A stretch of 35,363 nt of DNA from an uncultured Spirochaetia bacterium (GTDB taxonomy: Bacteria; Spirochaetota; Brachyspiria; Brachyspirales; Brachyspiraceae). Location: NCBI GenBank assembly GCA_947038115.1, contig CAMQVF010000010.1, positions 1 to 35,363 of the forward strand. The letters run 5' to 3'. Of this stretch, positions 1 to 35,363 are shown in pieces. Made by a program: the position numbers and the translations under genes. The notes under the pieces are model-generated. The model made no database searches. It was not told the origin of the DNA and saw only the letters and a program-made list of their open reading frames with translations. Each line of letters begins with the position of its first letter. Within the stretch, counting starts at the first letter, position 1.

Positions 1-161
1 TTGAAGATAAAGTAGTTGAAGATAAAGTAGTTGAAGATAAAGTAGTTGAAGATAATACAAAACTTGAGATATTAGAAAACATCGATGAAAATATTTTAGA
101 AAATAAAGATGATGATACATCTGAAACACCTAAAACAGATTCTGAATTAGAAAATAAATAA
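1..161 (+). CDS. 3' end of an unknown acidic protein (partial)
   Basis: The reading frame starting at base 3 is open from the window edge to a TAA at 159-161, so only the last 52 residues are seen. It begins with EDKVV repeated three times, encoded by a 15-bp tandem repeat, and continues as an Asp/Glu/Asn-rich tail ending in SELENK. No domain is recognisable and the start lies outside the window. It lies 21 bases before the omega-like gene on the same strand, so the two may be cotranscribed. The composition suggests a disordered tail. No function can be assigned. Confidence 0.6.
   Translation, partial: EDKVVEDKVVEDKVVEDNTKLEILENIDENILENKDDDTSETPKTDSELENK
3..54 (+). repeat. 15-bp coding tandem repeat (EDKVV)
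   Basis: The unit GAAGATAAAGTAGTT occurs three times in perfect register at 3-17, 18-32 and 33-47, and a fourth partial copy diverges after GAAGATAA. The unit is a multiple of three, so copy-number change would add or remove five residues without a frameshift. More copies may lie upstream of the window. Confidence 0.9.
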
Positions 162-182
162 AAAACATGGAGTTTATATAAA

Positions 183-584
183 ATGTCTATTATACCATTA
201 GAAAAACTTATTGAGTACAAAGGTAATCGCTACGAGCTTACTAAAGCTATGATTGAGTTGGCAAGAAATGGAGGAAAACTCCTTGGTCCTGAAACAAAAT
301 ATAGAAACGGTAAATATGTACAAACTGTTATTAAAGCTGTTCTTGACGGACATATTAAATATGAATATGAAGAAGGCAGTGCTTTGACAATATCAGAATA
401 TGCTCCATTCAAAAAAGAAGGCTCTACACCTTATGATACTAATGCTTATGCATCTGAATTAAATGAAGACGACGATATTTTAGTTGATGAAGTTATTATC
501 GAAGAAGATAGCGACATTTCTGATGATGATGACGAAACTGATGATATCGAAGATGCTAAAGATACTGACGAAAAAGAAAAATAG
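183..584 (+). CDS. rpoZ: DNA-directed RNA polymerase omega subunit-like protein with acidic tail
   Basis: Omega is a small RNA polymerase subunit that stabilises beta-prime during core assembly. The N-terminal 65 residues (IPLEKLIEYKGNRYELTKAM, then a stretch ending ALDGHIKYEY-like) follow the pattern of spirochaetal omega proteins: a PLE start, a YELT-type helix, and a G-x-I-K segment. From about residue 95 the protein is an almost continuous Asp/Glu tail, making it 133 aa against a more usual 60-100. It sits 18 bases upstream of miaA on the same strand. The assignment rests on remembered family pattern, not on an alignment. A generic omega-like hypothetical protein is the alternative. Confidence 0.65.
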   Translation: MSIIPLEKLIEYKGNRYELTKAMIELARNGGKLLGPETKYRNGKYVQTVIKAVLDGHIKYEYEEGSALTISEYAPFKKEGSTPYDTNAYASELNEDDDILVDEVIIEEDSDISDDDDETDDIEDAKDTDEKEK

Positions 585-602
585 TATCTATATTAAAAGT
601 CA

Positions 603-1520
603 TTGAAAAAAGTTGTTTTTATAACAGGCTCTACATCCTCAGGTAAGAGCTCATTTGCTCATAAATTAATAGACGAGTATTTTAATAATTCTGTAATTGT
701 CTCTGTTGATTCAATGCAGGTTTATAAATATTTAGATATTGGTAGTGCTAAGCCGTGCAAAGATGAGATAGAAAAATATAATTATAAAATGATTGATATT
801 GTCTCACCATTAGATAAATTTAGCGTAAAATCGTACAGTGAGGAATTTGCCAAATATATAAACAGCTCATCCAATGAAATAATTTTTGCTGTCGGTGGGA
901 CTGGTTTATATGTTGAGTCATTAAAACATGGTATTTTTAACGAAATTGATGACAATGGAAAAACAAGAGAAGCCTTATCAAAAGAGCTTGAAGAACATGG
1001 ACTGAATTATCTTTTTGACAAATTAAAAAAAATTGACATAGAAGCCGCAGAAACCATAGATAGACATAATAGCAGACGAGTTATTCGTGCATTAGAAGTT
1101 TATTATAAAACAGGAGAGAAATTCTCTAATATGAAAAATATGCGTAAAAAAGATGCGGATATTAATTATATCGAATTTACTCTAAACCCTTGCAGGGAAA
1201 AACTTTATAATAATATCGATGAACGTGTAATAAAAATGTTTGATGATGGGCTTTTAGAAGAAGTTGAAAAGTTAATTGCAATGGGTGTAAACCTAAGTAA
1301 TACATCAATGCAGGCTATCGGCTATAAAGAATGTTACCAGTATTTAGTTGATAAAACGATTAATAAATCGGAACTTATTTCACTAATACAACAAAAAACA
1401 AGACATTATGCGAAGAGACAAGTTACATGGTTTAAGAAAAATAGTTCAAATTTTATAGACTTGGAAACGTTAAATCTTTCCAATTTGGTCGATGAAATTA
1501 ATAATTTTTTAAAAAACTAA
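603..1520 (+). CDS. miaA: tRNA dimethylallyltransferase
   Basis: MiaA transfers a dimethylallyl group to N6 of A37 in tRNAs that read UNN codons, which improves codon-anticodon pairing. The P-loop GSTSSGKS is at residues 9-16. Asp36 in VSVDSMQVYK matches the conserved catalytic aspartate region, and a VGGTGLYVESL segment lies near residue 100. The C-terminal region has the usual QAIGYKE and tRNA-binding RHYAKRQVTWF motifs. Length, 305 aa, is normal for the family. The start is a TTG with only a weak ribosome binding site, but it places the P-loop at the expected distance from the N-terminus. The gene follows the omega-like gene by 18 bases and is probably in the same transcript. Confidence 0.95.
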   Translation: MKKVVFITGSTSSGKSSFAHKLIDEYFNNSVIVSVDSMQVYKYLDIGSAKPCKDEIEKYNYKMIDIVSPLDKFSVKSYSEEFAKYINSSSNEIIFAVGGTGLYVESLKHGIFNEIDDNGKTREALSKELEEHGLNYLFDKLKKIDIEAAETIDRHNSRRVIRALEVYYKTGEKFSNMKNMRKKDADINYIEFTLNPCREKLYNNIDERVIKMFDDGLLEEVEKLIAMGVNLSNTSMQAIGYKECYQYLVDKTINKSELISLIQQKTRHYAKRQVTWFKKNSSNFIDLETLNLSNLVDEINNFLKN

Positions 1521-1581
1521 ACTCTTAATATTTGCTATAAATTTAATCAAAATATACCTATATAAATTCTATTTTAACTCA

Positions 1582-1668
1582 AAAAATTATGTTTACTTAC
1601 TTGACAAAAACTATTATGTAAACTATTATCAAAAAACTTAAAATTATTCTAAAGTAAACATAATTTTT
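1582..1668. repeat. Perfect 17-bp inverted repeat around the fliF promoter
   Basis: AAAAATTATGTTTACTT at 1582-1598 is the exact reverse complement of 1652-1668, with 53 bases between. The left arm ends three bases before the -35 box of the fliF promoter and the right arm lies downstream of the -10 box. A further GTAAAC hexamer, the core of the right arm, occurs at 1618-1623 directly before the -10 box. This geometry suits a paired operator with DNA looping, but a long RNA hairpin is also possible for a transcript entering from miaA. Confidence 0.85.
1601..1629 (+). promoter_or_regulatory. Sigma-70-type promoter of the flagellar operon
   Basis: TTGACA at 1601-1606 is followed by a 17-base spacer and TATTAT at 1624-1629, close to the housekeeping consensus. 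It lies about 100 bases before fliF. A second TATAAT at 1682-1687 has no good -35 box, but the right inverted-repeat arm sits just upstream of it. No sigma-28 or sigma-54 signature was seen. Confidence 0.7.
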
Positions 1669-1726
1669 ATCGAAAATAGATTATAATGTAAATAATGAGC
1701 ATTTTTAAAATTGGGAGTAAAACGAA

Positions 1727-3427
1727 ATGAATCAGTTTTTAAATAAGCTTACAGGTCAATTAAAAGATATATTTAGTAAAACTACTACTATGCAAAGAGC
1801 TATAATAATAGGTGTCTTTGTAATAGGTATTGCTGCTATTGTCTTTACTATTTCTATGACATCTAAAAAATCGGGTGATTTACTATTTCAATCGCCATTG
1901 AATCAAGAAGATGCTCGTAATGTTTTATCTGTGTTAGATGCCAACTCTATTAAATACGAATATAGAAATGGACTTATATCTTTAACACCAACTGATAAAG
2001 CAAAGGCAGAACTTGAACTTGTGAAAGAAGGTAAAATGCCTGCTGGTGTCGACGGATGGGAGATTTTCGATTCTCCACGTATAGGTATTACAGACGCTGA
2101 ACTTGATATTAATAAAAGACGAGCATTAACAAAGTCTATCACTCAGCTTCTAATGAAGTTAGATTTTATCGAAGATGTTACTGTCGATTTGGCATTCCCT
2201 AAAAAAGAATACTTAACTGACATCGACTCACCTGTTACTGCATCTGTTGTAATAGAACCTAAACCGTTTAAAGATGATGTATTAAAAGATGCTAAAACTG
2301 TAAGAGGACTTCAACAACTTATAGCTATGGGTGTAGACAAATTAAGAGCCGAATTTGTAACAATTAGTGATAGTAGCGGAAATGTACTTACCGACTTCAC
2401 TGATGAAAGTGCCGACTTAAAACTTAAAGTGGCTCAAGAAGAATTTAAAATTGTTGAACGTGAACGTAAAAAAATTGAAAATAAAATATCGTCTACTTTA
2501 GGAAGAATATATTCAAATAGAGTAGAAACTACTATAGCATTAGAAATTGGCTGGGATGAAATAAGTATTACAAACAACTTGGTTATACCTATTGTACTAA
2601 AAGAAGATGACCCAGCAACTCCTTATGATGATAGTATCGTAACAAATAAAGTGCCTATTTCAACTAGAACAGTATCTGAAGTGTGGAATGGCCAACAGTT
2701 TATACCACAAGGTGCTGCTGGTGCGGAAGAAAATATTCCTCCTGGATATAAAGATAAAACTGATAAATGGCAGAATTACACAAAAACTGAAGATCAAGAA
2801 AATTATGAATTAAGTAAAAGATATGAAGCTATAAAAAAAGGAAGTTATCAGATTGGTAAAATCTCTGCTGCTATAGCTATAGATGGAAGATGGGAGAGAC
2901 AATATAATGTAGATGGAGATCCAGTTATTACAAACAACAGTAGTTATGTAAGAACTTATCACCCTGTAAGCCCTGAAGAAATAAGAAGTGTAACATCACT
3001 TGTGCAGGCAGCTATAGGATATAGTGTTAGAAGAGGCGACCAAGTAACTGTAACCCATTTACAATTTGACCAATGGGATAAGTTTAGTGCCGAAGATTCT
3101 CTACTATTACAAAAACGAGTTATCAAAAGAACTTTAATTATAAGTATGATAGGAGTTTTGGTTTTATTCTTAGTAATACTATTATTTAGAGCTCTTCAAA
3201 AAGAACTGGTTAGAAGACGTAGAATTAGAGAAGAAGAAATTGAACGTAAACAAATGGAGATGCGTAGACAAGCTATGATGTCTTCTATTGAAGCACCTAT
3301 AACTGAAACAAATATTGATGAAGCTGCTCGTAAAAAGCTTGCTGAAGAAGTTGTAAAAATTAGTACTGAAAGACCTGATGATGTCGCTCAGCTTCTAAGA
3401 ACTTGGATGGCAGAAGATAAGCAATAG
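1727..3427 (+). CDS. fliF: Flagellar MS-ring protein FliF
   Basis: FliF forms the membrane-supramembrane ring on which the flagellar rotor and export gate are built. The 566-aa length fits the family. A first membrane helix is at about residues 25-44 (AIIIGVFVIGIAAIVF) and a second at about 469-489 (LIISMIGVLVLFLVILLF), with the large periplasmic ring-building region between them. The segment around LVKEGKMPAGVDGWEIFD and the following RALTKSITQL are typical of the YscJ/FliF domain. The short C-terminal cytoplasmic tail, ending in RPDDVAQLLRTWM, is the FliG-binding part. GGGAG nine bases before the ATG supports this start. It is the first gene of the flagellar operon and follows the promoter at 1601. 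Confidence 0.97.
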   Translation: MNQFLNKLTGQLKDIFSKTTTMQRAIIIGVFVIGIAAIVFTISMTSKKSGDLLFQSPLNQEDARNVLSVLDANSIKYEYRNGLISLTPTDKAKAELELVKEGKMPAGVDGWEIFDSPRIGITDAELDINKRRALTKSITQLLMKLDFIEDVTVDLAFPKKEYLTDIDSPVTASVVIEPKPFKDDVLKDAKTVRGLQQLIAMGVDKLRAEFVTISDSSGNVLTDFTDESADLKLKVAQEEFKIVERERKKIENKISSTLGRIYSNRVETTIALEIGWDEISITNNLVIPIVLKEDDPATPYDDSIVTNKVPISTRTVSEVWNGQQFIPQGAAGAEENIPPGYKDKTDKWQNYTKTEDQENYELSKRYEAIKKGSYQIGKISAAIAIDGRWERQYNVDGDPVITNNSSYVRTYHPVSPEEIRSVTSLVQAAIGYSVRRGDQVTVTHLQFDQWDKFSAEDSLLLQKRVIKRTLIISMIGVLVLFLVILLFRALQKELVRRRRIREEEIERKQMEMRRQAMMSSIEAPITETNIDEAARKKLAEEVVKISTERPDDVAQLLRTWMAEDKQ

Positions 3428-3470
3428 ATGTTTATAGAGTAACAAAGTTAAATAGAGAGGAATAAAAGGT

Positions 3471-4493
3471 ATGGCAACAAATGATAAAAAAGCAAGAGTA
3501 TTAAGTGGTAGACAAAAAGCTGCTATATTTCTTGTATCATTAGGAACTGAGACATCAAGTGATATATTTAAATATCTAAAAGAAGATGAGATTGAACAAA
3601 TTACATTTGATATTGCTAGACTAGAAAATATTGAGTCTACTGATAAAGAAGTAGTTTTCCGTGAATTCCAAGATATGATGCAAGCTCAAGACTTTATCAC
3701 TCAAGGTGGTATCGACTATGCTAGAGATTTATTAGAAAGATCATTAGGGTCAAGCAAAGCTGGTGATATCATTAACAGGCTTACATCTTCACTTCAAGTA
3801 AGACCTTTTGACTTCATTCGCCGTACCGACCCCGCTCATCTTTTGAACTTTATACAAGGGGAGCATCCTCAAACTATATCGCTTATTTTGGTATATTTAG
3901 AACCATCAAAGGCTGCGAGTATTTTAGGAAGTTTACCTGCCGATATGCAAGCTGATGTGGCTAAGCGTATTGCTACAATGGATAGAACTTCACCTGAAGT
4001 TTTGCGTGAGGTTGAACGTGTACTTGAACGTAAATTGTCATCACTTGCAAGCGAAGACTTCACTAGTGCTGGTGGTATCGAGTCGATTGTTGATATTATC
4101 AATAGTGTTGACCGATCTACCGAAAAAGCTATTATTGAGAGCCTAGAAGAAGAAGATCCAGAATTGGCAGAAGAAATTAAAAAGCGTATGTTTGTATTCG
4201 AAGATATTGTTTTACTTGACGATAGAGCTATTCAAAAAGTTTTACGTGAAGTTGACTCAGCCGATTTATCAAAAGCGCTTAAAAGTGTTGATACTGATGC
4301 TCAAGAAAAAGTCTATAGAAACATGTCGAAACGTGCTTCTCAATTACTAAAAGAAGATATGGAAGTAATGGGACCTGTACGTCTTAAAGATGTTGAAGAG
4401 GCTCAGCAAAAAATTGTTAATATCATACGTAAACTCGAAGAGCAGGGAGATATTGTCGTTGCTCGTGCGGGTGAAGATGAGATGGTAGTTTAA
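3471..4493 (+). CDS. fliG: Flagellar motor switch protein FliG
   Basis: FliG couples ion flow through the stators to rotation and forms the upper part of the C-ring. The 340-aa protein has the three-part layout of the family: an N-terminal FliF-binding domain starting near SGRQKAAIFLVSLG, a middle domain with the conserved GEHPQTISLIL motif at about residue 130, and a C-terminal torque domain with the charged helix around FEDIVLLDDRAIQKVLREVD. GAGAGG ten bases before the ATG supports the start. It lies 43 bases after fliF and 17 before fliH. Spirochaetes often carry more than one fliG. This copy sits in the main operon and has a full C-terminal domain, which suggests that it is the motor paralogue. 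Confidence 0.97.
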   Translation: MATNDKKARVLSGRQKAAIFLVSLGTETSSDIFKYLKEDEIEQITFDIARLENIESTDKEVVFREFQDMMQAQDFITQGGIDYARDLLERSLGSSKAGDIINRLTSSLQVRPFDFIRRTDPAHLLNFIQGEHPQTISLILVYLEPSKAASILGSLPADMQADVAKRIATMDRTSPEVLREVERVLERKLSSLASEDFTSAGGIESIVDIINSVDRSTEKAIIESLEEEDPELAEEIKKRMFVFEDIVLLDDRAIQKVLREVDSADLSKALKSVDTDAQEKVYRNMSKRASQLLKEDMEVMGPVRLKDVEEAQQKIVNIIRKLEEQGDIVVARAGEDEMVV

Positions 4494-4510
4494 TAAGGAG
4501 ACCAAGTTTT

Positions 4511-5413
4511 ATGCCAGAAAAAGTTTTTAAAGCCAAAGGAATTGTAGAACTTACTCAAAGTGTGGGGATATCTGTACCTCATCATCGAACAGTTGAAGAA
4601 ATTCAATATGAAGAAAACAAGGTAGAGTATAAAGGTCCTACTATTGAAGAAATAGAAAATGAGATTGCCGTTGTTCGTGCAAATTGGGAAGATGAACTTA
4701 GAGAAATGCGTAAAAAATCTTCTGATGAAGCTGAACGTATAATAGAAAATGCTAAAAATCAGGCTTTCGAAATATTTAAAGCTAAACAAAATGAAGCTCA
4801 TATATCTTTAGAAAATGCTAAAATTGAATCTGAAGGTATAAAAGAAGACGCTAATAAAGAAAAAGAAAAAATTGAAGAGGAAGCTCAAAAAATTAGAGAA
4901 GATGCTCATAAAGAAGGCTATAATCAGGGCTATGAAGAAGGCTTTGAAAAGGCATTTGAGAATTCTAATAAAGAAATAGATAAACTCCTTGAAAAATTAA
5001 AAAAGATTCTTGGCGAGACAATTAATAAAAGAAATAAAATTATTGATTCAGCAGAAACTCAACTTATCGAAGTCGCCATTTTAGTAGCTAAAAGAGTTGT
5101 AAAAATTCTTACAGAACGTGATAAAGGTATTGTAGTCAGAAATATACAAGAAGCCTTAAGACGTATAAAAGGAAGAACGAAAATAACAATTAGAGTTAAT
5201 ATTGATGACCTAGAAGTGTCAGCAAGGCATAAAGACGAGTTTTATCAAATGTTAGATAAAATTGAAGGTGTCACAGTATTAGAAGACCCTAATGTTGACG
5301 TTGGTGGATGTATAATAGAAACCGACTTCGGTGATATTGACGCTAGAATTAATACACAACTTAATGAAATCGAAACAGCCATTAAAGAAGTACAACCTAT
5401 AAAGGGCTTTTAA
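4511..5413 (+). CDS. fliH: Flagellar assembly protein FliH
   Basis: FliH binds the ATPase FliI and tethers it to the export gate and C-ring. The N-terminal part is variable. Residues of about 50-135 are a long Lys/Glu-rich coiled coil, followed by GYNQGYEEGFEKAFE, the glycine-spaced helix typical of FliH. The C-terminal 130 residues (VAILVAKRVVKILTERD and later VGGCIIETDFGDIDARI) match the FliH/HrpE domain. AAGGAG ten bases upstream fixes the ATG. It starts 17 bases after fliG and ends 3 bases before fliI, so translation is likely coupled. Confidence 0.93.
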   Translation: MPEKVFKAKGIVELTQSVGISVPHHRTVEEIQYEENKVEYKGPTIEEIENEIAVVRANWEDELREMRKKSSDEAERIIENAKNQAFEIFKAKQNEAHISLENAKIESEGIKEDANKEKEKIEEEAQKIREDAHKEGYNQGYEEGFEKAFENSNKEIDKLLEKLKKILGETINKRNKIIDSAETQLIEVAILVAKRVVKILTERDKGIVVRNIQEALRRIKGRTKITIRVNIDDLEVSARHKDEFYQMLDKIEGVTVLEDPNVDVGGCIIETDFGDIDARINTQLNEIETAIKEVQPIKGF

Positions 5414-5416
5414 TTA

Positions 5417-6913
5417 ATGTCTGATCAAGAAGAATTTAGTAAAGATATAAATGATAGATTTGCTAAATATATAAAAGTTGTTGATGATATAAATCTTCTA
5501 CGTTCATCTGGAAAAGTTAAAGAAGTTATAGGCTCGCTAATTTTAAGCGAAGGCCCATCTTGCAACCTCGGTGATATATGCCATATTCATCTTGAAAGTG
5601 GTGAAATATTAGACGCTGAGGTTATAGGTTTTAGAAATCAAGATATCTTACTTTCAGCTTTTGGATATGTCGATGGAATAACTTTTGGAAATGAGGTCTA
5701 CTCTACTGGCAAACCTTTATCAATAATGTGTTCTGATAAATTATTAGGAAATGTTTTAAATGGTAAGGGTCAAAAATTAGATGGATCAAATTTTAATTTC
5801 TATGAAAATATAACCCCTGTAGTAAAAAAACCTGTGGATGCACTCAACAGGAAAAGAATAAAAAAACCAATTCAAACTGGCGTACGTGCAATTGATGGAC
5901 TTCTTACAGTTGGCAAAGGTCAACGTATTGGAATAATGAGTGGAACAGGTGTTGGTAAGTCGACATTACTTTCTATGATAGCAAGAAATACTTCAGCCGA
6001 TATAAACGTTATTGCACTCATCGGTGAAAGACGTCGTGAGGTTTTAGACTTTATAGAAAGAGACTTAGGCGAAGAAGGATTAAAAAAAAGTGTGCTAGTG
6101 GTCGCTACCAGTGATGAAGCACCTATGGTTCGTTTGCGTGCAGCATATGTGGCAACGACAATAGCCGAGTACTTTAGAGACCAAGGTAAAGATGTAATGT
6201 TTATGTTTGACTCAGTTACACGATTTGCCTATGCACAAAGAGAAATTGGTTTGTCTCGTGGTGAACCGCCTACAACTCGTGGATATACGCCTAGTGTATT
6301 TTCAGAACTTGCCCAATTATTAGAAAGAACAGGTACTTCTGAAAAAGGAACTATTACTGCTTTTTATAATGTGTTAGTCGAAGGTGATGACTTGGATGAG
6401 CCTATTACCGACTCGGTGCGTGGTATTTTAGACGGGCATATTGTTCTTTCGAGAGAAATTGCTAATAGAGGACATTTCCCTGCTATAGATATAAATAAAA
6501 GTATATCGAGGCTTACAACCGAGATAACTAGTAGCCTACATCAAAAAACTATAAGACATTTTTGTAAAATGAATGCTGACTATAACAATGTTCGAGATCT
6601 GATTATGATTGGTGGATATGCGAAGGGAAGTATGCCTGAAGTTGATGAGGCAATTCGTTTTAAACCTATGATAGATAATTTTCTTAAACAAGATATGTAT
6701 GAAGCTTCAATTTTTGATGACACTAAAGTCGCTTTGCTTTCAATGTTTTATAGTGGTTCTGAAATAGAATTTGAAATGGCGAATAACTCCTTTGAGTCTG
6801 ATATAGAAAAAAATAAAAATTCAAATGAAGTTAACAAAATATCCGACAATGATATTAATAGAAGAATGAAAAATAATAATACTCAAGGAGAACAGCAGCA
6901 AATTATTTTATAA
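5417..6913 (+). CDS. fliI: Flagellum-specific export ATPase FliI
   Basis: FliI is the hexameric ATPase of the flagellar type III export apparatus and resembles F1 beta. The Walker A motif SGTGVGKST is at residues 175-183, with Lys181 as the nucleotide-binding lysine. GERRREV and the Walker B region VMFMFDSVTRFAYAQRE follow, and EPPTTRGYTPSVFSEL matches the family. At 498 aa it is about 50 residues longer than most FliI proteins. The excess is a C-terminal tail after about residue 450 that is rich in Asn, Asp and Lys and looks disordered. AAAGGG ten bases upstream of the ATG, inside the end of fliH, supports the start. Confidence 0.97.
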   Translation: MSDQEEFSKDINDRFAKYIKVVDDINLLRSSGKVKEVIGSLILSEGPSCNLGDICHIHLESGEILDAEVIGFRNQDILLSAFGYVDGITFGNEVYSTGKPLSIMCSDKLLGNVLNGKGQKLDGSNFNFYENITPVVKKPVDALNRKRIKKPIQTGVRAIDGLLTVGKGQRIGIMSGTGVGKSTLLSMIARNTSADINVIALIGERRREVLDFIERDLGEEGLKKSVLVVATSDEAPMVRLRAAYVATTIAEYFRDQGKDVMFMFDSVTRFAYAQREIGLSRGEPPTTRGYTPSVFSELAQLLERTGTSEKGTITAFYNVLVEGDDLDEPITDSVRGILDGHIVLSREIANRGHFPAIDINKSISRLTTEITSSLHQKTIRHFCKMNADYNNVRDLIMIGGYAKGSMPEVDEAIRFKPMIDNFLKQDMYEASIFDDTKVALLSMFYSGSEIEFEMANNSFESDIEKNKNSNEVNKISDNDINRRMKNNNTQGEQQQIIL

Positions 6914-6941
6914 AGAATAATACTGTTCACAAGGGGTAATT

Positions 6942-7394
6942 ATGAAAGCTTTTAGATTTGAACTTGAAAGTCTTTTGGTATTTAGAAAAAATATTGAGAA
7001 ACAAAAGCAAGCTGATGTCGCTTTAATATCTTCTAAATATAACAAAGAGCAGATGGGTAAAGAAAATTGCTTATCGAAAATTAATGATAGCATACAAAAA
7101 GTTGATAGCATAGAAAACAAAGATGATATGATTGAAAATTTTATGTTTGTTAATGACTATATATCTTCATTAGGCGGACAGATTAGACTTCATGAAGATA
7201 ATATGCAAGTAATAAATGTTGAACTTAAAAAGAAACAGAAGATACTTGCGAAGGCTAGTGCTGATCTTAAAGCTGTAGAAATGCTTAAAGACAAAAAACT
7301 TGCGGAATATAAAAAAGAAGTTATTAAAGAAGAACAGAAAATATTTGATGAATGGAAAAATGGTAATAATATATATACAAATATTAAGGGTTAA
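6942..7394 (+). CDS. fliJ: Flagellar export chaperone FliJ
   Basis: FliJ is a small coiled-coil protein that inserts into the FliI hexamer and helps energise export, similar to the gamma subunit of F1. The 150-aa protein begins MKAFRFELESLLVFRKNIEKQ, the usual FliJ opening, and is almost entirely charged heptad-like helix, with no membrane segment. AAGGGG before the ATG supports the start. It follows fliI by 28 bases. The sequence is weakly conserved as for all FliJ proteins, so the call depends partly on its place after fliI. Confidence 0.88.
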   Translation: MKAFRFELESLLVFRKNIEKQKQADVALISSKYNKEQMGKENCLSKINDSIQKVDSIENKDDMIENFMFVNDYISSLGGQIRLHEDNMQVINVELKKKQKILAKASADLKAVEMLKDKKLAEYKKEVIKEEQKIFDEWKNGNNIYTNIKG

Positions 7395-7416
7395 TATTTA
7401 GATAAGAGAGGCTATA

Positions 7417-8178
7417 ATGATACCAGCAGTAGAACAAATACAAAATAGAATTAATGAAATTCAATCAACATTCGATAAATTAGGCTTTAATAAAGTAGAA
7501 GAATTTAAAGCGCCTTCAAAACCTTTTAGCGAATACTTAAATGAAGCTAGTAAAACTCAAGAAACAAGCAAATTAACTGAATCTCAAAACACTAATAATT
7601 CTTTTGACATACAAACAATTCTAGCTGATAATACACAAAATAATGTTTTCGAAAATATGACAAAATCTAATGCTCAAAAACTAAATGATATTTTGGTTAA
7701 CGCCTATACTGTAGACATGCTTGATAATGATAGTAAATTATATTCTGTTTCAAATGATAATAGACTTGAAAGTTATCGTGAAAAATCGGAAAACTTCCCG
7801 ACTAAATATGACGAAATAATAAAAGAAGCATCTGATAAATATTCTGTGCCTGAGCCATTAATTAAAGCACTAATAAAACAAGAATCAAATTATAATAGCG
7901 AAGCGGTAAGCCATAAGGGTGCTGTCGGTTTAATGCAATTAATGCCCGCAACAGCAGCTGAACTTGGCACAAGCGAAGATAAACTAACTGACCCTTATTC
8001 AAATATAATGACTGGTACTAAATATCTATCTGAAATGCTTAATAGATATGATGGCAGAATTGACCTTGGGTTATCTGCTTATAATGCTGGGCCTACTTTA
8101 GTTGATAAAGTAAACCGTATTCCTAATATAGATGAAACACAGAATTATGTTAAAACTATTATTAATTATCTAAGATAA
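7417..8178 (+). CDS. Lytic transglycosylase (SLT domain) in the flagellar operon
   Basis: The C-terminal half, about residues 130-250, is an SLT-type lytic transglycosylase domain that cleaves the glycan strands of peptidoglycan. It has the catalytic glutamate Glu156 in IKQESNYN, GLMQLMP at 171-177 and AYNAGP at 221-226. The first 125 residues are Asn/Ser/Thr-rich with no recognised domain. There is no signal peptide or membrane helix, so Sec export is not predicted. Its place as last gene of fliFGHIJ suggests it opens peptidoglycan for the rod or periplasmic filament and may leave the cell through the flagellar exporter, which is inference. AGAGAGG upstream supports the ATG at 7417. Confidence 0.88.
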   Translation: MIPAVEQIQNRINEIQSTFDKLGFNKVEEFKAPSKPFSEYLNEASKTQETSKLTESQNTNNSFDIQTILADNTQNNVFENMTKSNAQKLNDILVNAYTVDMLDNDSKLYSVSNDNRLESYREKSENFPTKYDEIIKEASDKYSVPEPLIKALIKQESNYNSEAVSHKGAVGLMQLMPATAAELGTSEDKLTDPYSNIMTGTKYLSEMLNRYDGRIDLGLSAYNAGPTLVDKVNRIPNIDETQNYVKTIINYLR

Positions 8179-8202
8179 ATAGAAAAATAAATAATAATTA
8201 AA

Positions 8203-9225
8203 CTATCTTTGCACTCGACCAGAGCCGTCACCTTTCATGAGTGTCATAATTTCATCGACATTTACTCTATTAAAATCGCCTTCAATTGAGTGCTTCAAAC
8301 AACTAGCAGCTGTTGCGAACTCTAAACAGTCTTGAACCTGCATATTATTCATCATTGAATATATAAGCCCTGCAGCAAAACTATCACCGCCACCAACTCT
8401 CTCAATTATTCTTATAAAATATTCTTTTGAGAAGTAATAATTATTATCATGATAAAGCATAGCCGACCATTTATTATCACTAGCAGAAATTGAACTTCTT
8501 AAAGTAATAGCAACCGCCTTAAAATTAAATCGCTTTGTAAGCTCATTTGCCACTTCTTTATAGCCTTCCAAAGAAAGTTCCCCATTTATTATATTTGTAT
8601 TTGAAGCCTTAATTCCAAAAACTGTTTCAGCATCTTCCTCATTAGCAAAACAAATATCAACATAAGGCATAATACTAGACATTATCTCATTAGCCTCTTC
8701 ACTAGTCCATAATTTTTTTCTAAAGTTAATATCACAACTTATAGTAATATTTCTTTCTTTAGCCTTTTTACAAGCCTCTAAACATATTTGAGGTAAATTT
8801 CCTTTGAGTGCAGGAGTGATGCCTGTCAAGTGAAACCATTTAGTATCTTCAAAAATTTTATCCCAATCGAAGTCGCCAATATTCGCTTGCGAGATAGATG
8901 AATACGCTCTGTCATATATAACTTTAGAAGCTCTCTGGCTTGCTCCTTTTTCAAGATAATAAATACCAACCCTGTCGCCACCAGTTACAATTTTTGAGGT
9001 ATCAACTCCATAACGTCTTAAGTCATTAATTGCCGCATTAGCAATATCATTTTTAGGAAGCTTTGTTATATAAGAAACATCAACACCAAGATGTGCAAGA
9101 GCAACAGCCACATTAGCTTCTGCCCCACCAAATGTATATTGAAGTTTATCTGTTTGTGTAAACCTTAAAAAACCATAAGGCGATAACCGAAGCATTATTT
9201 CACCAAATGTAACTACTTTAGACAT
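8203..9225 (-). CDS. kdgK: PfkB-family 2-keto-3-deoxygluconate kinase
   Basis: This PfkB-family kinase most likely phosphorylates 2-keto-3-deoxygluconate to KDPG, the substrate of the aldolase encoded just upstream. The N-terminal GEIMLRLSP and FGGAEANVAVALAHLG motifs are typical of KdgK-like enzymes. The C-terminal signature GGGDSFAAG is at residues 278-286, with Asp281 as the catalytic base. It reads GGGD where many family members have GAGD. Length, 340 aa, is normal. AAAGGATAG before the ATG supports the start. The 11-base gap after eda shows a two-gene operon, which is the main reason to prefer KDG over another sugar. Confidence 0.88.
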   Translation of the reverse strand: MSKVVTFGEIMLRLSPYGFLRFTQTDKLQYTFGGAEANVAVALAHLGVDVSYITKLPKNDIANAAINDLRRYGVDTSKIVTGGDRVGIYYLEKGASQRASKVIYDRAYSSISQANIGDFDWDKIFEDTKWFHLTGITPALKGNLPQICLEACKKAKERNITISCDINFRKKLWTSEEANEIMSSIMPYVDICFANEEDAETVFGIKASNTNIINGELSLEGYKEVANELTKRFNFKAVAITLRSSISASDNKWSAMLYHDNNYYFSKEYFIRIIERVGGGDSFAAGLIYSMMNNMQVQDCLEFATAASCLKHSIEGDFNRVNVDEIMTLMKGDGSGRVQR

Positions 9226-9236
9226 AATACTATCCT

Positions 9237-10184
9237 TTACTTTTTTATTAAATTTATCTCGAAATCTGATATTTTATTTTTTAATGATACATAAACTATA
9301 TTATCATTTTTATCTTTTTTCATTGAAGTAAAATCGAATTCTACTTTTCTATTTTCTAAATGATATATCGCACGCTCAACAGATATTGTCGAGAAAGATA
9401 TAAATTTATTATTTTTTTCTTTAGTCTTTCTAACTTCAAAAACATTTTTAATAATTAAACTATCATCAATGCTTTCATAATTATTTGAAAATATATCAGA
9501 AAAACTTTTAATGGAATTATCATTATCTTCATAAGACCCAACATGAGAAATATTCAAATCTAAAATTTTATTCACAGTTTTTTCTGCTAATTCTTTAATC
9601 TTGTCAAAATCTTGCGACTTTATTAAATCTTCTTTGGCGATAAAAGTGCCTCCACAAGCAATAACTTTATCACTCGACAAATACTCATTCATATTATCTA
9701 AACTAACTCCACCAGTGGGCATAAATAAAATATTGCTATAAGGAGCTGATAAATCTTTAATCATGCCAATACCACCACTACTCGCCGCTGGGAAAAATTT
9801 CAAGATATTAATACCCATTTCAAGGGCTTTTTCAATTTCACTTGGAGTAATACAACCGGGGACTATTGGTACATTTTTTTTGATACAATAACTAACAACT
9901 TTTTCATTAAACCCAGGGCTCACCATAAATTTAGCACCAGCATCCAATGCCTTATCAACTTGAGCAGTATTTAAAACTGTTCCTGCCCCTATTATAATAT
10001 CCTTGTTTTTATACGAAATATTTTTCATAGCATCATAAGCTTTATCAGTTCTAAATGTAATTTCGATTATCGGAATTCCACCTTCACATAATGCATGCGA
10101 TAAACCTAGTGCATAATCAGGGTTCTCGATTTTAACTACTGGTACAATACCTATTTTTTTTACAAGTTCAAAAATACTATTCAT
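9237..10184 (-). CDS. eda: KDPG/KHG aldolase with a C-terminal VOC-like domain
   Basis: Residues 1-210 are a class I KDPG aldolase, which splits 2-keto-3-deoxy-6-phosphogluconate into pyruvate and glyceraldehyde-3-phosphate. Glu41 in IEITFRT and the Schiff-base lysine Lys129 in NILKFFPAASSGG are both present, with the phosphate-binding GGV near 158. Residues of about 213-315 form an extra domain. Its segments SHVGSYED, KFISFSTISVERAIYHLENR and a final FEINLI resemble a vicinal-oxygen-chelate (glyoxalase-like) fold, as seen in other long bacterial aldolases of this type. The role of this domain is not known to me. The gene has its own promoter 67 bases after rfuD and heads the operon with kdgK. 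Confidence 0.9.
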   Translation of the reverse strand: MNSIFELVKKIGIVPVVKIENPDYALGLSHALCEGGIPIIEITFRTDKAYDAMKNISYKNKDIIIGAGTVLNTAQVDKALDAGAKFMVSPGFNEKVVSYCIKKNVPIVPGCITPSEIEKALEMGINILKFFPAASSGGIGMIKDLSAPYSNILFMPTGGVSLDNMNEYLSSDKVIACGGTFIAKEDLIKSQDFDKIKELAEKTVNKILDLNISHVGSYEDNDNSIKSFSDIFSNNYESIDDSLIIKNVFEVRKTKEKNNKFISFSTISVERAIYHLENRKVEFDFTSMKKDKNDNIVYVSLKNKISDFEINLIKK

Positions 10185-10212
10185 GATATCACCTTAAGTA
10201 AATATATAATTT

Positions 10213-10240
10213 ATACTATTATAAATAAATATTTTGTCAA
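10213..10240 (-). promoter_or_regulatory. Promoter of eda-kdgK
   Basis: On the minus strand TTGACA (10240-10235) is followed by a 16-base spacer and TAGTAT (10218-10213), about 30 bases before the eda ATG. It lies in the 67-base gap after rfuD, so eda-kdgK can be expressed independently of the riboflavin operon. AGGTG shortly before the ATG is the ribosome binding site. Confidence 0.6.
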
Positions 10241-10251
10241 CATAATATTTG

Positions 10252-11100
10252 CTAAAACTCTTTTCGAAACCTTGAATATATAGTAATCGATAAAAGCGAT
10301 ATAATAAATGGAATTGCTAATATAATATCTAACGGAATATCAAAAGCACCTTGCATATAAATCGACAAAGCCTCACTTAATGCAAAAATAAATGACGCTA
10401 GAAGTATTCCAAAAGGTTTTTTATAACCTAAATAAATTAAAACTAAAGCTATCCAACCCTTCCCAGCCGACATATTTGGTGTGTATGATGATACTGTCAT
10501 AAATAAATAGCTACCTGCAAGGCTTGCAAATGCACCCGATAATGCGAATGCTATAATTTTATATTTTTTAATATTAAGATTTGAAGCTAAAGCAGAACTT
10601 TTATCAATACCAATGGCTCTAAGTCTTAAACCAAAAGGTGTTTTATATATTAAAATATAGCTTACAATACATAGAGCAATTGATAAATATACTATTATAT
10701 TAAACATAAACTCGCCATTAAAACCATATTCGCTTATATTTAAATTGTCAACAAATATACCGCTTTTATGACCAAACATTTTCATAGATAAAATACTTGT
10801 AATTGCGACTGCAAACATATTTACACCCAAGCCTATTATAAAAATATTAGCCTTAAAATATAAATTAATTAATATCTCAATTATAGCAATTAATACCGTT
10901 ATAACCATCGCGATAAAAATACTTAAAAATATATTTCCAGTAATTACATATGTGCTGGCTGTAATAAATGCTGATATTAATATTAAACCTTCAAGTGAAA
11001 TATTTAAACTACCAACAAGGACAGTGAAAAGTCCACCCAATGAGGATAATAATATCGGCGTCATTAAACCGATTGATGTACTAAGTATTAATTTATACAT
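10252..11100 (-). CDS. rfuD: Riboflavin ABC transporter permease RfuD
   Basis: This is an integral membrane permease of the BMP/nucleoside/sugar ABC class, with about eight hydrophobic segments. The NLNIKKYKIIAFALSGAFASLAGSY stretch is the cytoplasmic loop that contacts the ATPase. As last gene of the FMN-riboswitch operon it should carry riboflavin together with RfuC. The start is taken as the ATG at 11100, which has GGAG nine bases upstream. The upstream in-frame TTG at 11115 overlaps that GGAG and is less likely. With this start the gene overlaps the end of rfuC by 8 bases, implying coupled translation. Confidence 0.88.
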   Translation of the reverse strand: MYKLILSTSIGLMTPILLSSLGGLFTVLVGSLNISLEGLILISAFITASTYVITGNIFLSIFIAMVITVLIAIIEILINLYFKANIFIIGLGVNMFAVAITSILSMKMFGHKSGIFVDNLNISEYGFNGEFMFNIIVYLSIALCIVSYILIYKTPFGLRLRAIGIDKSSALASNLNIKKYKIIAFALSGAFASLAGSYLFMTVSSYTPNMSAGKGWIALVLIYLGYKKPFGILLASFIFALSEALSIYMQGAFDIPLDIILAIPFIISLLSITIYSRFRKEF

Positions 11101-12160
11101 TCTTTCTATCTCCAAATCGATTAATAATATCTTTTATAGACTTCGGTAAAACCTTTATTGTTATTGTGATAAAAATTAATGACTGAATTAACATTCCAAA
11201 TTCAATTGTCGCATCCGAATTTATATTAGCAGAATTAGCACCTGACTCGATATAAGCAAAAAATATACTAGAAAATATTATCAAGAGCGGATTATTTTTA
11301 GCTATTAATGACACAGCAATGGCAGAGAATCCAAGCCCTGATGAAAACTCCTTTATTGTCATGTGATAAGTCCCAAGCACCGCAAAAGAGCCAGCAAGCG
11401 AATTGAAAGCACCTGATATAAAAGCTGAAAGCATTATATATCTCGATACTGGAAGCCCCGCATAAAGCGAGAACTCTTTGTTCTTTCCAGATATTATTGT
11501 TTCATATCCAAATCTTGTTTTGTTTAAATAAATATATAAAATAATAGACAACACAATTGCTATAATAAAAGAAATATTTAATTGTGATGGATTAAGAATT
11601 CTATATAAAAAGAAGTTTGAATCTATTTTATCAGTTGTAAGTAAATTACTATTTTCATCATTAAAAACAGAGGTGACTAAATAATTAACAAATAGAATAA
11701 CTATTCTAGAAATTAAATATGTGCTGATTAAATCATTCACATTCCACTTAACTTTCAACAAACCGCTGATATATGCTAAAATTCCACCGACAAAAATAGA
11801 ACATAAAATACTTAGAAATATCCCGACAAATCCATTTAAATTTGAAAACTCGAGTAAAAATATTGTAGTTATAAATCCACCCAAATATATCTGCCCTTCT
11901 CCACCTAGGTTAAAAAATCCAATATGAAATGATAAACATATTCCAAGCGATGCCACCATTAAAATGCTTGCCAAATTTAACATATTACCAAAAGAATAAA
12001 TATTTAGAAAAGGGCCTAATAAAAAATAATAAATAGTTGATAATGGATTATTACTAAACAAAAATGAAATACCTATAATCGAAACTATAGAAGCTAAAAA
12101 TATTATCAAAAAATATTTATAATTATTAAAAATTTGGTTTATTCTAACTTTCATATTCAT
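11093..12160 (-). CDS. rfuC: Riboflavin ABC transporter permease RfuC
   Basis: A second polytopic permease of the same class, slightly longer than RfuD, that would form the membrane channel as a heterodimer with it. The membrane segments start at about IFLASIVSIIGISFLF. FHIGFFNLGGEGQIYLGGF is the conserved early motif of this permease family, and KNKEFSLYAGLPVSRYIMLSAFISGAFNSLAGSF is the ATPase-contact loop followed by a helix. The frame is open further upstream to 12202, but that would overlap rfuB by 59 bases. ATG 12160 (MNMKVRINQ) or 12154 is preferred, giving an overlap of only 11-17 bases. Confidence 0.88.
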   Translation of the reverse strand: MNMKVRINQIFNNYKYFLIIFLASIVSIIGISFLFSNNPLSTIYYFLLGPFLNIYSFGNMLNLASILMVASLGICLSFHIGFFNLGGEGQIYLGGFITTIFLLEFSNLNGFVGIFLSILCSIFVGGILAYISGLLKVKWNVNDLISTYLISRIVILFVNYLVTSVFNDENSNLLTTDKIDSNFFLYRILNPSQLNISFIIAIVLSIILYIYLNKTRFGYETIISGKNKEFSLYAGLPVSRYIMLSAFISGAFNSLAGSFAVLGTYHMTIKEFSSGLGFSAIAVSLIAKNNPLLIIFSSIFFAYIESGANSANINSDATIEFGMLIQSLIFITITIKVLPKSIKDIINRFGDRKNV

Positions 12161-13658
12161 CCATACCCGCCGTATAATTTGATAACTGCTTTTCTGATAC
12201 ATCCTTATTTATTAAATTTTTGAAAACTCTGCCTCTATAAAGCACCATAATTTTATCTGCCAATATAAGAACTTCGTTGATATTAGAAGAAATTAAAATA
12301 ATACCTATTCCTTTTTTCTTAAGCTCAAAAATATTCTCATAAATTAAATTGCATGTTTTTATATCAACACCTTGAGTGGGTTCTGAAAAAATAATGTAAT
12401 CGGATATTCGCTCTATTTCTCTAGCAACTATAAGTCTTTGAATATTACCACCTGACAATGTATCAACATTTTGACTATAGTTTGCTTTTATATTCATCGT
12501 ATCCAATATATTTTTGGAATGCATTCTAGTAACCTTTCTTACAAAAAAAATAAATTTAGTAAGCAATCTTCTTTTTAAGATTATAGCATTATCTAAAATA
12601 CTACTATGAAGCGATACCCCTCTATGCATTCTATTGGCAGGGACATAAGATAAATTATTTTTTCTTAAATGTATAGTCGAATATTTTGTGATGTCTTCAC
12701 CATGATAATAAATAATACCAGATGTTGGCAGAGTAAAACCAGCGAGAATATCTTCAAGCTCCCTAAGCCCATTTCCTTCACTCGCAGTAATTGCTAATAT
12801 ATCACCCGAGTTAAGAGCAAATGAAATATTATCAAGGCTTGTCGTTCCATAAATATTTTTTATATTGCTTATATTAACAAGCTCTAATATTGTTTTTTTT
12901 TCTGCGATTACAGGTATTTCTTTTTTATATATACTCGAATCATCTATTTTACAATCATCATCACAAAGCAAAATATTTGAAATATATCTATAATCAACCG
13001 CCGAAGTTTGGTATATATTTTCAATAATTCCATTACGCATAATTCCTATTCGATTCGCTATACGCATAACTTCTTTAATTTTATGTGTGATAATTATAAT
13101 CGTTATTCCATTTTTTTGAAATGTTGAAATTGTATCATATATTATGCTAGCATCTTGAAATGACATCGACGCTGTTGGCTCATCGAGTATTATTAGTTTT
13201 GCATTTTTATAAAGTGCTTTAAGTATTCCTACTTCTTTAATTTGTTTTGTATTTAAATATTTAATTTTTGTTTTTACATCTAAATCGAAGCCATAGTTTT
13301 TAATCAAACTTATTATTTTTATTTTGGCTTTTTTGATATCTAAAAATATTTTAAACTTTCTAGGTTCATTGCCTAAAATAATATTGTCTAAGACAGTCAT
13401 ATTAAAAAATAGCTTATCATGTTGATGCACCATTCCTATCGAATTTTGTTCATAGTTATAGATCATCTCACCAGAATCAAAATTTTCGAAACCAGCAATA
13501 ATTTTTACAAGTGTGGTTTTACCCGCACCATTGTCGCCAATTAAAGCAAAAACCTCCCCCTTGTTGATATCTAAGTCGACATATTTACAAGCTTCTATAT
13601 TAGTTGAAGCATACTTTTTATATATTTTTCTTAAAGATAAAAGTGTATTAAATTCCAA
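12144..13658 (-). CDS. rfuB: Riboflavin ABC transporter ATPase RfuB (two-domain)
   Basis: RfuB contains two fused ATPase domains that power the transporter. Domain 1 has a normal Walker A, GDNGAGKTT at 41-49, and Walker B LIILDEPTAS, but its signature reads LNTKQ instead of LSxGQ. Domain 2 has a normal signature, LSGGN, and a Walker B ending FSEPTQGVD, but its Walker A region reads ASEGNGLRE and lacks the GKT. The two defects fall in the same composite site, leaving one competent ATP site. This pattern is typical of sugar/BMP-type ATPases. The start is TTG with AAGGT about six bases upstream. The gene begins 15 bases after rfuA. Confidence 0.92.
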   Translation of the reverse strand: MEFNTLLSLRKIYKKYASTNIEACKYVDLDINKGEVFALIGDNGAGKTTLVKIIAGFENFDSGEMIYNYEQNSIGMVHQHDKLFFNMTVLDNIILGNEPRKFKIFLDIKKAKIKIISLIKNYGFDLDVKTKIKYLNTKQIKEVGILKALYKNAKLIILDEPTASMSFQDASIIYDTISTFQKNGITIIIITHKIKEVMRIANRIGIMRNGIIENIYQTSAVDYRYISNILLCDDDCKIDDSSIYKKEIPVIAEKKTILELVNISNIKNIYGTTSLDNISFALNSGDILAITASEGNGLRELEDILAGFTLPTSGIIYYHGEDITKYSTIHLRKNNLSYVPANRMHRGVSLHSSILDNAIILKRRLLTKFIFFVRKVTRMHSKNILDTMNIKANYSQNVDTLSGGNIQRLIVAREIERISDYIIFSEPTQGVDIKTCNLIYENIFELKKKGIGIILISSNINEVLILADKIMVLYRGRVFKNLINKDVSEKQLSNYTAGMDEYES

Positions 13659-13673
13659 TTAATTACCTTAAAA

Positions 13674-14684
13674 TTATAAACTTTCATACTCGAAAATAAT
13701 TTTACCGTCTTTTATATCATTAACTAAATTAGAAATTTTATCTCTTATATCTAATGGAACATAATTAATATGATACTCACTATCATTAAGAATGCTAATA
13801 TAGCCTTCTTTTATTCCTAAAACTTTATTTTTTCCATATTCAATTTTATTTTTTGATGCGTTAATTATAACTTCTCTTGTGAGTTGATATTGTTCAATTT
13901 GACCTGAAAGTAAAATAACTCCTTCTGCCTTTGAATAAGCATCAGTGTCATGATACACCATATATTTTTTTTCTTCTTTCACTCCATTAATAACACCCAC
14001 ACTAGCACCACCAGTAATGGTCGCAATAACATTAACTCCACTAGCTATCATACTTTTTGTAATTTCAAGTGCTTTACTAGAATCATACCAATTACCGACA
14101 ACTCTAAAGTCAAGCTCAAAATTATCATCCACTTTTTTTGCACCATCTAAAAAACCGGGTAGAATATGTTTGTTAAGCAATGGAAACTCTTGAGAAGCTA
14201 TGAAGCCTATTTTATTACTATCTACTATATTATCTAAATTACTTCTTGATATTAGCCCAGCCATATAGCCTAAAACATATGACTGCTCATATTGATTAAA
14301 CATATATGTCGCTATATTAGTATTATCAATATAATAGGAATCTGTTATTATAAACTTTTGATTATTTAGTGACTGTGAAACTTCATTACATATCTCAGAT
14401 AATGCAGGATTAGTTGTAAGAATAATATCATAATTACCTTGCAAAGCAAATGACATTAATTTTTCTTTCCAAGCCGATTGATTATACCCAGCTTCTATAA
14501 CTTTAACTTTAATATTCTCATTTGAAATGCTTAAAGCTCCACTAGCCATTGACTCATACATCGGGCTACCTTCAGTTACTCCAGGAATAAACACACCGAC
14601 TGAAAACATATTTTCATCTTTTTTATTATTAGCACAAGAAAAAATAAAAAAAGATAATATTAAAAAACATAATAATTGTTTCAT
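13674..14684 (-). CDS. rfuA: Riboflavin-binding lipoprotein RfuA (BMP family)
   Basis: RfuA is the substrate-binding component, anchored outside the inner membrane by a lipid. The signal peptide ends in a spirochaete-style lipobox with Cys17 in IFSCANN. The mature protein follows the BMP/PnrA periplasmic-binding pattern: VGVFIPGVTEGSPMYE at the start, YDIILTTNPALSEI, and IGFIASQEFPLLNKHILPGF. BMP proteins usually bind nucleosides, but the FMN riboswitch directly upstream and the described RfuA of spirochaetes (TpN38 in Treponema) argue for riboflavin. The ATG at 14684 is preceded by a GGAG that can be sequestered in a hairpin, see 14695-14720. It is the first gene of the operon. Confidence 0.92.
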   Translation of the reverse strand: MKQLLCFLILSFFIFSCANNKKDENMFSVGVFIPGVTEGSPMYESMASGALSISNENIKVKVIEAGYNQSAWKEKLMSFALQGNYDIILTTNPALSEICNEVSQSLNNQKFIITDSYYIDNTNIATYMFNQYEQSYVLGYMAGLISRSNLDNIVDSNKIGFIASQEFPLLNKHILPGFLDGAKKVDDNFELDFRVVGNWYDSSKALEITKSMIASGVNVIATITGGASVGVINGVKEEKKYMVYHDTDAYSKAEGVILLSGQIEQYQLTREVIINASKNKIEYGKNKVLGIKEGYISILNDSEYHINYVPLDIRDKISNLVNDIKDGKIIFEYESL

Positions 14685-14694
14685 AATAATTTAA

Positions 14695-14720
14695 ACTCCA
14701 TAAAAAATATTAATCGGAGT
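14695..14720 (-). promoter_or_regulatory. Hairpin sequestering the rfuA ribosome binding site
   Basis: In the RNA of the minus strand, ACTCC (14720-14716) can pair with GGAGT (14699-14695), closing a 16-base AU-rich loop. GGAG is the only good ribosome binding site for the rfuA ATG at 14684, about 11 bases away. No U-tract follows, so this looks like a translation-blocking platform and not a terminator. How aptamer folding frees or forms this stem cannot be resolved by eye. Confidence 0.55.
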
Positions 14721-14762
14721 ATTATGATGAAAGTATTTGTTTTTATAAATTTATAAAAGAAA

Positions 14763-14881
14763 ATCTTCTATCATCCAGACTATAACTGTCGGTTGCCGAA
14801 TTTCACGACATCAAAGCTATTATAAAAAAAGCTTTCGTGGACTATAACCACCGGTGAGGAATTACGCCTCGCCCCGAAGAT
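14763..14881 (-). promoter_or_regulatory. FMN riboswitch (RFN element)
   Basis: Read on the minus strand, the element opens with ATCTTCGGGGC and closes with GATGATAGAAGAT, so the P1 ends ATCTTC and GAAGAT pair. Between them are the conserved RFN blocks: AATTCCTCACCGG, TAGTCCACGAAAGC, a variable AT-rich stem of about 25 bases, GTGAAATTCGGCAACCGACAG and TATAGTCTGGATG. These match the FMN aptamer family, which binds flavin mononucleotide and turns off riboflavin synthesis or import genes. It lies 78 bases before rfuA and begins right at the predicted transcription start. Confidence 0.96.
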
Positions 14882-14887
14882 GTAAAT

Positions 14888-14916
14888 AATATATATCGTA
14901 TAAACCAAATTGTCAA
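14888..14916 (-). promoter_or_regulatory. Promoter of the rfuABCD operon
   Basis: On the minus strand TTGACA (14916-14911), a 17-base spacer and TATATT (14893-14888) place the transcription start near 14881, the first base of the riboswitch P1 stem. The agreement between predicted start and aptamer boundary supports both calls. Confidence 0.75.
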
Positions 14917-14956
14917 ACAAGTTTATTTGAAATGTAACTGTGTAAATAAAAAATTA

Positions 14957-14986
14957 TTGTATAGTAGACTTTCAAAGTAATATAAT
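14957..14986 (+). promoter_or_regulatory. Possible promoter of the AI-2E family gene
   Basis: TTGTAT at 14957-14962 and TATAAT at 14981-14986 with an 18-base spacer lie about 40 bases before the ATG at 15026. The -35 box is only moderate. The region diverges from the rfu promoter, so this gene needs its own start. The 341-base stretch 14685-15025 therefore holds the rfu leader and both promoters. Confidence 0.45.
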
Positions 14987-15025
14987 ATAGAATGGTTCAA
15001 AGTTTTAATTTAATGAGAGTGTATA

Positions 15026-16147
15026 ATGTTTGAAAAAAAATCCGTTCCCTATTTATTTTTTATAGCTATTTTTATTCTATTTTTAATTTTAATAGTAAAG
15101 CTACTTAAGCCATTTGCATTAATAATATTTTTTGCTTGCGTATTTTATGTGGTTCTTAATCCATTATATATAAAAATGTTGTCTTTACTTCCTAAAAAGT
15201 CTGGTAAAATGTTTGCGATAAATAAAATAGTATTCGCATTATTATTTTCTATTTTATCTCTAATAATATTTTTAATACCCACAACTTTTTTAGTATATGT
15301 TATCGTAACACAATTAATAGATTTAATTAATATAGCTATTACATTTTTTAAAACTTTCGATGCGAAAATTCTAGTAGATAATAAAATTGTAACATTGATA
15401 GATGAATTACTTAAAGAGCTTGACCTTAGAGGTAATATAATTCCTACAATTCAAAATGCATTATTATCTCAAATGAGTACCTTTAGTGGATATCTCACAC
15501 AAAACATAGCAAATATAGTTAAAGGAACAGGCACATTTGTAACATCGTTTATATTTATGATGTTTACTTTATTCTTCTTGTTTATCGATGGCAAGTATTT
15601 GTTAAATCAATTAGCATTAACCATACCAATAGAAAGAAAATATACCAACATATTATTTGCACAAACTGCTCATTGCATAAAGGGTATTATATATGGTAAT
15701 TTACTTACAGGATTAATTCAAGCTATTGTAGGCTTCATTATATTTTCGATATTTAAAGTTCCAAATTCATTAATGTTTGCCTCACTAATTATCATAGCTT
15801 CTTTCATACCAATGATTGGAACAAGTATAGTTTGGCTTCCATTGGGTATAATTATTATTCTTCAAGAAAGTATATTAAAAGGAATTTTATTCATCGCAAT
15901 ATCAGCTTCTACAATAAGCTTATCTGATAACTTTACAAGACCACTACTTCTAGGAAGTAATATAAATCTACATCCATTATTTATATTCTTTGCGATTTTA
16001 GGTGGAATATTAACATTTGGAATATCTGGAATAATACTTGGGCCTCTATGTTTTGTTTTATTTTTTGAAATTGTAAAAATATTTAATGAAATGAATAAAT
16101 CTACTAAACCTAGAAAATCGAAAAAATATAATCGATACTTAATGTAA
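15026..16147 (+). CDS. AI-2E family transporter (PerM/YdiK-like membrane protein)
   Basis: A 373-aa protein with about eight hydrophobic segments, in the arrangement of the AI-2E/UPF0118 family: two helices at the start (LFFIAIFILFLILIVKLL, LIIFFACVFYVVLNP), a third around residue 70, a loop of about 60 residues, then a dense C-terminal bundle. The SFIPMIGTSIVWLPLGI and LSDNFTRPLLLGSNINLHPLFIFFAILGG motifs are characteristic. Family members have been linked to autoinducer-2 export, ion antiport or unknown substrates, so no substrate is claimed. The ATG at 15026 has a weak GAGAG upstream. The next gene starts 5 bases after the stop. Confidence 0.85.
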   Translation: MFEKKSVPYLFFIAIFILFLILIVKLLKPFALIIFFACVFYVVLNPLYIKMLSLLPKKSGKMFAINKIVFALLFSILSLIIFLIPTTFLVYVIVTQLIDLINIAITFFKTFDAKILVDNKIVTLIDELLKELDLRGNIIPTIQNALLSQMSTFSGYLTQNIANIVKGTGTFVTSFIFMMFTLFFLFIDGKYLLNQLALTIPIERKYTNILFAQTAHCIKGIIYGNLLTGLIQAIVGFIIFSIFKVPNSLMFASLIIIASFIPMIGTSIVWLPLGIIIILQESILKGILFIAISASTISLSDNFTRPLLLGSNINLHPLFIFFAILGGILTFGISGIILGPLCFVLFFEIVKIFNEMNKSTKPRKSKKYNRYLM

Positions 16148-16152
16148 AAAAT

Positions 16153-17160
16153 ATGACTAAAAAAATACTTATAATAGGAATGAACTATATAGGGGACACT
16201 CTTTTTACTACACCGCTGATAAAAGCTTTATATAATTTTTATGATAAACCTATAATTGATATAGTAAATGGTGAACGTGGAATAGATATATTAAAAAATA
16301 ATCCTTATATACGTAAAGTTATAATAAATAAAAAAGAAAAAAAAGAGCAACAAGAGCTAATAAATAATCTAAAAAATGAAAAATATGACATCGGTTATGC
16401 AGCAACTCCTGCATTTTACGCCGCTCATTATTTATACAAAGCAAATATAAAAATAAGAGTTGGACTAGATAGCGAAATGCGAGGGTTCTTACTTAACCAT
16501 AAAACTAAATTCTTAAAACATAAAATGCATATTGTCGACTCAATTCTTTCTCCATTAAAAACACTTGGTATAGAAAACTACTCGACTAACCTTGAATTAT
16601 TTTTATCTGAAGAAGAAGAAACTTTTGGCAAAAACAATATAGGTAATTTGCAAAATGCATTGTTTGTGCATGCGGGTGCTACAAGATTATCTAAAAGATA
16701 TCCAACAGAATTATTCGCAAAAGTATTAGATCTTTTCTATGAAAAAACAAAAAGCCCAATTATATTAATAGGTAGCAATGAAGACATTAAATTATCAGAA
16801 GAGATAAAATCACATCTAAAAAATAAAAATATAATATCAAAAGATTTCACTGGCAAATTATCAATACGTGAAATGATAGCCTCATTAAAATTTGGAAGTA
16901 GTTTTATAGGCGGCGACAGTGCTCCGCTCCACATAGCAAATGCCCTAAACCTTAACACATTAGGAATATACGGCGACACATTGCCATTAATATACGGAGC
17001 TAGGGGTGAAAAGGCAGTTAATGTCAGCGGACGTGAACATTGCAAAGCATTAAAAAGCTATCACTGCGAGCATTTTAAAAGAGGATGTGCGACAATTGAA
17101 TGTCTAAAAAATATCAACTATAATCATCTAGCAGATATTTTGATAGAATTCTATAAATAA
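16153..17160 (+). CDS. Glycosyltransferase family 9 (heptosyltransferase-like)
   Basis: The 335-aa protein has the two-domain layout of family 9 glycosyltransferases, which transfer heptose or related sugars to lipid A core or lipooligosaccharide. KILIIGMNYIGDTLFTTPLIKAL at the N-terminus is the typical opening. The C-terminal donor-binding domain contains GSSFIGGDSAPLHIANAL and GIYGDTLPLIYGARG, as in ADP-heptose transferases. Several Cys near the C-terminus (EHCKALKSYHCEHF and GCATIECL) are common in this subfamily. The sugar donor is unknown. There is no good ribosome binding site, and the start lies 5 bases after the previous stop, so coupled translation is likely. Confidence 0.85.
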   Translation: MTKKILIIGMNYIGDTLFTTPLIKALYNFYDKPIIDIVNGERGIDILKNNPYIRKVIINKKEKKEQQELINNLKNEKYDIGYAATPAFYAAHYLYKANIKIRVGLDSEMRGFLLNHKTKFLKHKMHIVDSILSPLKTLGIENYSTNLELFLSEEEETFGKNNIGNLQNALFVHAGATRLSKRYPTELFAKVLDLFYEKTKSPIILIGSNEDIKLSEEIKSHLKNKNIISKDFTGKLSIREMIASLKFGSSFIGGDSAPLHIANALNLNTLGIYGDTLPLIYGARGEKAVNVSGREHCKALKSYHCEHFKRGCATIECLKNINYNHLADILIEFYK

Positions 17161-17161
17161 T

Positions 17162-17908
17162 TTAATAAAATGAATCAGGAACTTTTACATTTGTTAGTTC
17201 ATCAAGTCTACTTATAATTGCTTTTTGCACATCAAAGTTAATAGGCTCTTCATGCTCAAAATCATATCTAGTTGCTAAAAGAAGTGTTCTTTTTTCTTCA
17301 GAATAATTTCTCATTTTTCTATAAATTAAAGAAGTACGGAAGAGTGAAATTTTTCGTCTATATCCATTTTTATAAGATAAATTATAATTTTCTAGTGATA
17401 ATAGATTTTGATTTTTTTGGGTATAATGGCTCGCTAATCTAAAATAAATTCGTCCTCTGTCAGAGTCATCTACTTCATTAACGGCAAGCTCATTTATTCT
17501 CATTTCCATTTTTAAATACTTATCATTTTCTACTAACTTTTCATATATATCTAAAAGTTTAAAATAAGAATCAAGCTCATAAGCTGGAACAATTAAATTT
17601 TTCGCATTCATTATAGTTTTTTCATACTGACTTATAGCCATAGTATAGGCAGCAACACCACCCGGGCTAGACGGTTCGCCAGCTTGACTTTGATAAACTT
17701 CAGCTAACAAGTAGTAAGAATCCCCAACTTCAGGATAAATAATTATTACCTTGTTAAGTAAGTTCAGCGCATCCGCACTTTTATTTTGAGCAATAGCACG
17801 TTTTGCACGCCCTATAAAAACCCATGCAGGATCGGTTTGTGCGACAAGTGAACTTGCTGATAAAATACTAAATAGTATATAGAATAAAATAAATAAATAC
17901 TTTCTCAT
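17162..17908 (-). CDS. Exported TPR-repeat protein
   Basis: The N-terminus is a clear signal peptide (YLFILFYILFSILSASSLVAQ), with likely cleavage after VAQ. The mature 225 residues consist of helix-turn-helix repeats of the tetratricopeptide type, for example AKRAIAQNKSADALNLLNKV and GDSYYLLAEVYQSQ, which bind partner proteins. No catalytic motif is seen. The function is unknown, and a periplasmic scaffold is the simplest guess. The stop is one base from the stop of the convergent glycosyltransferase gene. Its ribosome binding site is weak. It lies 69 bases after map and may have its own promoter. Confidence 0.75.
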   Translation of the reverse strand: MRKYLFILFYILFSILSASSLVAQTDPAWVFIGRAKRAIAQNKSADALNLLNKVIIIYPEVGDSYYLLAEVYQSQAGEPSSPGGVAAYTMAISQYEKTIMNAKNLIVPAYELDSYFKLLDIYEKLVENDKYLKMEMRINELAVNEVDDSDRGRIYFRLASHYTQKNQNLLSLENYNLSYKNGYRRKISLFRTSLIYRKMRNYSEEKRTLLLATRYDFEHEEPINFDVQKAIISRLDELTNVKVPDSFY

Positions 17909-17977
17909 AATTTTCTTTTTATATTAATATAATCTTTGAATTACAATATCGGAAAAAATTAAGATAATATTCAAAAA

Positions 17978-18769
17978 TTATTTTAAATATTTATTGACAA
18001 CCGCATCATCTTCAAAGGCTGTGAGTATTTCAAAACCATTCTCTGTAACTAAGACAGTATGTTCATAATGCGCAGAAAGCGAGTCATCTTCAGTAACAAC
18101 AGTCCAATTATCGTCTGATATATATACGGCAGCTTTACCAACATTAATCATAGGTTCAATCGCCAAAACCATATTTGCTCGAAGAATAGGCCCAGTGCCA
18201 GCAATGCCTAAATTTGGAATGGCAGGCTGTTCATGGAGATTAGCACCTATGCCATGCCCTTGAAACTCACGCACCAAACTATAGCCAGCAGATTCTGCCG
18301 TCTTTTGAATAGCACTTGAAATGTCGCCTAAGTGAGCACCATCTTTAATTTGTTTTATTCCATTGAAAAATGACTCTTGAGTAATATCTACAAGGTCGCT
18401 TGCTTCTTTTGAAACTTCACCCACTTTATAGGTAAAAGCTCTATCGCTATGATAGCCTTGAAAATATACGCCAATATCTATTCCAACTATATCGCCATTT
18501 TTTAATTTATTATGTTTACGAGGTATGCCGTGAATAACCTCACTATTGATAGAAATACAACTAGAAGCAGGAAACGGCGGATTGCCATAACCCTTAAAAG
18601 AAGGTTTAGAATTCTTCTTTTTTATAATATCAAATATAAGTTTATCGATTTCTTTTGTAGATATTCCGTCTTCTATTACTTTCGAAACTTCCTCAAAAAC
18701 AAAAGCTAAAATATTCGCACTTTGCTTCATTATAGATATTTCTGTCGGTGTTTTTATTTTAATAGCCAC
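17978..18769 (-). CDS. map: Methionine aminopeptidase, type I
   Basis: Map removes the initiator methionine from new proteins and uses two divalent metal ions. All five metal ligands are visible: Asp98 in VGIDIG, Asp109 in YHSDRAF, His172 in QGHGIG, Glu205 in LAIEPM and Glu236 in AHYEHT. The substrate-site His80 lies in SEVIHGIP. At 263 aa with no N-terminal zinc finger it is a type Ia enzyme. It starts 16 bases after the bactofilin gene on the same strand, so the two are probably cotranscribed. Confidence 0.97.
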   Translation of the reverse strand: MAIKIKTPTEISIMKQSANILAFVFEEVSKVIEDGISTKEIDKLIFDIIKKKNSKPSFKGYGNPPFPASSCISINSEVIHGIPRKHNKLKNGDIVGIDIGVYFQGYHSDRAFTYKVGEVSKEASDLVDITQESFFNGIKQIKDGAHLGDISSAIQKTAESAGYSLVREFQGHGIGANLHEQPAIPNLGIAGTGPILRANMVLAIEPMINVGKAAVYISDDNWTVVTEDDSLSAHYEHTVLVTENGFEILTAFEDDAVVNKYLK

Positions 18770-18785
18770 TGATTATTTCTCTTCC

Positions 18786-19196
18786 TTAATCTTTAGATTT
18801 TTCATCTTTTAGCTTAGAAAGTCCACTGAATGACTCTTCAACAATATTGCTAGCATCTCTCTTTTGTCCACCAGTAATATTCAAAGAACCTTGCACAACG
18901 ACACCGTCTGTCATATGAATTTTAGGAGCTTCAATGTTTCCCAAAACCCGACCAGTCTCAAGTAAAAGCACATCACCTTTCGACTTAATATCACCTATAA
19001 GTGTGCCCGCAATAGTAACCTCTTCGGCATTAATGCAAGTTTTTACTTTACCTTCAGCACCAATGATCAAGTGCCCCTCGGTATTAAGATCACCTTCAAA
19101 GCGACCATTTATCTGCAAAGACCCAGCAACTTTCATAGTTCCTATAAAAGAAGAACCTTCACCAATAATGCTATTTATATCATCTATTCTTGCCAC
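18786..19196 (-). CDS. Bactofilin (polymer-forming cytoskeletal protein)
   Basis: Bactofilins form stable beta-helical filaments that organise cell shape, often by placing peptidoglycan enzymes. The core, about residues 12-115, is a run of short beta-repeat turns such as GTMKVAGSLQINGRFEGDLNTEGHL and GDIKSKGDVLLLETGRVLGNIEAP, flanked by short polar ends. The start is a GTG at 19196 (VARIDDINS), preceded at six bases by GGAG. The frame is open to an ATG at 19244, but that start lies at or before the predicted transcription start. The protein is then about 136 aa, normal for the family. Confidence 0.92.
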   Translation of the reverse strand: MARIDDINSIIGEGSSFIGTMKVAGSLQINGRFEGDLNTEGHLIIGAEGKVKTCINAEEVTIAGTLIGDIKSKGDVLLLETGRVLGNIEAPKIHMTDGVVVQGSLNITGGQKRDASNIVEESFSGLSKLKDEKSKD

Positions 19197-19224
19197 TATA
19201 AACTCCAATAATATTATATTTCTT

Positions 19225-19252
19225 ATTGTACTAATATAAACCAAAAAGTCAA
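19225..19252 (-). promoter_or_regulatory. Promoter of bactofilin-map
   Basis: On the minus strand TTGACT (19252-19247), a 16-base spacer and TACAAT (19230-19225) lie about 28 bases before the GTG start of the bactofilin gene. The position excludes the longer ATG start at 19244, which would lie inside the promoter. It is divergent from the rpmB promoter. Confidence 0.6.
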
Positions 19253-19269
19253 GAACATAATATAAATAC

Positions 19270-19297
19270 TTGACTTAATTTACTTTTCATATATAAT
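19270..19297 (+). promoter_or_regulatory. Promoter of rpmB-ispH
   Basis: TTGACT at 19270-19275, a 16-base spacer and TATAAT at 19292-19297 lie 40 bases before the rpmB ATG. GAGGAG just upstream of that ATG gives a strong ribosome binding site. Confidence 0.65.
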
Positions 19298-19336
19298 CTT
19301 TAAACTTATAGGATTGAATTTAATGAGGAGTAATAC

Positions 19337-19525
19337 ATGGCGAGAATATGTGAAATATGTGGCAAAGGGAATCAAACTGGACATAGTGTCAGCCACTCTA
19401 ATGTAAAAACTAAACGTGTTTTTCATGCTAATTTGCAGAATATAAAAATTAATTTAAATGGCACTATTAAAAGAGCCAAAGTTTGTACTAGCTGTATTAA
19501 AGGTAATAAAATACAAAAAAAATAA
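19337..19525 (+). CDS. rpmB: Large-subunit ribosomal protein bL28
   Basis: The 62-aa protein starts [21 protein letters not shown] and has a second Cys pair in CTSCIK, so it is the zinc-binding (four-cysteine) form of L28. The central [15 protein letters not shown] is the typical rRNA-contact segment. GAGGAG upstream of the ATG is strong. Its stop is one base from the ispH ATG, so the two genes are translated from one message. Confidence 0.97.
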
Positions 19526-19526
19526 T

Positions 19527-20387
19527 ATGAATATTGAGATTGGAAAGTTTGCTGGTTTTTGTGATGGTGTAAAACATGCTGTCGAGCAATCGTTTTATCA
19601 TGCTGCAAAGACTAGCGACACTATTTATGTCGACGGCAATTTAATACATAATCCACAAACTTTAGATTTATTAAAAAAAAGTGGTGTAGAAACTTTAACT
19701 GACAGCGAGGACATGAGCATATTAAGTGGTAAAACAGTTATAGTTCGTGCACATGGAGTATCGCCTGAAAGAAGAGAACAGTTAAAAAGCCACGCAAGCA
19801 ATATCATAAACCTTACATGCAAATATGTATCTCGTGCTCAAGGGATAGTTAAAAAATATAGCAATAATGGCTATAGAATTATAATCATAGGCAATTCTAA
19901 ACATCCAGAAATAATAGGTGTTGTTGGATTTGCATCTAAAGATAATACCTTTGTAATATCAAAAGAAGAAGATATTAATCTACTCCCAGAGCACTCACAA
20001 AAAACATTAGTAATTGCACAAACCACATTAGAAAAATCAACCTTCGATAGACTTGTATCTTTATTACAAGAAAAATATAACACTAAAGACATTCGCGTAA
20101 AAAATACTATATGTAACGCTACAGAAATAAGGCAAAAAGAAGTTGTTGACATAGCAAATAGAAACGATGTTGTTTTGATTATAGGTGGATTCGAAAGTAG
20201 TAATACAAAAAATCTTTACAAAATAGCGTCTTCAATAAAACCGTCATTCTATATAGAATTTAAAGAAGACCTAGAGAAAATAGATTTGTCTATATACAAT
20301 AATATAGGAATTATGGCAGGAGCATCAACGCCTGATTGGGTGATAAAAGAAATAGCAAACGAAATAGAAAGTAAATACTCTATTTAA
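19527..20387 (+). CDS. ispH: 4-hydroxy-3-methylbut-2-enyl diphosphate reductase
   Basis: IspH (LytB) is the last enzyme of the MEP isoprenoid pathway and reduces HMBPP to IPP and DMAPP with an iron-sulfur cluster. The cluster cysteines are Cys12 (GFCDGVKHAV), Cys98 (NLTCKYVS) and Cys196 (NTICNATEIRQ). His41 in HNP and His76 in RAHGV are substrate ligands. The 286-aa length is normal. The ATG at 19527 is chosen. A longer frame from 19458 would add 23 residues read out of frame through rpmB. The gene ends in a 4-base overlap with the convergent DUF4912 gene. Confidence 0.96.
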   Translation: MNIEIGKFAGFCDGVKHAVEQSFYHAAKTSDTIYVDGNLIHNPQTLDLLKKSGVETLTDSEDMSILSGKTVIVRAHGVSPERREQLKSHASNIINLTCKYVSRAQGIVKKYSNNGYRIIIIGNSKHPEIIGVVGFASKDNTFVISKEEDINLLPEHSQKTLVIAQTTLEKSTFDRLVSLLQEKYNTKDIRVKNTICNATEIRQKEVVDIANRNDVVLIIGGFESSNTKNLYKIASSIKPSFYIEFKEDLEKIDLSIYNNIGIMAGASTPDWVIKEIANEIESKYSI

Positions 20388-21136
20388 TTAATATCTCTCT
20401 TTTTAAGCAAAGAAATTGATCCGCCGACATAACTCTCTGAATCTAAAAGTTCCATTATACTTGCTGATGACAAGCTAACTCTAAAAGAACGTTGAGTAGA
20501 AAGCGTTTTTACGATATCCTCATTAATCATCCACTCATCATCATAAACAGTACTTATCGAGTCACGTGGTGAATAAGTTATATTACTTCTAACAATAACC
20601 TTAAAAATGCCGTCTTCGTAATATCCAAGTTCAGCAATAAAGTAAGCATTAGGATTATGAAGATTAATATAATAATCGCCAAAAATATTTCCAACACTAA
20701 CTTCTACATGTTCTTTATGAGCACTAAGGTCGATATCATTAATTCTAAAAATTTTAACTTTTAACTGTTTAGATACTATATTATGACTAATCGAGTCAGC
20801 ATCAGAGATATCCCAATAAAAATAACACCAATCAGGGTCTCTCATAATAAGGCTAATTTTAGTCTCATTATAACGAATAGGCAACTCACGTACTATATCT
20901 ATATTATCAGGAATATATTCTTCAGGTATACTTTCAAGAACAATAGCCTCTTTAGGCGTATCTATTTTAGATTTTTTTACAGATGTTTTTTTGACAGGCG
21001 TACTAGTTTTCGATTCAGCCTTTTTTTTACTTACCGTTTTTTTTGCCACAACTTTCTTTTTAGATATGCCCTCAGTTTCCACTAGCGAATCATCACTATC
21101 TAAAACTTTTTTCACACTCTTTTTAGTAACAGCCAT
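20384..21136 (-). CDS. DUF4912 protein with lysine-rich N-terminal region
   Basis: Residues of about 70-200 match the DUF4912 pattern, with RDPDWCYFYWDISD at the start and a beta-rich remainder (YFIAELGYYEDGIFKVIVRSN). The function of this domain is unknown to me. The first 60 residues are low-complexity and rich in Lys, Ser, Thr and Val with repeated KK pairs, resembling the tail of histone H1-like proteins, and suggest nucleic acid or acidic-partner binding. The start is the ATG at 21136 (MAVTKK), preceded by GGAGG at five bases. An in-frame ATG at 21160 is less likely. Confidence 0.78.
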   Translation of the reverse strand: MAVTKKSVKKVLDSDDSLVETEGISKKKVVAKKTVSKKKAESKTSTPVKKTSVKKSKIDTPKEAIVLESIPEEYIPDNIDIVRELPIRYNETKISLIMRDPDWCYFYWDISDADSISHNIVSKQLKVKIFRINDIDLSAHKEHVEVSVGNIFGDYYINLHNPNAYFIAELGYYEDGIFKVIVRSNITYSPRDSISTVYDDEWMINEDIVKTLSTQRSFRVSLSSASIMELLDSESYVGGSISLLKKRDIN

Positions 21137-21250
21137 AAAAACCTCCAAAAAATCAGACACAAATACTGTAATAATTTTAACAAATTAAATCATATATTCT
21201 AATCCGAAAACAAAACTCATGAAACGTAAAGTATAAACACTATATCAAAT

Positions 21251-21290
21251 TAATTAAAAAATATCAAATTTCTAATTAAAAAATATCAAA
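21251..21290. repeat. 18-bp direct repeat at the 3' end of mmdB
   Basis: TAATTAAAAAATATCAAA occurs at 21251-21268 and again at 21273-21290, 22 bases apart. The second copy covers the last codons and stop of mmdB, so the first looks like a 22-base tandem duplication of the gene end. Confidence 0.85.
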
Positions 21291-22405
21291 AATATTCCAG
21301 CACAAATCGCACCCGATATAATGCCCGCAGTATTTACAGCCATAGCATGAAGAAGTAAGCAGTTTGATGATTTAACTTCTTGGGCAAATAAATGGGCTGA
21401 CCATGATGGAACAGGAAATGCACTAATACCCGCTGATCCTATTATTGGATTAACAGAACCTTTTGTTAGAACATTAATTACTTTAGCAGTTATTATACCC
21501 ATACTTGTACTTAAAACAAATGACAAAAATCCAAATGATAATATAAAAAAAGTATCCAAAGTTATAAATGTCTTCGCATAAGCACTAGACCCTATCGCAA
21601 TACCCACAGCTATTGTAAGCATATCACGAATAGCTTTTTGTATAGTTATTGGCAATATATCGATAATATCAGCTTCTCTTAAAATATTTCCAAACATTAA
21701 AGCACCTATTAAAGGAAAAGCATTCGAAAGAAAAATTCCGCAAATAGACATAGCGATGACAGAAAATATAATCTTTTCCCCACGAGACACATGGCGTAAA
21801 TAAGGCATAGAAACTCTACGCTCTTTTTCAGTTGTAAGCAAATATATTAACTTCGGCTGTATAACTGGTAGAAATCCTATATAAAGATAAGCAGCTATTG
21901 TTATTGCCGCAAAATTACTTGGTGAAAGTAGTGCTGATAAATACATGCCCATAGCACCATCGGCTGAGCCTATTATCGCTGTTGCTGCAGAAGTTTGAAG
22001 ATCAATTCCTGTATATTTTCCTAAAGACCCCATAAGCAAAAAAACAGCAAATATTCCAACTTGACTACTTGCTCCTATAAAAAAGTTTTTAGGATCGGCT
22101 AAAATTAGACCTAAATCTATCATCGTTCCTACTGCGAAAAATATTAATACTGGATAAACACCAGACAACGCACCTTCAACCATTATAGAAGTTGTTCTAT
22201 CTATAACACTCGCTGTGATGTATGGAAGAGGCAAGTTTACCGCAAGCATACCAACACCCATAGGCAGTAAAAGTAATGGACTTTGTTTATGATATACTGC
22301 TCTAAATATTAAAACAGCTGATATTAAAATCATTATAATATTACCGACTGAAGGAAAAGAAAGCCCTGAAAGTAAGTAATTCAAGTCGATATTTAAGTTA
22401 TTCAT
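21272..22405 (-). CDS. mmdB: Sodium-pumping acyl-CoA decarboxylase, beta subunit
   Basis: The beta subunit decarboxylates carboxybiotin and uses the energy to export sodium. It is a 377-aa polytopic membrane protein with about nine hydrophobic segments. GSADGAMGMYLSALLSP contains Asp149, at the place of the sodium-binding Asp203 of OadB from Klebsiella. NPIIGSAGISAFPVPSW near residue 335 is the second conserved sodium-site motif. The operon order (carboxyltransferase, small membrane subunit, biotin protein, beta subunit) and the PCC-beta-like partner fit methylmalonyl-CoA decarboxylase better than oxaloacetate decarboxylase, but glutaconyl-CoA is possible. AGGGG upstream of the ATG. It is the last gene of the operon. 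Confidence 0.93.
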   Translation of the reverse strand: MNNLNIDLNYLLSGLSFPSVGNIIMILISAVLIFRAVYHKQSPLLLLPMGVGMLAVNLPLPYITASVIDRTTSIMVEGALSGVYPVLIFFAVGTMIDLGLILADPKNFFIGASSQVGIFAVFLLMGSLGKYTGIDLQTSAATAIIGSADGAMGMYLSALLSPSNFAAITIAAYLYIGFLPVIQPKLIYLLTTEKERRVSMPYLRHVSRGEKIIFSVIAMSICGIFLSNAFPLIGALMFGNILREADIIDILPITIQKAIRDMLTIAVGIAIGSSAYAKTFITLDTFFILSFGFLSFVLSTSMGIITAKVINVLTKGSVNPIIGSAGISAFPVPSWSAHLFAQEVKSSNCLLLHAMAVNTAGIISGAICAGIFLIFFN

Positions 22406-22421
22406 CGTATATAAACCCCTA

Positions 22422-22826
22422 TTAACCTATTTGTAAAAGAATTTCACCTTCAACAACAGATGCACCCTTGTCAACATTTATAGATTTAACAATTCCTGAT
22501 ACAGAAGAAGTAATTTCATTTTCCATTTTCATAGCTTCAAGAATTAAAAGAATATCTCCTTCTTTCACCTGATCGCCAACCGCTACATTAAAAGACAAAA
22601 TAGTTCCGGGCATAACCGCTTTTACAGAAGTAGCACCCGCTATATTCTCATTAACAGGTTTAGGATCTGCAGATACTTTTTGTTCCTCGACAGGTTTAGC
22701 AACTGGTTGAGGCGTAACCTCTTTAACAGGTATTGCTTGCACTGGCGCAGACACTTTAACACCTTGAACCTCTTCAACTGCAACATCATATGATTTTCCA
22801 TTGACTGTTATTTTATATTGTTTCAT
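22422..22826 (-). CDS. mmdC: Biotin carboxyl carrier subunit
   Basis: This 134-aa protein carries the biotin that shuttles CO2 between the carboxyltransferase and the beta subunit. Residues 1-20 form a small beta domain (YKITVNGKSYDVAVEEV). Residues of about 25-65 are a flexible Pro/Ala/Lys/Val linker. The rest is the biotinyl domain, with EAMKMEN and the biotin lysine Lys100. AGGAG upstream of the ATG. It is 29 bases after mmdD and 16 before mmdB. Confidence 0.95.
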   Translation of the reverse strand: MKQYKITVNGKSYDVAVEEVQGVKVSAPVQAIPVKEVTPQPVAKPVEEQKVSADPKPVNENIAGATSVKAVMPGTILSFNVAVGDQVKEGDILLILEAMKMENEITSSVSGIVKSINVDKGASVVEGEILLQIG

Positions 22827-22855
22827 TAATCATTCTCCTAAAGTATTTAAGTTTA

Positions 22856-23176
22856 TTATCTTATACCCATTCTTCTAAAACGCTCAACCATGCCCCAAGC
22901 AGGTGTTGACGCTTCTGTTACAGATTTAATTCTAAACGAGTTGACGCTTGCTCCAGTATAACTACTTATAGCAGCACTTATTACAGCAACCAAAGCTTCA
23001 TCATCGACTAAGTCTTTAGTTTTATTTTTTTCTATTACTTTAAGTCTTTCTTCTTCTTTAATTCTATTTCTACCTTTAAAAATAATACCTAAAATTAAAG
23101 ACAAAATATAAAAAGTGATAGAAGACAAAAGTATAAAAACAAGACCAAACATAGATATATTATACACATTCGACAT
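22856..23176 (-). CDS. mmdD: Decarboxylase small membrane subunit (OadG/MmdD family)
   Basis: A 106-aa protein with one membrane helix at about residues 9-32 (MFGLVFILLSSITFYILSLI), a charged linker, and a C-terminal EALVAVISAAISSY followed by WGMVERFRRMG, typical of OadG/MmdD subunits. It assembles the peripheral carboxyltransferase onto the membrane beta subunit. It starts 11 bases after mmdA with AGGAG upstream. Confidence 0.88.
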   Translation of the reverse strand: MSNVYNISMFGLVFILLSSITFYILSLILGIIFKGRNRIKEEERLKVIEKNKTKDLVDDEALVAVISAAISSYTGASVNSFRIKSVTEASTPAWGMVERFRRMGIR

Positions 23177-23187
23177 ATAAGAAACTC

Positions 23188-24732
23188 CTATAATGGAATA
23201 TTACCATGTTTTCTTGGCACATGAGATTCTCTCTTTCCCGCAAGCATAGTTAAAGCATTAATGATTTTAACTCTTGATTCTCTAGGATCTATAATTTCAT
23301 CGACATAACCTCTAATCGCTGCTCTATAAGGATTAGCAAATTGAGATTTATAATCATCAATTTTATCAGCTCTAGTAGCTACAGGATCACTCGACTCATC
23401 GATGTCTTTTTTAAATATAATATTAGCAGCACCTTCAGGACCCATAACAGCTATTTCCGCTGAAGGCCAAGCATAAACCATGTCAGCACCCAAATGTTTC
23501 GAGCACATAGCAATATAAGCACCGCCATAAGCCTTTCTAACAATAAGTGTAATCTTTGGAACTGTAGCCTCTGAATAAGCATAAAGTATTTTAGCACCAT
23601 GGCGAATAACTCCGCTATGCTCTTGCCCCACACCCGGCAAATAACCACCAGTATCTGTTATTGTAACCAAAGGAATATTGAAACTATCACAAAATCTAAT
23701 GAACCTAGCTGCCTTATCACCTGCATTAATATCTAAAGCACCCGCCATAACTTTTGGCTGATTAGCAATAATACCAACCGAACGTCCATCGAAATGAGCA
23801 AAACCTACGACAATATTTTCAGCAAAAATTGGTTGAATCTCAAAGAACTTTGCATCATCAACTATTTTAAATATAATATCTCGAACATCATAAGGTTTAT
23901 TTGACTTGCTAGGTAAAACCAAAGCAAGGCTATCATCAAGCCTAGTAGCACTATCATTTGTAGGCACTAACGGAGCATCTTCTAAATTATTTTGAGGTAT
24001 GTATGAAAGTAATTCCTTAACACCTTCAATTGTAGAAGCCTCATTGGCAAACATTTTTGAAGCAACCCCAGATATTTTGCTATGAACATAAGCACCACCA
24101 AGTTCTTCAGCACTAACATTTTCTCCTGTTACAGCTTTAATAACTTGTGGACCTGTAATAAACATATTAGAAGTTTTATCAACCATGAAAGAGAAGTCAG
24201 TCAAAGCAGGCGAATAAACCGCACCGCCAGCACAAGGCCCCATTATTACAGACACTTGTGGCACAACTCCTGAAGCCTGAACATTTCTATAAAAAATGTC
24301 TCCATAACCTCGTAACGAGTCGATGCCTTCTTGAATTCTCGCACCACCCGAATCATTTATTCCAACACAAGGAGCACCCATTTTTACAGATAACTCCATA
24401 ACTTTACATATCTTCGCCGCATGCATCTGCCCCAATGACCCACCAATAACAGTAAAGTCTTGTGCTTAAATATAAATAAGCCTGCCATTTACAGTGCCAT
24501 AACCAGTTACAACACCTTCAGCTTCTGCTTGAATTTCATCCATACCAAAATCATTACATCTATGTTCCACAAAAGCATCGATTTCAGAAAAAGAACCTTC
24601 ATCTAAAAGCATATTAATTCGCTCTCTAGCAGTCATTTTACCTTTAGAGTGCTGTGCTGCTATTCTTTTCGTACCACCACCAGATTCAATTTTTAGTTTT
24701 CTTGTTTTAAGATCTTCTATTTTTTCTTGCAT
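23188..24732 (-). pseudogene. mmdA: Acyl-CoA carboxyltransferase alpha subunit, interrupted by an in-frame TAA
   Basis: The gene encodes the carboxyltransferase (PCC-beta type, about 515 codons) that moves CO2 from an acyl-CoA, probably methylmalonyl-CoA, to biotin. A TAA at 24468-24466 stops it after 88 residues (GRLIYI-stop-AQDFTVIGGSLG). The frame is the same on both sides and nothing is missing, so this is a single nonsense codon and not a frameshift. Relatives typically have Phe there. Downstream, GINDSGGARIQEG, MGPCAGGAVYSPALTDF, IANQPKVMAGALDI and the final RKHGNIPL are intact. A TTG at 24435 could restart translation weakly. It may be a real pseudogene, a sequencing error or rare readthrough. 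It is first in the mmdADCB order. Confidence 0.85.
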
Positions 24733-24792
24733 TTTATAAATCCTATTTTAAGACTTAAATTTTACTATTAACATATTATCATGCTTGTTTTT

Positions 24793-24821
24793 ATAGTACA
24801 CTATTTAAAGTAGTTTTGCAA
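24793..24821 (-). promoter_or_regulatory. Promoter of the mmd operon
   Basis: On the minus strand TTGCAA (24821-24816), a 17-base spacer and TACTAT (24798-24793) lie about 60 bases before the mmdA ATG at 24732. AGGA is the ribosome binding site. The boxes are moderate matches. Confidence 0.45.
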
Positions 24822-24897
24822 TTGTTTATTTGAACTTTTGTATATTCTAACATTTCAGTCGGAAAGTCTTATTTCACTTGTCACAATAAATAAAGAC

Positions 24898-24927
24898 TTG
24901 ATAAAACATATATCTTAATGATATAAT
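24898..24927 (+). promoter_or_regulatory. Promoter of the membrane protein-NfeD pair
   Basis: TTGATA at 24898-24903, an 18-base spacer and TATAAT at 24922-24927 lie 25 bases before the ATG at 24953, which has GGAG at five bases. Confidence 0.55.
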
Positions 24928-24952
24928 GTAGCATGATTTTATTGGAGAATAT

Positions 24953-26041
24953 ATGAAAATAAATTTTAGAATTTTATTGGTTTTAGTTTCTTTACTATAC
25001 TATGAGGCTTACTCGGAAAATAAAGAATATATAGAAGAACTTCACACGGTGATATCTGGAGATTATACTTATAAATTTAACAAAGTACAAAATTTAAGTT
25101 TAGAAGATACAAATGATAATACTTTGAGATTTATGATACAAAGAGAAAATTATCCATTAGTAAATAGACTTGTCAAATTTATATCTCTTACACCCGAATA
25201 CTTTGCGTTTGAAGGAAATACTAATACAGTAGTAGTCACCACCGACGAAAATGGTGTAGCCTCTGTTCCTGTTATAGCAAGTAATACTGGAAAAGGAATT
25301 GTTGCAATACACATGCTTTATGTCGGTTCTACAGGAAGTACTAATATATCATACGAAGCTTTTACTGATGTCATCGTAAACAAAGATAAAGATATAACAA
25401 CAACTAATTTTTTTCCTCACTTAGTTTTTGTATATGCATTATTCGCACCAATAATAATAATTTTAATTGGATATTACAAAAGAATAAAAAAAAGCTATCT
25501 TCCTAAATTAATTATGAAAGTTCTATTTGGTTTTAGTGCAATACGAAAGGACTTTATTTTAATGCAGGTTATATCGCTAGCAACAATACTTATAGTAGCA
25601 CTCGAGTTATTCATTGGATTATACTATATTCCACTAATATTCACGGCACTCTCTGTTATCAGCTTTTCTATTAAAAACAGGAGAGCCTATTCTATTATAT
25701 TTTTACTATTCTCTATTCTATCAGGTTTTATAATAGCATATAATATAATACTAGAATTAAACCCGATGGATATATCAGCTATAGAAAATACTAGAATCGC
25801 ATCAAATTTTATTTTTGTATTCTTTTTATTTCTAATTACAACAGCTTTTTTATCAAGCTTGTATATTCCAATATCACTATTTATTTTATATAAATATATG
25901 TTTATGCTTCCTACAATATCAATACTTGCAGGTTTGCTCGGGATATTTATAGCTTCAATTTGTTACATAGTTCAATATAAATATAGAAAAAAGACATTAC
26001 CAATATTTTATATAATTAATATACTAAGAATAGGAGAATAA
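24953..26041 (+). CDS. Unrecognised polytopic membrane protein with exported beta domain
   Basis: I do not recognise this 362-aa protein. It starts with a signal-like hydrophobic segment (ILLVLVSLLYYEAY). Residues of about 30-145 form an extracytoplasmic region that resembles an Ig-like beta sandwich, with VVVTTDENGVASVPVIASNTGKGIVAIH typical of Big-type domains. A helix at about 157-178 crosses the membrane, then a basic loop follows, then about six more hydrophobic segments to the C-terminus. There are no catalytic motifs. It ends six bases before the NfeD gene and shares its promoter, so it probably works with that protease in the inner membrane. Confidence 0.8.
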   Translation: MKINFRILLVLVSLLYYEAYSENKEYIEELHTVISGDYTYKFNKVQNLSLEDTNDNTLRFMIQRENYPLVNRLVKFISLTPEYFAFEGNTNTVVVTTDENGVASVPVIASNTGKGIVAIHMLYVGSTGSTNISYEAFTDVIVNKDKDITTTNFFPHLVFVYALFAPIIIILIGYYKRIKKSYLPKLIMKVLFGFSAIRKDFILMQVISLATILIVALELFIGLYYIPLIFTALSVISFSIKNRRAYSIIFLLFSILSGFIIAYNIILELNPMDISAIENTRIASNFIFVFFLFLITTAFLSSLYIPISLFILYKYMFMLPTISILAGLLGIFIASICYIVQYKYRKKTLPIFYIINILRIGE

Positions 26042-26047
26042 TTAAAT

Positions 26048-27427
26048 ATGAAAAAAATTATCATATTACTTTCGATGATTGCGACTTTGATTATTTCAAA
26101 TACGCTACTTGCTCAAGATACAGATGTAAATATCGAAGAAGATATAACTGTAAATGAAGAAGTAACAGGCGATGTATTTGTAATAAAAAAATTAGAATTT
26201 CAACAAATAGATAGATGGTATGCAAATTACATAAAAAAAGGCTTAAAAGAAGCTAATGAAAATGGTGCTAGCCTAATAATTTTAGAAATTGACACCCCCG
26301 GTGGACTTGTGTCTGAGGCATTAGCTATAAAAAATGCATTGCTTGACAGTAATGTTCCTGTTGTAACTTTTATAAATAAAAATGCATTATCAGCAGGTGC
26401 ACTAATATCACTAAGCACCAAAGCTATTTACATGGCTGATGGAAGTGTTATCGGCGCTGCGACTCCTGTGTATTTACAAGGAGGTTCTGCAACTAAGGCT
26501 TCTGAAAAAGAAGTTAGTGCTATGCGTGCGGCTATGCGTTCATCGGCTGAAGCTAGTGGCAAAAATACAAAAGTAGCTGAGGCTATGGTTGATGAGAAAA
26601 TAGTCCTCACAAAAAAAGATAATGGCATCGACTTAAACAATAAAACGCTATTAACATTAAGTACCGACGAAGCTGTTGAACTTAAAATAGCAGATGCTAA
26701 AGCTAACTCTATACAAGAAATAATAAAGCTTAGAGGCTTAGATGAGAATATTACTATCACAACAGTTGAACTTTCAGAATATGATGAAGTAGCTAAATTT
26801 ATGCTAAACCCTCTTGTACTCATGATATTTTTAGCTTTAGGGATAATAGGTATTTATATCGAAGTAAAAACTCCTGGCTTTGGGGTTGGTGGTGCAATTG
26901 CTATAATAGGTTTTTCATTATTTTTCTTTGCACAAGTTAGCGTTGGCGGTGCTTCATGGATAGCTCCTATGATATTTATTGTTGGTTCTATTTTGGTATT
27001 AATAGAACTGTTTGTTATACCGGGTTTTGGTGTTGCAGGAATTGCTGGAATTGTCGCAATATTTGCTTCAGTATTCATATCATTCGGCGTTTCAAATCTA
27101 AGACAAGGTACTTATGTAGTATTTTTCGCACTTATTCTAGCAGTAACTGCTATGATAATAATGGCTAAATTTTTACCTAGATCAACTCTATTCAAAAAAA
27201 TATCTTTAGAAACAGACACTCATGGATATGGAGCAAGCAAGTCATATGATTATTTACTTGGATTAAGTGGAGTAGCTTTCACATTCTTTAGACCATCTGG
27301 TATATTGACAATAGATAATAAAAAATATGATGCTATCAGTCAAGGTGAGTTTATAAAAAAAGACTCGAAAATTAAAGTAATATCCGTAGAAGGAAATAAA
27401 ATAGTTGTGTCAGAAGAAGAAGAATAA
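26048..27427 (+). CDS. NfeD-family membrane serine protease
   Basis: The 459-aa protein is the long NfeD type: a signal peptide (residues 1-22), a ClpP-like protease domain, a bundle of about four membrane helices (250-375) and a C-terminal OB-fold. The protease motifs are EIDTPGGLVSEALAI and NALSAGALIS. Ser115 is the likely nucleophile and a lysine near residue 154 (ASEKEVS) the likely base, as in the PH1510-type Ser-Lys dyad. The C-terminal part, DYLLGLSGVAFTFFRPSGILTIDNKKYDA, fits the OB-fold. Such proteases are usually next to an SPFH (stomatin-like) gene. Here the neighbour is the unrecognised membrane protein instead. Confidence 0.92.
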   Translation: MKKIIILLSMIATLIISNTLLAQDTDVNIEEDITVNEEVTGDVFVIKKLEFQQIDRWYANYIKKGLKEANENGASLIILEIDTPGGLVSEALAIKNALLDSNVPVVTFINKNALSAGALISLSTKAIYMADGSVIGAATPVYLQGGSATKASEKEVSAMRAAMRSSAEASGKNTKVAEAMVDEKIVLTKKDNGIDLNNKTLLTLSTDEAVELKIADAKANSIQEIIKLRGLDENITITTVELSEYDEVAKFMLNPLVLMIFLALGIIGIYIEVKTPGFGVGGAIAIIGFSLFFFAQVSVGGASWIAPMIFIVGSILVLIELFVIPGFGVAGIAGIVAIFASVFISFGVSNLRQGTYVVFFALILAVTAMIIMAKFLPRSTLFKKISLETDTHGYGASKSYDYLLGLSGVAFTFFRPSGILTIDNKKYDAISQGEFIKKDSKIKVISVEGNKIVVSEEEE

Positions 27428-27440
27428 ACTATAATTTTAG

Positions 27441-28514
27441 TTAACTAGAATATTGAGATAATAGATCCTCTTGGTCCTTCTTGAAAAGAGCGTCTGTTAT
27501 CTCTATTATTTCACCATCCATGAATCTATCCAATTTATATAAAGTAACATTCACTCTATGATCAGTTACTCTGTTTTGCGGAAAATTATATGTTCTAATA
27601 CGTTCACTTCTATCACCCGAGCCTATTTGTAATTTACGCTCTTTCGACTCAAGTGCTTTACGTTCACCCTCTTCTTTTTCATAAAGTCTTGCTCTCAAAA
27701 CCTTAAGCGCTTTTGCTTTGTTTTTATGCTGACTTTTCTCATCTTGACATTGAACAACTAAACCTGAAGGAATATGAGTTATACGAACAGCACTATCTGT
27801 AGTGTTTACAGACTGCCCTCCAGGACCACCTGCACGACATACATCAATTCTTAAATCTTCATCTTTTAATACAACATCAGTTTCTTCAACCTCTGGCATA
27901 ACAGCCACTGTTGCAGCTGAAGTATGAATACGTCCGCCTGACTCGGTTGAAGGAATTCGTTGAACTCTATGTGTGCCACTTTCAAATTTTAATGTGCCGT
28001 ATGCATTCTTCCCCATAGCCGAGAATATAACTTCTTTATAACCACCAAGCTCTGTTGGGTTAGCTTCTATTATTTCCATTTTAAGATGAGAACGCTCAAT
28101 AAAACGTATGTACATTCTGAATAAGTCTCCGACAAAAAGTGCCGACTCATCACCGCCAGTACCAGCTCTAATCTCTACGATAATATTTTTACCTTCATTT
28201 TTATCTTTAGGTAGAAGCATAAGTCGCAAATTAGATATAACTACAGCTTGCTTTTCTTCTAACTCTAACTTTTCAGCCAAAGCCATTTCTTTTAAATCTT
28301 TATCGACCTCATTGGCTATTATCTCATTCGATTCCTCTATTTCATTAAGAATCTTTTTAAGCACTTGATATTCAGAGACAACATCTTCCATTTCAGCCTT
28401 TTTTTTCATACAATCCTGTATTTCTCTATTATCTGACATATTCGCATTATTAAGCTTTGTAACTATATCATTATAAACAGATTCTACAGAAGATAATTTT
28501 TCTATCATTGACAT
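27441..28514 (-). CDS. prfA: Peptide chain release factor 1
   Basis: RF1 ends translation at UAA and UAG. The catalytic GGQ motif is at 232-234 ([10 protein letters not shown]). The codon-reading PxT motif is Pro-Ser-Thr at 188-190 in [15 protein letters not shown], which marks RF1 and not RF2. The 357-aa length is normal. Two close ATGs (28514 and 28508) are possible starts, and the GGAG upstream is 15 bases from the first, farther than usual. The gene converges on the NfeD gene with a 13-base gap. No prmC methyltransferase gene lies beside it. Confidence 0.96.
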
Positions 28515-28604
28515 ATTTGTAAATTAAAACTCCAATTTAGTGTTATTGATTATATATAAAATTACAACTTTATCAAGGTATTTTTTTATATTATTATTTT
28601 TTGG

Positions 28605-29705
28605 CTAAACCCAATCAGTAAAAATAGGTTGATACCCTTTTTTATAAATAGTTTCTGTTATATCTTTTATACTTCTATCGTCAGAAATTATAAATTGTTC
28701 AGAGTCTGTATTATCAGGAGAACTATAACCACCAACATCTGTTTTTGACCCAGCAGAAAATTTGGTTACACCTAAACCGATAATATTATCTCTCAATACT
28801 GCATTTTCACGTGTCGAAACTGTAATACCAATACGTGGAAGAAATATTCTACTCGCAAGTAAAAACTGTAAAAACATTCTATCATCCGCTGTTGAATGCG
28901 CTTGAAAGCCTCCAACTTCAGGTTGAATTCTTGGGAATGAAACTGATATATCGCAATCTGTATATTTATCCATTAAGTATTTAGCATGCAATGCTGTGTA
29001 AAAATTATCATAAATAGGATTATAAAGCCCAAGTAAAGCCCCAACACCTATGGTCCTCATTTTAGCTTCTGCCGCTCTATCAGGTGTTTCTATTCTATAT
29101 TTATAATCTGCTTTAGGCCCAGAATGCATAATGCTATAAGTATGCTCGTCATAAGTCTCTTGATAAATTGTGACGCCATCAACGCCCAATGCTACAAGTC
29201 GCTCATAATCTTTTGTATCGACTGGATATACTTCAATAGAAATAGAACTAAAATAAGGCTTTATTGCTTGAACACAAGAGCTTATATAGTCAAGACTTGA
29301 AATTTTTTCATTTTCACCAGTAAGTATAAGAACATGTTTTATGCCTTGTGATGATAAAACTTTAGCCTCTTCAATAACTTCATGCACTTCAAGTTGTCTT
29401 CTGTGTATTTTATTTTCTTTTCTAAATCCACAATACTTGCAGTTATTAACACAATAATTACTTAAATATATTGGAGCATAAATAGAAATTGTACGTCCAA
29501 ATTGCTTCTCTGTTATATTTTTAGAAACTTCCGCCATATGTTCAAGTGTTTTATCATCAACTGCATCTGATATTAATGTTGCATAATCTAATATATCAAG
29601 CTTATCTTTAGCTAATACATTTTCAACATCTTTCAATGTTCTACTTTTACTGAAATCTATTATGTCAAAATCTTTATACTGATTTTTAAATTCATAAAAA
29701 CTCAT
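28605..29705 (-). CDS. thiH: 2-iminoacetate synthase (tyrosine lyase) ThiH
   Basis: ThiH is a radical SAM enzyme that cleaves tyrosine to 2-iminoacetate for the thiazole part of thiamine. The cluster cysteines are Cys85, Cys89 and Cys92 in CVNNCKYCGF. VSFPRIQPEVGGFQ and the C-terminal SAGSKTDVGGYSS are typical. The related HydG is about 100 residues longer with a second cluster domain, so the 366-aa length favours ThiH. No other thiamine gene is in the window. Confidence 0.9.
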   Translation of the reverse strand: MSFYEFKNQYKDFDIIDFSKSRTLKDVENVLAKDKLDILDYATLISDAVDDKTLEHMAEVSKNITEKQFGRTISIYAPIYLSNYCVNNCKYCGFRKENKIHRRQLEVHEVIEEAKVLSSQGIKHVLILTGENEKISSLDYISSCVQAIKPYFSSISIEVYPVDTKDYERLVALGVDGVTIYQETYDEHTYSIMHSGPKADYKYRIETPDRAAEAKMRTIGVGALLGLYNPIYDNFYTALHAKYLMDKYTDCDISVSFPRIQPEVGGFQAHSTADDRMFLQFLLASRIFLPRIGITVSTRENAVLRDNIIGLGVTKFSAGSKTDVGGYSSPDNTDSEQFIISDDRSIKDITETIYKKGYQPIFTDWV

Positions 29706-29948
29706 ACTTTTCCTTTATTATTAAAACAAAATATTCGATAATGTATAAGTACTATAAACAGACTTATAAAAAATATCAATATATAAAATTTAAAATAAGA
29801 TATATTTTTATTGAATTTTATTAGTTCAAAATATATAATGCTTTTCTATAATAATTTCACATAATTAAAAAAATACGGTTTTAATATTTGATAGCCAGTA
29901 AATGCTACAAAGAATGATGAGTATGAATGAATATTTAAGGGTATAAAA

Positions 29949-30362
29949 ATGAAAATGAGATCCACGATGCTTTTGCTAATATCAATGTCTATTATTCTAG
30001 CATCATGTAGTAGTGTAAAAAAATCGAGAATGATAACAACTAGCTTGCTAAATGGAAAATCATTTTTACTAGATTCTACAAAAAACGATTTACGAATCTC
30101 AATATCATTTGATATGAATAGATTCAATGGATTTGCTGGTGTAAATAATTATTTTGGCAATTATGAAATAAGACGTGGAAATATTATAGTATTTAGCAAC
30201 ATAGGCACAACTAGAATGTCTGGGCCTCCTGAACTTATGCAAAAAGAATATGACTTTTTAGCATTAATAAATGAAGCATTTTATATAAATTATAATAAAA
30301 ATATCTTAACAATCGGCACTATCGAAGGTGATCAACTTGTTTTTACAGAAAATGAAAACTAA
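29949..30362 (+). CDS. META-domain (HslJ-like) lipoprotein
   Basis: A 137-aa lipoprotein with the lipobox LASC and Cys20 after a short signal peptide. The mature part matches the META domain: FNGFAGVNNYFGNYEIRRGNIIV and GTTRMSGPPELMQKEYDF. META proteins such as HslJ are linked to stress resistance, but their mechanism is unclear. AAGGG eight bases upstream supports the ATG. Its stop overlaps the stop of the convergent fkbM-like gene by 4 bases. The 243 bases between thiH and this gene hold no other recognisable feature. Confidence 0.85.
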   Translation: MKMRSTMLLLISMSIILASCSSVKKSRMITTSLLNGKSFLLDSTKNDLRISISFDMNRFNGFAGVNNYFGNYEIRRGNIIVFSNIGTTRMSGPPELMQKEYDFLALINEAFYINYNKNILTIGTIEGDQLVFTENEN

Positions 30363-31351
30363 TTATTTGGTATGCAAAACAAAATAGTCTCACCACCCCA
30401 TGGTGAAAAAGTTCTAATATAATAATTATAGTTTTCTGTAATCGATTTAATATAAACAGGCACTTTATAGAAATCTTCCATAAAAAAATCGCCCCCATGA
30501 TAAATTGCTACAGCCAAACTGGGACGTAGTTTTTTTATAGTTTTTTCAAGCCCTTTAAGTATATTTATTTCAGCGCCTTCCACATCCATTTTTATAAAAT
30601 CTATTTTTTTTATATTATTAATTTCTACAAATTCATCAACTGTTATAGCATTCATTTTAATGCTTTGAGCTTCAGAAAACCCCATTGGGATAAATGGTAT
30701 TTCACATTTTTTATCTGAAAATAAAATATTATAAGTTTCTACATTTTGTAAATCATACTTTTCACATACATTATTCAATGTTTCAAAAGCATTACTGTCA
30801 GGCTCAAATGCATATATTTTTCCACTATTGTTCATTTTCTTAGAAAAATAAAAGGCAGTATCTCCACGCCAAGCACCTATATCAAAAACTATGCTATTGG
30901 CAGATACTTCAAAAATATTTTTTATATTATATTGATTTAAATGAAAAATATAAAACAAAAGAAAATCTTCAACTTCAGAAGGATATTTTCTCTTAGTGAA
31001 TTGAAATAATAGACGTTTGAAACACCACGAGTATATATTTATAATTCCATGAACAGAGCTTAATTTAACTTTTTCTATATTATTAGTATAACTTTTAGGA
31101 TAGAACCTAAGTAAATAACGATATATAACTGTTTTATCAAATAATTTGCGAGATAAACTATCACTAAGTATGGAATAAAATAAATTAAAATCATGCCCAT
31201 CTATTAGAGCAGAAATAAAATTATCACTACTCTCATTTATCTCAATTTCATTATTATTAAATTTTTTAGAAACTATAAAACGAGCCTTTTCAAGTAAAAG
31301 ACCCGCCCTATTGTTTTCATTATTATTTTTTATCCGCACTATCCTTATCAT
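30359..31351 (-). CDS. FkbM-family methyltransferase
   Basis: A SAM-dependent methyltransferase of the FkbM family, which often methylates sugars of surface polysaccharides or natural products. SIVFDIGAWRGDTAFYFSKKM is the SAM motif I and IYAFEPDSNAFETL carries the acidic ribose-binding residue. IDFIKMDVEGAEINILKGLEKTI is the FkbM signature. The first 130 residues are not recognised. The start is uncertain: the ATG at 31351 is given, a TTG at 31357 and a GTG at 31339 are alternatives. All overlap the 3' end of ftsH, which suggests coupled translation. Confidence 0.87.
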   Translation of the reverse strand: MIRIVRIKNNNENNRAGLLLEKARFIVSKKFNNNEIEINESSDNFISALIDGHDFNLFYSILSDSLSRKLFDKTVIYRYLLRFYPKSYTNNIEKVKLSSVHGIINIYSWCFKRLLFQFTKRKYPSEVEDFLLFYIFHLNQYNIKNIFEVSANSIVFDIGAWRGDTAFYFSKKMNNSGKIYAFEPDSNAFETLNNVCEKYDLQNVETYNILFSDKKCEIPFIPMGFSEAQSIKMNAITVDEFVEINNIKKIDFIKMDVEGAEINILKGLEKTIKKLRPSLAVAIYHGGDFFMEDFYKVPVYIKSITENYNYYIRTFSPWGGETILFCIPNN

Positions 31352-33374
31352 CCTCAACAGGAGCTTTTTTTCTTTTAACAGCCTTTTTTACAGGTTTAGT
31401 GACAGCCTCTTTTTCTTTTCTAGACTCAGGAACATAAGCCTCAACTTCATCGCTACCAGTAAGAAGATTACGACCAGCATAGACAAGTTTATCATCTTGT
31501 GTACGCAAATCAACACCACAAATACGCTCTAAGTCATCAATATCTAAAGCCTCTTTTTCTAGCAATTCTTGTGCTAAAGCTTCAAATTTTAAAACATTTT
31601 CTTTAAGTAATTTTTTAGTTCTATCATAAGCTTGACCAATAAACTTCTCAACTTCTTCATCAATTTTTTGAGCAGTAGACTCACTATAATCCTTATGACG
31701 AGCAATCTCTTTACCTAAAAATATAGGTTGATCCTTTTGACCAAATGAGATAGGCCCAAGTGAACTCATACCCCACTCACAAACCATTCTACGTGCCATT
31801 TCAGTCACACGCTCAATATCATTAGAAGCACCCGTAGTTATAGCGTCATAACCAAATTTATACTCTTCAGCAACACGTCCACCCAAAAGCATCGACATCT
31901 CATCGATAACTCTCTGACGTTTAAGTGTATATTGTCCATCTTTAGGAAGTGTCCAAGTAGCACCAAGACTTCTACCACGGGGAACAATTGTAACTTTATG
32001 AAGAGAATCTGTATCTTTTAATAAAATAGCCATCAAAGCATGACCCGCCTCATGATATGCTGTATTAGTTTTTTCTTTCTCACTAATAAGTATACTTCTT
32101 CTTTCAGCACCCATCATAACCTTATCACGAGCCTCTTCAAAGTCAGCAAGTTCTACTCGGTCTTGATCTTTACGAGCAGCAACCAAAGCAGCTTCATTCA
32201 CCATATTAGCAATGTCAGCACCTGAGAAACCAGGAGTCGCACGAGCTAAATGATATAAATCTATATTTGGATTATGTTGAATTTTCGCAATATGAACGCC
32301 AAATATTCCTTCACGTCCTTTGACATCTGGTAAACCAACGACAACTTGTCTGTCAAAACGACCTGGGCGCAATAAAGCTGGGTCTAAAACATCTTGCCTG
32401 TTAGTCGCTGCGAATATAATTATACGAGTATCAGTATTGAAACCGTCCATCTCGACAAGCATCTGGTTTAATGTCTGCTCTCTTTCATCATGTCCACCAC
32501 CATAACCCGCACCACGAGTACGTCCTACGGCATCAATCTCATCTATAAATATAATACAAGGAGCACTTCGTCTACCTTGCTCAAAAATATCTCTAACACG
32601 TGAAGCACCAACTCCAACGAACATCTCAACAAATTCACTACCAGACAAACTGAAAAATGGCACGCTCGACTCGCCAGCTACAGCTTTAGCTAATAATGTT
32701 TTTCCTGTTCCCGGAGGGCCAACTAATAAAACACCCTTGGGTATTTTTGCCCCGAGTTTTACAAATTTTGTGGGGTCCTTTAAGAATTGAACCACCTCGA
32801 TTAAATCTTCTTTTGCTTCTTTACAACCTTCGACATCTTTAAATGTAACTTTTATATCTTCCTTGGTCATCAGTTTAGCTTTACTTTTACCAAAACTCAT
32901 AGCTCGATTATTTGAGCCTTGAACTTGTCTAAACATAAAAAACCATAGAAGAAAACCAATTGCAAGAATAGGCAGTAAGTTAACAAGCAGAATTCCTAAA
33001 TAACTAGTTTTCTCTTGAGCACCTTTAACTTTTACATTATTCGCAATAAGTATTGTTACAAAGTCGGTTGTAGAATATGGGATATATGAATGAAATGTAA
33101 CTTCAGTAACTTTTCCATTAACTGTTTGTACAGCACGTCCATTTCTTATATTCTGATCAACAATAGTAACTTCTTTTACTACACCCTCTTTTACTTTATC
33201 AACAACAATCGAATAATCCCATTCTTGTGATTTTTCTTGTGGGGCTTTTTGAAAATACATAACTCCCATAACAATAACCATTACGAGAAGAAGTAGTAGT
33301 ATTATTTGATTTCCACCAGCAGGTGTTGGTTTAATAGGTAACTTTCTATTATTATTTTTTTTTGGTTTGCTCAT
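31323..33374 (-). CDS. ftsH: ATP-dependent zinc metalloprotease FtsH
   Basis: FtsH is a hexameric inner-membrane AAA+ protease that degrades misfolded membrane proteins and short-lived regulators. The membrane helices are at about 23-41 and 126-147, with the periplasmic domain between. Walker A GPPGTGKT is at 219-226, Walker B in [12 protein letters not shown] at 273-284, and the zinc site HEAGH at 441-445. [16 protein letters not shown] holds the third zinc ligand region. After about 635 the C-terminus is a lysine-rich tail ([11 protein letters not shown]). GGGAG before the ATG supports the start. It follows the NlpC-like gene by 22 bases. Confidence 0.98.
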
Positions 33375-33396
33375 TATTTTCTCCCAATTATATTTT

Positions 33397-34119
33397 TTAA
33401 GGCAGACTCAATACTGTTCCAAAACTATTAAAGAGATTAGAGGCATATGCAGAAGCTCCTCCGCCTCGCTTTAATGTACTATTTATAAGTTCATTATTTT
33501 TTCCTAGTCTATCATTTGTATATTCTAAATTCATATATCCGATCATAAGACCTTTGCTCACAGTCGAATGAATATAAGAAACTGTTTTATTCTCATCTAC
33601 ACCAATAACTAGTCCAGCATGTGATAAATCTCGATTATTACTAGTAGTCCTGTCAAACATGATAATATCACCAATACCCGGGGTTTCTTCTTTATATATC
33701 TTATTATACTTAGAAAGTGTTTTATGCATAGTTCTAACACCACCATCTGCAACTAAAGCTTGTTTGTCAAAAACAACTATATTAGAAGCCCAATATACAG
33801 CGGCTATAAAACCAGAACAATCCATTAAAAACTTTTTCTCTTCTTTAGTTATAGGATGCGTTACTATTGTACTTTCATTATATGAATAACCTTCATCTAA
33901 AAGACCTTTGGCAATTGCTAATATTGTATCTCTTATTATTTTTTCATTTTCTTTACTTATCGGATTATTAATATCTTCGACAATATCAATATATTTTTTA
34001 TCATAACTATATGTACGTGCAAAAATAATGTTAAAGCACAACAAAAACACACATGTAAATATGCATAATTTATTTATTATTAAACAGTTATTTTGAAAAA
34101 AAGAATTATTTTTATTCAT
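33397..34119 (-). CDS. NlpC/P60-like exported cysteine hydrolase
   Basis: A 240-aa protein with a hydrophobic export segment at about residues 18-35 (KLCIFTCVFLLCFNIIFA). The catalytic cysteine is in MDCSGFIAAVYW, followed by PGIGDIIMFDR and the histidine in DLSHAGLVIGV, the order Cys-His of NlpC/P60 peptidoglycan peptidases, which cut stem peptides. The C-terminal end is Gly/Ser-rich. The promoter at 34162-34135 leaves only about 9 bases of leader before this ATG and there is no ribosome binding site. No better start was found downstream. It is the first gene of the ftsH-fkbM operon. Confidence 0.8.
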   Translation of the reverse strand: MNKNNSFFQNNCLIINKLCIFTCVFLLCFNIIFARTYSYDKKYIDIVEDINNPISKENEKIIRDTILAIAKGLLDEGYSYNESTIVTHPITKEEKKFLMDCSGFIAAVYWASNIVVFDKQALVADGGVRTMHKTLSKYNKIYKEETPGIGDIIMFDRTTSNNRDLSHAGLVIGVDENKTVSYIHSTVSKGLMIGYMNLEYTNDRLGKNNELINSTLKRGGGASAYASNLFNSFGTVLSLP

Positions 34120-34134
34120 ATACTTAAGTCAAAC

Positions 34135-34162
34135 ATTCTATTTAATATTAAGAAAATGTCAA
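34135..34162 (-). promoter_or_regulatory. Promoter of the NlpC-like-ftsH-fkbM operon
   Basis: On the minus strand TTGACA (34162-34157), a 16-base spacer and TAGAAT (34140-34135) are close to consensus. The predicted transcription start is near 34128, about 9 bases before the ATG of the first gene. Confidence 0.65.
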
Positions 34163-34231
34163 GAATAGATACTACTAATTATAAATAAAATATACTATTA
34201 ATTGATTTCTTTGACATATATATAAATTATA

Positions 34232-34357
34232 ATGAAACAAGCAAAATATTTCGTGAGAGATTATTATTTGGAAAAGAAACATCTGATGAGTTTAATGCTT
34301 GAGATAGAAAATATAGAGGCTTTAGTATTAAAAAATAAAAAATGGGCACTTAATTAA
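34232..34357 (+). CDS. Small ORF of 41 codons, unknown
   Basis: An ATG at 34232 opens a 41-codon frame ending TAA at 34355-34357: it begins MKQAKYFVRDYYLEKKHLMS and ends KNKKWALN. The composition is protein-like, with a plausible amphipathic helix, and not random AT-rich translation. There is no ribosome binding site, and TATAAT overlaps the start. An in-frame stop lies just upstream, so it is either a short gene or a remnant of a larger one. Its 3' end runs into the terminator of the opposite LRR gene. Confidence 0.3.
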   Translation: MKQAKYFVRDYYLEKKHLMSLMLEIENIEALVLKNKKWALN

Positions 34358-34368
34358 AAGCACCCATT
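34328..34368 (-). terminator. Intrinsic terminator of the LRR lipoprotein gene
   Basis: On the minus strand AATGGGTGCTT pairs with AAGTGCCCATT through a 6-base loop (34368-34341), followed by a T-rich run down to 34328. Two pairs are G-U wobbles only in minus-strand RNA. On the plus strand they become C/A mismatches, which shows the direction of use. It starts about 20 bases after the LRR gene stop. Confidence 0.85.
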
Positions 34369-34387
34369 GAATTATTATTAATTTTTA

Positions 34388-35170
34388 TTATTCTGTAATA
34401 ATTTGTTTAAAGTTCCAGTCATTCGCTTCAAATTTAGATTTATTCGCAGCAGAAGTAGTAACTGTAATATTCTCTGTAACAGTTGTATTATTACCACGAC
34501 CAAATGCACTATCCTTTAAAGTTTCTAAAGTCGACTTAGTCGCAATAGTTATAGTAGTCAAAGTAGTGCAGTCCGAAAACGCGACATATCCAATAGTCGT
34601 AGCTAAAGGAAAACTAGCAGTCTCTAAAGCATAGCAGTAACTAAACGCATCATCTCCAATAGTTGTAGCTAAAGGAATGTCAACAGTCTTCAAAGCAATG
34701 CAGGCACTAAATGCTGCACGTACAATAGTTGTAGCTAAAGGAAAACTAACAGTCTCTAAAGCCTCGCATTTACGAAACGCCTCTTCTCCAATAGTTACAA
34801 CTTTTGGACCACTCACAGCAACAATAGTTTTAACTCCAGTATAAGCAGCACCATCAGAAAACGCTTCTGCAGGAATTGCCTCAATATTTGGAAACTCAAG
34901 TGCAATTTTACGGTCTTTCGCAGCGTTACTATTCAAAAGTTTTTCTAATGCGCCAAAATCGGCTGTTGTCGCCGTGCTTCCACTGTCTGTAATTATCCAA
35001 ACATTTTCAGCAGGCAAAGTTGCAGGAACTGTTGCAAGCGTGAATGTGTTACTCGGTGTAACGTCCGTTGGATCAGTTGCTTTGTCTCCACAGCTCAAAG
35101 ACAATAACGAAATCGCAAAAATTGCTAAAACCAAACGGAATTTAGAATTTTTAAAAATTGATTTTTTCAT
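34388..35170 (-). CDS. BspA-like leucine-rich-repeat lipoprotein
   Basis: A 260-aa surface-type lipoprotein. The signal peptide ends at Cys27 (LLSLSCGDKATDP), a spirochaete-style lipobox. After a Thr/Pro/Ala-rich region, residues of about 100-230 hold LRR_5-type repeats of 22 residues, such as CEALETVSFPLATTIVRAAF. BspA-like proteins take part in adhesion and host or matrix binding. AAGGA lies upstream of the ATG. The gene has its own promoter and terminator and stands alone. Confidence 0.9.
   Translation of the reverse strand: MKKSIFKNSKFRLVLAIFAISLLSLSCGDKATDPTDVTPSNTFTLATVPATLPAENVWIITDSGSTATTADFGALEKLLNSNAAKDRKIALEFPNIEAIPAEAFSDGAAYTGVKTIVAVSGPKVVTIGEEAFRKCEALETVSFPLATTIVRAAFSACIALKTVDIPLATTIGDDAFSYCYALETASFPLATTIGYVAFSDCTTLTTITIATKSTLETLKDSAFGRGNNTTVTENITVTTSAANKSKFEANDWNFKQIITE
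34592..34810. repeat. 66-bp repeats inside the LRR gene
   Basis: Copies of a 66-base unit begin at 34592, 34658, 34724 and 34790, seen by the recurring AATAGT(T/C)GTAGCTAAAGG block followed by a variable part. Each codes for one 22-residue LRR. The similarity at DNA level is high enough to allow slippage or recombination in frame. Confidence 0.85.
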
Positions 35171-35200
35171 AATATATTTTCCTTATTTTTATATAGTATT

Positions 35201-35228
35201 ATTGTATAACATATATATAAAAATGCAA
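35201..35228 (-). promoter_or_regulatory. Possible promoter of the LRR lipoprotein gene
   Basis: On the minus strand TTGCAT (35228-35223), a 16-base spacer and TACAAT (35206-35201) lie about 30 bases before the ATG at 35170. The region is AT-rich, so other boxes are possible. Confidence 0.4.
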
Positions 35229-35298
35229 ACAAAGTAATACAAATAAAATTATCTCAATTTAAATTAATACTTGAGTAGTGTCTTAAAAATAGAAATAG

Positions 35299-35326
35299 TT
35301 GACAAAATACTATTATTTGATAGAAT
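35299..35326 (+). promoter_or_regulatory. Promoter reading out of the window
   Basis: TTGACA at 35299-35304, a 16-base spacer and TAGAAT at 35321-35326 point to a gene to the right of the window. The whole spacer and -10 box lie in the left arm of the inverted repeat at 35305-35363. Confidence 0.6.
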
Positions 35327-35363
35327 AACAGACTATGAGTTATTCTATCAAATAATAGTATTT
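35305..35363. repeat. Perfect 25-bp inverted repeat at the window end
   Basis: Bases 35305-35329 are the exact reverse complement of 35339-35363, with a 9-base centre. The repeat reaches the last base of the window and may be longer. The left arm covers the spacer and -10 box of the promoter at 35299. Confidence 0.9.

Follow-up and report, generated by a model that had tools for sequence, protein, structure and literature searches.

A predicted translational FMN riboswitch upstream of the riboflavin importer operon rfuABCD in an uncultured member of the Brachyspiraceae

Introduction

In Spirochaeta smaragdinae, an FMN riboswitch lies upstream of an rfuABCD-like operon, Spirs_0556-0553 (PMC4418817), and riboflavin binding by RfuA of Treponema pallidum is cited in the same work. 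In Escherichia coli, the FMN riboswitch of ribB acts on translation start with the assistance of Rho (PMC5234074). We analyzed a stretch of 35,363 nucleotides (the window) from an uncultured Spirochaetia bacterium of the family Brachyspiraceae (contig CAMQVF010000010.1 of assembly GCA_947038115.1). As in S. smaragdinae, an RF00050 aptamer here precedes a four-gene BMP-type riboflavin ABC importer. The predicted switch resembles that of E. coli ribB in that the FMN aptamer would act on translation start, but ribB is a biosynthetic gene whereas the window leader would control an importer. The leader is largely an ordinary case of a known switch type; the twist is an output that is apparently unlike that of its relatives.

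Results

The minus strand carries a complete FMN aptamer (RFN element) at 14885-14759 (cmscan against RF00050, 109.8 bits, E-value 6.4e–25; curated cut-off 66.2 bits). The match covers the full length of the model (positions 1-138), is the sole FMN aptamer of the genome (1.77 Mb, 99% complete) and sits 74 nt upstream of the rfuA ATG on the same strand. From a sigma-70-type promoter, TTGACA-17-TATATT (14888-14916, minus strand, 11/12 consensus matches), the transcription start is predicted at about 14883-14881, coinciding with the beginning of the P1 5' strand (AUCUUC). The full aptamer at the predicted transcription start that had been proposed by the initial annotation is thus confirmed. Directly 3' of the aptamer, a perfect 18-nt palindrome, UUUUAUAAAUUUAUAAAA, occupies 14741-14758 (minus strand), within the loop of the candidate anti-sequestor described below.

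The first gene behind the leader, rfuA (13674-14684, minus strand), encodes a predicted riboflavin-binding lipoprotein (PF02608 Bmp, 187 bits) with a lipoprotein-like N-terminus, MKQLLCFLILSFFIFSCA. Its best PDB match is TpN38(b) of the T. pallidum RfuABCD system (4iil), to which it is homologous over residues 22-330 (203 bits; the next match scores 63.5). The nucleoside-binding TmpC/PnrA (2fqw) reaches only 54 bits, far below 4iil, and a nucleoside was dropped as the transporter substrate. This agrees with the earlier proposal that a BMP-type transporter at this locus should carry riboflavin and not a nucleoside. Judged by sequence, RfuA is a probable ortholog of the T. pallidum riboflavin-binding protein. 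The rest of the operon, on the same strand, has the expected importer parts: an ABC ATPase, rfuB (12144-13658), with two ATP-binding stretches (PF00005 twice), and two PF02653 permeases, rfuC (11093-12202) and rfuD (10252-11115). The rfuC start codon is probably internal to the open reading frame at 11093-12202. Downstream of rfuD, and on its strand, lie KDPG/KHG aldolase and PfkB kinase genes (8203-10184); the 67-nt gap in between overlaps a promoter-like site at 10240-10213.

Genome searches found neither RibH nor DHBP synthase in the window's genome (G000), in a second genome of its genus (G001) or in a sister genus (G028), and FAD synthetase is present in all three. Because RibH and DHBP synthase are missing and FAD synthetase is kept, the window organism probably cannot make riboflavin and must depend on its import. 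Another genus of the family (g2, probably Brachyspira) differs in this respect: RibH is found in 25 of its 26 genomes and DHBP synthase in 3/3 of those checked, and a close RfuA is absent from the g2 genomes with a ribD riboswitch.

We compared FMN leaders across 393 genomes of the spirochaete phylum; a class-wide search gave only the window's own order, and the phylum-wide comparison was chosen. RfuA (E-value ≤ 1e–50) was found in 111 genomes and an FMN aptamer in 102. By coordinates, the aptamer stands just upstream of rfuA in ten genomes, namely the window's, G028 and eight from other families. Since internal mismatches caused a strict terminator script to overlook many ribD terminators, a mismatch-tolerant script was used instead. 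In 8/8 of the other-family rfuA leaders, the start codon is preceded by a terminator-like hairpin that ends in a U-rich tail; in one of these leaders (G365) the tail is short, CTTTTCG, and the leader fails the strict scan. The same holds for 25/25 ribD leaders of g2. These ribD riboswitches share the aptamer family and the taxonomic family with the window leader, but they control biosynthesis. Against these 33 of 33 leaders, the mismatch-tolerant scan found no terminator-like hairpin in only two, those of the window and G028.

Between the aptamer and the rfuA ATG of the window, no intrinsic terminator was detected by the built-in scan or the mismatch-tolerant script, nor by the strict script. 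The hairpin at the Shine-Dalgarno (SD) sequence encloses a large loop, and what comes after the hairpin is UUUAAAUUAUU rather than a U run; the lack of a terminator tail noted in the initial annotation holds by two scans. FMN-controlled intrinsic termination of transcription, although it is the pattern of all the other leaders examined, is therefore very improbable here.

The G028 leader also has no terminator, and its SD is partly paired. We considered it as a second example of the window's switch and dropped it, as folding shows no P1-dependent change at its start site. At this locus (L087), rfuA, rfuB and rfuC lie together without rfuD, and the best rfuD match is on another contig (G028:C59:8078-8944, 60% identity). 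In the window's own genus, G001 encodes an RfuA of 60% identity and has no FMN aptamer; its rfuABCD genes (L086) stand behind a short leader without aptamer or anti-SD, upstream of rfuA at 3181-4212. The riboswitch was probably lost within the genus. Elsewhere in the phylum, a weak and a strong FMN aptamer match share a strand of contig G262:C29 (81884-82001 and 82871-83011). The weak match, at 37 bits, is sub-threshold and stands about 0.9 kb ahead of the strong one; it is possibly a decayed copy.

Control of rfuA had initially been attributed to a small hairpin that pairs ACTCC with the SD. Such a hairpin is predicted at 14695-14720 (minus strand), where ACUCCG (14720-14715) pairs with UGGAGU (14700-14695) at –5.1 kcal/mol alone and takes in the SD of rfuA, GGAG (14696-14699), 11 nt before the ATG at 14684. 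However, this inner hairpin of 5-6 bp competes with no part of the aptamer and is present in both modelled states: in the folding model the SD has an unpaired probability of 0.00-0.03 whether P1 is closed or not. Forming with or without a closed aptamer, it cannot switch alone; the probable switch is a larger structure of which it makes up just the tip.

From the inner hairpin, the stem extends outward by pairing of UUUCAU-C-AUAAU with AUUAU-U-AUGAAA. The extended pairing spans 14732 to 14679, the start codon included, and at one end leaves the originally annotated interval, 14695-14881. The resulting candidate sequestor hairpin (14679-14732, minus strand; arms 14732-14715 and 14700-14679) would cover both the SD and the start codon, and folding gives –11.1 kcal/mol for the long stem at 14733-14678. 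In the model, this longer stem is a better candidate for the OFF state than the inner hairpin. Opening the rfuA start region costs 12.8 kcal/mol; when the spacer was dinucleotide-shuffled 1000 times, the mean cost was 7.2 (sd 1.9), and only 13 shuffles (1.3%) reached that of the window. Hence the predicted masking of the SD and start codon by the anti-SD sequence exceeds chance. In a common frame, just one of the 31 open reading frames of the window has a start that costs more to open (10.8) than that of rfuA (10.3). In the comparison with G001, the start of its aptamer-less rfuA is open (3.5 versus 13.0 for the window rfuA). Terminator-type rfuA starts of other spirochaetes are also costly to open (6-12).

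The outer stem may be able to switch, since the 3' strand of P1 is a possible alternative partner for CUUUCAUC. In the minimum-energy fold, 13 pairs join 14774-14761 (the 3' strand of P1 with the bases just 5' of it) to 14738-14724, giving a candidate anti-sequestor at 14724-14774 (minus strand). Without ligand, its predicted probability is 0.76-0.91 before the start-codon region is transcribed and 0.23-0.51 later, a timing that suggests a kinetic, co-transcriptional decision. For a transcript that stops at the AUG, enforcing P1 lowers the unpaired probability of the start codon from 0.75 to 0.19; for longer transcripts at 37 °C, the drop is from 0.09-0.26 to 0.02-0.03. At 37 °C and with the start region already transcribed, the equilibrium model puts formation of the long stem at 29-65% even without P1. 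As the SD, too, is hidden whether P1 is closed or not, only a shallow switch is predicted. Moreover, an anti-sequestor duplex of this strength is what chance would give (53% of shuffles reach it), which makes the switch itself a prediction.

The ordinary strength of the anti-sequestor, the inner hairpin common to both modelled states and a same-genus relative that manages without an aptamer would fit a leader with no real switch, in which the aptamer is functional or vestigial and a constitutive SD hairpin merely lowers rfuA translation. Yet all parts of the aptamer are conserved, at the 109.8 bits given above, and the start-codon stem exceeds chance; we consider such a leader highly unlikely.

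Discussion

We put at roughly 0.7 the probability that this FMN riboswitch governs rfuABCD, the operon of the riboflavin importer, and does so most likely through a block of rfuA translation. Upon binding of FMN, P1 would close and retain its own 3' strand. UUUCAUCAUAAUACUCCG would thereby be freed to pair with UGGAGUUUAAAUUAUUAUGAAA, masking the SD and the start codon. In the absence of FMN, the P1 3' strand (GAUGAUAGAAGAU) could instead engage the AAUACUUUCAUC stretch, so that the SD would be covered by no more than the weak inner hairpin, a structure that ribosomes could open. Of the shut-off of RfuABCD translation by FMN that was originally proposed, the part concerning RfuA is probable, given the masking stem and the lack of a terminator; a lowered expression of rfuBCD is not directly predicted and would need translational coupling or polarity.

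FMN might also close the translation start and Rho then end the untranslated message, so that both message and protein fall. E. coli ribB, likewise a translational FMN riboswitch, uses Rho (PMC5234074), and the spacer before the SD of rfuA contains a C-containing, G-free stretch, ACAAAUACUUUCAUCAUAAUACUCC. The leader, however, is short and very A+U-rich, which makes a contribution of Rho rather unlikely, and loss of message through Rho would add to the masking of the start site and not replace it.

Within this one family, the FMN riboswitch may have changed both its target (from biosynthesis to import) and its output (from termination to masking) as riboflavin synthesis was lost, with one species then dropping the switch and keeping a short open leader; we offer this course of events only tentatively. 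The riboflavin role of the BMP-type transporter is backed by three independent lines, namely regulation, homology and missing biosynthesis. Overall, one phylum offers a small natural series in which the same aptamer acts either through termination or, apparently, through translation, so that the exchange of expression platforms can be tested directly.
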